Positions 1 to 64,000 of a stretch of 64,000 nucleotides of DNA are shown piece after piece. Made by a program: the position numbers and the translations under genes. A model generated the notes under the pieces. That model was not told the origin of the DNA. It was given only the letters and a program-made list of their open reading frames with translations, and ran no database searches. Origin of the DNA: Branchiostoma floridae (Eukaryota > Chordata > Leptocardii > Amphioxiformes > Branchiostomatidae); NCBI RefSeq assembly GCF_000003815.2, contig NC_049985.1, forward strand, positions 2,548,970-2,612,969, in the 5' to 3' direction. The stretch's first letter is position 1. Each line of letters begins with the position of its first letter.

Positions 1-275
1 TCTAACTTCCTAACGTAGTGGAGGTACACTACTAGTATAACGGTTACATGTGTAGCCTCCTTGGTACAGTACAGTACAGTATAGTATGGTATAGTAGTGC
101 ACGGTACAGTACAATACAGTAGTGTTTAGTAGAAAAAACTACAGTAGTGTATACTGTGTATAGTATTTGTAGAGTAGAGACAAGTGCAGAGCACAGGACA
201 GCATAGTTGTGTTGGGAAGCATACTACATAGACTACAGTAGGCCAGTGTAGAGTACAATATAGTAGAGAGCAGTA
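1..275. repeat. Low-complexity TAC/AGT-rich tract
   Basis: The stretch is built from short degenerate repeats of GTACA, GTATA and TAGTA, densest at 60-130. A shorter tract of the same flavour lies at about 10780-10855, in the equivalent place upstream of ZNF-D. It therefore belongs to the duplicated 5' region of the zinc-finger genes. I see no gene in it. Confidence 0.6.
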
Positions 276-280
276 GTCTT

Positions 281-401
281 ATGTCTTTGTACCCGCCTCC
301 CTTCAGGAATTCACAAAAAGGTTTTTGTACTTTTGACGGTGCCAGAAATAGCTGTGATGCATATTGATAGTGATACAATTCCAAAGGATAGCAAGCCCAG
401 G
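281..401 (+). other. Conserved block upstream of ZNF-A (possible 5' exon, donor lost)
   Basis: This block opens with ATGTCTTTGTACCC and recurs upstream of ZNF-D (10925-11018) and ZNF-E (17048-17180). In those copies it ends at a good splice donor (CCAGG followed by GTATGT). Here the matching position reads ATATGT, so the donor dinucleotide is lost. The short frame that opens at ATG is not conserved among copies because indels shift it, so a non-coding 5' exon is likelier than a coding one. ZNF-C has no copy. Confidence 0.4.
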
Positions 402-435
402 ATATGTGTTTCGTGCATGTATGCTGCAGGCCAGA

Positions 436-599
436 CCGTGAGGTCGGCGCTTCTTCCACATGTATTAGTTCTAGAATTACCACAGTTATCCATGTAGGAT
501 GTGACGATCAAAGGAACCATAACTGATTTAATGAGCCATTCGCAGTTTTACTGAGGCAGTTTAAACTTATACGTGCATGGCTTAATCTTGAGACAAGCA
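436..599 (-). pseudogene. Fragment of 18S rRNA 5' region (degraded)
   Basis: Read on the minus strand, the stretch follows the first part of eukaryotic small-subunit rRNA. It includes near-exact runs such as CATGGATAACTGTGGTAAT and TAATACATG, plus the segment before them that includes CTTGTCTCAAG. The matching plus-strand runs are TGATTTAATGAGCCATTCGC and AATTACCACAGTTATCCATG. Several substitutions and small indels, together with its length of about 165 bp, show a fossil rather than a functional gene. It interrupts sequence that is continuous upstream of ZNF-D (around 11035-11045), and TGTATGCT occurs at both junctions. Confidence 0.85.
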
Positions 600-1062
600 G
601 GGCTTGTATGCTACCTACTGCATCAATATTTCAGTGGTAGTAAAATAAGTGGTACCTGTACTAATTTTCAATATATTTTTTATGATTTTCAATGTCGCAA
701 GTGGGCTGAAAAACTCTCTGTTCATCTCTACAGCTAGCGAGTATATCTTTATGATATGTCAAAATAAGGGTATAACTAAAATAACAATTCCATGTCATAT
801 TTTTCTTTTTCATATGATATCTACTATGTACATGTATACTGCATATTCTTCAGTGGTAGTAAAATAGGTAATTTTCTATAATTGGGGTTTCAAGCTAGCA
901 AGTGGACTGTAGAAGAACTCTATGTTCATCTCTACAGCTAGCATTAGTACATCCTTATTATATGTCATAACATTACATTATTATTTAAGTATATGTACAA
1001 GATCATATTAGAAATTGCCACAATACTGGTTATGATTTATTTGTCAAATGGTTATCTTTCAG
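600..1062 (+). other. 5' intron of ZNF-A ending in TTTCAG acceptor
   Basis: The region is AT-rich and ends at an acceptor, AG at 1061-1062. It is closely similar to 4850-5277 in front of ZNF-C, including the motif CTGTTCATCTCTACAGCTAG and the final TTATTTGTCAAATGGTTATC. That likeness marks A and C as recent duplicates. No gene is seen in it. Confidence 0.6.
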
Positions 1063-1078
1063 ATAAGTGAAGGAAGGG

Positions 1079-1669
1079 ATGGCTGATTCCAACCTTAGAG
1101 GTCATGAACAAGAACATTCCAGTGAGAAACCCTACATGTGTGGGGAGTGTGGATACAGGACTGCTCGTAAGTCTCACTTATCCCAACATATGAGAATACA
1201 CACTGGAGAGAAACCCTACAAGTGTGACCTGTGCGACTATTCTACAGCACAGAAATCCAACTTGGACTGCCATCTAGCTAAACACACTGGTGATAAACCC
1301 TACATGTGTGGGGAATGTGGATACAGAACTGCTTTTAAGTCTCACTTATCCCAACATATGAGAAGACACACTGGAGAGAAACCTTACATGTGTGGGGAGT
1401 GTGGGTACAGGACTGCAAGGAAGACTGACTTATTAAAACATATGAGAACTCACACTGGAGAGAAGCCCTTCAAGTGTGACAAGTGTGACTTTTCTGCAGC
1501 ACAGAAATCCACTTTAGACAGCCATCGAGTAAAGCACACTGGTGAGAAACCCTACATGTGTGGAGAGTGTGGGTACAGGACGGCTCATAAGTCTGCCTTA
1601 TCCAACATATGAAAACTCATACTGGAGAGAAACCCTACAAGTGTGACCAGTGTGACTATTCTGCAGCAC
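1079..1669 (+). CDS. C2H2 zinc-finger protein ZNF-A (partial, runs into gap)
   Basis: Probable nuclear DNA-binding protein; its target is unknown. The first in-frame ATG after the acceptor at 1061-1062 gives M-A-D-S-N-L. It is preceded in frame by GTG, which is not used as a start here. Six fingers and the beginning of a seventh are visible (C-x2-C-x12-H-x3-H, linkers TGEKP). Fingers 1-3 nearly equal those of ZNF-C. In finger 6 the sequence reads TTATCCAACATATG where the intact copies have TTATCCCAACATATG. This one-base deletion ends the frame at 1612, and the array continues in the next frame to the gap. The shift lies 70 bp from a sequencing gap, so a base-calling error is plausible. There is no KRAB, ZAD, BTB or other accessory domain. 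The 3' end is missing. Confidence 0.85.
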
Positions 1670-1769
1670 NNNNNNNNNNNNNNNNNNNNNNNNNNNNNNN
1701 NNNNNNNNNNNNNNNNNNNNNNNNNNNNNNNNNNNNNNNNNNNNNNNNNNNNNNNNNNNNNNNNNNNNN
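1670..1769. other. Assembly gap (100 N)
   Basis: Exactly 100 N, the usual placeholder for a gap of unknown size. It hides the last fingers and 3' end of ZNF-A and the promoter and first exon of ZNF-B. Confidence 0.95.
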
Positions 1770-1895
1770 TGTCAAGACATATAACAATTGTGTACTTGCT
1801 CATTACATGTATTGTATTGAAGTATATGTACAAGGACAAATTAGAAATTACCACAATACTGATTGTGATTTATTTGTCAAATGGTCATCTTTCAG
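1770..1895 (+). other. End of 5' intron of ZNF-B
   Basis: This resembles the intron ends before ZNF-A, C and D, sharing TATGTACAAGGACA and TTATTTGTCAAATGG. It finishes with the TTTCAG acceptor (AG at 1894-1895). This shows that the array after the gap is a separate gene and not the continuation of ZNF-A. Confidence 0.6.
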
Positions 1896-1911
1896 ATAAG
1901 TGAAGACAGAG

Positions 1912-2686
1912 ATGGCTGATTCCAAGTTTGGAGATCACCAACAAGAGCAGACCAGGGACAAACCCTACATGTGCGGGGAATGTGGGTACAGAACTGCTCA
2001 TAAGATTGCCTTGGACAGACATATGAGAACTCATACTGGAGAGAGACCCTTCAAGTGTGACAAGTGTGATTATTCTGCAGCATGGAAATCCGCTTCTGAA
2101 CCGCCATCGACTAAAAACACCCCGGTGAGAAACCCCTACATGTGCGGGGGAATGTGGATACAGAACTGCTCATAATATGCCCTTGGACAGACATATGAGA
2201 ACTCATACTGGAGAGAGACCCTTCAGGTGTGACCAATGTGACTATTCTACAGCCCAGAAATCTAATTTGGACTGCCATCGAATGAGACACACCGGTGAGA
2301 AACCCTACATGTGTGGGGAGTGTGGGTACAGGACGGCTTATAAGTCTGCCTTGGACAGACATATGAGAACTCATACAGGAGAGAGACCCTTCAGGTGTGA
2401 CCAATGTGACTATTCTACAGCCCAGAAATCTAATTTGGACTGCCATCGAATGAGACACACCGGTGAGAAACCCTACATGTGTGGAGAGTGTGGGTACAGG
2501 ACGGCTGATAAGTCTGACTTATCCAGACACATGAGGACTCATATGGAGGGAAAATACAAATGTGACCAGTGTGACTACTTTACTGGGAAAAAATGGGTTT
2601 TGGACTGCCATCGTCTCAAACACACTCGTCAGGTTGCAAGCCCTACTAGTACATGTGTTGGTAGTGTGGGTACAGAACAGCTATGA
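1912..2686 (+). CDS. C2H2 zinc-finger protein ZNF-B (frame broken in finger 2)
   Basis: Probable DNA-binding protein of the local family. It starts M-A-D-S-K-F after the acceptor at 1894-1895. Eight fingers can be recognised. Compared with sister copies, about 63 bp covering the end of finger 2 and the start of finger 3 (about 2092-2154) contain four extra bases, three of them in runs of A, C or G. The frame therefore ends at 2175 and resumes in another frame through to the TGA at 2684-2686. Fingers 3-8 are intact in that second frame. Fingers 3-4 and 5-6 are near-identical duplicates. The last finger ([12 protein letters not shown]...[12 protein letters not shown]) and the tail HTRQVxSPT...CVGSVGT are shared with ZNF-C and ZNF-D. 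Either a young pseudogene or poor sequence next to the gap; I favour the latter. Confidence 0.75.
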
Positions 2687-3240
2687 GGTCTGACTTATCC
2701 CAACATATGAGAACTCCCCACAAGTGTGACTTACTTACTTAGACTTAGCAGCTCCCACGTTGTGCGACGCATGAGGCAGTTAGAAGGTTCCAGCCAGTGT
2801 GACCAGTGTGAGAAAAAGGCTTTGATTACAGAGTAGCAAAACCTTTTTGTCACATTGAATTTGTGAATGGAACAAGCATCACAAAGAAGATCTGGATATA
2901 CGAGATATTGTCAGATTTATATAGAAATGAGAAATTATCTACTGAAGTTTAAGTATGTGCTAGAAAAAAGGAACCAATATTTGAAATAATTCTGTTATGA
3001 TAAATTGTAAGTTACAACAAATGGCATGATATTGCATTGGTATGATTATATTGCAGTGGTTTGGTAATATGTTGACGAGACTGTAGTTATGTATTGATGA
3101 ACTGCAGGGTTGTGATAAGGAGATTGTAAAGCAAGTGCCAGTGGGGATATGACCACAATGATACATGTCACCAGTGGAAGATGGTGTGCACCATCATTAA
3201 AGAATAAACAAACCGGACTTTGAGCGTCTTTTATTTCTTT
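2687..3240 (+). other. 3' UTR of ZNF-B with fossil finger and poly(A) signals
   Basis: Just after the stop, the sequence still reads as a decayed finger in another frame (a shifted CGY-type finger, then CCCACAAGTGTGAC). The following 400 bp match the regions behind ZNF-C and ZNF-D, including CAAAACCTTTTTGTCACATT and CACCAGTGGAAGATGGTGTG. Poly(A) signals ATTAAA (3196-3201) and AATAAA (3203-3208) sit at the end of the conserved block. Confidence 0.55.
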
Positions 3241-3361
3241 TGATCTACTTATGATAGGTCAGTATGAGAGTGAAATGCATTTCTGCAGTCAAACCTGGCA
3301 AATGTGACGCAATCTGACAATAAAGGGGCACACCCCAGTTTACTTGTATTTCGGGGTTCAG

Positions 3362-4164
3362 TGGACCGATCCCGATCGAACACCATATCGAACAAATAGA
3401 ACCAGGTAAAACCCCCTGTTCTAGTTCGAACACCTCCGTCAAAAACAGCCCCAGTGGGACAGAAATGGCCAAAGAAAAATGCTTTGCTATTCTTTATTAT
3501 TGAAGGCTACGCCCACCGAGTGTACTTGTTTTAGGAGGGAGAGCCACTGCATAGCATTACATTGTTGGTGGACAGGATTCACGTGTAGAGCAGGGTATGT
3601 ATAAGACACGGGACTCTGCACTAGCAGACTTTGTAGAAGGTTTCTATCAGTTGCTGTGTAATACAAGCTCCCTCTTCAGGAGTGTCCGAGCCTGCTTTCT
3701 TCTTAATTTTGCTTTTCTCATCAGCATGCATGCAGCGTGCATGCAGCTGAACATTATGCATGCAACAAACGCAGTAGAAACCCTGTCACAGATATATGTA
3801 CCCTGGTTTTCACGTGCATCGACAGCATGTCAGAAACCGGGCACTTCTGCCCACCAACAAGGTGATGCTATGGAGCGCCTACCGATTCCGCTTTAACTGA
3901 AATTATAACCCTCTTACCGCAGCTATATCCGCCCCCTCCTCAAATGACTGTACCCAATGGATGTAGCCTTCAACAAAGAAGGCAGTGTGATTTTTTTCGG
4001 CCCGGTCTGAGAGGATTTCAGGGCCAAGAAAGCTAAACAAAAGTCAGTCGTTTATTTCAGCTAAATAGCGGAGGCGACCAGTTCTGTCTGACAAGCGCTG
4101 TTTTTGACGGAGGTGTTCGAAATAGAACACGATCGAACAGGGGCGGGGCTTCGGGATCGGTCCA
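3362..4164. mobile_element. Non-autonomous DNA element with about 100-bp inverted ends
   Basis: The left end (3362-3452) and right end (about 4095-4164) are inverted copies of each other. TGGACCGATCCCGA at the left returns as TCGGGATCGGTCCA at the right, and both arms carry GTTCGAACACCTCCGTCAAA or its complement. No transposase frame is present. I do not recognise the family. The element separates the 3' end of ZNF-B from the promoter module of ZNF-C. Confidence 0.65.
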
Positions 4165-4509
4165 TTGGAGGCAACACACCCGCAAGTCTAGCAACCTTCT
4201 CTACCAGGGAATTAGTAGTTTTAATAGTAGGAATTACTGGTTTAGCATGTCGTCTACTCGTAGTTGTATGATGATGTTGCTCACGGTAGATGTTTGTAGA
4301 AGTAATATAATTACTTTGAAAACGATGTCGGACAATTCAGTACCGTGCAATGAGAAGGAATAAAAAGCATTATGATAAATTTCCCATTTTTGCATTAAGG
4401 ATATTGTGTAGTGACCACCTGTCCATAGTTACCAGTTGTTTGAGTGGTTTTGTTAAGCAATTTAGACTACCAGACTAGTTTAGACTGCAGTTAAGCAGGC
4501 TTCACACAT
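4165..4509. other. Gene-free spacer
   Basis: AT-rich spacer between the inverted-repeat element and the promoter module of ZNF-C. I see no conserved frame and no recognisable repeat. Confidence 0.5.
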
Positions 4510-4712
4510 AGACCTGACATAACTGATTGGCGGAACGTACGTTGTTTTCGTCAGTGGGTATTCAGGCGCAATTTGTGACCCCTTTTGACCCTAGCTGACC
4601 TCTGAACGGGGTCATTTCCTGCGTCACTAACTGGCGAGGAAGGCGGCGGTCACGTCTTTCCAGCGTTTTGATCTACTCTTCGTGTTTTGTTGAGTGCCCC
4701 AGACTGGAGGAA
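4510..4712 (+). promoter_or_regulatory. Promoter/first-exon-like module of ZNF-C
   Basis: This module recurs at 8202-8415 and 13594-13818, each time upstream of the next zinc-finger exon. Shared parts are AGACCTGACAT, GAACGTACGT, TTTTCGTCAG, a group of TGACC half-sites, GGCGAGGAA or GGCGAGAAACGAGAAA, and a final splice-donor-like GGAA then GTAAGGTAG (GT at 4713). The module is GC-richer than its surroundings. Being a first exon with proximal promoter is an inference from its conservation and its donor-acceptor pairing with 5276-5277, which would give a 565-bp intron. Confidence 0.5.
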
Positions 4713-5277
4713 GTAAGGTAGAGAATGTTACTGACTTACCGTGACTTGATTTTGTCCCAAAGAAATGCTATCTTTTCACCTTACGGCTACTCGGACTACA
4801 TCGTATTAGAAGCCTAACCTCATGGGGGAGGGGGGCGAATGTTTTTCTTCTATTTTTTATGATTTTCAATGTCGCAAGTGGGCTGAAAAACTCTCTGTTC
4901 ATCTCTACGGCTAGCAAGTATATCTTTATGATATGTCATAATAAGGGTATAACAGGCGCAGCCTACTTCACCTAGACATCATCAAGGTATCAAGGTAAAG
5001 TAATAATTCCATGTCATATTTTTCATATGATATCTACTATGTACATGTATATTGCATGTTTTTCAGTGGTAGTAAAATCGGTAATTTTCTATATTTGGTG
5101 TTTCAAGCTAGCAAGTGGACTGTAGAAGAACTCTATGTTCATCTCTACAGCTAGCATTAGTACATCCTTATTATATGTTATAACATTGCATTATTATATT
5201 CAAGTATATGTACAAGATCAAATTAGAAATTGCCACAATGCTGAATGTGATTTATTTGTCAAATGGTTATCTTTCAG
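4713..5277 (+). other. 5' intron of ZNF-C
   Basis: It begins at GTAAGG and ends TTTCAG. From 4850 on it matches 640-1062. An insertion of about 48 bp at about 4951-4999 (GCGCAGCCTACTTCACC...) is absent from the ZNF-A copy. It lacks the conserved block found upstream of A, D and E. Confidence 0.5.
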
Positions 5278-5293
5278 ATAAGTGAAGGAAGGG

Positions 5294-6814
5294 ATGGCTG
5301 ATTCCAACCTTGGGGGTCATGAACAAGAACATTCCAGTGAGAAACCCTACATGTGTGGGGAGTGTGGATACAGGACTGCTCGTAAGTCTCACTTATCCCA
5401 ACATATGAGAATACACACTGGAGAGAAACCCTACAAGTGTGACCTGTGCGACTATTCTTCAGCCCAGAAATCCAACTTGGACTGCCATCTAGCTAAACAC
5501 ACCGGTGAGAAACCCTACATGTGTGGGGAGTGTGGCTACAGAACTGCTTATAAGTCTCACTTATCCCAACATATGAGAAGACACACTGGAGAGAAACCTT
5601 ACATGTGTGGGGAGTGTGGATACTGGACGGCTCATAAGTCTGCCTTATCCCAACATATGAAAACTCATACTGGAGAGAAACCCTACAAGTGTGACCAGTG
5701 TGACTATTCTGCAGCACGGAAATCCACTTTAGATAGCCATCGAGTAAAGCACACCGGTGAGAAACCCTACATGTGTGGGGAGTGTGGATACTGGACGGCT
5801 CATAAGTCTGCCTTATCCCAACATATGAAAACTCATACTGGAGAGAAACCCTACAAGTGTGACCAGTGTGACTATTCTGCAGCACGGAAATCCGCTTTAG
5901 ACAGCCATCGAGTAAAGCACACCGGTGAGAAACCCTACATGTGTGGGGAGTGTGGTTACTTGACATCTAGTAGGTCTTCCTTATCCAAACATATGAGAAC
6001 TCATACAGGGGAGAAACCCTATAAGTGTGACATGTGTGACTATTCTGCAGCCCGAAAATTCGCATTGAACAGCCATCGACTAAAACACACCGGTGAGAAA
6101 CCCTACATGTGTGGGGAGTGTGGATACAGGATGGCCCATAAGTCTGCCTTATCCCAGCATATGAGAATTCATACAGGAGAAAAACCCTACAAATGTGACA
6201 TGTGTGACTATTCTGCAGCACACAAATGTAGTTTGGAGAACCATCTAGCTAAACACACAGGTGAGAAACCCTACATGTGTGGGGAGTGTGGATACAGGAC
6301 GGTTGAGAAGTCTGCATTATCCAGACATATGAGAACTCATACAGGAGAGAAACCTTACAAGTGTGACCAGTGTGACTATGCTGCAACCCGGAAATTCCAG
6401 TTGGAAAGCCATCGATTAAAACACACTGGTGAGAAACCCTACATGTGTGGGGAGTGTGGGTACAGGACTGTTCAGAAGTCAACCTTATCCAAACACATGA
6501 GGACTCATACAGGAGAGAAACCTTACAGGTGTGACTTGTGTGACCATTCTACAGCACAGAAATCCAGTTTGGATATGCACCGAGTAAAACACACCGATGA
6601 GAAACCCTACATGTGTGGGGAGTGTGGATACAGGGCAGCTCATAAGTCTTGCTTATCTAAACACATGAAGTCTCATATGGAGGGAAAATACAAATGTGAC
6701 CAGTGTGACTACTCTACTGGGAAAAAATGGGTTTTGGACTGCCATCGACTAAAACACACTCGTCAGGTGACAAGCCCTACATGTGTGGGTAGTGTGGGTA
6801 CAGGACAGCTGTGA
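5294..6814 (+). CDS. C2H2 zinc-finger protein ZNF-C, 17 fingers, 506 aa
   Basis: Single coding exon behind the acceptor at 5276-5277; the first ATG gives M-A-D-S-N-L. After an acidic 17-residue leader the whole protein is zinc fingers: 17 in tandem, all C-x2-C-x12-H-x3-H, with TGEKP linkers. Fingers mostly alternate between a CGECGY type and a CDxCDY type. The usual core aromatic (fourth residue after the second Cys) is Thr, Ala, Met or Ser, and a Tyr two residues after that Cys probably takes its place. Fingers 4-5 and 6-7 (5605-5772 and 5773-5940) are almost identical, which shows a recent 168-bp duplication. The C-terminal tail after the last His ([19 protein letters not shown]) is a former finger read out of frame. 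Likely a sequence-specific nuclear DNA-binding protein; target and partners cannot be read from the sequence. Confidence 0.93.
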   Translation: MADSNLGGHEQEHSSEKPYMCGECGYRTARKSHLSQHMRIHTGEKPYKCDLCDYSSAQKSNLDCHLAKHTGEKPYMCGECGYRTAYKSHLSQHMRRHTGEKPYMCGECGYWTAHKSALSQHMKTHTGEKPYKCDQCDYSAARKSTLDSHRVKHTGEKPYMCGECGYWTAHKSALSQHMKTHTGEKPYKCDQCDYSAARKSALDSHRVKHTGEKPYMCGECGYLTSSRSSLSKHMRTHTGEKPYKCDMCDYSAARKFALNSHRLKHTGEKPYMCGECGYRMAHKSALSQHMRIHTGEKPYKCDMCDYSAAHKCSLENHLAKHTGEKPYMCGECGYRTVEKSALSRHMRTHTGEKPYKCDQCDYAATRKFQLESHRLKHTGEKPYMCGECGYRTVQKSTLSKHMRTHTGEKPYRCDLCDHSTAQKSSLDMHRVKHTDEKPYMCGECGYRAAHKSCLSKHMKSHMEGKYKCDQCDYSTGKKWVLDCHRLKHTRQVTSPTCVGSVGTGQL

Positions 6815-7400
6815 GGTCTAACATATACCAACAGATGAGAACTCAAATGGGAGGAAAACCCTACAAGTGTGACCAGTGTGAGAAAAAGCCTTTGATTACA
6901 GAGTAGCAAAACCTTTTTGTCACATTAAATTTGTGAATAGGACTAGCATCACAAAGAAGATCTAGATATATAAGATACATTTGTATTGTCAGATTTATGA
7001 AGACGTGAAAAAATATCTTAAGGTATGAAGCATACATAAATAAATAAATAAATAAATACATGTAAGTATGTGCAAGGAAAAAGAAATCGACATTTGAAAG
7101 AATTCTGCATGATATGATAAATTGTTACAACGAATGACATGATATTGCATTATATTGCTAGTGGTTTGGTAATATGTTTATACTAGAATGCAGTTTTGTA
7201 TAACTGCAGTTGCAATAAGGGGATCACAAGGAAGTACCGGTGGGGATATGACCACAATGATACGTGAAACAGATAAATACAATTTTATGTTCCCTGCCGA
7301 TTCTTGGTTTGTCACCAGTGAAAGATGGTGTTCACCATGTTAACATCATTAAAGAACAGACAAACCGTACTTGGGATGTTCTTTTTTTTATTTCTTGTGA
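6815..7400 (+). other. 3' UTR of ZNF-C, fossil finger, ATTAAA signal
   Basis: The first 80 bases still resemble finger coding in another frame (GGGTACAGGACAGC, then AAACCCTACAAGTGTGACC). The region then follows the 3' flanks of ZNF-B and ZNF-D. It contains an (AATA)n run at 7037-7060 and the poly(A) signal ATTAAA at 7348-7353, within a shared CATCATTAAAGAACAGACAA. Confidence 0.55.
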
Positions 7401-7439
7401 GTCAGATAACACGGGCATAGGGTGAAATATATTATATTT

Positions 7440-7640
7440 ATACAGTCAAACCTGTGCAAGTGACCACTTTTACACAAGACCACCTGGCCATTGATATACA
7501 GTCAAACCTGTACTAGTGACCACCTCTACATAAGGACCACCCAGCAAATGATATACAGTCAAATCAGTACTGGTAACCACTTTCACCACCCGATTCACAC
7601 AGGACCACCTGGTAATTGATATATTGTCAATATGTTCTTT
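7440..7640. repeat. Tandem copies of TA-flanked MITE end (CAGTCAAACCTGT)
   Basis: Three starts of the same end sequence occur at 7442, 7501 and 7556, spaced about 57 bp, each followed by degenerate TGACCACxTxTACAxAAG text. They belong to the dispersed TA-flanked MITE family, complete copies of which are at 19857-20294 and 23526-23703. Confidence 0.6.
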
Positions 7641-8201
7641 TGATGACCTCTACACGTTCATTGATATACGGGCTTCTCATTGACGTCATACTATTTTTTT
7701 TTTAAATCTTCTGACGACTATGTTGGTGGGTACAAATGTAATTGAATTAAGCAGTAGCATCTTTGTATATCATACATATTTCCTGTCTTATTATTTGCTT
7801 TAAAACCTACCTATTTTATTGCCAATAGCAAACACGCAAAAAATCAATGTTGCAATTATCCCGCATGTGTGAGATGTGTGGGTACAGGACTGCTGTGAGG
7901 CCTTACCGTAACGTTACTAGTACTTGTGCGACTGAGGGAGAGTGAGGACATTTTATTTGGATAGATACAGTGCAATGTAGTCGCAGGCGACTTGGTTTTA
8001 CGCCCCCGCTTGGTAGCGGGAGCTATAACAGCGTAAAATGGTGACTGCAACCAAGGAGCTTTTGTCAGTCTACAATGTAGCTGAAAATAAAACCTCCATG
8101 GCTTCAAGTTCTAAACTAAAGAATCTGATGAGTGCAAACTTTATCGTGCAAAAATTTTGTTTTTAGAGTACACTTGCTTCTCAAAGTCACGACGACGAGA
8201 C
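7641..8201. other. Duplicated intergenic spacer (matches about 13250-13593)
   Basis: It contains GGTACAGGACTGCTGTGAGG at about 7881 (a trace of finger sequence), TAACGTTACTAGTACTTGTG and AGCTGAAAATAAAACCTCCA. All recur behind ZNF-D in the same order before the next promoter module. No gene. Confidence 0.5.
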
Positions 8202-8415
8202 ATAGACCTGACATAACTGAATTGGCGAACGTACGTTTGTTTTCGTCAGTGGGTACTCAGGCACAATTTGTGACCCCATTTAACCCCTACTGACCTCTGC
8301 AGGGGTCACTTCTCAGCGTCACTGGCGAGAAACGAGAAAAGGAACGCGACGGTCACGATTTTCCAGTGATTTGCTCTACTCGTCGTGATTTGGTGAGTGT
8401 TCCAGACAGAAGGAA
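8202..8415 (+). promoter_or_regulatory. Promoter/first-exon-like module of ZNF-D
   Basis: Second copy of the module described at 4510-4712, ending at the donor-like GGAA then GTAAGGTAG (GT at 8416). The distance to the ZNF-D acceptor (11180-11181) is 2.8 kb, because the foldback element 8561-10751 sits in the presumed intron. Confidence 0.5.
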
Positions 8416-8699
8416 GTAAGGTAGAGAATGTTACTGACTTACCATGACTTGATTTTGACCAAAAAGATGCTATCCTCACGGCTACTCTGACCACAGTGTG
8501 TTGGAATGTTGGAAGCCTGAACTCATGGGGAGGGGGGACCCGGGGGCCCGCGATTGGTTGCGGTCGCATTTGTCTCGTCACGAAAATGCAAATGAGCAAA
8601 CGCCCGATTTCACGACCACGAAATTGGAATATGACCTGACGTTGCGACGTTGCACGTGAGTTGCCCAATCCCGGCACGCGAGGAAGCCCAGGACAGCGA

Positions 8700-9126
8700 T
8701 CGTGCCCCACGACGTATGTCTATGATTCTCAAACTGACAACATACAATTGATGAATCGCTGGGAAAAATGATGCCCCACGACGTATATGTAACGTTATGT
8801 CTATGATTCTCAAACTGACAACATACAATAATTGACGAATTGCTGGGAAAAATGATGCCCCACGACGTATGTCTATGATTCTCAAACTGACAACATACAA
8901 TTGACGAATCGCTGGGAAAAATGATGCCCCACGACGTATAAACGTTATGTCTATGATTCTCAAACTGACAACATACAATAATTGACGAATTGCTGGGAAA
9001 AATGATGCCCCACGACGTATGTCTATGATTCTCAAACTGACAACATACAATAATTGACGAATTGCTGGGAAAAATGATGCCCCACGACGTATGTCTATGA
9101 TTCTCAAACTGACAACATACATCAGT
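8700..9126. repeat. Left-arm minisatellite of the foldback element
   Basis: Six units of 69 to 81 bp, each with TGCCCCACGACGTAT, GATTCTCAAACTGACAACAT and a variable link that may include TAACGTTATA-like or ATA insertions. It is the inverse of the right-arm array but half as long. Confidence 0.85.
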
Positions 9127-9744
9127 TCTGTCATATCTGATTTCACATCTGACAGTGCTACCGTAATGATGTGAATATGTGACATATGACAATGCGAAGA
9201 ACTTCTGTCATCTGCCCTACTATGATGACCTAAAATATTACACCAAGTCAGGTTTTTAATCTAACATCTGACATTGGTCCTTACACCAAGTCAGGTTTTT
9301 AATCTAACATCTGACATTGGTCCTTGCGCCATGTCAGATTTTTAAATCAGATTTTAGATTGAAATAATCTGTTTGAAGACGAATGTTTGATGTTTGATTC
9401 AAAAATCTGACAGTGCTACAAAAAATGTCAGATGTTAGACTAGAAATCTTACATTGGGAGGATGATTGTCAGATGTCAGACAGGAAATCTGACAATAATA
9501 TGAAAAATGTCAGGTGTTAGATTAAAAATCTGACATGGCGTAAGGACAAATGTCAGACGTTAGATTGAAAACCTGACATGGCGTAATTAAGGGCCAATGT
9601 CAGATCTTAGATAAAAAAAAACTGACACCGGTTGTAAGGACCATTGTCAGATGTTACTAGATTTAAAATCATAGTAGGGCAGATGACAAAAATAGTTCTT
9701 CGCATTGTCATATGTCACATATTCACATCATTACGGTAGCACTG

Positions 9745-10610
9745 TCAGATGCGTCAATTGTATGTTGTCAGTTTGAGAATCATAGACATACGTCGTGGGG
9801 CATCATTTTTCCCAGCAATTCGTCAATTGTATGTTGTCAGTTTGAGAATCATAGACATACGTCGTGGGGCATCAGTTTTCCCAGCAATTCGTCAATTATT
9901 GTATGTTGTCAGTTTGAGAATCATAGACATAACGTTTATACGTCGTGGGGCATCATTTTTCCCAGCAATTCGTCAATTGTATGTTGTCAGTTTGAGAATC
10001 ATAGACATACGTCGTGGGGCATCATTTTTCCCAGCGATTCGTCAATTATTGTATGTTGTCAGTTTGAGAATCATAGACATAACGTTTATACGTCGTGGGG
10101 CATCATTTTTCCCAGCGATTCGTCAATTGTATGTTGTCAGTTTGAGAATCATAGACATACGTCGTGGGGCATCGTTTTTCCCAGCGATTCGTCAATTGTA
10201 TGTTGTCAGTTTGAGAATCATAGACATGCGTCGTGGGGCATCATTTTTCCCAGCGATTCGTCAATTATTGTATGTTGTCAGTTTGAGAATCATAGACATA
10301 ACGTTTATACGTCGTGGGGCATCATTTTTCCCAGCGATTCGTCAATTGTATGTTGTCAGTTTGAGAATCATAGACATACGTCGTGGGGCATCGTTTTTCC
10401 CAGCGATTCGTCAATTGTATGTTGTCAGTTTGAGAATCATAGACATGCGTCGTGGGGCATCATTTTTCCCAGCGATTCGTCAATTATTGTATGTTGTCAG
10501 TTTGAGAATCATAGACATAACGTTTATACGTCGTGGGGCATCATTTTTCCCAGCGATTCGTCAATTGTATGTTGTCAGTTTGAGAATCATAGACATACGT
10601 CGTGGGGCAC
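9745..10610. repeat. Right-arm minisatellite with higher-order structure
   Basis: Twelve units of 69 bp (plus 3 or 12 bp in variants), each with TATGTTGTCAGTTTGAGAAT and TCGTGGGGCATC. From about 10086 to 10526 a block of three units (about 220 bp, 69+69+81) is repeated nearly exactly, so this arm grew recently by copying a three-unit block. Confidence 0.85.
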
Positions 10611-10751
10611 GATCGCTGTCCTGGGCTTCCTCGCGTGCCGGGATTGGGCAACTCACGTGCAACGTCGCAACGTCAGGTCATATTCCAATTTCGTGGTCGT
10701 GAAATCGGGCGTTTGCTCATTTGCATTTTCGTGACGAGACAAATGCGACCG

Positions 10752-10924
10752 TTCAAAATTAACATGTAGATTTATGACTAGTGTACTAGTGCTCTGCACT
10801 ACTATGCTCTGCAAGTACAATACGCTACAGTACTCTGCTGTTTGTGTAGTTTGCTGTACCCAGGTTCACCTGAAAAACAGGGACTTTGTCCTGAGAGTGT
10901 AGACGTGGCTAAATAAAATGAAAT
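10752..10924. other. Spacer between foldback element and ZNF-D 5' block
   Basis: Starts with TTCAAAATTAACATG, comparable to the uninterrupted TTTAAAATTACCATT at about 13949. It then has a short TAC/AGT-rich tract like 1-275. No gene. Confidence 0.45.
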
Positions 10925-11018
10925 ATGTCTTTGTATCCACCTCCCTCAAGGAATTCACAAAAGGCTTTTGTACTTTTTGACAATACCAGAAGTAGCTATG
11001 AGGTATAACAAGACCAGG
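10925..11018 (+). other. Conserved block upstream of ZNF-D (possible 5' exon)
   Basis: Copy of the block at 281-401, starting ATGTCTTTGTATCC and ending CCAGG then GTATGTTT, a good splice donor at 11019. The short frame opening at the ATG ends quickly and differs from that in the other copies. Confidence 0.4.
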
Positions 11019-11197
11019 GTATGTTTTTTTTTCATGTATGCTATCTACTGCATCAATACTTCAGTGGTAGTGAAACCAGTGGTAATTTTCTACATTATCA
11101 TATTTAATTATATGTACAAGGACACATTGATAATTGCCACAATGATGGTCATGATTAATTTGTCAAATGTTAATTTTTCAGATACGTGATCAAAGAG

Positions 11198-12142
11198 ATG
11201 GCTGATTCTGAGGTTGGAGGTCAGGAACAAGAGCAGACCAGTGAAAAACCCTACATGTGTGTGGAGTGTGGGTACAGAGCTGTTCTGAAAACTAACTTGG
11301 ACAGACATATAAGGACTCACACTGGAGAGAAACCCTTCAAGTGTGACCAGTGTGACTTTTCTGCGGCACAGAAATCAAGTTTAGACATTCATCAACGAAA
11401 ACACACAGGTGAGAAACCCTACATGTGTGGGGAGTGTGGGTACAGAACTGCTAAGAAGTCTCACTTGTCCCGACATATGAAAACTCACACTGGAGAGAAA
11501 CATTTCAAGTGTGACCTGTGTGACTATTCTGCAGCTGTGAAATCCAATTTGAAAAGACATCGACGAAAACACACCGGTGAGAAACCCTACATGTGTGATG
11601 AGTGCGGATACAGAACAGTTGAGAAGTCTACCTTATCCATACATATAAAAACTCATACTGGAGAGAAACCCTACAAGTGTGACCTGTGTGACTTTTCTGC
11701 AGCCGTAAAATCTAATTTGAACAGACATCAATTAAAACATACTGGAGAGAAACCCTACATGTGTGGGGAGTGTGGATACAGGACTGTTCAGAAGTCAACC
11801 TTATCCAGACACATGAGGACTCATACAGGAGAGAAACCTTACAGGTGTGACTTGTGTGACCATTCTACAGCACAGAAATCCAGTTTGGACAGTCATCAAG
11901 TAAAACACACCAATGAGAAACCCTACATGTGTGGGGAGTGTGGATACAGGGCAGCTCATAAGTCTTGCTTATCTAAACACATGAAGTCACATATGGAGGG
12001 AAAATACAAATGTGACCAATGCGACTACTCTACTGTGAAAAAATGGGTTCTGGACTGCCATCGACTGAAACACACTCGTCAGGTGGCAAGCCCTACTAGT
12101 AGTAGTACATGTGTGGGGAGTGTGGGTACAGGACAGATGTGA
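11198..12142 (+). CDS. C2H2 zinc-finger protein ZNF-D, 10 fingers, 314 aa
   Basis: Single coding exon after the acceptor at 11180-11181; the first ATG gives M-A-D-S-E-V. Ten complete C2H2 fingers alternate strictly between CxECGY and CDxCD(Y/F/H) types. Linkers are TGEKP, with TGEKH and TNEKP variants. Fingers 7-10 and the tail are almost the same as fingers 14-17 of ZNF-C, while fingers 1-6 are more diverged. This suggests that array ends are exchanged or copied between neighbours. The tail [14 protein letters not shown]... carries a short TAG/TAC expansion relative to ZNF-B and C. Probable nuclear DNA-binding protein without an accessory domain; binding site unknown. Confidence 0.93.
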
Positions 12143-12660
12143 GGTCTGACTTATCCCAACAGATGAGAACTCAAATAGTAGGAAAATCCTACAAGTGTGA
12201 CCAGTTTGAGAAAAGGACTTTGATTTCAGTGTAGGAGAACCTTTTTGCCACATTGAATATATGAATAGAACAAGCATCACAATCTGGATCTAGATATACG
12301 AGACATTATCAGATTTATAAAGAAGTGAAAAATTATCTACTGAAGTTAAAGTATGTGCTAGAAAAAAGGAACGAACATTTGAAAGTATTCTGTATCAAAT
12401 GATAAATTGTATGTTAGATAGAATGACATGATATTGCATTAATATGATTGCAGGGGTATGGTAATATGTTGACTACAATGCAGTTATGTATAGATGAACT
12501 GCAGGGTTGCGATAAGGGGATCGCAAGGAAGTACCAGTGAGGATATGAACGCAATGATACATGATACAAATCAATACAAATTGTATATTCCCTGCCGCCT
12601 ATCCTTGGTTTGTCACCAGTGGAAGATGGTGTGCATAGTGTTAACATCATTAAAGAACAG
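12143..12660 (+). other. 3' UTR of ZNF-D, fossil finger, ATTAAA signal
   Basis: Follows the same plan as the flanks of ZNF-B and C: a trace of finger sequence (GTGAGGTCTGACTTATCCCA), the shared 3' block, then ATTAAA at 12649-12654. No other gene is seen. Confidence 0.55.
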
Positions 12661-12731
12661 ACAATCTGGACTTTGTGCGTCTCTTATTTCTTGTGAGATA
12701 GTTATGACATTCGATTCAGCTCTATAAGATC

Positions 12732-12977
12732 ATGACCAAGAAAGAGCGAATCGATCCCGAGAGCTTCTTTGGGTTAGCAAACCTCGACAAAACAAGAGGT
12801 CACTGCTTCAAGATTAAAGTGCCACTAGCCAGATCTAATGTGCAACGCCAGTCGTTCTCCGCAAGGACAGTTTGATTGTGGAATTCTCTGCCCGAGGAAG
12901 TGGTAACAGCAAACAGTGTGAACACTTTTAAAACAATGCTGGACAAGTTCTGGGAGCATAAGAGATACAAGGAATGA
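12732..12977 (+). pseudogene. 3' end of a non-LTR retrotransposon RT frame (CR1/L2-like)
   Basis: An 82-codon frame reads IDPESFFGLANLDKTRGHCF, then the block QSFSARTV-stop-LWNSLPEEVV, and finishes with SVNTFKTMLDKFW. WNSLPxxVVxAxSVxxFKxxLDxxW is the usual C-terminal signature of reverse-transcriptase ORFs of CR1/L2/Jockey-like elements, where it follows the RT domain. One in-frame TGA (12873-12875) and the loss of everything upstream show a dead 5'-truncated copy. Family assignment beyond 'non-LTR' is uncertain. Confidence 0.75.
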
Positions 12978-13593
12978 AGATCTAGAGGTTGTGCCAACAG
13001 GCGGGAGCCTTACTACAACGAAGTATCCTCAAGGTATGACTGTATAAGATTGAAATGCATTTATACACTCAAACCTTGTCAATTGGACACAATTCAACAA
13101 CGAACTGCCATGACATATTGTAAACTTCAAAGCCTATAGTTGTAACAACCTTTGTAATTGCTTTTAATAACTAGTTACTCTGGGACGTAGGGTAACCTAC
13201 GACGACAGAGCAATGTTGTTGGGTGAGGTAACAACTGTATTTGTAGCTGTTACACGTATTGCCAATAGGAAACTCACTGACAACCCAAATTAATGTTACA
13301 TTTATCCAGCATCTTTGGGGTATGTGGGTACCGGACAGCTATAAGGTCTTATTGTAACGTTACTTGTGCAACTAATGACATCTTATCTGGATATGGTGCA
13401 ACCTAATACTTTTAGTGACTTTACAATGAAACATTAGCTGAAAATAAAACCTCCATGGTTTAACGTTATATCCTATCAAGGAGCTTTTATCAAGCTCCTT
13501 GATCCTATAAACAAAAGATGCCAAGGGGGAAACGTGATCATGCGAAACTTTTATTTTTAGAATAGATTTGCTTCTCAGAGCCACGACGACCAG
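12978..13593. other. Duplicated spacer behind ZNF-D
   Basis: Up to about 13090 it holds the end of the retrotransposon tail and a decayed MITE end (CACTCAAACCTTGTCAATTG). From about 13250 it matches 7820-8201 (for example TTGCTTCTCAGAGCCACGAC against TTGCTTCTCAAAGTCACGAC). No gene. Confidence 0.5.
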
Positions 13594-13818
13594 ACATAGA
13601 CCTGACATACTGAATTGGCTAACGTACGTTTGTTTTCGTCAGGGGGTAATCAGGTACAAGATGTGACCCCTTTTGACCCCAATTGACCTCTGCACCGTGC
13701 TTGTTCTCGGCGAGGTATTACGTCACTGGCGAGAAACGAGAAAGGAACGCGACGGACACGTCTTTCCAGTGATTTGATCTACTCGTCGTGTTTTGGTGAG
13801 TGTCCCAGACTAGTGGAA
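13594..13818 (+). promoter_or_regulatory. Promoter/first-exon-like module of ZNF-E
   Basis: Third copy of the module described at 4510-4712. It keeps the TGACC half-sites and the GCGAGAAACGAGAAAGGAAC block and ends in the donor-like GTGGAA then GTAAGGTAAG (GT at 13819). If used, it would splice over about 3.9 kb to the ZNF-E acceptor at 17709-17710, or first to the block at 17048. Confidence 0.45.
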
Positions 13819-14559
13819 GTAAGGTAAGAGAATGTTACTTACTTACCATGGCTTCATTTTGATTCAACCCATGGTATCTTTTGACCTTACGGCTACTCTG
13901 ACTACAGCGTGTTGCTAGTCTGAACTCATGGGGGAGGGGGGCGAATGTTTAAAATTACCATTTCCCGATGCTTGGGCTGTGTATGTGAAATGTAAACATT
14001 CAATATTTAATAATTCTTACTCAGGAATGTGAATATGTCATTATTTGCACCATTTTATATGATCATCCTTAGGGTCAGCGTTGTATAACAGGGCTCGAAA
14101 TACACTTTTCAGTCAAGGGTAAAAGGTAGAGGTAAACGGTAACTTGCACCAAAAGAAACGGTATCAGGACAACTCGGCACCTGGGACGACTCGGCACCTG
14201 GCCAAGTGGGAAAACTTGGCACCAAGAATATGACATAAAATTGTGAAGGTTTGTGAGAAATGCAAGATGTTTAACTGCAAAACGTTTCTCTCACTGCAAT
14301 AACTTGTAAGTCATACAGTCGGCACAATTTTACGGACATTTTGAGGCTCTGAACGTCACTTCAAGGTACGTTAACTTTGAACGGCCGAGGCTCTGTCTAT
14401 ATCAGATCGGTCATCGCAACGCGTTTTTGAAACCTACAAACAGTTGTAATTTATGACCAACAAAATATATTGACATATTGATTTTGACCTTGGAACGTTT
14501 TCGACATGAGTATGGACACTGATTATGTTTTGACGCACCGGTTTTATGTTTTCTGTACT

Positions 14560-14722
14560 GTATGTTGTCCCTGGTGTTCAAAGTTTGACTGATTGTTATC
14601 ACGTTTTTGTCCTGTATTTATTATTTACATGTATGTTTGATGGGCCCCCTTGGAAATCAACTACTGTATGCACTGTTGTAGGGGTAACCCATCTGTCTCA
14701 AGATGAAATAAATAAATAAATG
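14560..14722 (+). repeat. 3' tail of a retroelement ending in (AATA)n
   Basis: The text around 14640-14722 (TGATGGGCCCCCTTGG, GTAACCCATCTGTCTCAAGA) ends in GAAATAAATAAATAAATG. This is the form of 3' tail seen in truncated CR1-like and RTE-like copies. No coding part is left, so the assignment is tentative. Confidence 0.35.
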
Positions 14723-15654
14723 AACTGCTTATTACATCTATTTTCATTTGTACTAACTTGCAAACACGGTGATATAGAAGAGAAGTAGAGTGACATCGTG
14801 AAAGAACGCCGATATAACAACTAAAAAATGGCGTCGCCGGCGCGGCCCGCAACATGTTTTGGGGATCTTGTATCCCAAAAATTTGTATACAAAACGTTAC
14901 CTCGTGGGGTGAGATTGATTTGTACATTCTTATGTCACTTCTTATACTGCCGGAATGATAGGATTATCATTCTTCGAGTGCAAAATATAAAAGTTATGTG
15001 CCGAGTAAGTATGGTGCCGACTAGGGCCGATCTGTCTCAGGTGCCGAGTCGTCTCGAAACCAAAGAAACTTACTTGCACAACCCAAAATAGGGAACTGTT
15101 AACCCCTTATCTCCTCTTCTGAAAATTTGCAAATGTACGTGAGTAAATGGGGATACCTAAAGACCACATGTTTGGATATTTTGTTTTTCCGTAGCGTATT
15201 CTATTTTGGGTTTTAAATTCTACAAACAGTTTCATAAAAACTGTGAATTTAGGCTAAATTAAAGACAATGCAATGTCTACAACTCGATAAGATCCATTTC
15301 TTCTGGTGACTCTTCGAGTGACATCCATCACAGTAACTATTCTTAAGCATCTCCAGAATGAAGTGGTAGAACAACTCAATACAATACATATAACTGGAAA
15401 AACCAGTTGAACATATGATGCAAATCAAGGTAAGACAACACCATAGGAATCATAATCATTGTACTTTTGTAGAGATGGAATTGTCTCAAAATGTTGTTTA
15501 CCTGGACGTTTAACCAAATTTAGAAATAACAAATTTAGGCTTTTTTTATTCAGTGTTATTTTCTTTTACTTTTTTATTGTTATTGGGTGGGCTGACTACT
15601 CACTCTTTGCAGCCAGGGGCTGAATTGCGAGGAGCTTACAATAGGCGGGGCTAA

Positions 15655-15776
15655 ATCGCAAGGGTCTGGAGCGAGCTGCCATTCGGCGCCACTCAGGTGA
15701 CCTCAATACGACTGTCGCAAGTGTCTGGAGCGAGCTGCCATTCGGCGCCACTCAGGTGACCTCAATACGACAGTAA
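15655..15776. repeat. 57-bp direct duplication
   Basis: GGAGCGAGCTGCCATTCGGC and the following CCACTCAGGTGACCTCAATA occur twice in succession, starting at about 15667 and about 15726, with almost no difference. This is a recent local duplication at the edge of the SINE. Confidence 0.75.
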
Positions 15777-16055
15777 TTGCCCCAGGTGCGGCCAAGGAAC
15801 TGTAGGTTTTGAACCACTCACACCGCACCGTGGCACATGTGGCGGGTTCTTTAACGTGCCTGGGGTGTGGCTCTCCCCAGACACGGGACCTCTATTTAAC
15901 GTCCTATCCGAGGGACGACTCATTTTCACTTGAGGAAAGTCGTGTAAAGTACCTTTCCCAAGGGCACAAGACCGGCAGCACAGCAGGTGAATTCGATCCC
16001 GCGACCTCTCGGTCACGAGGTGAACACAATACCACTGTGCTACGCGGCTTCACAA
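15775..16055 (-). mobile_element. tRNA-derived SINE (minus strand)
   Basis: Read on the minus strand, the head has an A-box-like TAGCACAGTGGT followed 30-40 bp later by a B-box-like GGGATCGAATTC. The body contains the complement of AGGACGTTAAAT and of TTGGGAAAGGTACTTTACAC. The body motifs recur at 16395-16520, 16850-17012, 21660-21960, 22000-22215 and 43625-43912, so this is an abundant SINE group. Confidence 0.7.
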
Positions 16056-16394
16056 AGGCTTTTACCTTTTAATGACAGACAATATTCTAGGTGTGTGTAA
16101 GCTTTTTCTAATGTCAGGTATTAGAGGACAAAAGTAACTTGCACTGGTGCAAGTTTGGTCTAAACTTACTTGCACCACACCAATTTTACTTGCACAAACT
16201 TGCATATGCATGTGGTATTTCGAGCCCTGTATAAGGTTTAGGGCTATGTGTTACTAGTATTCACAGAAACCCCATGTCAACCGTACAGATGAATAAAAAA
16301 CTTTTTTCTTTACCATTTGACACGATTTTTTCTTCTACAACTTAGTATAAGTAGTAGTAGTACACAATCAACATTAGGGTTATGCACTCTACAT

Positions 16395-16520
16395 CTAGCC
16401 GTGTGTGATATCCCCTCTGATAGGACGTTAAATGGGGTCCGGGGTTTGAAGAGAACCACACATCATGCACGTTAAGGAACCTTCCACACCTTTCAAAAAA
16501 GAGTAGAGACATGCCCTGGT
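16395..16520 (+). mobile_element. Partial SINE body
   Basis: Contains GATAGGACGTTAAATGGGGT and AACCACACATCATGCACGTT, the central part of the local SINE body in plus orientation, without a tRNA-like head. Confidence 0.5.
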
Positions 16521-16739
16521 GTGTGATGGTACAAACAATTCTGTCTGGAGTTGGTGATTAACGACAAATCACCCGGATGGAGGCCTGGCAAGCCATCTCG
16601 TATCAGCCATATGGTGATTTACACCATTTAACCACTTTCACTTTATTTCCAGCCGGGAGACCTGGTGCATCCCCGTCTTGAAATCTGCCAGCAAAGGGCA
16701 TGTCAAAGGGTTTGGTATAATCTCGTCATGTGTCAGCAC

Positions 16740-17012
16740 TTCTTTTTTTTATTTGCTTTTGGACAGACGAGGACAATGTGGCACTGCACTCAAGTTTTGT
16801 AACTTATATTAACAGTGTGGTACAGACAGAAGGTAATGGTAGTCTTTTACCTCCCCGACCGAAGTCAGGTACCCATTTTTACACCTGGTTGAAGTGAGGA
16901 AGGTCGTGTAAAGTGCCTTTCCCAAGGGAACAACGTCCGGGGCATGACGGGATCGAACTCAGGACCTTTAGATTCCAAGCCGAACGCTGTACCAGTTACG
17001 CCACGGCCGACA
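16740..17012 (-). mobile_element. tRNA-derived SINE (minus strand), second subtype
   Basis: The minus strand reads GGCGTAACTGGTACAGCG (A-box region) and GAGTTCGATCCCG (B-box) at its head, near 16950-17012. The rest, including TTTGCTTTTGGACAGACGAG and GTAAAGTGCCTTTCCCAAGG, is matched almost base for base by 43625-43912 in a Dach intron. Confidence 0.7.
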
Positions 17013-17047
17013 CCACAATGTCAGTATCAGCACTTCATGCGATGATG

Positions 17048-17180
17048 ATGTCTTTGTACCCACCTACTCCAGGTATTCGTGAAAGGACGCTGTACTTTAC
17101 GACGGTGCCAGAAGTTGCTGTGGGGAGAACGGATACGTTTCCTGTGTCAGTCAAAGGGTAGAACAAGTCCAGACTCCAGG
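17048..17180 (+). other. Conserved block upstream of ZNF-E (possible 5' exon)
   Basis: Copy of the block at 281-401, starting ATGTCTTTGTACCC and ending CTCCAGG then GTATGTTT (donor at 17181). In this copy the ATG frame is open for 38 codons (M-S-L-Y-P-P-T-P...SVKG), but the other copies do not keep it. Confidence 0.4.
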
Positions 17181-17726
17181 GTATGTTTTTTTTCATATAT
17201 GTGTAATTGCCTTCAGCTTGACTTTGTCTTACCTTTGTTTTCTTTGGAATCCAAATTGTCTTCAGTTTGAATTGTCTTAGAACGTTTCCTATTGGACATC
17301 TGAAATTGTCTTCATTCATAGAGTATAAAAGACCGTTTCTTCCAGATCACTTCAGTGTCACTGACAAAAACTGGTGGATTCCAGTTGAAACGTCTGACCG
17401 TTTCCAAAACCATATCCAGTTGATTGATTAACTACTTTTTGGTGTATCTTATTACCTGGATGTCTAACCTACATTGACGTATGTGTAATACTTCATCAAT
17501 ATTGCACTCAGTGGTTGTAGAATGATGCTTTTTGGATGTGATGGTTCAACAAAGAGATAGTCTGTAAAACTCACTGTTCATCTCTCACTCTAGCAAGTCC
17601 ATCCACATCTTTATCATGTGCTGCTACATTGTTTTAATTTTGAGTGTACATAGAAGGACAAATACAAGCAATGATGGTTGTGATCAATCTGTCAAATGAT
17701 AATCTTTCAGATAAGTGGTCAAAAAC

Positions 17727-19712
17727 ATGGCTGATTCCAACTTTGGAAGTCACGGACAAGGAAAGACCCGTAAGAAACCCTACATTTGTGGGGAGTGTGG
17801 GTACAGAGCTGCTTATAAGTGTCACTTATCCCTACATATGAGAAGACACACTGGAGAGAAACCTTACCTGTGCGAAGAGTGTGGGCACAGAACTGCTAAC
17901 AAGAAAGACTTATCTCAACATATGAGAACTCACACTGGAGAGAAACCCTACAAGTGTGACCTGTGTGACTATTCTGCAGCACAGAAATCCACTTTGAACA
18001 TTCATCGACGAAAACACACTGGTGAGAAACCCTACATGTGTGGAGAGTGTGGGTACAGGATGGCTCATAAGTCTGCCTTATCCTTACACATGAGAACTCA
18101 CACAGGAGAGAAACCCTACAAGTGTGACCAGTGTGACTATTCTGCAGCACAAAAATTAAATTTGGACATCCATCTAGCTAAACACACTGGAGACAAACCC
18201 TACATGTGTGGGGATTGTGGCTATCGAACAGTCAATAGGTCTCATTTATCCAGACATATGGGAACTCACACTAGAGAGAAACCCTTCAGTTGTGACCTGT
18301 GTGACTATTCTGCAGCCCGGAAATCCACTTTGACCAACCATCTACGAAAACATGCTGGTGAGAAACCCTACATGTGTGGGGAGTGTGGGTACAGGGCAGT
18401 TAGGAAGTCTCACTTATCCCTACATCTGAGAACTCATACAAGAGAAAAACCCTACAAATGTGACCTGTGTGACTATTCTGCAGCCCAGAAACCCAATTTG
18501 GATATGCACCGAGTAAAACACACTGATGAGAAACCCTACATGTGTGGAGATTGTGGGTACAGGGCAGCTATGAAGTGTACCTTATCCCAACATATGAAAA
18601 CTCATACTGGAGAGAAACCCTACAAGTGTGATCTGTGTGACTATTCTGCAGCTGTGAAATCCAATTTGAAAAGACATCAATTAAAACACACCGGTGAGAA
18701 ACCCTACATGTGTGGGGAGTGTGGACACAGGACGGTTGAGAAGTCTGCATTATCCATACATATGAGAACTCATACAGGGGAGAAACCCTACAAGTGTGAC
18801 CTGTGTGACTATTCTGCAGCAGGGAGATCAGCTTTGAACATTCATCGACAAAAACACACATGTGAGAAACCCTACATGTGTGGAGAATGTGGGTACAGCA
18901 CTGCTCATAAGTTTGCCTTGGACAAACATATGAAAACTCATACTGGAGAGAAACATTACAAGTGTGACCTGTGTGACTATTCTGCAGCTGTGAAATCCAA
19001 TTTGAAAAGACATCAATTAAAACACACCGGTGAGAAACCCTTCATATGTGGGGAGTGTGGATACAGGACGGTTGAGAAGTCTGCATTATCCATACATATG
19101 AGAACTCATACAGGGGAGAAACCCTACAAGTGTGACCTGTGTGACTATTCTGCAGCAGGGAAATCAGCTTTGAACATTCATCGCCGAAAACACACATGTG
19201 AGAAACCCTACATGTGTGGAGAATGTGGGTACAGCACTGCTCATAAGTTTGCCTTGGACAAACATATGAAAACTCATACTGGAGAGAAACATTACAAGTG
19301 TGACCTGTGTCACTATTTCACAGCAGTGAAATCCAATTTAAAAAGACATCAATTAAAACACACAGGTGAGAAACCCTACATGTGTGATGAGTGTGGATAC
19401 AGGGCGGTTGAGAAGTCTGACTTAATCAGACACATTAGAACTCATACAGGCGAGAAACCCTACAAGTGTGACCAGTGTGACTATTCTGCAGCACAGAAAT
19501 CCGCTTTGAACTTTCATCGAAGAAAACACACTGATGAGAAACCCCACATGTGTGGGGAGTGTGGGTACAGGACAGCTCAAAAGTCTACCTTATCACAACA
19601 TATGAAAACTCATACAGGGGCAAAACCCTACAACTACAAGTGTGACCAGTGTGACTATTCTGCAGCACGGAAATACCATTTGGACAGGCATCGACTAAAT
19701 CACACTAGTTAG
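17727..19712 (+). CDS. C2H2 zinc-finger protein ZNF-E, 23 fingers, 661 aa
   Basis: Largest of the cluster. Single coding exon after the acceptor at 17709-17710; the first ATG gives M-A-D-S-N-F. After a basic leader of about 17 residues (GQGKTRKK) there are 23 C2H2 fingers, C-x2-C-x12-H-x3-H, the last with a two-residue longer entry (YNYKC). Types alternate CGxCGY and CDxCDY except for fingers 1 and 2. Fingers 11-14 and 15-18 (about 18622-18957 and 18958-19293) are near-identical, a recent 336-bp duplication. In finger 19 CDLCDY has become CDLCHY and the Ser-Ala pair is Phe-Thr. The stop TAG at 19710-19712 falls right after the last His plus Thr-Ser, and finger-like text continues behind it. 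Probable nuclear DNA-binding protein; target unknown. Confidence 0.93.
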   Translation: MADSNFGSHGQGKTRKKPYICGECGYRAAYKCHLSLHMRRHTGEKPYLCEECGHRTANKKDLSQHMRTHTGEKPYKCDLCDYSAAQKSTLNIHRRKHTGEKPYMCGECGYRMAHKSALSLHMRTHTGEKPYKCDQCDYSAAQKLNLDIHLAKHTGDKPYMCGDCGYRTVNRSHLSRHMGTHTREKPFSCDLCDYSAARKSTLTNHLRKHAGEKPYMCGECGYRAVRKSHLSLHLRTHTREKPYKCDLCDYSAAQKPNLDMHRVKHTDEKPYMCGDCGYRAAMKCTLSQHMKTHTGEKPYKCDLCDYSAAVKSNLKRHQLKHTGEKPYMCGECGHRTVEKSALSIHMRTHTGEKPYKCDLCDYSAAGRSALNIHRQKHTCEKPYMCGECGYSTAHKFALDKHMKTHTGEKHYKCDLCDYSAAVKSNLKRHQLKHTGEKPFICGECGYRTVEKSALSIHMRTHTGEKPYKCDLCDYSAAGKSALNIHRRKHTCEKPYMCGECGYSTAHKFALDKHMKTHTGEKHYKCDLCHYFTAVKSNLKRHQLKHTGEKPYMCDECGYRAVEKSDLIRHIRTHTGEKPYKCDQCDYSAAQKSALNFHRRKHTDEKPHMCGECGYRTAQKSTLSQHMKTHTGAKPYNYKCDQCDYSAARKYHLDRHRLNHTS

Positions 19713-19856
19713 AAATCCTACATGTGCAAGTTAGCTTTAGGTCGGATTCACAACTGTCAAGAAGTCTGACTTATCCAGACACATGAGAACTTGTACACAA
19801 GAGAAACCCTTCAAACCAGTGTGACCTATGTAGCTTTTCTGCAGCACAGAAAAATA
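19713..19856 (+). pseudogene. Decayed fingers after ZNF-E stop
   Basis: The sequence keeps recognisable finger text (CCTACATGTGCAAG, AAGTCTGACTTATCCAGACA, then GAGAAACCCTTCAAACCAGT) but with several stops and indels. It breaks off inside a CDxCDY-type finger at the TA target of the MITE 19857-20294 and resumes at 20297. Confidence 0.75.
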
Positions 19857-20294
19857 CAGTCAAACCTGTCTATAGCGGCCACTCAAGGGACTGGAGAAAA
19901 TGTTGATCAATTGACCATGAGCAAGCTACACATGATTTCAGTTCCCACTAATCTTTCTCACCAAGTGAATAAGGGTTCAAACAAACAAGTAACATTGTAT
20001 CGATCGGTAAATTCACCAACAAAGACTTGCACTTTAATACTACCACTAAAATGACCCTTTCAGGAACTCCAAATCCTCACAAACTACAATTTCAAACACT
20101 GTGCAGGGTAACATACAATGTAAGTATGGTTGCAATAGGCAGTGTTTCTGTATCGACGGGACCGAAAATCGTGTGGCCGTGGCCGCGTTGGACAGGTGGC
20201 CGCTAATCACTACAAATCCAAGGGACCGACAAAAAATGGCCACTATGGCCAGGTGGCTGCTATGCAAAGGTGGCCGCTTATACAGGTTTGACTG
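19857..20294. mobile_element. TA-flanked MITE inserted in a fossil finger
   Basis: Ends CAGTCAAACCTGT and ACAGGTTTGACTG are perfect inverted repeats, and TA flanks both sides (19855-19856, 20295-20296), as for Tc1/mariner-type insertions. The inside contains GGCCACTCAAGGGAC and AGGTGGCCGC motifs typical of this family here, plus a longer unrelated centre. Other copies: 7440-7640, 22915-23165, 23526-23703, 23954-24270, 33016-33200, 40641-40740, 42058-42260, 46176-46405. Confidence 0.8.
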
Positions 20295-20296
20295 TA

Positions 20297-20360
20297 CTTT
20301 GGACTTCCGTCTATTAAAACACACTTGTGAAAAGTGTAGTAGGGAGTGTGGGTACTAAAC
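20297..20360 (+). pseudogene. Remainder of the interrupted fossil finger
   Basis: TTTGGACTTCCGTCTATTAA, then AACACACTTGTGAAAAG and GGGAGTGTGGGTAC, equals the helix, linker and next CGxCGY start of the finger array. It continues exactly where 19856 stopped. Confidence 0.7.
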
Positions 20361-21655
20361 TGCTAAGAATTTAAATGATCACAACGTCCTTGATTTTCCA
20401 TGCATCTGTTCATAATTCGCTTCCAATGTGCGGTCCTTGGCGAGAGCCTCCCAGTTTGTATGGTTGATGTAATTGTTGCAATGAACTTCAGGGTGGCCTC
20501 CAATTGGTGGAATTGTGCGATTATCCAGCTGGTGCGAAAATACAAAGTTATCCAGCTGGGCCGCACTGGTTTGGGATTTGGGGATTCCGTGCAGTTATCA
20601 GAAGTGTGCGTTAATCTGTTGTTCAATTAACTGGCATCTACTGTACCTTGAAATTAAGAAAGGCAACACACCAACCATCTAGAGACTGTGTTTATTTCTA
20701 GTAAAGCTGTTGAAGAGGAATTTCATTTTCAAATGTCTTGGCCTACTCTTAGCTAACAAAAAGAATCACTGTTATAGAAAGGCTAGGCTATTCTGCAACA
20801 AAATAACTGCACATGTGGTTCCAGAGCAAGCTGCTAGGGTGCCCAAACCTATCTTCTGCAGTGCTATCACTCTTTAATTTTTCATATTTTACTATGTAGA
20901 TTTACTATAATGTATACTGAATTTGGTTTTAAGAAATCTGATGTTCTTAATTTTCTTTCATTTGTTGCGTCATTTGATTGTATTATTTCATTAAGTTGTT
21001 TGTTAGTCCATTGGTCTTCATCGTCTTATTCATTTATAATTTCCTTTAATTAATTGAATTGTTATAATTTCACAAAGGGCTGCCTTTATGTAAACACAAG
21101 CGATTCCCCTTGCACTATTATATTTCATTTATATTTCTTTGTTATGTATTTATCATGTTTATTTTTAAGTGCAAATAAACAAACAGCTCAACCAATGATG
21201 GGATGGCAAATTACTAAGTAGTTCAACTAATAAGAGTGGCTGCATGTCCATCAAACATTTATACATGTATTTTTGTATGTTTTTTGTTTTTAATTTTGAT
21301 GGAGATGAGCAGGGTAATGGCTCAGTTTATTGATGAGGCAGATTAGGTCATGTTGATTTGATTATATGGATGACATCCGCCCATGCATCAATTTTAGATT
21401 GTTTCCAAAAATAAATTAAAAAGTTCTCAATCAGACTGTAAGTCGCACAAAGCAGCTTAGCGTTTGGCCGTTAGACATCAAGATAACGGTACAAAATAGA
21501 AAGCCCGATGAAAACGTCAAAAAAGTCGGAGCTTAACCTCTGCTTGGATAGTATTGCAGTAGAGCATTTAGCAGTATTTTTGGTTTTAAAAATAAATAAA
21601 AAAATAGAAATTCAGATCTTTCATTAGGTTTTCAAATCTATTTTACAAAAAGGAC
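20361..21655. other. Gene-free stretch
   Basis: AT-rich, with no frame showing a recognisable domain and no repeated structure I can identify. The tail at 21130-21185 (TTATTTTTAAGTGCAAATAAACAAAC) could be a retroelement 3' end. Confidence 0.5.
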
Positions 21656-21659
21656 CCTT

Positions 21660-21965
21660 CCACCTGGCTTGGGACTGATCTCGAGTTCGAACCCTGCCAT
21701 GCCACCGATCTTGTGCCCTTGGGAAAGGCACTTTACACGGCTTTCCTCACTTTACTCAGGTGAAAATGCGTAACTAGCTTTGGCTGGGGCCATCCCTCGG
21801 ATAGGACGTTAAATGGAGGTCCTGTGGATGGCAAACCTCTGTCTCTTATCATTCACCCAGACGGGAGATGTGGCGCACCAGCTAAAGAAAGGGTATGCCA
21901 CCCTGCAAGGGGTGGTGTAACCCCGATGGTGCGGTATAACCCAGCACGTCAACCTGCTACTACTA
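21660..21965 (+). mobile_element. tRNA-derived SINE (plus strand)
   Basis: Contains a B-box-like GAGTTCGAACCCTGCC near its start, then CCCTTGGGAAAGGCACTTTA and GGATAGGACGTTAAATGGAG of the local SINE body in plus orientation. Confidence 0.7.
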
Positions 21966-21999
21966 CAGTAACTACACCTTTTTATAAGTGAAGTATGTT

Positions 22000-22215
22000 C
22001 CTTTACGTGCTGAAGGGGTGTGGTTCTCCTAAAACACCTTCGGGACTTCTATATACTAGTAACATCCTATACAACGGATGCCCCTAACCAAAGCTGAAGA
22101 GTGAAGTTGTGTAAAGTACCGGTACTGGTACCTTTCTCAAGAGCATATCTGGGGACTTGAACCCAGGACCTCTGGGCTTGGAACCAAACATCCTACCTTT
22201 AGACTACCTTCTTGA
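22000..22215 (-). mobile_element. tRNA-derived SINE (minus strand)
   Basis: Inverse orientation of the same body: TTTACGTGCTGAAGGGGTGT, AACATCCTATACAACGGATG, and a tRNA-like head with GACTTGAACCCAGGACCTCT close to 22160-22200. Confidence 0.65.
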
Positions 22216-22261
22216 TTACACTGTGTTGCTTCAGCCTCCGTTGTAGTCTGATTAAATCTCG

Positions 22262-22480
22262 CTTATAGCAGCCCGCCCAACATCCGCCGGCCCCCTAGCG
22301 GGGAGGGACCAGTTACAGCCCTGGACAGCGGAGTTTGCGTTACACAGACTAGCTCCGTTGCAGCCTTCGGAACGAGTTTGCTCCCTTTCCCGGCACAAGA
22401 GAAAATCAAGTTGAAAATCTCGACCCAAGGCACCCCCCCCCCACCAAAAAAAAAACAGCCCCGTTCCGAAGACTGCAAGC
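22262..22480. repeat. Dispersed GC-rich repeat
   Basis: GTTTGCGTTACACAGACTAG recurs at about 42806-42825. The stretch CTCCCTTTCCCGGCACAAGA recurs in inverse form at about 50899-50918. A run of C followed by a run of A lies at 22432-22455. It is a dispersed element of unknown family. Confidence 0.5.
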
Positions 22481-22914
22481 TCTACTATTGAGGATGATGA
22501 AATGCAATCATTAATTACTACAGCTGGAGACAAAACAGGCAACACCATTTCTATCAAAGTAAAATACTTTTATTTAGAGAAAATTACTTTAAATCAACAC
22601 TTTGGATTAAAATAGGTGGGTCATCTGAAATGAATCGCCCGTCTGGCAAACTGTTACAAATCTCTCACGATCAACACAACACATTGATGCCATCTTGTGT
22701 ACTAAACTTGTGGTTTATGTACATACTTAATGTAACATACATGTATATTAGAGGTAGACTAGAACATGGTGACCCCTCCTTGTGGTGACAACTGACAAAA
22801 TCATCTCCACAGAAGAAATTGGGTTTTATCCTTTACCAATAATTTATTATCATAAAAGAGAATGACTGATTTTATACGAAAGTAATGGGATATAGTCAAA
22901 GACCTACTGACAAA

Positions 22915-23165
22915 GAAGACCACTTGGACCTAAATCTGGTATATGTGGACAGGCGGTCACTATAGAAATGTTTGTGTCGATGGGGAAAATTTTCTGCCAA
23001 AAAGTATTCACATTGTCCAGGTGGTCCTAATGTAGAGGTGGTCAGTTTTACAGGTTTGACATGTATGTCAATGGCCGGGTGGTCTTTTTGTAGAGACACT
23101 TGTACAGGTGTCACTGAACATTCTATGGCCACCAAATATCCCCAGTCCAACCTGTTCTGAACATA
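22915..23165. mobile_element. Degraded TA-type MITE
   Basis: Contains GGTGGTCAGTTTTACAGGTT and TCTTTTTGTAGAGACACTTG with several GGACAGGCGGTCAC-like motifs of the CAGTCAAACCTGT family. The outer ends are worn. Confidence 0.5.
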
Positions 23166-23525
23166 TTTGTAAGCAGAGGGACTGCTCAATGATACAATTT
23201 TTCGGGGGAGGGAAGATGATATTGGGTTGCCACAATGCTTGGGAGTCATAACTAAAAATGATGGTTTGAGTATTTAGAATGAAACAATTCTTTTATTCCC
23301 CGCTACACTCCAAGGTAGGCCAGATAAAAGCTTCACTTTTCCAGCAACAGTGAAATTCTATTTGCAAACAACTTCTTTAATGAAATGAACAAGTAATCAA
23401 AACTCAGACATCATCGGGCTATAATGACACCATTTGCTAAAACCTTGGTAGGTTAATCACCTGTAGCCAGTTCATGAAAGAGTCTATCTTCACTACATTT
23501 ACAAACAGCGGAAGAATATACAATA

Positions 23526-23703
23526 CAGTCAAACCTGTCTATAGCGGCCACTCAAGGGACCGGACAAATTTGGCCACTATAGATAGGTGGCCTCTGTATA
23601 GAGGTGGCAACTTGTAGATAAAATACCCAAGGGACCAACAAAAAGTGGCCACTATGGACAGGTGGCCCCTCTGTAGAGGTGGCCCCTAATACAGGTTTGA
23701 CTG
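23526..23703. mobile_element. Complete TA-flanked MITE (178 bp)
   Basis: CAGTCAAACCTGT at the left, ACAGGTTTGACTG at the right, TA on both sides. The interior has repeated GTGGCCACTAT and GGTGGCC words that can also pair, so the whole copy could fold into a hairpin. Confidence 0.8.
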
Positions 23704-23953
23704 TAACTTTACAAACATAGAAAGCACACAGTGTAGGTTTGCATGAAGGTTTCCTATTTACAAACAAGGCTTACAATTTCTGTACCTTTCTACATAATTC
23801 TTCAACATAAACATGCTTTTCTTTAATCATCCAAAGAAATGAGGTACGGTCAAACCTGTATCAAACAAGGCTTACAATTTCTCTACCTTTCTACATAATT
23901 CTTCAACATAAAGTTTAACATGCTTTTCTTTAATCCTCCAAAGAAATGAAGTA

Positions 23954-24270
23954 CAGTCAAACCTGTCTGTAGTCACCACTGAGGGGGCTTGAAGAAAATG
24001 AGCAAAGTTGAGTAACCGCTTTTGAAAGGATTCTGTAGCCTCCTTCTCAGACTTCTTTAAACTTTGTTCTTCAGAGTGAAAACTACATTGTGATCTTCTA
24101 TGTGGGCTATGGTTCTCTACTACTTTGGGAGTCAGTTTCGCTGATGCCAAGAAGTTTGCAAAGGAGGCTAGAATTCTACTTTGGTCAATGAGAAAAAATT
24201 ATCAAAGGGACCACCAAAAAGTGGCTATGATGGAGAGATGGTTCTCATGTGGAGGTGACAGGTTTTACTG
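23954..24270. mobile_element. TA-flanked MITE, enlarged copy
   Basis: Left end CAGTCAAACCTGTCTG, right end GACAGGTTTTACTG, TA on both sides. The centre holds unrelated sequence. A loose left end (GGTCAAACCTGTATC) lies just before it at 23848. Confidence 0.7.
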
Positions 24271-25736
24271 TACACTCAAAGTGATACACATTTACTTTCT
24301 TTCCTTTCAAATCAAGAAAAGAGCTACAGCATGGAAAAGAATAGACTGGTTACATGTGTGGTGCGCTCTTCTCTCACAAAACAAAGCAACTGTTCTTACA
24401 TGGAGTTGACAAAGATTTAACCATGTAGATTTGATTGCTTTTGTGGCATTTAGGCCATATTGATTTGATTGTAAGGACTGCCGATTGGTGAACACCAATT
24501 CTTGTCCGTTTCTAAAAAGAAAGTTTTGACCATACAGTAATTTGTACGAAAGAGTTGGAAAATGAGCAAATACAATGTGTATGCAGTAGTCTGAATACAG
24601 TTTGTATTTGATAAATCAATACTGATGTGGTAGAATGCCAGAGTTAATTCCAAAGTTTAATAAAGAAGCAGATGTGAAAGAACAAAAATGAACAATCTAA
24701 TAGTTTGGTATACCACACTCCATATTATGTTAAGTCTTTGATCAACCTTTCTGACCACTTAGATTTCATAATGCCAACTTTTTATTCCATCAGTTTTAGG
24801 GTTCCCAAAGGATGTCTCATACACATCAAATCAACTTGGCCTTTCACATGCAGAGTTGACAATATTGAACCTTGTAGAATCTGATTGCTTTCTTGTAGTT
24901 CATTTGGATAAAATTCATTCAGATAAAACCATCTCTCAGTCTGATATCTGCAGGTAAGGGAAACTATCCGAAAATGACAGTTACAAATATGAACACTTAA
25001 TACTGACTGGCGATGCTTATATGGCTGGCTCCACACGGTGGTGGTTACTGGTTACCAGAGACGATATATGTTCAAAAACTTCATGCTATTTTTTATTTTA
25101 CATTTTACAAACACATTTTACAGATCACATAAAAAACATTTTTCATCTACTACTTTGTTGGACAAGTCCACTACTTTCCTATCACTTCTAAATATCAAAT
25201 GCCCTTTAGGCCACACCAGTTTAATTTGTTGGTTCTCGATTTTTTATATAACATTAAAATGAAATTTAAGCTTGAAAACAGTCTGAGGGCTGTACCTTGA
25301 TACACACAGTTTCAGGCAGTAAAGATACATGTAGTAAGATTTCCTCCAAGCCTTCTGTTTTCATCTTCATTGCTGGCTACATTTCATCTTCAAATTGTCA
25401 TAGAATCAAGGAAATAAATTGGTGTGGCCTTAGTATATAAGTTATCACTTGCCTACTAGGGCTAAGTAAGACAACAACATTTAAAAGAGCAAGTATACCA
25501 AACATTGGCTTTGCTATCTTGTTTTCAGAACATACCAATATATGTTTGCTTTAAAATGGAGGGGCAGAAAAATATAACTCCTATGTGTTTTCCCTCTCCT
25601 TTTAAAACCCAGTAGTTGAGTCATCACAATAGTCACTGCCTACATAAGATCACATTTACAACTGTACAAGTCTCCAGTAACAAGACGGTAAACTAAGGAA
25701 AGAAACTGGCCCCATCACTTCTTCTGCTATCTAATA

Positions 25737-25836
25737 NNNNNNNNNNNNNNNNNNNNNNNNNNNNNNNNNNNNNNNNNNNNNNNNNNNNNNNNNNNNNNNN
25801 NNNNNNNNNNNNNNNNNNNNNNNNNNNNNNNNNNNN
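25737..25836. other. Assembly gap (100 N)
   Basis: Exactly 100 N, a placeholder of unknown true size. It lies between the zinc-finger cluster and the last Dach exon, in presumed non-coding sequence. Confidence 0.95.
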
Positions 25837-26078
25837 TTGGTGTAATATGTTTGAGTAGCCATACTATGCTGATCATGGTTTGTGCTTGGCAGGCTGTAGT
25901 TCTACTCTGTGCTGCAAGGGGGCACTTCTGTACTGCTCTTTCTCTAGGCGGCATGATATCTCTCTAACTTGATACAATTTTTCACACTCATCATTACATA
26001 TGTCTGTAAATGGCTTATTTACAATATATAGACACAGGAACGATACCATATATGGACTCCACTGTACACTGAAGTTTG

Positions 26079-26084
26079 TTTAAT
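26079..26084 (-). promoter_or_regulatory. Candidate poly(A) signal ATTAAA for Dach
   Basis: ATTAAA on the minus strand, about 195 bp beyond the distal Dach stop codon. It is a common variant signal in a plausible position, but it is a six-base motif only. Confidence 0.3.
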
Positions 26085-26278
26085 AGGTTAAGTAAACAAT
26101 TTATCCCAATATTTGCTACGTAACCCCACAAGGAAAAGTTACTTCTCTTAGGGATTTGGTATTGCAGGGGTATGGAACACGTAGGTCCCATACAATAAGA
26201 GAATGTTTGAACGATGGGAACATGCATATCCTGAGTGGAGGGAGTGACGATTGCTGCGGTTGTGACTGTCGTCTGTCT

Positions 26279-26322
26279 CTACGCGTTGAAAAGCACGGAG
26301 TTCTTGAAATAAAGTCGTGCAT
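26279..26322 (-). CDS. Dach: Dach last coding exon, distal version
   Basis: The acceptor TTGTTCTTCTTTCAG precedes the exon. Joined in phase 1 to 27383 it gives D-A-R-L-Y-F-K-N-S-V-L-F-N-A then TAG (26279-26281). Vertebrate Dach proteins end in a closely similar short tail (DGRLYLK plus a few residues, from family knowledge), so this is probably the ancestral last exon. A second exon of the same kind sits 566 bp upstream at 26888-26949. Confidence 0.85.
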
Positions 26323-26887
26323 CTGAAAGAAGAACAATTGAGCACTCATGAAGGCTAAAGGCTACAGCTGCATTGACAGTTTGCAAGTCTGGTCTGAAAA
26401 GTTTGCACAGAGTCACGCTCAAGCACTTTTTGTTTTCAAAGTCTTGCATTCTTATATCTTCATTTTGCATCTCTACATTTTGACGGAGGTTGGAGGGACA
26501 GTGGGATTGGTATGTTCTTGTTTGATTGACATTCTTCCCTGCTCCCAATATCCAATGGAGAAAAGGTTGCCAAATGGCTAATTCAGTGTGCTGCAGGATT
26601 TTAGAAAGCCCGCAATGTATGGTCACACCAGTGATCAGATCTGTGTGGGCCATACTTGTCCTGGATGTCCGGCCCCCGATTTCAGATCAAACTTGGGGGC
26701 CTGTTGTAAATTTCCTTGGTAGCTAGAGCTGGTCTGTATAGGTCTTGGAACAGTCTGCCATCCAGGCTATAGGCCATTACAGGTATGAATGGCGTTGATG
26801 GTGCAAACTTTTCAGACATTTTGGATGAAAGTTGAATAAGATCTTATCCTCAGATGGTACAGACTAAGAGGAGGGACCCAAGTTTCT

Positions 26888-26949
26888 TCACTCTGAGGAG
26901 CTGACGAGGGACGACCAAGAAGAAAGGTTCTTGAAGTACAGCTGTGCAT
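26888..26949 (-). CDS. Dach: Dach last coding exon, proximal duplicate
   Basis: The acceptor TTCTTCTGTGTTTCCAG precedes it. Joined in phase 1 to 27383 it gives D-A-Q-L-Y-F-K-N and then a Ser-rich end, L-S-S-W-S-S-L-V-S-S-S-E, followed by TGA (26888-26890). The first 24 bases differ from the distal exon at only a few positions, while the following codons are unrelated. It looks like a duplicated terminal exon that could be used as an alternative 3' end. No clear poly(A) signal is visible between it and the distal exon, which weakens the case for independent use. Confidence 0.7.
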
Positions 26950-27382
26950 CTGGAAACACAGAAGAACCTTTGGCTGCTTGCACATCGACAAACACTGGCC
27001 AACCTCAATTTGGAAAGGCACGGTCAAATCTAAAGGATCAAAGGCCTATATTTTTTAACCTATAAAGCTGCATGTTAAGATATTTTATATTTGGTAGAAC
27101 TTAAAATTCCTGGTACCTTTCCAAATACTCATAACAGGTAACCAGTGTTTGAAACTACTTAACAAGTCACATCATTGATTTAGAGCACAGGCATGCATAT
27201 ACATGTAGTATTATTTGTTTCTGAAATCATCTGGAAACATAAAAAACACTTGTTGGAGAGTTAATCTATGAACTTGAATGGTCCATTTAATAGGAACAGA
27301 AAAAAAACCTTAACAATAACATTGAAGAAAAAGCATCCAGACTTTGTAGACCAAGATGTAGAAATATGAGAGTTTTTCTTAC

Positions 27383-27448
27383 CTTGTAGTTTTCTCTCTG
27401 CATCTGTCCTGGCGTTCCTCTCCACTTCCAGCTCTTGTGAGAGACTTT
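27383..27448 (-). CDS. Dach: Dach exon: end of DachBox-C coiled coil
   Basis: 22 codons, 66 bp, between the acceptor TTTCCATGGTTACAG and the donor GTAAGAAA, phase 1 on both sides. It encodes ESLSQELEVERNARTDAER followed by K-L-Q. Vertebrate Dach has an equally placed segment ending GGRTDAERTIQ (from memory of the family). Highly charged and helical in character, it continues the coiled coil. Confidence 0.85.
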
Positions 27449-27539
27449 CTGTAACCATGGAAACACATCAGCGTCAGAATTGAACATCTTAGGACATCTA
27501 TGTTCCAAATCTACAAAAATACGACAGTTTTCAGTCATA

Positions 27540-28040
27540 TTGACATGTGGCAATCCCTCAAGTTTCTCACCACTTCTACCAACACCTTTTATTTACATAT
27601 CATATACAGATTCATTGCTGTGTAGGTGAAAATGGTATTTACTCAGTAGCTGAATTTGTGACACAAAGACTTCAGTGTGTTCATTTTCTTTTACACAAGC
27701 ATGTGATTTGCACAGAGTAACAGCTAAGCTAAAAGCATATTGAAACTTGTCCCCTAAGCCTCAAGTTTCCCAACATTTCTCCAAACAGTGTTTCCTTTCT
27801 GGATTCATTGCAAACTGTGTATCAGTTCACTTTGAAGTGAATTGGTGTTTGCCTTGTTCTTGGCTTTTGTCTTGAAAGACAAAAAACAAGAACACAAAAA
27901 ACATGTTATTTGCACAAGGCGTTTAACAGCTAAAGCATCCCAACTCGTCCCACAGAGCTTTAAGTTTCCCCGACACTTTACGGATTCATTACCGACTGAG
28001 TGGAAATGGTATTTGCCAAGCAGCTGAATAAACCTCTGGT
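27540..28040. repeat. Diverged tandem duplication in Dach intron
   Basis: Two copies of about 250-300 bp share GAAAATGGTATTTACTCAGT against GGAAATGGTATTTGCCAAGC, and GATTTGCACAGAGTAACAGC against TATTTGCACAAGGCGTTTAA. Confidence 0.5.
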
Positions 28041-28079
28041 GGAACCTGAGGCTGAGAAGTTGTAAGAGCCTGAAGTCGA

Positions 28080-28760
28080 GACCACTTCAGGACTGGCTAA
28101 GCCCCACCAGTGTATTTACTCTACAATTAGGGCGGATTGGTACTCTGACTACCTCTCCGACCGTAAGCTTTCAATGGCCCCTATTAGTTTGGAGAAAATG
28201 GTTTTGCCTTTTCTACAATTCTTTACTGTCTGTTTGGTAGTACTGGAAAATTTAAGAAGTCACAGCCACTACTACTAACCCTACCAGTGTATTACTTTAT
28301 AATTAGGGCGGATTGGTACTCTGACAACCTCTCCAACTTCTCCAACCATGTGAGCTTTCAATGGCCCTATTAGTTTGGAGAAAACGGTTTTGCCTTTTCT
28401 ACAATTCTTTACTTTCCCTTGGCTAGTACTGGCCGAAGTTTATTTCGCAAGGAGAGGAAAATGTAAGAACTCGCAGCCCCAGCAAACTGTATTTACTCTC
28501 TGACGACCCCTCAGACCGTTTGCTTTCGATGGACCCTTCTTAGATTGGAGAAAATGGTTTTGCCCTGTCTACAATTGGCTAGCACTGGCCAAAATTTCTT
28601 TTGCAAGGAGAGGAAAATGTAAGAACTCACAGCCACTACTAGCCCCACCAGTGTACTGTACTCTACAAATAGGGTGGATTGGTACTCTGACTACCTCTCC
28701 AACCGTGTGAGCTTTCAATGGACCCCATTAGTATGGAGAAACGGTGAGAAAAGAAAGGCG
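28080..28760. repeat. About 180-bp tandem repeat array (four partial copies)
   Basis: AGGGCGGATTGGTACTCTGA occurs at about 28128 and 28304, AGGGTGGATTGGTACTCTGA at about 28670, and a shortened unit lies at about 28490. Each is followed by TTTCAATGG, TTTGGAGAAAA and TTTTGCC words. Confidence 0.7.
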
Positions 28761-29270
28761 AGTTAAGCCGGGGTTAAGGAGTGGACTGGTGAAATGTGGA
28801 GCTGAATCAAGAGTAGAGATTGGACAATTTAGGGAATGATTTGTTAGACTCTACTGAGTTAGAGTAACAATTGGTCAGCTGGTCACTTACACGTAACTGA
28901 CCCATTTCTTTTTTTTCAGTCACCAAATGGGAGGAACATGTAACTTGTAAGAACTTGGAGTAGCAGCAATACAGTGAAAGTACTTTTCAAACAGAAGTTT
29001 CAGTTGCAGATTTAATTTGATTTGTTTTTCTGTTGTTGCTGTTATTTCTTTTTTTTTGCCTTTTCTACAATTCAATACTTCCCCTTGGCTAGTTGACTTG
29101 AGAGAGAAAAATTGAAGAAATCACAGCCAGAAATACAGAATCATAAAAAAAATGAGAGAAAAAACAAGAACATAATCCCAACGAACCTCTGCTTGGAGAG
29201 AACAGAAAAAGAATATTGTTCCTAAATTAGAACTAGAAGAGCAGAAAAAAGGATAGAAGAACAAGACCAT
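28761..29270. other. Gene-free Dach intron sequence
   Basis: AT-rich and purine-rich intron. No repeat or frame worth naming apart from short runs of T and A. Confidence 0.4.
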
Positions 29271-29870
29271 AAATCCAGCAAGCATTCAAGTTCAGGTTGC
29301 TGAATTTCACCTCCTGCCATAAATGCCTGCACTCTGCACAACATAAATCAACAATTCACCTTCGTCTCACCAATAACGCCACAAACTCCCGCCAAATCCG
29401 GGCCTGCCTATCAGACATGTTGAAAGTACGACTACAAATGTACCAACCACGGCCTTGGGTGTTTGGGCCTTTACTTTCCCTTGGCTAGTAGTGAATGATA
29501 TTTCTTTTATAGGGAGAGGAAAATTGAAGACATCTCAGCCTCTACTATAAGGATAAAAGGATAACATAACCCCCAACAAAACCTCTAATAGGAGAGTACA
29601 GAAAAATGATATTGTTCATAAATGAGAACTGGAATAGTATGAAAAAGAATAGAAGAACAAAGACAATAAATCCAGCAAGAATTAAAGTTCAGGTTGCTGA
29701 ATTCCACCTCCTACCATAAATGCCTCCACTCTGCACAACATAAATCAACAATTCACCTTCGTCTCACCAATAACGCCACAAACTCCCGCCAAATCCTCCC
29801 CTGCCTATCGGACATGTTGAAAGTACGACTACAAATGTACCAACCACGACCTTGGATGTTTGGGCCTCCT
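29270..29870. repeat. Pair of about 200-bp direct repeats
   Basis: About 29272-29465 and about 29669-29862 are near-identical (shared CTCTGCACAACATAAATCAA and GGACATGTTGAAAGTACGAC or close variants). The spacers after them also match in part (AACCTCTxxTxGGAGAG). The open frames across the repeat (63 and 72 codons) have no recognisable domain. Confidence 0.7.
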
Positions 29871-31620
29871 AGGGGCTTAGTCCTGATCCCCCTTCCCATA
29901 ATCCAACTGTAGTCGAGATGTCTGCCCGATAGCCACCCAATATGTCAGGCTGAGTTCCGCCACAAACCAAATCAAACCCAGGTTAACCGAGATCAAATGC
30001 TCTTCATGGAATGGACAATAAACCAATATGGGTGATAACATCAGCTTATTTGGGTTCCATCCTGCCAGCGCGCAGACAGCAGAACTCAGTCTAGCACTGA
30101 AGTGGACTTTAAAGCATGTACCATGCTCAGCTCTACATGTATGTAATAAAGCGGTGCTCGAAATACAGGCAGCAACCTAAGCCAACATTACAGGTCAATG
30201 TCCCACTTCCAAGTTATTACTTCTTCAAATCTGCTACTTATCCATTATCTTTTCCTCCAGTTACTACTTATGCTTTATCAGGTTTAAGATTAAGTTGCCC
30301 CAAGCAAATGTGTTTTCGTTTGCAAGTGGCTATCTTGAGCACTGAAGGAAGGCAAGTAGAGGCTGCGACCAATGATTGTGCAAAAACTTGGCAGATTGTT
30401 AAATGAGTTCTAAGGATAAAGAATGAATATCTTAACACTTTGTGTGTCCTGTCTTTTATATCATAATTTTACAGTACTACATTGTGCATAATATCAAGGT
30501 CACACAATCTCAATTTTGATCTCTCAGCAGCCTTGTGCAAAACAAAACAATGTATATAAACCTCTGATGTGTCTAGATAATAATAAATGAGGTTACAAGA
30601 TGTAGCTACCATACATGTACATGACTACACATGTAGCTTGGGGCAAGAGCAATACTGTAGGTAGGCATAAAAAAGTACATACATATTCTATATTGGATAT
30701 CAGCCTGGTTAGGGTTGCATTATCCATGGTATCTCAATGAAGGTAAGGCATCCAGGTAATAAGATAATTCCAAATATTAGTTACTGAAACAACTGGATGT
30801 AATATTGGCCAAAATGGTCAAGACATTTCATAAAGCATCCAATGTCTTTTGATTGCCAGGTTTATACCCTAAAGATAATGATAAGTTACATACCTACAAA
30901 TGAATTGACAAATTTTGTACAAGGCTGTTCTGTTGGACTGAGCTGGTCTGGTAAACTATGGGTCGAGTTGCTTTTGACATCCCTTAAACTTCTCCCAGAC
31001 CCATGACACTTAAGGACTCTTAGGAAGGGGTCAAGAGGCGAGGCAGGGATAATGGGAAGTCAGTGATCACTTAGAAGGTTGTAACATTATCCTGACATCT
31101 TAAGACATTTCCAGCCAAGTCTTGGGCCAAAACTCATGAAGTCATAATCAAGACCAGGTCAGCCTTTTCACTCCTCCTCCGGACATACTGTAGATCATGT
31201 ATTTAAGTTTGCAGAGATTTGATTTTATGTAAGGAGAACATGGAGAGTACTCAGAGAGAGTTTGTGACAGTGCTATAGTATAAGTCATACACTGTACAGT
31301 AATGGAAACACAAGCACCTCTTAAGACAGCAAAGTCGGAAACCACCTACAAGCCCTGGGCAAGAGTGCTAAAGACGGACAGAACAGTTGCTAAATTCTAC
31401 AGTGCACGCAAGACCAACTGTCACTGATCTAACTATATGTACTAGGCCTCTGGATACAAAGCAGACAAACGCTACCAAAAATATTAACCTTCTTGGCGAA
31501 GGAAATAAACGTGGATTTGTACCTAACCTTAATACTTTGTTAGTATTCATGCATCTTCACTGTAACAGGCACCTACAACAGTACATCATAACACTGTACA
31601 AAATGTAAGAGGGCAGAAGA
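29871..31620. other. Gene-free Dach intron sequence
   Basis: No exon-like conserved frame and no strong repeat seen. The region is unremarkable and AT-rich. Confidence 0.4.
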
Positions 31621-31621
31621 C

Positions 31622-31734
31622 AGACCAAAAACTTTTGTGGTGGTTTACTGAGTTCATGGTGAAACAGTCACCACAAAAACCACAAAGTTTAACATAAAAT
31701 TCAAACCACCGCAAACACTTCTGTATTTACAGTA
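31622..31734. mobile_element. Partial MITE of the TACTGTAAATGCA family
   Basis: Ends CTGTATTTACAGTA and has GTGGTGGTTTACTGAGTTCA and CAAACCACCGCAAACACTT. It is a worn copy of the element complete at 38941-39152 and 45619-45834. Confidence 0.55.
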
Positions 31735-33015
31735 TGCAGGGTCAGCCACAAGGTCAAACAAACAAATAACTTTCTCTTTTTATGAGAGCCTCAAAATACC
31801 ACAACCAACTGCAGCTTGGATTTATCCTGACATTTACAAATTACACTGGACTTAATTAGATTTTTGACCTATTAAAATGCCTGCAGTGCAATTTATTATC
31901 AGTCAAATGCGATCAAAATGAAGGCAAACTGGAGGATGCAATACGAACATATGTCAATCATTCTGGAGATGTAAAATACACTTCAATGCCACACTTGAAG
32001 GAGAAGTGACCTAGGTCATAGGTCAGGTCACCAAAAGGTTCTGAGTAGGTTCCCAGAAAGATTGGTGTCACTTGGGCATGTGGTGTCAATTTTTGCCCCA
32101 TAACGCTAATGACTTTGTAGAAATATGATAAATTTGTTTTTATGTGAAGTTTCAAGTTGTGGAATTTGAAGACAACAACATTAGGTCACACCAAGACAAC
32201 TTTTGCCCTATAACTCTAAGGACTCCATAGAAATATGCCACATAACTCTATTATAAAGGACTCTAATAGATACAAACAAGATAACTTTGTTTTTATGTGA
32301 AGTTTCAAGATATGAAATTCAAAGAGAACAACTTTGCGTCACACCAAGAAAACATGCTACACAGTGCTGAGCAAGACTTGGAAATCTTCAATTTACCTGT
32401 TGGGCATAAATGTGTTTGCAACAATGAACAGATCATTCAAACTCATTGACATTTGTACAAATTACAGGACAGGACAAAACAAACCACACTGATATTTTCA
32501 GTGTGTCGACTACTCAGAGACTTTTTCTGCAATCATTTGACCAAAATGGGTTTCATTCATGGGTTTGACTTGACAAATGAACAAAGTCACCAGTTGGAAT
32601 CCCAACTACATCCCAACTGTATCCACAGATTTTTGTCCCGACCTTTAGGAATACGTTTCACCTTGACCCGTGGGTTGGGTTTAAACCTGTGTTGGTAACA
32701 CCCACCTCACCTGTCAAAGTAGGGACAACATCGAATCCATCTTACACTGGCGGTAAAGCCTTTTTTTTTCAGGAATTCTTTTCAGCCCATGCTTACATAA
32801 TCTTTAAATTAGAACAGGTGCTTTGCCTGCCATGTGTGTTTTTTTGTCATTAGACTTTTGAACCTGCTGTCAACTTTGTTGCTCGATTAGTTGAAACCAG
32901 TTTCACAAAAAGAATTGGAAGCTCAATACTCCATTGTCATCTTGTTGGGGGCTTATTGTCTTTCAAGTTCTGTATTTTCTTTCATTTGTTCCATGAGTAC
33001 CTTAATGCCCTAGGT
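31735..33015. other. Gene-free Dach intron with a weak duplication
   Basis: TTTTATGTGAAGTTTCAAG occurs at about 32139 and 32294, with GCCxxATAACxCTAAxGACT around it. This is a local duplication of about 155 bp. Nothing else is evident. Confidence 0.4.
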
Positions 33016-33200
33016 ACATTCAAACCTGCCCAAGAAGACCACTATAAAGGGAACCAATAAAATCTGGTTAATGAGGAAAGGTGGTCACTACAGGCAAGAC
33101 TCGTAATGACTGTCGATGGGAAAAATGACTAAAGGGACCAACAAAAAATGGTCAGGTGGTCCAAATGTAGAAGTAGTCACTTACTTGTACAGGTTTCACT
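33016..33200. mobile_element. Degraded TA-type MITE
   Basis: ATTCAAACCTGCCCAAGAAG at the left, TGTACAGGTTTCACTG at the right, with GGTGGTCACTACAGGC inside: a diverged CAGTCAAACCTGT family copy. Confidence 0.55.
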
Positions 33201-33594
33201 GAATTTAAAAGCAAAAACAAACTAGCAGGTGACTTGCCAACATTAGTTTAGTATAATACGTGCATTTTTAGGTGTAAGTGACGTTAAGATGTAAATAGTC
33301 TCAATGTAACATGTTTGTGTAGGTTTCTAATGACTCAAAGAGGACTGAAGATCTTTCAAATAAACAAATCATGCCCAAAAGCAGCCAAAACCTCACATTT
33401 GCTTAGGGATTAAGTTTAGAGGCCTTCAATTTTCACCAGGGTAGCAGGTTTCATCCTCAGGGTCAGGGGTCAAACCTTTAATATCTGTTGACCTTCCAGA
33501 CAGATGCAGATACTGGGCAGAGGTAAGAATCCTTCATCACAAGATGGCTGAGGGATTACCTGGTTACGGTCCAGCTCTTCCGCAGATGGTTGGG

Positions 33595-34870
33595 CTTAAG
33601 CCCCAGGAAAAGGGCAGACAGTAGCTGTCAAGGCTGGAAATCTATTCAGCCCTTAGTTAACTCGGCTCTGTCACTTGGCCAACACCCTGGTCAACTTGGC
33701 ACAACAATGTGCTCAACTCGCCCAAACACCCTGGTCAGCCTAACAGTAGTTAAACACCTTGATCAACTCGGCCAGGGCAAGGGTTACTGTTTCGTCAGTG
33801 TTTAGGGCCAACTTGACCAGGTTGCAGGGCTGCGTCATCGGTCAAGTAATTGATAAAGGTCCTTATTGTCCAACATATGCCTGTTATCCAGCTCTTTTGC
33901 ATATGGTTAGGCTTAAGCCCCAGGAAGAAAGCGGACAGTAGCTGTCAAGGCTGGAAATGTCAGCTGGAATCAGACAATTTGGCCCTATGATAACTTGGGC
34001 TCTGTCACTTGGCCCAACAACGTTGTCATGTTGGCCAAAACCCTGGTCTGGGCCAGAGCAAGGTCAGGAAAAAGCGGACAGAAGCTGTCAAGGCTGGAGA
34101 TACATGTATCTAAACTGGAATCAGACAATTTGGCCCTTTGGTAACTTGGGCTCTGTCACTTGGCCCAACAACGTTGTCAAGTTGGCCAAAACCCTAGTCA
34201 AAGACATGCCCCAAACCCTGGTCAACTTGGCCAGAGCAAGGTCAGGAAAAAGCAAACAGTAGCTGTCAAGGCTGGAAATGTCAACTGGAATCAGACAATT
34301 TGGCCCTTTGGTAACTTGGGCTCTGTCACTTGGCCTAACACACTGGTCTACTTGGCCCAACACCCTGGTGAACTCAGCCCGACACCCTGGTCAACTCTGC
34401 CCCAGAAAGAAAGCGGACGGTAGCTGTCAAGACGGGAGATCTAAACTGAAATCAGACAATTTGGCCCTTCGGTAACTCTTGGCTCTGTCCTTGGCCCAAC
34501 ACCCTGATCAACTAGGCCCATCCTGGTCAACTTGGCCCAACAATGGCTCCTATAGCCAAACAAACTCCTAGGCCAGCTTCATTCCTCTGGCAGCTTTTGA
34601 CACTACATGTATCTTATGTTGGTCCAACACCCTGGTCAGCATAGCACCCTGGTCAACTTGGCCAGGGCAAGGGTTTCCACAAAATTAGGGCCAAGTTGAC
34701 CACAGCACTGGGCAGAGTTGGCGTCATCAGCTGAGTTAATAAAAGGCTTAATTGTCCAACATATGCCTGTTACAGTCCAGCTCATACATGTATGCAGATG
34801 GTTGAATTTAAGTCTCAGGAATAAAGCAGACAGTAGCTGTCAGGGCTGGAGATCTTCACCAAGTGGTTTT
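33595..34870. repeat. Tandem array with GGTCAACTTGGC core
   Basis: AGTAGCTGTCAAGGCTGG or close variants recur at about 33620, 33937, 34081, 34258, 34420 and 34832. Between them are many copies of CACCCTGGTCAACTTGGC and of GACAATTTGGCCCTTTGGTA. Unit length varies from about 145 to 410 bp. A piece of the same sequence in inverse sense lies at 42610-42735. Confidence 0.75.
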
Positions 34871-36500
34871 GTTTACACAAATCTAGAAGAAGATGGGATG
34901 CATTACAACTCTCTATCTTCATGGCTACCTTGTCCCCCCAACGGCCCCCAACGACTAGGTAGGTAGGTTAGGTACACTCAGAGCACTTAGCCTCCTCCTG
35001 CATGTGCTCTTCTGGGTGGATAACACTTTCTTCAATGCATTTTTTGCTGATTTGCACTGTTAAAGCACATATATGTACAAAATGTACATGTACAGAATAT
35101 GAGATGATACTACTACTCTACTCCAGACTCTTTTCTGATCTCTCGTTTTGTAACTCATATGGCTAAACTGAATCAGTATGTCAAGGAATGCAATGAGAAG
35201 AAAAAAATTAGTTGTGGGGGAAGGTCGAGATGGCAACTGAGGCAACTGGTCTACTTGAATTACAAATGCTGTATCTATCCAAATCCAAAATGCATCAAAA
35301 TAGAAATCATACATTTCACTTGTTACAGGCAAGCTTTGTATGTCACTTGAAAGGTCATTTCTTACTTTAAATCCTGATACATGGTACATTGCATACCAAT
35401 CTTAAATGTTATTATTACAATACAGATTTTGTTTGGTTTGAAATTTATCTTAGACTTTAATAGTGATCCATAATCACCAGTAGTGTGTTGTAAGATTCAA
35501 GGTAACAGGATTTGGGGTAATTTACTGTTTGTTGGTTAGACTTCTGTGCTTACAGTACTTTGATAAACATGGTGGGATGCGATACGGCACCTTGTTATAT
35601 GATATATTGTCAAAGAGCCTCTCATTCCATTTGGATGTAATCAGTACTTCTCGCTAATGTAGTTTCCACTGTCTCATCAGCCTTGGCGTTTGCATGCAAT
35701 CATTTTTCACTGTCAGAAGACAAAACCCCCTCCCGCGCACACAGTCACACCTCACAAACACGCTAACCCTCCAGCGTTGAGCACAAATAACACGGAAGAC
35801 AAATGTACCCCTTCCCCTTATCTTAAAGCGGAGATTTGATACTTTTCCTGATATCTGTGGTAGGTAGAATAATGGGACGGATTACCTGAACAACCAGAAA
35901 GAAGCCGCGGATTCGATACTCGCCTCAGAATTCAATTTACCAACCCAGTGCCTGGCACCATCACCAAATAAGACCATTTGTCTTTTTCTGCAGAGTTATT
36001 CGCAAGCCTCATAACACCTGATACTATAGCTGCGAAGAAATTGTGATTTAGTTGGTTTGTAACAGGGATAGTCTGTCTTTTATATGTTTCTTATTGTACT
36101 ACTTCAGTAACCTTAAAAGCTTATCTCAAAAGTGTTAGTGTAACGCTGTCTTAAATGGATTCGAATCGAGTAACGAAAGAGTTCTGTGATGTGTTCTGAG
36201 AGGAAAAAGGCGCAGAATGTCATTGTGACATTCAAGACAGCTTCTTCAAAATGCACGGCATTTGTCTGAGTCCTGAATTTAACAGCACAATGCACCCTCA
36301 GTGATTGATGATAGAATGTAAAACTGCCTCAACACTCTTAAACTTTCTAACGTGGTTTCCCTGATGCCTTGACAAGTGACTAAGCTTTCTCCAATATCTC
36401 AGCAAATATCCAACGTCCCGTTTAGCAATTGCAAAATGTTCTGATCACCAGCGCTTACATTTAGCTCTTTGCAACAGTCCCAGGCTAGCCAAGAAGCCCT
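34871..36500. other. Gene-free Dach intron sequence
   Basis: Includes a SINE-like snippet (TACCTTGTCCCCCCAACGGC, then GACTAGGTAGGTAGG, about 34926-34972), similar to 37896-37945. Otherwise nothing is recognisable. Confidence 0.4.
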
Positions 36501-36536
36501 GGCTGTAACTTTTTGGTAGAGTAATGCTTTACCTGA

Positions 36537-36895
36537 ACCATTGAGAACCCTAAAACTGTCAGAGGATGCAGCATATAGGCTACCTCACGGATAAAGGCTA
36601 ACTAGCTTTACAGACAACAGAAACGTACCGTTGAGAACCCTGAGACTGTCTGATGACGTCTGTTTGATACCTGGATGTAGCAACATATGTGTTACCTCAC
36701 AGACAAAGGTGGACTAGCTTTACGTACCGTTGAGAACCCTAACATTGTCAGAGACTGTCTGTTTGACGCCGTCCTCGGCCTGGATACCGCAGCACATAGG
36801 TTACCTCACGGATAAAGGCAAACTAGCTTTACAGACAACAGAAACGTACCGTTGAGAACCCTGAGACTGTCAGAGGACATCTGTTTGACAGTGGC
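36537..36895 (-). repeat. Four tandem copies of the 3' edge and donor of Dach exon 36943-37083
   Basis: On the minus strand, exon-like ends at 36850, 36728, 36629 and 36539 repeat the last 30 to 60 coding bases of the real exon (coding KQTSSDSLRVLN or variants). Each is followed by intron text with AAGCTAG. The donor GTACGT is kept in the copies ending 36850, 36728 and 36629; the fourth has GTTCAG. Spacing is 90 to 122 bp. Confidence 0.85.
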
Positions 36896-36942
36896 ATATG
36901 GGTTACCTCGCGGATAAAGGCAACCTAGCTTTACAAACGTAC

Positions 36943-37083
36943 CGTTGAGAACCCTGAGACTGTCTGAAGATGTCTGTTTGACTCCGTCCTCGGCCTGGAT
37001 GCGTCGGCGCTGCTCCTGCTCCAGCTGCTCCAGCATTTTCCTCTTGGCCTTCTTCTCCTTCTTCAGCCTCTTCTGTAGGACAG
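36943..37083 (-). CDS. Dach: Dach exon: basic coiled-coil core of DachBox-C
   Basis: 141 bp, acceptor TTTTCCCTGTCAG, donor AACG then GTACGTTT, phase 1 at both ends. It encodes A-V then LQKRLKKEKKAKRKMLEQL, a Gln/Glu/Arg-rich helix, and KQTSSDSLRVLN. This is the most conserved stretch of Dach proteins; the vertebrate counterpart contains QKRLKKEKKAKRKLQ and ends DSLRVLN. The exon is unusual in being flanked by partial copies of itself: acceptor-side copies at 37197-37540 and donor-side copies at 36537-36895. Confidence 0.93.
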
Positions 37084-37196
37084 CTGACAGGGAAAAGGGA
37101 AACATTGTCAGGATAAACACCTATGTTTAAAGGTCTCAGAACACATACAAGGGTTTACATGGTTAAGGACCCAGTGAGGAGGGTTGATGCCCCAAA

Positions 37197-37540
37197 CTTG
37201 GCCTTCTTCTCCTTCTTCAGCCTCTTCTGCAGGACAGCTGATGGGGAAAGGGCAACATCGTCAGGATAAACATACATGTATTATAAGGTCTCAGAACACA
37301 GTTTTTCATCTACAGGAGTTTAAGACCCAGTGAGGATGGTCGATGTCTCAAATTTCGCCGCCTTCTCCTTCTTCAGCCTCTTCTGCAGGACAGCTGACGG
37401 GGAAAAAGGGCAACATTGTCAGGATAAACACGTATATTATAAGGTCTCAAGTCTCAGAACACAGTTTTTCACCTACAGGAGTTTACAGTGAGGAGGGTCG
37501 ATGCCCCAAACTAGGTCTTCTTTTCCAGGACAGCTGATAG
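37197..37540 (-). repeat. Three tandem copies of the 5' edge and acceptor of Dach exon 36943-37083
   Basis: Acceptor-like TTTCCCCATCAG, TTTCCCCGTCAG and TTTTCCCTATCAG are followed by exon starts at 37237, 37393 and 37533. The first two repeat about 40 bases of coding sequence (VLQKRLKKEKK), the third about 20. The following bases no longer match the exon and no good donor follows. Spacing is 140 to 156 bp. Confidence 0.85.
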
Positions 37541-37769
37541 GGAAAAGGGCAACATCGTCAGGACAGTTATTTTTGTTCAAAGAATCAAACACAGTGATGT
37601 TTACTGGTTAGTTGTGAATCAACAAGTAATTGAGAAATAAAAACAAATCACTGCAACTTTAAAAAATTGACAATTCACAGGTGTTTCTTCAAGTTATCAT
37701 TTTTCATTTAACATGCTGAAGTCATACATGTTGCGATGATCTACAATTTTTGTAAATGTACACCTCCAC

Positions 37770-37945
37770 TTAAGGGAAGTAGGCACAACTTCCGAGTCTG
37801 CTAGGGATTCGAACCAAGAACATTTAGATTCTAAGTTGACAGCCCCAACCACAAGACCACTTTCCACCAGATCAATCTGTGTGCCTTCATGTCTACCTTG
37901 TCCCCCTAATGACCTGGAAGTCATGGGACTAGGTAGTTAGGCACA
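37770..37945 (-). mobile_element. tRNA-like SINE fragment
   Basis: The minus strand has a head with GTGGTCTTGTGGTTGGGGC and a B-box-like GGTTCGAATCCCTAGC, then a short body. It is related to the other local SINEs only in its head. Confidence 0.45.
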
Positions 37946-38079
37946 GTCTTTATGAATAAATTTGAACCCAATGGTTCAGCCTTTAGTTAAAAACCCTAAC
38001 CACCTTGCCACCTCCATCTGTGTACCTGTACCTTGCACGGTACTTATGAGTGAATATTAACCCAGTGGTTCGGCCATAC

Positions 38080-38163
38080 CTCGACTCCTCTGCTCCTCCC
38101 CCAGTTGCTTCTCCAGGGCCTCCCTGAGTTCCCGCTCTCGTAACAACTCCATCTTCAGCTCCG
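38080..38163 (-). CDS. Dach: Dach exon: DachBox-C coiled coil
   Basis: 84 bp between the acceptor CTCTGTCCTCCACAG and the donor GTATGGCC, phase 1 at both ends. It encodes A then ELKMELLRERELREALEKQ and L-G-E-E-Q-R-S-R. The vertebrate protein has ELKMxxLRERELRETLEKQL at this place. It is a strong amphipathic helix with heptad Leu, part of the region reported to bind Eya. Confidence 0.92.
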
Positions 38164-38239
38164 CTGTGGAGGACAGAGGAAACATTGTTAACTATTAGTC
38201 CTGTCTGTATCCTCTTCCATAGCCTCATGGCCTTTGTAT

Positions 38240-38610
38240 GTACAAACTAATCTTATGGTTAGCACATTTACTTTCATGGAGAACTGTAGGTCCTCTGAGC
38301 TCGAAACCTTAATATAGCGGTGTCAGAATATCAAGCATCTACAATGTAGATAGCGTAAATAGTCCGTGGTTAGCAGACCTGCTTCTGGAACTAGAGAAAT
38401 GGGTTTGATCCGTGCTGTGTCGCTCACTTGCACGTTACTAGAAAGGGGTTCAGTCTTAAGGGTGGGACATGATCCACGGCTCACTGTAATTGTGGAAAAG
38501 CACTAGGGGAATTTTCCCCAGCACACAGAACCTGCATTAACTGTACATAGTGCCTGTCTTCACAACCAGAATAGCTCTTCAGTCAACTGAACAGGATTGG
38601 TATCACTTTT
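38240..38610 (+). mobile_element. SINE-like sequence with two tRNA-like heads
   Basis: ATGGTTAGCACATTTACTTT then TGAGCTCGAAACC (38258-38310), and GTGGTTAGCAGACCTGCTTC then GGTTTGATCCGTGC (38362-38420), each resemble A-box/B-box pairs. The body that follows is unlike the other SINEs here. Confidence 0.4.
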
Positions 38611-38729
38611 GGTGTAACTTTCCAGCCCACAACCTGGTGATGCAAAACCTAGATTGTAAACTGAAATATCAACACAATAAAAAGTCAAGTTCATGGTGAC
38701 TGTTAAAATAATGTCATCCTCTCACCCAC

Positions 38730-38915
38730 CTTTCTCCATGGTAACCTGCTTCTCCTGTTGCCGGGCGTTGTCGGCTGCGACCTTGAGTAACCCCTGGATG
38801 TTGGTGAGGAGCGTTTCCGTGGAGGAGATGTTCTCTGGCAGGAAGGGGGCCATACCAACCAGGCTCTGCATGGAGGGGTTTCCCTCCGAGTGGGAGTCCG
38901 GACTTTCTAATGAGT
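38730..38915 (-). CDS. Dach: Dach exon: start of DachBox-C
   Basis: 186 bp between the acceptor TTTTTTGTCCTCTAG and the donor GTGGGTGA, phase 1 at both ends. It encodes N-S-L-E-S-P-D-S then a short linker, PFLPENIS and TETLLTNIQGLLKVAADNA, followed by RQQEKQVTMEK. The vertebrate protein has ETLLTNIQGLLKVAxDNARAQEKQ here, an almost exact match. It marks the entry of the C-terminal conserved domain. Confidence 0.94.
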
Positions 38916-38940
38916 CTAGAGGACAAAAAAGACGATATGT

Positions 38941-39152
38941 TACTGTAAATGCATTTAAGTTCGCGGGGATTTAAGTTCGCGGTAGCGGGAAAAAGGACTT
39001 TTTGCGGTGGATTTAAGTTCGCAGTAGCACTATACACTGTAGTCTCTTACTGCCATGGAAAATGTTTGCGGTGGTTTTGAGTTCGCGGTGAAGCAGCCAT
39101 CGCAAAAATTCACGAACATTAACCCACCGCGAAAGTTTCTCCATTTACAGTA
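38941..39152. mobile_element. MITE with TACTGTAAATGCA ends (212 bp)
   Basis: Starts TACTGTAAATGCATTTAAG and ends CCATTTACAGTA. The interior has repeated TTTAAGTTCGCGG and GCGGTGG words and a central TCTCTTACTGCCATGG. It lies only 25 bp from the Dach exon 38730-38915, immediately upstream of that exon's acceptor tract. An inverted copy lies at 45619-45834. Confidence 0.8.
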
Positions 39153-40640
39153 TATCTTTATATAACTGTTAGTCCAAGTTGAAGTCGAACATGACTGTTA
39201 GCGTTAAGCCATAGCCGATGCTGTGGGGCTGATGTTGATTAATTTGGATTTTACCATGGTCAATATTGACTAACTTAGGCCATATATCATATATCATGTT
39301 AAGTCCAAGTGCTGCATGTAAGTCACAAGAAACAAGATGTTGCACCATTCTGTTTTGACACCAAGAAGCTCCGATGCCCCTATAGCTATGTTTGACGCCC
39401 ATAGATGTATGTTAGGGTTAGGGGGCATCAGAACATTTATCATAAGCCTTAAATGTGTTGGAACATAGAGGTGTCACCAATCAAAAGCAGAGGTATTTTT
39501 TTATACGTTTGTTTAGTCTTTTTTATCAGGCTTTCTATTTTGTATTGTATCTTGTATTGTCAAAACCTGACCTCTGCCGACACATGGAAAAAGTGACCAC
39601 TTTTTGGTGGTACCATGGATAATTTTTTCCCAACACAGCATTACAAATCCTATCTATAGAGGCAAGTAGGATTATGAAATTGCTGTGGACTGGTGTGTAT
39701 TTTGTGTACTTTTATATATGTTTCACTGTCTCTGCCAGGTGAGGCATACTCGAAAAGCACATCAAAGCAGCTACTGTAATATTCATAACTCACATTGTGA
39801 AATAATTGCGATTGCTGCATGCAACTTTCAAAGGGACTTAATTTCCTGTAGATCGTAAAAGAATCCAACCGATAGAAGTACCTCAATAAAAAATGCATTA
39901 CAGTAATTTCATTTGGCTGGCTTTTAGATTCTTGACATATTTCATTTGCTATGGGTTATTTCATTTCAAATACTTGGGGGGGGGGGGGTCAAATAATTTT
40001 TTTCGAAATGAAAAACACTTTGATACACCGAAAAACAGTAAGAGGAAGAAGTGAAATATAGATAAAATTGACCAGAATTTTATGGAAGGAAAGGTTGCAA
40101 GTTTATTCACATCTAGCTAGTACAGTCCTGTTTATGTATCTAATTTGTAGCCTGTATTCACACAATCTCTCGCTGGCTGGGGTTAATGACCCCCACCCCA
40201 AGGTAGTGGCAACTGTAAGGCCGGCTGCTAGGAGCGCGATTTTAGTCAGGCTTTCTATATTGGTCCATTTGGAACGAAAAAAGAGGGGACTCGGTACAGA
40301 TTATCTTTTAAAATACAAATGTGCACACAATTGTCAAATGCCAGAATTAATTGCTACATGTATTTTCAGCTTTGAAGCCAAAATCGTACATCAAGAACCT
40401 TTTACAGTCAGTGTGCTTATCTCTGGAATTCACACAGACTATGAGATTTATTATTGGATCGGTGAGTACCGTATGGTAGTTGTCTACAGCGAGGCACTTT
40501 CATCATTGACAAAAGCATGAGCTACAGCATGCCAAAAATGTAGGTTCAGATCCTGCTTTCTGTCACTTTTAGACACAACACATTCAGGAGTGAATGTGAC
40601 AAATGCAGCACAGTTCTTTTTGTATGAAAATGATCAAATG
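39153..40640. other. Dach intron, no supported gene
   Basis: Contains a run of 12-13 G at about 39977-39989 and a 150-codon plus-strand frame (40068-40520) without a recognisable domain or coding signature. MITE-like text (AAAGTGACCACTTTTTGGTG) lies at about 39591. Confidence 0.4.
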
Positions 40641-40740
40641 CAGTCAAACCTGTACAAGTGACCATCTTAACACAAGGAACAAATGTCCAATATATGACCA
40701 CTTTTTGGTGGTCCCTTAAAATGATTCTTTTCCCATTAGT
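40641..40740. mobile_element. Left half of a TA-type MITE
   Basis: CAGTCAAACCTGTACAAGTG, then GACCACTTTTTGGTGGTCCC. The right end is missing or worn. Confidence 0.5.
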
Positions 40741-40799
40741 AAGACACTTATCTATGAATTAAGGGAAAAATGACTTCTGTAACAATTACATCAAGGGAT

Positions 40800-41580
40800 C
40801 TGTGCTGCATTCACATATGGAGAGTTCTTACTAGCATACGAAAACGACCAATTTCAATGGTATTGACCCAAAGTCATCGAAATGTGCTAAATGCCATTTA
40901 ATTCTCCTATCGTTCCCCAGGCAAAAATCACATTAAACAGGTGTACATTTCTGCCTGTTGTTCAACTAGGTCCAGCTTTTAAGTTCAAACAGGACTTTTA
41001 CTGTATCCAGAGCTCTAACTGCAACTCTTACTGCAAAGTATCTTATTCGCATATGAAAAAGAGCAAATAGTTTTGACTCAAAGTCATTGAAATCTGCGAA
41101 ATGACATTTAATTCTGTCTTTCCTACCTGTTGTTCCCCATGGCCCAGCTTTTAAAACAGGACTTTTACAGTATCAAATTGAGAGCTTTTACTAAGTTGCT
41201 GTAACATGTCTTACTAGCATATGAAAACGATCAAATTCAATAGTTTTGAGCTTTGAACCAAAGTCGTTGAAATCTGCTAAATGCCATTTAATTCCCCTAT
41301 CTTTCTTTAGGCAGAGATCACATTAATTGAGTAGCTATAAATTTCAGCTTGTTGTTTCCCAACTTTTGGAACAGGACTTTAATATGTACTGTCTCATATC
41401 ACAGTTCTTACTACAACAAGGTAGCATACGAAAATGATCAAATTCAATAGTTTTGACCCAAAGTTGTTGAAATCTGCTAAATGCCATTTAATTCTCCTGT
41501 CTTTCCTAACAGAAAACCCCTTGAGCAGCAGCTATAAATTTCGGACTCTTGTTCCTGGGCGAGCTCTGAACTCTGTGTGA
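40800..41580. repeat. About 200-bp tandem repeat, four copies, in Dach intron
   Basis: AAATCTGCTAAATGCCATTT or variants recur at about 40880, 41090, 41270 and 41470. Each is preceded by GAAAAxGAxCAAAT and TTTTGACCCAAAGT and followed by CTATCxTTCCxxAGGC and AACAGGACTTTTACTGTAT. Copies are 70-85 percent alike by eye. Confidence 0.7.
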
Positions 41581-43373
41581 CCCCCACTGAACTTTATTTG
41601 CCCTAAGTCCTGGCAGAAATACAATCTGAGTAAAGCCCAACTCAAAACAGGAATATAAACTACTGATAACCATCAGACAAAACAAGCACTAAATAATTCC
41701 TGTCACAGATTTACCCATTGTCCCTGACTAAATACTTTCAGGAAGGATGTGAAGACAAATACAGGATGTCCCCGATTCACTGCCCCAATGAACATTAGAA
41801 AAATACTATAGCGAAGTTTCTTTGATTTTAATCTGTGTTTTTTTCTTTATCCTGCAATGTTTGTAGCATCATGCCTTACTTTCTAATGGATATTTGCTGT
41901 CGCTCTTGTCAAACACTGACAACAGGACAAAGAAAGAAAGAAATGAACAAATATCGACCTGGTAGTGGTATGTTGTCCTCTAATACTTAGTCTTATATGT
42001 TTTTTCATTGACCCTTTCCACAAGAAAATACTAAAAGAAGAAAGGTATCTACATACTAGTATAGTCAAACAATGAAGCATATATGAGAGCTCAACATAAG
42101 GACAACCCTGCCAATACGACTACTTTCTAGCGTTCCCTTTGCTACTTTTTTCCCACTGAGAATTAAGACAGGTGGTCTACAGTGACCACCTGTCCACACA
42201 AAACATGTTGCAGATTCTATTGCTCCTCTCAGTAGTCCTATCGGATGGTTTTGACTGAAATATCCTTCTAACTACGAAAGAAACGTATCTCCGCGTGCTA
42301 TCGACGGTGATCAGCAAACTTGAGTGGATTATTGACTCTCGAGCACGGTATCATTCCGACATGTTGTCAGGATAAACAAAGTCTTTATTAACTCAGAATC
42401 ACTATGTGCAACGGAGTATCTGCAAACAAATAAAAGTCACGATTTGATGGCGACGGAATGCACGAAATGCGTGGCCTTGTGTACTGCGATTATTTTTCTT
42501 TTTATTGCTTTGGTTGACAAGAAGCCAAGGCCACCCAGCCACTATTAGCCGGAGGCTATTACTGCAGTTTAGTAACAGATGTTGGATGTTTCGGGCCATG
42601 GCTTATCATGCCAAGTCAGCCAAACACCTTGGTCAACTCGTCCAAAACCCTAACCTTAAAACTAACCTTAACCCTAACTCTGGCCAAGTTGACTTGAGTG
42701 TTGGGCTGAGTTGACCAGGGTGTTGGGCCATAACAGGGACAAGTTGGTAAACTAATAGCCTGATAAAATTACACTTATATCAGCCAGCCAACATCCAGAA
42801 AAGTTTGCGTTACACAGACTAGTAAACTTAATGGCCAAACAAATTGTCCTGATCCTATAGGTAAGAGGACAGAGTTTTAAACCATCAATATTACATGCGC
42901 ACTCTTATCTAAGCTTGCACATAAATAGGCTTATGAAACTGAGCTGTATAAGACAAGCGAGATCGTTCAACAATGCAAAAGAAAATGAAAAAAGGCAAAC
43001 AAAAGCTGAAATAGTCCATTTCTTAAACATGGGCTATTAAGAGTGGGTGGTGTTCTGAAAACTACAAAGAAATCAAATTGAACCTAAATTAATTGAGTCC
43101 ATTTCTTGAAAAAAAGACCATTTTCTTGGAAAATAAGGACGGACACTAAAATAAAAGGAGACTAGTGTTTTAATGACTGGAAAAAACTTGAATGGCTACT
43201 TAAATAACTGCAGGCAATGTTTAGAGTAGGACCAAAAAACACTGTGGCCAAAGAAAATGGCAAATACAAACCAAAGCTGAAAACATTTAGTCCATTTCTA
43301 AAAAGTGGAAAGAAACCAAACTGAATGGATCCATTCAAACACAGACTACTATCAGAGTAAGTCCGAAACTCAC
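41581..43373. other. Dach intron, no supported gene
   Basis: Contains a worn TA-type MITE (42058-42260: TATAGTCAAACAATG, GTGACCACCTGTCCAC, GTTTTGACTGA). It also holds an inverse piece of the GGTCAACTTGGC array (42610-42735) that includes CCTAACCTTAAAACTAACC, and part of the dispersed repeat 22262-22480 (about 42785-42830). Confidence 0.45.
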
Positions 43374-43577
43374 TTCTATCTGTGGTCAACCTTTCTTTCA
43401 ACGACTCTGCGGATCCCTCCACTCCAGAGGCTGCCACCCCCTCACTGGCAGGTGGTACGATCCCCGCAGGTGTCAGTCCTAACATGGCATTGCTCATCAC
43501 CAGGTTGCCATGGATACCCGACTGAGTGGCATGCACACTGGACGAGGCCGGGAGGTGGAAACCATTTTGCGTGGTAC
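43374..43577 (-). CDS. Dach: Dach exon: middle region with QNGF and AMLGLTP motifs
   Basis: 204 bp between the acceptor ATTTTTCGGCTGCAG and the donor AGAA then GTGAGTTT, phase 1 at both ends. It encodes G-T-T-QNGFHLPASSSVHATQ, then SNAMLGLTPAGIVPPASEG and a Ser/Glu-rich end with ESLKERLTTDR. Vertebrate Dach has QNGLSMNQMLMGLSPN in the equivalent place, so identity is supported mainly by that motif, by phase and by exon order. The region is probably unstructured. Confidence 0.88.
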
Positions 43578-43624
43578 CTGCAGCCGAAAAATGACGCAGA
43601 ACTTTTAGTACCGATCAAATTTTG

Positions 43625-43912
43625 TCTTTTTTTTTTCTATTTGCTTTTGGACAAACGAGGACAATGGCACTACACTCAAGTTAGTAACTTGTATAAACAG
43701 TGCCACATACACAGTACGGAAAGAAGGTAAAGGTAGTCTTTTCTTTTACTTCCCTGACTGAAGTCTGGTACCCATTTTTACACCTGGGTGAAGTGAGGAA
43801 GGTCGTGTAAAGTGCCTTTTCCAAGGGCACAACGTCGGGGGCAAGGCAGGTATCGAACTTCTAGAACAGGCCTCTAGATTCCGAATCGAACACTCTACCA
43901 GTTACGCCAAAA
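43625..43912 (-). mobile_element. tRNA-derived SINE (minus strand)
   Basis: Almost the same as 16740-17012: TTTGCTTTTGGACAAACGAG, then GTGAGGAAGGTCGTGTAAAG. The head on the minus strand is GGCGTAACTGGTAGAGTGTT with a B-box-like region at about 43850. Confidence 0.7.
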
Positions 43913-45285
43913 ATATTTGACTTTCACTCATCTACAGGGAATGCAGACCACTGATTAAGAAAGAAAAGTATGGTTTTTTTTCATATACTCTTCAACCCAT
44001 ACATCATGGTATGGCAGGTGAAAAGAGCAGGCAGACAAGAATTTGACATGTGCTTCTTGTGATCTACAGCAATTGCAGACAGCTGACATCACAAAAACTG
44101 TGTTCGTCATACTTTTGACCCATGAAATAAGATGATGACTCAAAACAGTAGTGTTAAGAAGTATCAATCATGAAGTAAAATTGTTGTTGAGGACATTTGA
44201 CTTTAATCCATCCTCAGTCAATGTGAACAAAAGCTGACTCTCTTCTTTTTTAATCAACTTACACATTTATTTGATCCGTAAATGAGGTATGACCAGGAAA
44301 AAGGGCAGCCTCCCTAACAGTAACAAATGCAAATGTACTTCTCGGTGGTGAATCTATCAAGTCAAAATGTTAGTAATAGAATTACGCTGCACGTTGAATG
44401 CCAGCCAAATCATGAGCATCATTTCTCTGCACAATCCAGCTCTTGATGAACACCACTGCCATCTTTCTCTGTAATCTGCTAATGGATTTGCAGACTCCAA
44501 ATGTCACGGCAGATCATATCAAAACTTGGCTGCGTTTCCGACCTCCGTTTTGGCGTGCGTTAATGGCAATCGCGTTTGTTTGCCCATCGTTGACATTTCC
44601 CCGACAGTGTCAATGCAACAAATACCATAATTCTTCTGTGGAAAAAGATTACCTTTGGGACTGCAGGGCTCAAAATACTGGGTGCAGGTGCACATCAGCA
44701 ACAAAATTGGAGCTGAACACCCATTTTTTCTGTGGGTGCACCCAAATATTTTCAAAGGTTTACATATGTAAGATATCAATCTAGTAAATACCATATACTT
44801 GAAATCTATGTGTTAGAAAGATAGTAAAATGTCTGTCATGGTACTTGTTGAAGTTGTCATAGTACTTATAAGGATTTGAATTTGTGTTCATCAATATTTT
44901 TGATGCTCCAAAACTGTCTACGTGCCACGCCATCGTCACAATGTCAGGGTTGGCATAACTTACAAAATGTCTGTAGCAGCGTGAAAATGTCCAAGTGTAA
45001 CAGTGGGTTCAAGCGCTGCTGAACTGACTATGCCAACAGCACTGAGCTTTTTGCGTTGTGGTTTGAATGAAAATGAATTTCAAATCCTGGACAGTCATGC
45101 GGGGCCAGGAAACAAGGCAGCCACTTTCAGCTCGAAGCCAAACAAGTCTTATACACATATTCATGCTTGGCTTATAATTTGAAAATTCCTCTTTTCTTGT
45201 TATGTCTGTTGCCGTTTCCTCAATGCTGTAAGCGCTTTTGCTAAACCCTCTTTTCTTGACTTAACATTCTTTGTTGCGATGTCAC
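43913..45285. other. Dach intron, no supported gene
   Basis: Unremarkable AT-rich intron. No repeat or frame that I can support. Confidence 0.4.
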
Positions 45286-45289
45286 GCAA

Positions 45290-45605
45290 AACGAGCCTTC
45301 AAAGGGCCTTTCTAACTTTGACTTTCTATGTTTGAGAAATATGCAGAGATGACGGAAGAAGACTTTTAATTAAGTTTTTTGGTCACAGCAAATTGAATCG
45401 GCACTTTTTAACGATGCTACAATAGGAACAGAGTTCTGGTACAACACTTTGTAGCTTTCAAAGGGCCTTTCTAACATTGAGAAAGTATGCAAAGATGATG
45501 CAAAGAGACGTCTAATTAAGTTTTTTTTGGTTATAGTAACTTGAACCAGCACTTTTAACAAGGCTAAAAATAGTAAAATAGGAACCAATTCAGGTCCAAC
45601 ACTCA
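45290..45605. repeat. Two-copy tandem duplication, about 160 bp
   Basis: TTCAAAGGGCCTTTCTAACT (about 45298) returns as TTCAAAGGGCCTTTCTAACA (about 45457). Each is followed by TAATTAAGTTTTTT, GCACTTTT and AATAGGAAC. Confidence 0.7.
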
Positions 45606-45618
45606 GTAGCAGCCCCAT

Positions 45619-45834
45619 TACTGTAAATGCAGAAACTTTCGCGGTATTTTAATGTTCGCGGTTTTCAAGGTGGTTGCTTTACCGCGAACTTAAAACCACC
45701 GTGAACATTTTTCCATGGCAGTAAGAGACTACAGTGCACTGTACTACAGCAAACTTAAAACCACCGCGAAAAGTCCTTTTTCCCCCCGCTACTGCGAAAT
45801 TAGAGCCCTGCGAACTTCAATTGCATTTACAGTA
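45619..45834. mobile_element. MITE with TACTGTAAATGCA ends, inverted copy (216 bp)
   Basis: Starts TACTGTAAATGCAGAAAC and ends TTGCATTTACAGTA. The interior is the inverse of 38941-39152, with CCATGGCAGTAAGAGACTAC near the centre. TA lies at both borders. Confidence 0.8.
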
Positions 45835-45899
45835 TTCCAAAGGGCCTTGTTTTGTCCGTTTGAGTGGCTTTTTGTAGGCAGGTGTGTCCAGCCTTGTCT

Positions 45900-46060
45900 T
45901 CCATGACCCCGGGTGATGAACGCTCGTTAACCCCCGCTAATTAATGCACCAGCTGGGCAGGGACAATGAGACCTATTCTCTTCTCACCTTTGATAGAGGG
46001 GGATCATGAGTTGACTGGGCAGGGTAGTCATTATCTTTAAGTTAGTCTTTTTAGGGCCAT
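45900..46060. promoter_or_regulatory. Candidate Dach intronic enhancer block
   Basis: A non-repetitive block with a cluster of common developmental factor motifs: GCTAATTAATG (homeodomain), CAGCTG (E-box), GACAATG (Sox-like) and ACCTTTGATAG (TCF/LEF-like). Motif clustering by eye is weak evidence; no conservation data are available. Confidence 0.25.
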
Positions 46061-47840
46061 GCCAATTTGATAAGTTGGTTTTTGGATTTTAGAAAAATGA
46101 TGCAGAACTTGAAAATCAGCAAGTCTGAAGGGGCAATCTGTATGTTGATTCATGCAGTTTTGAGGAGTGTATAATACAGTTAAACGAATCCAAGAAGACC
46201 ACTAAGGGGACAGTTAAGTATGGACAAGAGGTCACTACAGACAGGGTTCTTCATGCTTGTGTCAATAGGAAGAACCGAAAAATGGTCAGATTTGCCAGGT
46301 GGTCCTTATGTACAGGTGGTCACTTGTACAGGTTTGACTTTTTATCAATGGTCAGGTGGTTCTTACGCAGAGGTGGCAACTTTAACTTTAGGTTTAACTT
46401 TAATCAAATGCAGTTTTTTTTTGCAGTTCTCTGCGTCCATCTTGTGCGCTCAGTTCTTAAGTTTTACAACAGAATTTATGAGAACCAATAAACCATGTGG
46501 CTTTAAGTGCTGGGGGTGATCTGAGTTTAGGGATCAAGTGCTCAATGTGTGCCCTTGTCAACATATCAAAGTGTTTTTCTTGTCTGTCGTAATGACAAAG
46601 GATCAACCATGTCAGAACGGACATTAAGATGTTTACTCGGCCCAATGACATTCAAAGAGAACAAATACCAGGCTTTCAAAAATTCAGGTGCTCAAAAATT
46701 TGACTCTACCTAGAAGTAGAATGGAATTCATTGTCATCAATTGCAAGTTCATTAGAGACAGCCTCATTAGAAACTTGTAGCTGTAGATTCATAGTATTCG
46801 TAGCATTTTGATATACCAAACTTTCTGTGCATACTTTCGACATCATCTATTATGAGTGCAGAAGAGATGCTTTGAGTTTGACAGGCAGAAGTTGGCAACA
46901 AAGTTATATTATAATCCCTGAGGGGACACATGGACAAATGGCAGCGAAACAGACTGTGTGGGCATTATCCCTCATACACACACGACCAGCCAGACAAATA
47001 CAATATTTGGTACGTTTCCAACCCACATTAAGCAGCCTGAAGGAGCTTCATTTATAATATCAAGATGGTTCGTCTCTACTCCACGCTGCACCGAAGAATG
47101 ACCTTTTGGCTCCCAGGAGTTAAGACCTGTTTAGACTGGGGCTGGTAAGTGGGATTAGGATGAGAAAGCACGTTTTGTGATGATTTGGGGTCGAATCTAA
47201 ATGGGTAGCAAACAGCTCGATTTCTTTCCGCCGCACCAATTAAATTTGTTGGTTCTCCGAATTTCAAAAAATGTATTTAGAATCTATGCTGAACTGGGAA
47301 AAACCTAACGAAAACAAAGCCAGAGGACCAGGTTTTTGCCTTCGTTTTATGGAATGAATATGGTCATATTTAAGTTTTCATCCCTGCCTTTTTCTTTTAT
47401 GATGTCAATGATGTCTCCACCAAACAGATTCCTTTGTAGCGAAATGGACCATTGTTTTGAGTATCGCCCGTTTACCGATAGTTTTCACAGATAATTAGGT
47501 CCAGGTTCAGGTCAGACCTGGACCGGATCCTCTGGACCTGGCCGTATCTGTACCTGAATTTTCTGTACCACCCCTAGTAAGTAGGCACCCAGCGAAAAAA
47601 ACAACAACAACACACCACTTGAAAGACATTTGAAAGGGGTTTACGGTAAACCATTTGAAAGAAGTGGAAGATTCAGTAAGGTCACTGAGATAAAAGATCG
47701 GCTGTTCCAGTGGGAGGTGCCAGTATCCTGAGGCAAGGGAAATGATCTGTGTGATACAGGGTGGCCTTCAGGTGTTCTGTTCACTACATTAATCAGGTGC
47801 AAAATGTCAAAACACGAACAATAAGTCAAACATGCAGGAT
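46061..47840. other. Dach intron with worn MITE, no gene
   Basis: 46176-46405 is a degraded TA-type MITE (ACAGTTAAACGAATCCAAGA, then CACTTGTACAGGTTTGACTT). The rest shows nothing I can support. Confidence 0.45.
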
Positions 47841-47844
47841 GTCA

Positions 47845-48375
47845 GGTGTTTTCAGGTTCAGGTGTCTACTGAACCTCAAAGTTCAAACAGTGCAAGTTGT
47901 ACATGAGTCAACAAGCACAAAAGATCCACCAGTTACCATCTGATTCAGCAATTTTGAATTGGAAGATGACAACATGCTTCTTTGATTTCCTCACTTTCTC
48001 GTCAAAAAGAGTATTTTAAGATTGACAGTTATGGTCTCAAATTTAAAAACATTTCAAGAACAAGTACAACATTGAATGTTTCAGGCTCAGTTATCTACTG
48101 AACCACAACAGGCAGTTGTACATGAATCAACAAGCAAAAATGAACCACCAGTTACCACCAGCAATTTCAAATTTCGAATTGGAAGATGAGAACATGCTTC
48201 TTTAATTTCTTCACTCCCTCCTCTTAAGAGCAATTAAAGAAAGAGTATTTTAAGATTGATAGTTAAGGTCTCAATTTTAAAAACATTGAAACAAGAACCA
48301 GTATAGCATTGAATGTTTTCAGGTTTAGCTACATGTATTTACTGAGCCACAAGCAGTGCTTGTACACGAGTCAAA
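47845..48375. repeat. About 230-bp tandem repeat, just over two copies
   Basis: CAGGTTCAGGTGTCTACTGA, CAGGCTCAGTTATCTACTGA and CAGGTTTAGCTACATGTATT mark three unit starts at about 47853, 48082 and 48320. GAATTGGAAGATGACAACAT and GAATTGGAAGATGAGAACAT lie inside the first two. Confidence 0.7.
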
Positions 48376-48857
48376 AGCAAAACAGTAATGGTGCTGTACC
48401 GTCGAAAAACATTGGGTAAGTCCAATTTTGTGTCAGAAATTCATTTTAACTTCGACTGAGAATTCATCAACTGTGTTCATGTTCGGCTTGCCAGTCTGTA
48501 GTGAACGGCCGTGAAGTCAGAAGAGACGCTGCTAAGCCTACCGATTGTTCCTGGCTCTGGGGCAAACAACTATCAAAGAATTTTGCAAATGGAGCAGCAA
48601 TCTAGCTCCTAACCTCTTGACATTGAGCGACCTTGACTGGAGAGCTTGAAGGAAAGTTATTCATTCCTTCAACGGGTCCTTTGATGTTTGCTCTCTTATT
48701 GACACTAATACGTTTGACCTTCTTACCACCGATGACATTGTAACAGATGAAATCCCCCGAACAGTAACACATTTACATGTTGTTATATATGCGTGGCACA
48801 TTGTGCCGCTAGTGTTAAAAGATTATACAATACAGGCTATCAAAAATTCAACCGTTG

Positions 48858-48961
48858 ATGGTACAATGCTTAACTTTCTTCCAATACAAAAGTATAGACG
48901 GATAAAATTTGATTCGCGTATATATACTTTTGTGTTGGAAGAAAGTTTAGCATTGTACTAT
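48858..48961. repeat. Short perfect-type hairpin (MITE-like)
   Basis: Left arm 48858-48896 and right arm 48922-48961 are complementary with about three mismatches (GTACAATGCTTAACTTTCTT against AAGAAAGTTTAGCATTGTAC), with a loop of about 25 bp. Confidence 0.75.
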
Positions 48962-49687
48962 GATTACTACCAACACAGATGAGCTTCCATGATAAAAATC
49001 CAACACGACAGTGTCATGAATAAGACTATACAATACAGGTTACTCAAACTCACACAGAAACATCAAATTAGTTGCAACACCACTTCATGAACAAGACAGA
49101 CAAGTTGATGAGGAAAACTAAAAGTTAGTTATGCCCCACGACATTGCTAAAAATTGATGGAACGATCTTGGTTGAGGATCTAATTATGGCCATGGCAACT
49201 GTGTGAGTAAAGAAATAAGTAACTCATACCTGGGCTATAATGTTATTTGGTTTATTAATATATGTATGTAATGTTACAAGAGAATTAAGTTGATATCAAA
49301 GAATAGCTACAGCCAGGCAACAAAAATGACAGACAAAAGAGATCATTTACTTAAGAGCCTTACGACTGACATTCAAGCAAAAGAAAACTTAAGATATACT
49401 GATTGTGTTAGCCATGCTATGTATAAACCTGAAGCCAGTGACATGCAGCAGTTAAGAAGCAGCAGAGATAATCTAGAGCGAAATCCCTTAATAGATGTTG
49501 TCTAGTATTAAGCAGAGTAAGAAGCACTAAGCAAGCAAAAGCAAAAGCATTACTACTTCTAGAAGCAAGCTTTGCGAATCATGCAAACCACAGCAGCGAA
49601 AGCAGCAAAGAACACGACATTGACGCCACGGGACACTCTACCAAACACGACAGAATCAAAAGCACGTTTTCGCTACATCCAACTTAC
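48962..49687. other. Dach intron, no supported gene
   Basis: AT-rich and purine-rich. No repeat or conserved frame seen. Confidence 0.4.
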
Positions 49688-50131
49688 CCACAGTTCCCTC
49701 TTCCTTGACCTTCGACCCTTCGTCCTGAGAGGTAGAGCTAGTCTTCTCTCTTGACGGGGACAGTTTGTCTTTGGTCGCACCATTCGCCGTCGTGCTATTG
49801 GGGGACAGTTGCTCGTTTTCCGCAGCATTTCTGTCGAATTTTATGACGGACGCCGACGACTCAACGGGCAATCTTGACTGCGTGGAGACGGCCGCGAGAG
49901 AGTGAGGTACGTTAAGGAACGCGGTGGAATGTGGGATCGCCCCCGCCGCGTGCAACATAAAGGGAAGTCCGGCGATCGTCGTGGACACGGGATGGTCCAG
50001 CCCGTTGGGTAAGAAGTGGTTTTTGTCCCCTGAGGTAGGTATGGTGCGTGGAATGGCAAGGAGTCCACTGGACGAAACTAAAGAGGATGTCTTGTCCCCC
50101 GACACGGCTTTCAAATCCGAGGATTTGCTCC
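49688..50131 (-). CDS. Dach: Dach exon: Ser/Thr-rich middle region
   Basis: 444 bp, the largest Dach exon here, between the acceptor TTTCTCCCCGTTAG and the donor GTGG then GTAAGTTG, phase 1 at both ends. It encodes about 148 residues: an S/K-rich start, IPTSGDKNHFLPNGLDHP, a hydrophobic GLPFMLHAAGAIPHS, then S-A-S-V-I-K and a long S/T/E/K-rich end. Vertebrate Dach has HLLPNGLELPFM and, further on, TSVIK in the same order, which supports the assignment although overall likeness is low. It is likely an unstructured transcription-regulating linker. It is GC-richer than its flanks. Confidence 0.88.
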
Positions 50132-51810
50132 CTAACGGGGAGAAACGTTGGAAAGCTACGATTAGTGTAAGAACCCTCGGCTGGCGCCGAGTGTCCTTTT
50201 TTTGGTCGTGAAAAAAAATTAGATTTTGTGACTTTTTTCTTCTAGCTACAGCTAACATAAAGTTATCTCAGTCAAAAGTTTCTTTATTGATAAATACCAG
50301 AAAAGAATTGAATAACATGAGGTAGTAATTACTTGGCAATACATCAAAAAGCTAGGCCCAAAATTTCCTTGTCTCGGTTCTTTATTTTCCTCTTTTCAAT
50401 TTTCCACTTTCGACTTTCTTACAGTTTTTTGCTCGCTTCACTGTTACCACATTTCCTTAGTGCTAGGACAGAATAAAACATTTAACCCTGATAGCGATAC
50501 AAAGCCTCATTCTAATTGCTTCTGACACAGATTAACCCATCTGTTCCTAGTCCCGCACAGGTGTACATACAAATATACGTACTATCTACATACATGGTCA
50601 GTGATTAGACAACCAGGAGCCAGAATGCTCATGTGTCCCCTCATCCATCTTCCCTTCCATCACATGCATAACCAGGTACAACAACACACACACTGCTAGG
50701 AATTATAATCCCTTCATTTTCCTATTAGGCAATGTTTCTACCACACAATAAAGTAGGTACAAAAACAAGCCATTGTATTGTATACCGTGAAAAAAAGTAC
50801 CACGTAAGAAGTCAGTGTAGTCTTCGAATGGGGCTGTTTTTTGTTGTTGTTTTTTGAGGGGGGAGGTTGGTTCACGATTATCAACATTGGCTAGGTTCTC
50901 TTGTGCCGGGAAAGGGAGTTTGCTGAGGAAATGAGTTTGCTGTGCAAGGGAATTTGCCGTGTAAGAGAGTTTCACCCCATCTCGAAGACTGCAATGGAAG
51001 CTAGTTTCCAATGGCAGCTAGTTTCCAATCTACAATCAATCTGAACGTTCTATAATGCATTTTAAATTTAGGCTTTAGCATATACTTCAGTGTACTGTCT
51101 AATGTACACCATTGAGCTACATTGTATTAGAGGTGACTTTGAAAGCTCTATACTTTTACATTTCTCCTATCACATCTTTATCTAAGTCAGTTTATGAGTA
51201 TTTGAAGATCCTCATCACTCTTACAATATCACTATACCGACTTAAGCCGCTTTTGGTATTACCTTACCTTACCTAGTCCCATACAAGTTTTTATTTCCCA
51301 TTTCTCATTCACAATAAATTGTAATAATACATTTAAGCTGGTGTTTCTAGTTTTGTTACAAGCTCATGCCTTCATCTAGGTCGTTTTATGCATTATTTTA
51401 TGGGTCTCTTTATTCTACCAATATCACTAGACCCATTCAAGTTGCTTTTTATCCACTCATTTCTCATTACCTGATAATACATTTAAAGTGGTGTTTCCAG
51501 TTTTGTTGCAAATTTCAGGGCCAGTCCTGTAAAAAAACTTTTCAGACGCAATACTGTTCAGAAGCTTTTATCCTCAATCACTTCGCCCTGTATACAGACC
51601 TCTTTCACGTTAGAGAAGAAATAAGAATTCATTTATGAGTTTTGCTATCATTTCACGACAACGTAACATGCTTTCATAAAACCAGTTCAAAGCAGCAGTT
51701 CCTACGACTTCAAGCACTGGTATGGCAGATCGGTTACCTTCACAATAAAGTTTTGGCTTTACAAGGCTTGTAACATGCAACTTTGAAGGGCATAAAACGA
51801 GTCGGCTGCT
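50132..51810. other. Dach intron, no supported gene
   Basis: Contains a piece of the dispersed repeat of 22262-22480 (about 50890-50990) and a weak duplication (ACATTTAAGCTGGTGTTTCT against ACATTTAAAGTGGTGTTTCC, about 51328 and 51479). Confidence 0.4.
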
Positions 51811-51814
51811 GTTA

Positions 51815-52030
51815 TTGTATCGTCGGCTGACATCACCTCCACTTTATCCCCGTCTCATTTTCAATAACAAACCCATTACAAGATGAAATATGTCGAGAGT
51901 TAATCACCCGAAGGCCTGGAATATCCTCATTTATCGGGGTTTCTCGGTGTGCGGAGTATTGCATCTGGGACGGAGCGCGTGCCCCCTCCTCATTTCCTGA
52001 CAAAAATGCAATAAACATACCCACAGATAA
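51815..52030. promoter_or_regulatory. Candidate non-coding conserved block
   Basis: A non-repetitive, moderately GC-rich block between repeats, with ATTACAAGATGA, GAGAGTTAATCACC and CTCATTTATCGGGG. It is flagged only because it stands out from repeat-ridden surroundings. Confidence 0.2.
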
Positions 52031-52139
52031 TGATACTGCTCACAATTTACATGGTAAGTTTGTAATTATCTACCGTCCCACCGGGTCAGCGTGAAGCTTG
52101 TCAGCAAAACACGCGTTCGCCTCGCCCACTTTAATTATT

Positions 52140-53675
52140 TCTTCTGATTGCCTTTTTTGCTGTATATGATTGCCGAACCTTTCTCGCACGCCGAGTCGAT
52201 CTATTACCGCCCCGTAACCAAGAAAGACCGGGAGCAATTCTTTTCTTTTCTTTCCCAATAAAAAACTTCTGCGAGAGAAAAACCTCTCCTTTTGCTGTAT
52301 ATGATTGCCGAACCTTTCTCGCACGCCGAGCCGATCTATTACCGCCCTTTAACCAAGAAAGACCGGGAGCAATTCTTTTAGTTCTCTCCCAATAAAAAAA
52401 ATTCTGCCAGAGAAAAACCTTTCCTTTTGCTTGAAGAAGATTCACTCTTTACTTCTGGATACTTTAAAAATCTTAATATTTTTTGCCGTATACGTACGAT
52501 TGCCGAACCTCTCTCGCACGCCGAGCCGATCTATTACCGCCCTATAACCAAGAAAGACCGGGAGCAATTCTTTTCTTTTCTCTCCCAATAAAAAACTTCT
52601 GCCAGAGAAAAACCTCTCCTTTTGCTATATAAGATTGCCGAACCTTTCTGGCATGCCGAGTCGATCTATTACCGCCCTATAACCAAGAAAGACCCGGAGC
52701 AATTCTTTTAGTTCTCTCCCAATAAAAAAACTTCTGCAAGAGAAAAACCTCTCCTTTTGCTGTATATGAATGCCGAACCTCTCTCGCACGCCGAGCCGAT
52801 CTATTACCACCCTATAACCAAAAAAGACCAGGAGCAATTCTTTTCTTTTCTCTCCCAATAAAAAACTTCTTCAAGAGAAAAACCTCTCCTTTTGCTGTAT
52901 ATGATTGCCGAACCCTTCTCGCACGCCGAGCCGATCTACTACCGCCCTTTAACCAAGAAAGACCGTGAGCAATTCTTTTCCTTTCTCTCCCAATAAAAAA
53001 CTTCTGGGAGAGAAAACCCTCTCCTTTTGCTATATATGATTGCCGACCCTTTCTCGCACGCCGAGCCGATCTATTACCGCCCTATAACCAAGAAAGACCA
53101 GGAGCAATTCTTTTCTTTTCTCTCCCAATAAAAAACATCTGCCAGAGAAAAACCTTTCCTTTTGCTTGAAGAAGATTCAGTCTTTACTTCTGGATACTTT
53201 AAAAATTTTAATATTTTTTGCTGTATACGTACGATTGCCGAACCTCTCTCGCACGCCAAGCCGATCTATTACCGCCCTATAACCAAGAAAGACCAGGAGC
53301 AATTCTTTTCTTTTCTCTCCCAATAAAAAACTTCTGCCAGAGAAAAACCATTCCTTTTGCTTGAAGAAGATTCACTCTTTACCTCTGGATACTTTAAAAA
53401 TTTTAATATTTTTTGCCGTATACGTACGATTGCCGAACCTCTCTCGCACGCCGAGACAATCTATTACCGCCCTTTAACCAAGAAAGACCGGGAGCAATTC
53501 TTTTCTCTTTCCCCCAATAAAAAACTTCTGCCAGAGAAAAACCTTCCCTTTTTCTGTATACGTACGATTGCTGAATCTTTCTCGCATGCCGAGCCGATCT
53601 ATTACCACCCTATAACCAAGAAAGACCGGGAGCAATTCTTTTCTGTCTCCCAATAAAAAACTTGTGCGAGAGATT
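52140..53675. repeat. Satellite-like array, about ten units of 130-200 bp
   Basis: CTCGCACGCCGAGCCGATCT (or near variants) recurs at about 52177, 52317, 52513, 52645 (CTGGCATGCCGAG), 52782, 52918, 53053, 53245, 53440 and 53580. Each is followed by ATTACCGCCCTATAACCAAG, AGACCGGGAGCAATTCTTTT and CTCCCAATAAAAAACTTCTG. Longer units carry an extra 60 bp (CTTGAAGAAGATTCACTCTT ... TTTTTTGCCGTATACGTACG). Both classes are interspersed. Confidence 0.9.
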
Positions 53676-53859
53676 GACAGGTGATAAAAGGGGTGTTATC
53701 ACAATAGTAATGAGGGCAGGTCTCGGGAGAAGCACTAATAACGCTGGTTGTTTGAAACGGGGAGTTGCCAGGGTCCTAAGACTCTCATCATATTCGTGAT
53801 AGATGTTCCCCTCTTCAAAGACAAATACGCTTCCCCCTGTTCTAATTGAAGCTTGCTTT

Positions 53860-54340
53860 TAAGCTGCATCAATGATTAAGCAGTGAGGGAGCTCCCTGCG
53901 AAAATCATTTGGTCACAGCCACAAAAGAGACATCAATTTTTCACAAGGCGCCATCACTTTCTTTTTTACCACAACGCTCCGCCAATTGGAATCCGAGCGG
54001 AGATGATGCTATATACTATAGCCCAGGCCTTGCCTACCTCCTCCCTAATGTCTAATTAATAGGCAAACTGACCCCTTTTTATCCAGTATCTCCCTCATCT
54101 GTAATGAAATCGGGCTGGATGCAGGAATTGCCATCTGATTTTTGATGGCTGGGTAATGACTTTGGGATATCTGTTGAAGGGAGGGATGGGCGAATGGGCT
54201 ATCATCCCACATAAAGGCCTCCTCATGATGGGTTTTTAACCCCTGACACTCCGGCGGCCAGAAAATAATTTGGGGGTCAAGAATCAGCTTTGCCGGGCAG
54301 CGGGACCAGATGGAAGGGGCCGAATGTGTCTCCTGGGCGC
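53860..54340. promoter_or_regulatory. Candidate Dach intronic enhancer block
   Basis: A unique, balanced-composition block of about 480 bp with several homeodomain-type sites (GTCTAATTAATAGG, TGTAATGAAATC, GGGTAATGACTT), directly after the satellite array. No repeat and no coding frame. Function is an inference. Confidence 0.3.
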
Positions 54341-54439
54341 CACAACGGCTACTCTGGGCGCCGTGAAAAATGATGTAGACAGGGAAATTAACTAAATTCG
54401 GTCAAATCTGCTTTTATTTTGGACAAAGCACATTCACTA

Positions 54440-54690
54440 CTCTGCGGAGGACAGTAAAACGAGTGGCAGCGCGTCACACAGAGGGATAAAAACGACATTT
54501 GTGGCTGTCGTAAAAACTAAAAACCAAAGTTAAAAATGATGTAGCTCCATAAACCTACACACATACATGTGTGTAGACACTATGACTGCAACTTGTGCTG
54601 CGTCACACAAAGGAATAAAAACATTTGTGGTTGTCATAAAACTAGAAACCATTGTTGAAAATCATGTACTAAAAAATGTGGAAATGTAAA
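54440..54690. repeat. Two-copy duplication, about 130 bp
   Basis: GCGTCACACAGAGGGATAAA and GCGTCACACAAAGGAATAAA begin two copies at about 54469 and 54600. Each continues ACATTTGTGG, GTCxTAAA, AACTAxAAACCA. Confidence 0.65.
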
Positions 54691-55079
54691 TCTAGAAAAA
54701 TTACAGCAACTTTATTTCTTGGAAGCACTAACAGTCCATTACAGAAGATCCGTCTTAATTACAAATAGTTAGAAAATGTACCCATAATACATGTTTATTA
54801 ATACATTTCTGTCCTAATTGCAAATACTAGAAGAAGAAAAAAGTATTTATTCATTAAAAGCATTTCATCAGCACTGACACACCAATAATGTCCAATACTG
54901 AATAAAATTTTGGTAAAATAAAAGACTACCTAGTCTGTGCAAAACAGAGGGATTAGCTACATCAATATTCCACCTTCTATCTGATACCTCCTAATAGTAA
55001 GTCACCATTGTATAAATAGCCTTCATATGTACAATTACAGAGTAGAGCAGTACAGCAATTTTCTGCAAAAAGCACCACC
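54691..55079. other. Dach intron, no supported gene
   Basis: AT-rich sequence with a weak repetition of TACAGAAGATCCGTCTTAAT-like text. Nothing else is visible. Confidence 0.4.
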
Positions 55080-55400
55080 TTCCATTATAAAAACACCCAT
55101 TCCCCGTCGGATGATAGAACTTCTCCGGAGCCAAAAGTACTCATAACTGCCTGCAACTGCGGATAACTAGCAACAGAGACGGGATCAAACCGGCGATAAC
55201 CCTTGCCTGAAAATTAAAAACAAACAGCCAGGCCATTGCGAGGGTAATGACAGCGAAGGATATTGGCAGGCCTTTAGAGTCTTAATGGAGTTTCTACATT
55301 ACATGATCCTGCATCAGTAAGGCCCATTAGGCAATATGTAATCAGTTTGTTGTTTCATCTGCATGATGGAATAAATGCTACGTATGGCTTAGCATGGTAA
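55080..55400. promoter_or_regulatory. Candidate Dach intronic enhancer block
   Basis: Unique sequence with GGTAATGACAGCG, CCCATTAGGCAATATGTAAT, TGATCCTGCATCAG and CATCTGCATGATGGAATAAA. The density of ATTA/TAAT and Sox-like words is above that of the neighbouring intron by eye. No repeat or frame. Confidence 0.3.
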
Positions 55401-56406
55401 TACATGTAGTGAATTTATAATATATTATGTATACTTCTTTGAAAATATATGTAAAATTTGAAATCTTCTTACATGCTGGATACATCCTGATTTGGTGTTA
55501 CTACGTTGGTTCAGGTCTACTAAAGGTAGGAAAATTTCAGAAAAAAAAATAGATTTGTTTATACAGTAGAATGCAGTAGTAGGGATACAATGTACTTGTT
55601 ACAGGCAAAAATTATTCAGTTGCCTGTTTTACAGCTTTCTCAAAATATATATTTAAGTTGATAAGGAGCATTCCTTTCACCTCTAGTATTAGTAAAAAAT
55701 CATAAGTAAGTTGTTCATCTACATTTAGGAGTCATAAATACTTGATCCAGGTAGAATATTTTTATTCAGTTAGATTTAGATTGTCATGGCCTTACCTTTA
55801 TGATTTATCTTTCTGTGTGGGTACAAGTTACTAGTACTTAGTGACTGTTACTAAGAGGTTTAGACACTGTGAAGGTGTGGCCTTCATTAACATGATGTAT
55901 TCAATCAAAGGTATTTCAGGAGCTTAGACTAGTTAGAGAAGGTCATACAAGACAAAGGTAGTCATACAACAACTACACTACAGCCTTGGGTGCTGACTTA
56001 TGTTTATTGTTAGACCTTTCTGCCACATGCAGACAACATTTGAGACATACATTTTAGTGCCCTTCATAACTTGATCTCTCTCATCTCACTCTTTGACAAA
56101 GTCAACTTTAATAAGGGTGATGAAGTCGAAAACTTGTTCGAGTCAAAAAATTGAAGATCCTTGGACTTCACAAGGAATTCTACACCAAAGAGACAAACTT
56201 TCAAGGCTTGCTAAAAGTTGGAAACTGCAGATCCTCTGTCACAATGAATTCTATCAATAACACAGATGAACTTTTAAGCTCAGGTTTGTACTTTCTTTGC
56301 TAAAAACTGTAGTTGAATTTCAAAGATCCTCTGTCACAATGAATTCAACAGATGCATGAACTTTTCAGCTGAGCCTTGAGCTTTTTTCTCCCTCAACCTT
56401 CTACAT
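55401..56406. other. Dach intron, no supported gene
   Basis: Contains a small duplication (GATCCTCTGTCACAATGAAT at about 56230 and 56322). Otherwise nothing is supported. Confidence 0.4.
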
Positions 56407-56549
56407 TAGCCTGGTATCCAGTCGTATTATAGCTCCCGAGTCTCTTCTGTCCTCTCCACAAATACGTCAAGCCCTGGTTGATTTGAAACCAATTTTGCGG
56501 AGAGGACAGAAGAGACTTTGGGGCCATAATATGGCTGGATACCAGGCTA
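56407..56549. mobile_element. Palindromic MITE-like hairpin (143 bp)
   Basis: TAGCCTGGTATCCAG at the left returns as CTGGATACCAGGCTA at the right. CTCTTCTGTCCTCTCC pairs with GGAGAGGACAGAAGAG nearer the centre. The loop holds TACGTCAAGCCCTGGTTG. Confidence 0.8.
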
Positions 56550-57460
56550 TTCCTACATGGGATCAGGAGTGGGGTGACTTATGACACTTGTCAAGCCCTG
56601 ACAGGACTGGGTCAACACAGCCCTGGGGGGATATCAATCTATTTATTGAGAAGTCAGCTTCATCTGCCAAATGGACTTGCCTTCAACTTTAGAGAGGAAT
56701 GTCAGATTCAACTTGCAGATGTCATGTAAAATGTACGTGTACGCTTATGCAGATTAGTCATCCAAGAAATTGAAGGATAAAAGTTTAGGCAATCTTTAGC
56801 TTACAATAAGAATAAACTATGAGAAGTATTTCTTCTTCAGAAATCTGTAAAGTCTTGGAAAGTCTATACTTTTTTTTAATCCACTGATGAAAGACAGTGG
56901 ATGCTGTCTGAAAGTCTGAATAAATATCCAGCAATAAAGATTGATTCAACTTCATTTACAATGTAGTATCAGTGTACAAATGTATGGATTTGGTTGGTTG
57001 GATTATGGATACATACTTTGTTCACCTGCCATGGCAAGTTGGCATCAGGTTTTGACCCCAGGCAAAAAAAGAATTAACTCCACCCTACATTAAAAGGGTG
57101 TCGGAGAACAAAGGAATAGGCAAATACCTTGGAATAAGAATTATCTCTTTAAAGCCCTGTGTCACCTTTTGTGTTGACACATCAGGCATGAAAATCTTAA
57201 GACACTTGTAATTTTTTTTGTTGCATTTATCAATCAAGCTGATAAGTTTACCTGCATTTCTTCACTTTCATTTGTCATCAATGGCACTCTATTCATTCAA
57301 GTCTAAAGAAAACTTTTATTTATTTATCATATCTATCTCGTGTTCTATCTATTATCAAGTTTATATACCATATAGACTGCTTTGTCTCTAAATGAAGTTT
57401 GATAAGTTGTTGTTCTGTTGCCGCTCTTCAGAGTTATGTGTGTAATATATTCTTAGACAT
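56550..57460. other. Dach intron, no supported gene
   Basis: AT-rich intron without recognisable structure. Confidence 0.4.
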
Positions 57461-57461
57461 C

Positions 57462-57955
57462 ATGTTTAGCATGGATTGGCATATGGAGTGAGTGATCAAC
57501 AGCTATTTTGTGTTCCGAAGAATCCTCATAAACTGACCATATGTTGGGAATGGCATTGTCTGTTGCCAGTCGCTGACTCTTTCTTCTTCTTTAGCTGACT
57601 GAAAGGTTCAATTAAAGCAAATTAAGAGCCCATTCTCAGGTGTCATAAACAAGGTACACTCATCAGCCTGCGTTCACATCTTTGCCTAGTTTGAGGGCAG
57701 GGGAGACCAGCCTAACAAATGGCAATCATGTTTTGCATGGAGAGAGTGAACAAATAGCTAGTACATTCTGTTCCAAGGATTCCTCATGAACTGACCATAT
57801 GTTGGGAATGGCATTGTCTGTTGCCAGTCACTGACTGATCAAGGCTCCAAGCAAATTAAGAGCCAGTTCTCAGGTGTCATAAACAAGGTACACTCATCAG
57901 CCTGCGTTCACATCTCTGCCTGGTTTGAGGGCAGGGTAGACCAGTCTAACAAATG
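57462..57955. repeat. Tandem duplication of about 250 bp, high identity
   Basis: CTGACCATATGTTGGGAATG, then TTCTCAGGTGTCATAAACAA and ATCAGCCTGCGTTCACATCT, occur in both copies (57462-57719 and 57720-57955). The first copy has about 25 extra bases (TTTCTTCTTCTTTAGCTGAC) in the middle. The unit itself is of unique composition, unlike the AT-rich repeats around it. Confidence 0.8.
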
Positions 57956-58949
57956 GAACCCCTCTCAGTACTCTCTCACCCCTCCAGTTGTGACCACGAC
58001 CTCTCTGACCTCCAGAATGTTTGCATTAACTCAGAGGTCATTTTATACAGCTCTGAAATATAGTCTGACCTGTGAGGAAGCATAGTAACCAGCCATATAT
58101 GGCCATGTTGGAAAAGCGAGGGATTATGTGACCAGAAGATGAGCAGACCCTGGGCCGTGTCACCAACATGTCAACTGGAAGAATGTCTGAAATAACACAA
58201 AGAACTTCTGGGTGATCTGACAAGTCAGTCTTTTCCACATGTTAGGTTGGTTGTAATCTGTATCATGACAAAGATAAATACTTTTTTATTTCATCAAAGA
58301 AAACTGTCTAAATGTAATGGATGAATTTTCATTATCTGTTCCCACATCTAAAAATGTACAAATAGGTGAAAAGAAGTTTTGCCTACAATGTATTGTCTAT
58401 ACTTTCCTATGTTACTTTAATGTTTGTTAAGTTATACATTTAGATGGCCTATATTCCCAGCCCTTAACTTAAAACGTTCGATTGAAGCATGAATGATCAA
58501 TAAAGGACTATCTTTCATTTAATCAATTATTACCACTTTTATTTGCTTTTGACGTGCCCAGTTTCGTAGATGAGCTGGGAGGACATCCACAGTTTTACTA
58601 TCTAGATGACCCTAACAACTTGTTTTCATCCCAATATGTTACTATCACTTTCACTAGTCTTTGAAGTTGTGGGTTGACAGAATTAGGACACAGATATGAG
58701 TTTGTGTTTACTTGTAAAAAAAGTTTATGTTAGATAAATAAAACCTGAGTTGAAGTCACTGAGTATCACTGGTTTGAAGAGGCCAAAAAACATTGCAATG
58801 CTAAAATTTCATCTATCTTGTCACAAAAGGATCTGACAAAATTTCTGGGTTAAGTGGGATTTATTTACAGAAGTTTGTATTTACTTCTAAAAGTTAAGAC
58901 AAGCCTGAGAAAACATCTGTCATACACTCCTTACAGATAAACAGTCTTA
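57956..58949. other. Dach intron, no supported gene
   Basis: No supported frame or repeat. Confidence 0.4.
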
Positions 58950-59320
58950 TAACTAATGTAAATATCATTTGTTTGGCGGAACAGATTATTTTCCTGATGC
59001 AGACAGCAGGCAGGGATTTCTGAAGTGTAAATTTGATCAGCCCGATAACAACGCAACTCTCCCAAAGCCACTCGCACAGAAACCATTACGTATGCCGATC
59101 ACACTGAGACGAGCCACGTTGTATTTTGACTGAATTAGCTCACCGGTTTAGAATGACATCTCCCATGGACTAAAATACTAACAAATGTCACCAACAACAA
59201 AGGCATATTTTCCCCTAGCCTGTTACCCACACCCCGCTAAAAGCATGACACATTCCAGGCCAAATCTTTCCAAATAAACCTATTGTGCCAGTCTTGAAAT
59301 AAAAGCTGCAGTTGTGACCC
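58950..59320. promoter_or_regulatory. Candidate non-coding conserved block
   Basis: Unique sequence with GGCGGAACAGATTATTTTCC, TGCAGACAGCAGG, CCGATAACAACGC and GAATTAGCTCACCGG, placed before a degenerate array. Its regulatory nature is a guess from composition. Confidence 0.2.
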
Positions 59321-59324
59321 CAGT

Positions 59325-60690
59325 ACTGATGGACACATGTCTGTACTCTCTCGGCCTTGCGACGATGTTGACTCTAAGCTATACAATGTCTCATTATTAA
59401 GAGCAGCTCAAAACACACCTTTTTAACAGTCTGTACATATGGCTACTGATGCCTGTATTTCACAGAAACGTAATCATTGTTGTCATGTTAACAGTCTTAT
59501 TATCCTAATGATTCCTAATGATTATGTCTTCACAACTGCATACATTGATGTATCTTAAGGTATCACACATGTCTGTACTCTCTCTGCCTTGCGACGATGT
59601 TGACTCTAACTAGTCCAAGTTATACAATGACTCATTACTTCAAGCACCTTAACAGACCTACATGTAGTATTTTACAGAGACATCATCAGTTGTTTTTACA
59701 TAAACATTTTAATTATCTTCATGAATATTAAAGTCTTAATTACCATTTGCATCTGATAACGTTCCATTTCTTGACTCTCTCCTACACAATGACTCATTAC
59801 TATTAAAGAGCAGCTCAGAATGCACCGATACATATAGCTACTGATGCATGTGTTTCATAGAAACATTATCTGTTGTTATGACGTCAATGTTCTAATTATC
59901 TTAATGAAGAAGGCTTAATTACTATTAGTATCTTTTGGTAATCTTCCATTCCTTGACACAATGACCCATTACACTGTTTACAGCTCAAAATGCACCTGTA
60001 CATATGATAGCTACTGTTGTCTGTATATTACAAAACATTTTCACTTGTTATTATGTAAATACTACGTTTACAGTCCACTTATTTTTATGAAAAAGTCTTA
60101 ATTACCATTTGCATCTTTAGCTAATCCATTCTTTGACTCTCTTCTTCACAGCTTCATTACAATGTAGTTAGATCTAGAGCAGCTCAAGGCCTAGTGATGC
60201 CTGTATTTCACATCATTTGTTAGTATGTAAACACCCAATAAGATAATGCTAATTACCTGAGTCATTAGGTCTTTATCATTATCTTAATCTGCTGCCCTTT
60301 CTTTCCTTGAATCTCAGACAAAATGATGAGTCCAAACTCACCAAAACGATGCTGCCAAACCAGTCAGTGCACTTAGCCCATGTTGGGCATGGATATGCAA
60401 GGAAGATCATTGTCATTGTCATTGTCATTGTCATTATAGCAATTCACTTTTACTTTCAATATCAAACTAATCCCATGTTGGGAATGGATATGCAATAGAC
60501 ATCATCGTCATTGTCATTGTCACTGTCATTAAAGCAGACGTGCCCAAAACTGCACACCAGCATATCGCAGAAACATTATCACCACCTGTAAACAACCATA
60601 AGTCCAATCATAATTATCCCGATAATTAAGCCTTGATTATCATCAGTATCTTAATGTGATCTGTACCATCCTTTCTCTTCTTGACATGAC
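59325..60690. repeat. Degenerate tandem array, about 180-240-bp units
   Basis: Five or six units contain TTGACTCTC or TTGACTCTAA, TACAATGACTCATTAC, AGAGCAGCTCA, ATAGCTACTGATGC, CAGAAACATTATC and AATTACCATTTGCATCT words. At 60377-60540 a 107-bp segment with CCCATGTTGGGCATGGATAT and a (TTGTCA)n run is itself duplicated. Confidence 0.6.
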
Positions 60691-61439
60691 TCACAGATAC
60701 GCTTTGAAAGCAACAAGCGACACAGAAGGATCCTAATACCGATGGCAGACAGTCATGCCTCACACAGTCATTTAAAACCCTGTCGCAGCAAACATATTAA
60801 TCTGACATTGACTCAACTTTCATATCATGCAACGATTGTTCACGCTTCTGACTAATCATGTCTGACTCCTCCGCAAAAGCAATTACGGAACCGTGAAGTA
60901 GTTTTGATCATCAAGACAAAAACAACATCATCATCGCTTCATGACAGAATTAGCGCTGACTCCATTTCTGGTTCCGCTTATTGAATTCGTAATCATAAGC
61001 CACCGGAAAGAAAGATAAAACTATAAGAGTAAACCTGAGAGTTTAGCTGTATAAATAGGGTCTACTTCCTCTTAAGTAACTTTAAATGATAGAAAACCTT
61101 ATCTCTCTTCAACATGGCATCACATGAACAGATTCTAACTCTATCTTACAATGACACCTTAATCTTTAAATATGCTTAAAACACTTGAAGGTCAATGAAG
61201 ATTAGACTTCCAGGTAATAAGATAAACAATACACAATTTGCTCAAGCAACTGGATGCAAATTATACTGGAAGAATTATCTGCACTCACAATAGACTGGAG
61301 AGACGGAATGGGCTTGGTAAGAACTCCAATGCTTAAATAAGCAACCACAACATCAGTTTTGTAACCGTTAGACATTTTAGATAGCATCCACTATCTCCTA
61401 CCAGTTGTGTTTTGTTTCCCTAAACATGTCTCAAAGTTA

Positions 61440-61590
61440 TTGTGTTTCTATAGAACACATTTCTTTAGAATACAAGTTCTTTAGAACACATTTCATTAGA
61501 ATACAAGTTCTTTAGACTACAAGTTCTTTAGAATACAAGTTCCTTAGAATACAAGTTCCTTAGAATACAAGTTCTTTAGAATACATATAG
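61440..61590. repeat. 17-bp minisatellite
   Basis: TTCTTTAGAATACAAG and close variants are repeated about eight times in direct tandem. Confidence 0.85.
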
Positions 61591-62527
61591 TCCAATGAGA
61601 TTAATCAGTATTGTGGATCGAAAGGAGGGGTAATGCCAGGTAAGCACACGTTCAGACCCTTTTCTGACACCTACCACCCATAACGTCATACAGTATCACC
61701 TGTGTGTGGCTTTGAGTCTGTCAACAGGTAGGAGGCTGAGGAATGTATTACAACTTGCACCTCTGAATTACTGTAATCCCCTGGTGCTCCAGAACATGAC
61801 CCTGTGCCAGAAAGTGTTACTCTGGCTGTTCTATAAACTCTCCATTTGGACTGTCTGGCAGGGAATCTTTTTCTGTCAGAAAGTGGACTAGCAGAATTTT
61901 CTAATGAACTGTAGGCCACACCAATCGCTTCTTTGGTTTTTGGTTACGTTTTGATATTTTAAGTTTGAAGCAAGCGAATATCAAAAAAGGAGAGGACAGG
62001 GAGGGAAATTTTTCAATATGACTGTATTCAAGGTATAAAACTGAGTGCACCAAGGCATGAAACTGGTGCTCAAGCTTTGTTTTCATATTTTACAGGAACC
62101 AACAAGAACCAACAACTTGAATTGGCATGGCTTTAGTTAGTACTTAACTTAAGTAAGATACAAAAGATTCTATTCTTCTACCTCACGGTCCTCTCCTGCA
62201 TTTTATCTGTCTGTGGCGACAAGAGAAGCTAAAAGCACAATTCTAAGGGGTTTGAATTGTACTAACGCTAGTTCACCTTTATCTGCAGGGTAACCTATAT
62301 CCGCTATTTGTAAAAACAAGATATTAAGGTATATCAAGTTGATGGAAGGTGGTTACAAACTGCACATATAAAAAATATTGCAGTTTGACATGGAAAACAA
62401 ATACAGTTTGAAATCACTTTCTGTCGACTTGTTATCCATAAATGCCCTGTTTTTAAAAACAACGGATATAGGTTACCGAAGAATAATGGTGAACTAGTGC
62501 TACCTGTTGTCCAGGTGAGCAGCTTAC
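61591..62527. other. Dach intron next to exon 62528-62649
   Basis: No supported gene. GGTAACCTATATCCG at about 62290 and its inverse CGGATATAGGTTACC at about 62464 form a wide inverted repeat, with CTAACGCTAGTTCACC against GGTGAACTAGTGCTA outside it. Confidence 0.45.
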
Positions 62528-62649
62528 CTATAGGTGTGTGTCCCGTGAAGTCGAAGTCTCCGTTCTCCAGGTGCAACTTTTTGTGGTCGTGGATGAGGGG
62601 GGGCATCAGGGGGGGCTGGGCTCGCTTCGGCGGCCGGCCGGGACGGCTA
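62528..62649 (-). CDS. Dach: Dach exon: GRPPKR region
   Basis: 122 bp between the acceptor TTCCCTCTCCCTCTGCAG and the donor ATAG then GTAAGCTG. It starts with the last base of a codon and ends in phase 1. It encodes SRPGRPPKRAQPPLMPPL, then a charged and acidic part, LENGDFDFTGHTPI. Dach proteins carry SRPGRPPKR just after the Ski/Sno/Dac-related domain; the motif resembles an AT-hook or nuclear-localisation signal. The preceding N-terminal exons are outside the window. Confidence 0.93.
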
Positions 62650-64000
62650 CTGCAGAGGGAGAGGGAAAAAACGAAGGCAGGTGAGTTGACAGTTAATAAT
62701 GTAAAGTTTATTGCAAATTCGTGCCCCTGGGCTAGTTGCAGGTAACATGAGAGATTCAAACAGTGTAAAAACAATATCACAAGTGTCTACTATAGTCTAA
62801 AACTAGTAAAAGCCATCTCTAGATCCTGGGTTATTGGGTTCGGCTCCTTTTTCAAAGACAGTGGAAGACGAAAGAGCCCATCTTTTCTATTATGTGTTAG
62901 AAGGAGAATTGTTTTTTGTCAGTGAATGTAAAGAAGTTTGGTTGGAATTTGGTGGCCTCTTCGAACAGCTCTTTTCTTTTAAATTTTGTGATCGTAGAAA
63001 GAGCAGTTTGACATAAAATGTGTTTCGTCTTCCACCACGTTTGACATGCATTATTTGCACATTCTTTCACACACAGGTAGCTTAAAACTCTTTATGCATT
63101 TTTGTACCGTTTTCTTTATGAAAACGATATAATATACAAAGCCTGATAAAAATGCACAAAAAGTGTCAAAAACAATCAGAGACTAACCTCTGCTTGGAGA
63201 TTAAGTTAATAAGCAGAATGATACAGTGCAAATTCAAATACCTTTCTTTTCATTACCTCTATACTACATGTATCTGGCCAGTTGTTTCCTCCCCCCCCCC
63301 CCCCCTGAAACGCTCAAGTGTAACCAACATCAAGAACAAACCCAACTGGCATCCATCCAACGGACCACCCACTTGATAATATGTGATCTTAGCTGATATA
63401 CTACACAACAGCCATGACTGTAATCTTTGGTTGAAACACTCATTGAAAGGAGTAAAATATGTTATGCCAAGTAATAGTCACTCAAGCAACTGGATATGAT
63501 TTTGGAGTGTTGCTTGATAAATTACATTTGGTATATCTTATTACCCGATTGTCTAAAGTTTATTGAGGGAGTAAAATATGTCTTTTGCATTGTAACAAGT
63601 TTCTATACACTATTTCTGTATATGAAGTTATGTGTTCACCAACAAGCTTTTTATATCTATCAGAGACTGATTGAAAGCATATTGGCCAGAGCTTCAAATT
63701 GTGTACTGAAAAAGTGCATCTTAACAATGTCACCAATGAACCCTTATTCACATATACGTCTTTTGCAATTTTTCATATGTTGGTACCTGTAACAGTGCGA
63801 GTAATTGAGAAATTAAAAAAAGCAAGGAAGAATTCTGAATATCCAGCCTAATCTCTCCATGTGAAATCAAATGATTCATACCTAATCATAACAGTCTTTT
63901 GAAGACTGTATCAAAGAATTCTTTCATTAGCAGACTTCAATATGACTTCTATTTATGAATAGTGCATATTCAAGTTGTGATTTGACTGTACAATAACTGC
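62650..64000. other. Upstream Dach intron (continues beyond window)
   Basis: No exon is seen. A run of 15 C lies at 63291-63305. The ACATGT/TTATT-rich remainder has no recognisable repeat. Confidence 0.45.

Follow-up and report, generated by a model that had tools for sequence, protein, structure and literature searches.

A 141-nt exon of what is very probably the amphioxus gene Dach is flanked on both sides by tandem copies of its own splice edges. The exon is read from the reverse strand of a 64,000-nt stretch of Branchiostoma floridae DNA (the window), and BLASTN, alignment and shuffles all reveal tandem repeats across its exon-intron borders, the hallmark of the so-called mirages of amphioxus genes. 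Judged from their sequence, the edge copies are a further case of these known mirages. We consider with high confidence that the structure arose through neutral local tandem duplication and that splicing still takes place on the 141-nt exon.

The exon and three of its neighbours are as follows, in the order of the transcript:
38730-38915, minus strand: Dach exon with TETLLTNIQGLLKVAADNARQQEKQVTMEK
38080-38163, minus strand: Dach exon just before the 141-nt exon, phase 1-1, with ELKMELLRERELREALEKQLGEEQRSR between split codons
36943-37083, minus strand: the complete Dach exon, VLQKRLKKEKKAKRKMLEQLEQEQRRRIQAEDGVKQTSSDSLRVLN, 141 nt, phase 1-1
27383-27448, minus strand: Dach exon after the 141-nt exon, about 9.5 kb downstream, with SLSQELEVERNARTDAERKLQ behind a split codon, frame continued

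The 141-nt exon is bordered by ...ccctgtcag on the acceptor side and gtacgt on the donor side; its first two bases finish a split codon and its last base opens the next one. All four exons have their phase in common and translate as one continuous frame, which reads ...TETLLTNIQGLLKVAADNARQQEKQVTMEK-AELKMELLRERELREALEKQLGEEQRSRA-VLQKRLKKEKKAKRK...SDSLRVLN-ESLSQELEVERNARTDAERKLQ when the split codons are filled. We take this joined translation to be the C-terminal coiled coil of Dach, and the stretch from QKRLKKEKKAKRK to DSLRVLN presumably corresponds to the C-terminal coiled coil of human DACH1. An exon encoding PGRPPKR near 62.6 kb of the window also agrees with Dach. A Ski_Sno (Dachbox-N) domain (PF02437, 114 bits, positions 27-109 of 109) is found 17.7 kb past the window end at C7:2630638-2630892, on the same minus strand as the Dach exons and with one TAG inside the matched stretch; the family also includes Ski and Sno, and this match is a candidate part of the same gene. 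In Pfam, the in-frame 141-nt exon matched three coiled-coil-type families at E values of 0.09-0.85, all under the curated cut-offs, and the other three exons matched no family; a PDB search returned nothing matching the exon. Because the three neighbouring exons keep the frame and the Ski_Sno domain lies on the same strand, the host gene is very probably Dach, as the first-pass annotation had proposed.

Within the window, a BLASTN search with the exon returned a single full-length match, six significant partial copies (two upstream and four downstream, E values from 7.6e-15 to 5.5e-4) and two remaining matches at E = 1. Searched against the assembly (513.4 Mb, 431 contigs; best candidates scored), the exon likewise gave one full match, five of the local partial copies and nothing outside the locus. 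The exon is hence complete only once, as had been claimed, no copy of the whole exon with both splice sites was found in the window, and an explanation by duplicated or mutually exclusive exons was discarded on the strength of this single full-length match in the window and among the best assembly candidates. The partial copies and their arrays are:
37043-37563, minus strand: upstream array (self-BLAST; TRF period 156), spacings of 140-156 nt
37237-37197, minus strand: decoy U1, acceptor plus 41 coding bases, 98% identical to the exon (BLASTN)
37393-37354, minus strand: decoy U2, acceptor plus 40 coding bases, 90% (BLASTN)
37533-37511, minus strand: decoy U3, outermost upstream copy (alignment, self-comparison of the region)
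36537-37000, minus strand: downstream array (self-BLAST, alignment), spacings of 90-122 nt
36889-36850, minus strand: decoy D1, last 40 coding bases plus an ACG/GTACGT donor, 90% (BLASTN)
36785-36728, minus strand: decoy D2, last 58 coding bases plus an ACG/GTACGT donor, 86% (BLASTN)
36667-36629, minus strand: decoy D3, last 39 coding bases plus an ACG/GTACGT donor, 95% (BLASTN)
36568-36539, minus strand: decoy D4, outermost downstream copy, diverged, donor ATG/GTTCAG (BLASTN 36568-36541, 28 nt, 86%)

Each unit of the upstream array consists of the intron end with a branch-point-like motif and pyrimidine tract, the acceptor and up to 41 coding bases, and from the coordinates the units are spaced by 154, 156 and 140 nt; self-BLAST extends this array out to 37563. 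Its outermost member, U3, comprises the first 7 coding bases, an 18-nt gap and then about 16 diverged bases, and is visible in the self-comparison and the alignment while being absent from the BLASTN matches of the exon. The downstream unit holds the last 28-58 coding bases, the donor and the intron start, at spacings of 93, 122, 99 and 90 nt, and a CAG/GTAAAG is located 6 nt beyond the D4 donor. The flanks of the exon scored 78 (upstream) and 86 (downstream) against it, compared with best values of 42 and 41 in 1000 shuffles. Beyond the outermost copies, shuffles gave no support for another intron unit in either direction, with the observed score being reached by 25, 328 and 107 of 500 shuffles upstream and by 370, 427 and 417 of 500 downstream. 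The three acceptor-edge copies starting at 37237, 37393 and 37533 and the four donor-edge copies ending at 36850, 36728, 36629 and 36539, three of them with GTACGT, are thereby confirmed. The first-pass annotation's description of two separate arrays, each having captured one splice edge, also stands: self-BLAST reported no similarity between upstream and downstream arrays at E 1e-3, so that we treat them as two. Partial copies that span both splice edges, in arrays with no reported cross-similarity, support the neutral reading.

The closest copies (D1-D3 and U1-U2) differ from each other by about 7-10% and the others by more, U3 and D4 at the outer ends being the most diverged in alignment and pairwise comparison. 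The same pattern is described for the globin mirages, where divergent outer copies are ascribed to escape from homogenisation (PMC3087553), and this parallel speaks for neutrality. D1 and D3 have a common insertion behind the donor, and the stretch spanning D0 (the real donor edge) and D1 aligns to that spanning D2 and D3 with 83% identity over 222 columns; these two features together suggest that a two-unit downstream block was itself duplicated. Misjoined haplotypes or expanded repeats could in principle mimic such arrays, and there are precedents, with BflGb6 reported as aberrantly assembled in the draft (PMC3087553) and repeat numbers in PGBD5 differing between two assembly versions (PMC3902484). 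The PGBD5 repeats were nonetheless confirmed by re-examined and new reads (PMC3902484), and the Dach copies are about 7% or more apart and ordered in two structured arrays. Given that even the closest copies differ by this much, we regard collapse or another assembly artefact as very unlikely.

All four acceptors (the real one and U1-U3) retain the CTGAC branch-point-like motif, the pyrimidine tract and CAG, and the 9-mer ACG/GTACGT is common to the real donor and D1-D3; splice signals are kept as AG in 3/3 upstream copies and as GTACGT in 3/4 downstream copies. When scored with a weight table for human donor sites, D0-D3 were equal, and 13 of the 388 GTs between 34000 and 40000 reached at least that score, so donor strength by itself fails to single out the real donor. 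With D1-D3 identical to it, the nearness of acceptor and donor, i.e., exon definition, would have to decide, and could do so. We translated the contiguous stretch of all 20 acceptor-donor pairs in the phase of the exon. The true pair is open, whereas a stop codon interrupts 18 of the 19 decoy pairs, which favours a neutral origin of the copies. Most likely 37083 is still paired with 36943 in the mRNA, the shortest acceptor-donor pair and the sole one that would yield the plain Dach sequence, and the partial copies are probably harmless and devoid of a function of their own.

The one open decoy pair is the true acceptor with D1 (234 nt, in frame), which would add the following segment:
36850-36942, minus strand: D1 extension, 93 nt, open and in frame, 31 residues that end once more in SSDSLRVLN

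Use of D1 (36850) as an alternative donor in some transcripts, which would append 31 residues repeating the SSDSLRVLN end of the exon, draws support from its open frame and from a donor 9-mer identical to the real one. In Pfam, the exon with its extension reached a best E value of 0.018, under the curated cut-offs. Against use of D1, an open in-frame stretch of 93 nt is expected by chance with a probability of roughly 1/3 x (61/64)^31, or about 0.08. Moreover, a predicted repeat-derived exon of PGBD5 lacks transcript support (PMC3902484), and the Adh3 and globin data suggest that mirages leave splicing undisturbed (PMC3087553). We therefore view use of D1 as improbable and continue to favour splicing on the 141-nt exon.

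If the decoys tuned Dach splicing, as sinks for spliceosome binding or as enhancers, their sequences would be expected to be under selection. The branch-point-like motif, pyrimidine tract and AG persisting in every copied acceptor, along with the donor in D1-D3, fit this possibility. In 13 of 16 comparisons between copies, coding and intron identity did not differ at p < 0.05 (uncorrected), and selection on the copied coding parts was dismissed for want of such a difference. Among the nine decoy-to-decoy comparisons, eight gave similar coding and intron identity (no p < 0.05), albeit over small segments with little power; within that limit, this agrees with neutral divergence. The sole exception was D1-D4 (coding above intron identity, p 0.02 uncorrected). 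Comparisons with the real exon gave higher coding than intron identity at p < 0.05 (uncorrected) in two of seven cases, namely U0-U1 (93% vs 77.5%, p 0.03) and D0-D4 (p 0.009); contrasts involving D4 mean little, as its intron part is not recognisably homologous. These values are rough for U3, whose gap was left out of the coding comparison, and for those downstream rows in which intron segments extend into the following unit. Against neutrality we count these three coding excesses (U0-U1, D0-D4 and D1-D4), the open in-frame D1 product, and the intact state of all four acceptors and D0-D3 despite divergence, which could be read as constraint. Overall, the mostly parallel divergence of decoy coding and intron parts, and the finding that local duplication covers match borders and control positions with roughly equal frequency (below), make a regulatory role of the decoys highly improbable, and neutral duplication remains our preferred reading.

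Under neutral duplication, the structure would have begun with a tandem duplication having one breakpoint within the exon and the other in the intron, an event that would have occurred independently on each side of the Dach exon. Unequal exchange or replication slippage may then have multiplied the units, followed by drift. The partial copies sit in intronic sequence, as decoy acceptors on the upstream side and as decoy donors on the downstream side.

The window is rich in local duplication, with 20 clusters outside the zinc-finger genes that amount to 11,245 bp and take up 22% of positions 20001-64000, compared with zero matches in three simulated sequences; this, too, supports a neutral origin. 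Only one of five Dach exons checked, 36943-37083, overlaps a cluster, and no local duplication is listed at exon 38080-38163. Elsewhere in the window, positions 52148-53673 hold an array of tandem repeats whose periods are 135 and 195 bp, with 90-94% matches. Arrays of a related 72-219 bp unit at 8703-9121 and 9748-10609, seemingly inverted relative to each other and with TCAGATGTTAGA-type repeats between them, are possibly a mobile element. Long C2H2 zinc-finger frames (616-2716, 4848-6881, 11234-12209 and 17738-19852; Pfam was run on one) contain tandem arrays of alternating CGECGYR and CDQCDYS fingers. At the very edge of the window, positions 1-599 (minus strand) resemble the 5' portion of eukaryotic SSU rRNA in degenerate form (model 29-299 of 1831, 62.9 bits) and seem to be a stray piece of rDNA.

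Edge copies also occur at other loci of the same assembly. We sampled 45 loci from three families (6 Ski_Sno, 9 globin and 30 of 46 G-alpha matches), some of them lying in long open frames (L007, L010 and L011 among them) so that their match borders need not be splice sites. Nine were flagged, and in eight (L009, L017, L021, L055, L069, L070, L075 and L081) a copy crosses an edge; the ninth, L059, was dropped from the edge count as its copy crosses none. A strict count gives 5/44, leaving out L055 (a 42-bp match) and L075 (a copy without aligned AG) as the weakest cases and counting L069 and L070 once as probable paralogues. Globin locus L021 has an acceptor-edge array with a period of 158 bp (TRF, 4.2 copies) and globin locus L017 one donor-edge copy at an offset of 157 bp, both agreeing in edge and period with globin mirages published from Branchiostoma floridae, an indirect sign that this cephalochordate is the likely host. 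In L009 (G000:C2:28000888), a Ski_Sno domain exon has acceptor-edge copies with a period of 118 bp, and in L081 (G000:C3:2500024), a G-alpha exon has a donor-edge array of several short copies with GTAAGT or GTGAGT. L069 and L070 (G000:C5 near 27.75 and 27.98 Mb) are two oppositely oriented G-alpha genes whose last coding exons agree in protein sequence across the matched part and whose acceptor-edge copies are arranged differently in each; they are probably paralogous copies of one exon.

A separate kinase sample (30 of 129 matches) is poorly suited to edge counts as most matches are long open frames, and yielded one flagged locus, L051. This exon (C19:9613497-9613910) has two acceptor-edge copies upstream with a period of 147 bp and two donor-edge copies downstream, at 1182-2398 of the locus (G000:C19 near 9613497). 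It resembles Dach in that both edges are copied, but its copies are less diverged (93-97% alike). By a stricter measure, in which an aligned block had to reach 15 nt to each side of a match border, 6/90 borders of the 45 loci were covered compared with 47/810 control positions (200-1000 nt away, sums over nine offsets), and 1/60 compared with 14/540 in the kinase loci; these rates are rough, as match borders only approximate splice sites. Local duplication is hence not enriched at the match borders of the sampled loci, and a lack of enrichment at edges favours neutrality. The double-edge capture in Dach is striking to the eye, yet L051 is a second example in a small sample. With the eight edge-crossing loci, five by the strict count, and the published amphioxus mirages, the rarity implied by the first-pass annotation does not hold.

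Amphioxus mirages have been published in Adh3, globins, TnC and PGBD5 (PMC3087553, PMC3902484), at 5' or 3' exon borders and with splicing apparently undisturbed (PMC3087553). In Branchiostoma floridae, the BflGb6 mirage takes in the 3' end of an intron and the 5' part of exon 2 in units of 150-160 bp, numbering 6 and 3 in two haplotypes, and the BflGb9 mirage lies at the 3' border of exon 2 with 157 bp (Ebner et al. 2010, PMC3087553). Dach resembles both globins in having an exon-intron border copied in tandem along with its splice signals, in a similar unit length and in divergent outer copies; it differs in that both edges of one exon are copied, whereas one edge is described per globin gene. 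This common anatomy, together with the matching L021 and L017, further supports the neutral reading. The Adh3 mirages (Canestro et al. 2002, as cited) are minisatellites over an exon-intron border, as in Dach, with splicing reported undisturbed, but their units measure 10-72 bp and show somatic length change. Lancelet PGBD5 has imperfect tandem repeats of 60 and 108 bp that take in splice sites (PMC3902484), like those of Dach, in a different gene and at different borders. A model of intron gain by tandem duplication (PMC3087553, Fig. 7 legend) starts from the same raw material, copied splice sites beside an exon, but the Dach exon is whole; intron gain was accordingly rejected for this locus, exon 36943-37083 being uninterrupted and no new intron visible. 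Dach is not named in the mirage descriptions covered (PMC3087553, PMC3902484), titles and abstract beginnings among the papers listed contain no report on this locus, and the term 'AmphiDach' yields no paper.

The Dach locus adds to the published amphioxus mirages a developmental regulator in which both edges of one exon are affected, and the sampled loci in three families provide a rough rate of edge copies for the assembly (8/45, or 5/44 strictly). It also calls for caution when genes are predicted in amphioxus. With one exon surrounded by four acceptors that are similar and four donors that are identical, the locus offers a natural test of how the spliceosome chooses a pair. If D1 were in use, a conserved developmental regulator would be receiving new protein sequence from a by-product of mutation.
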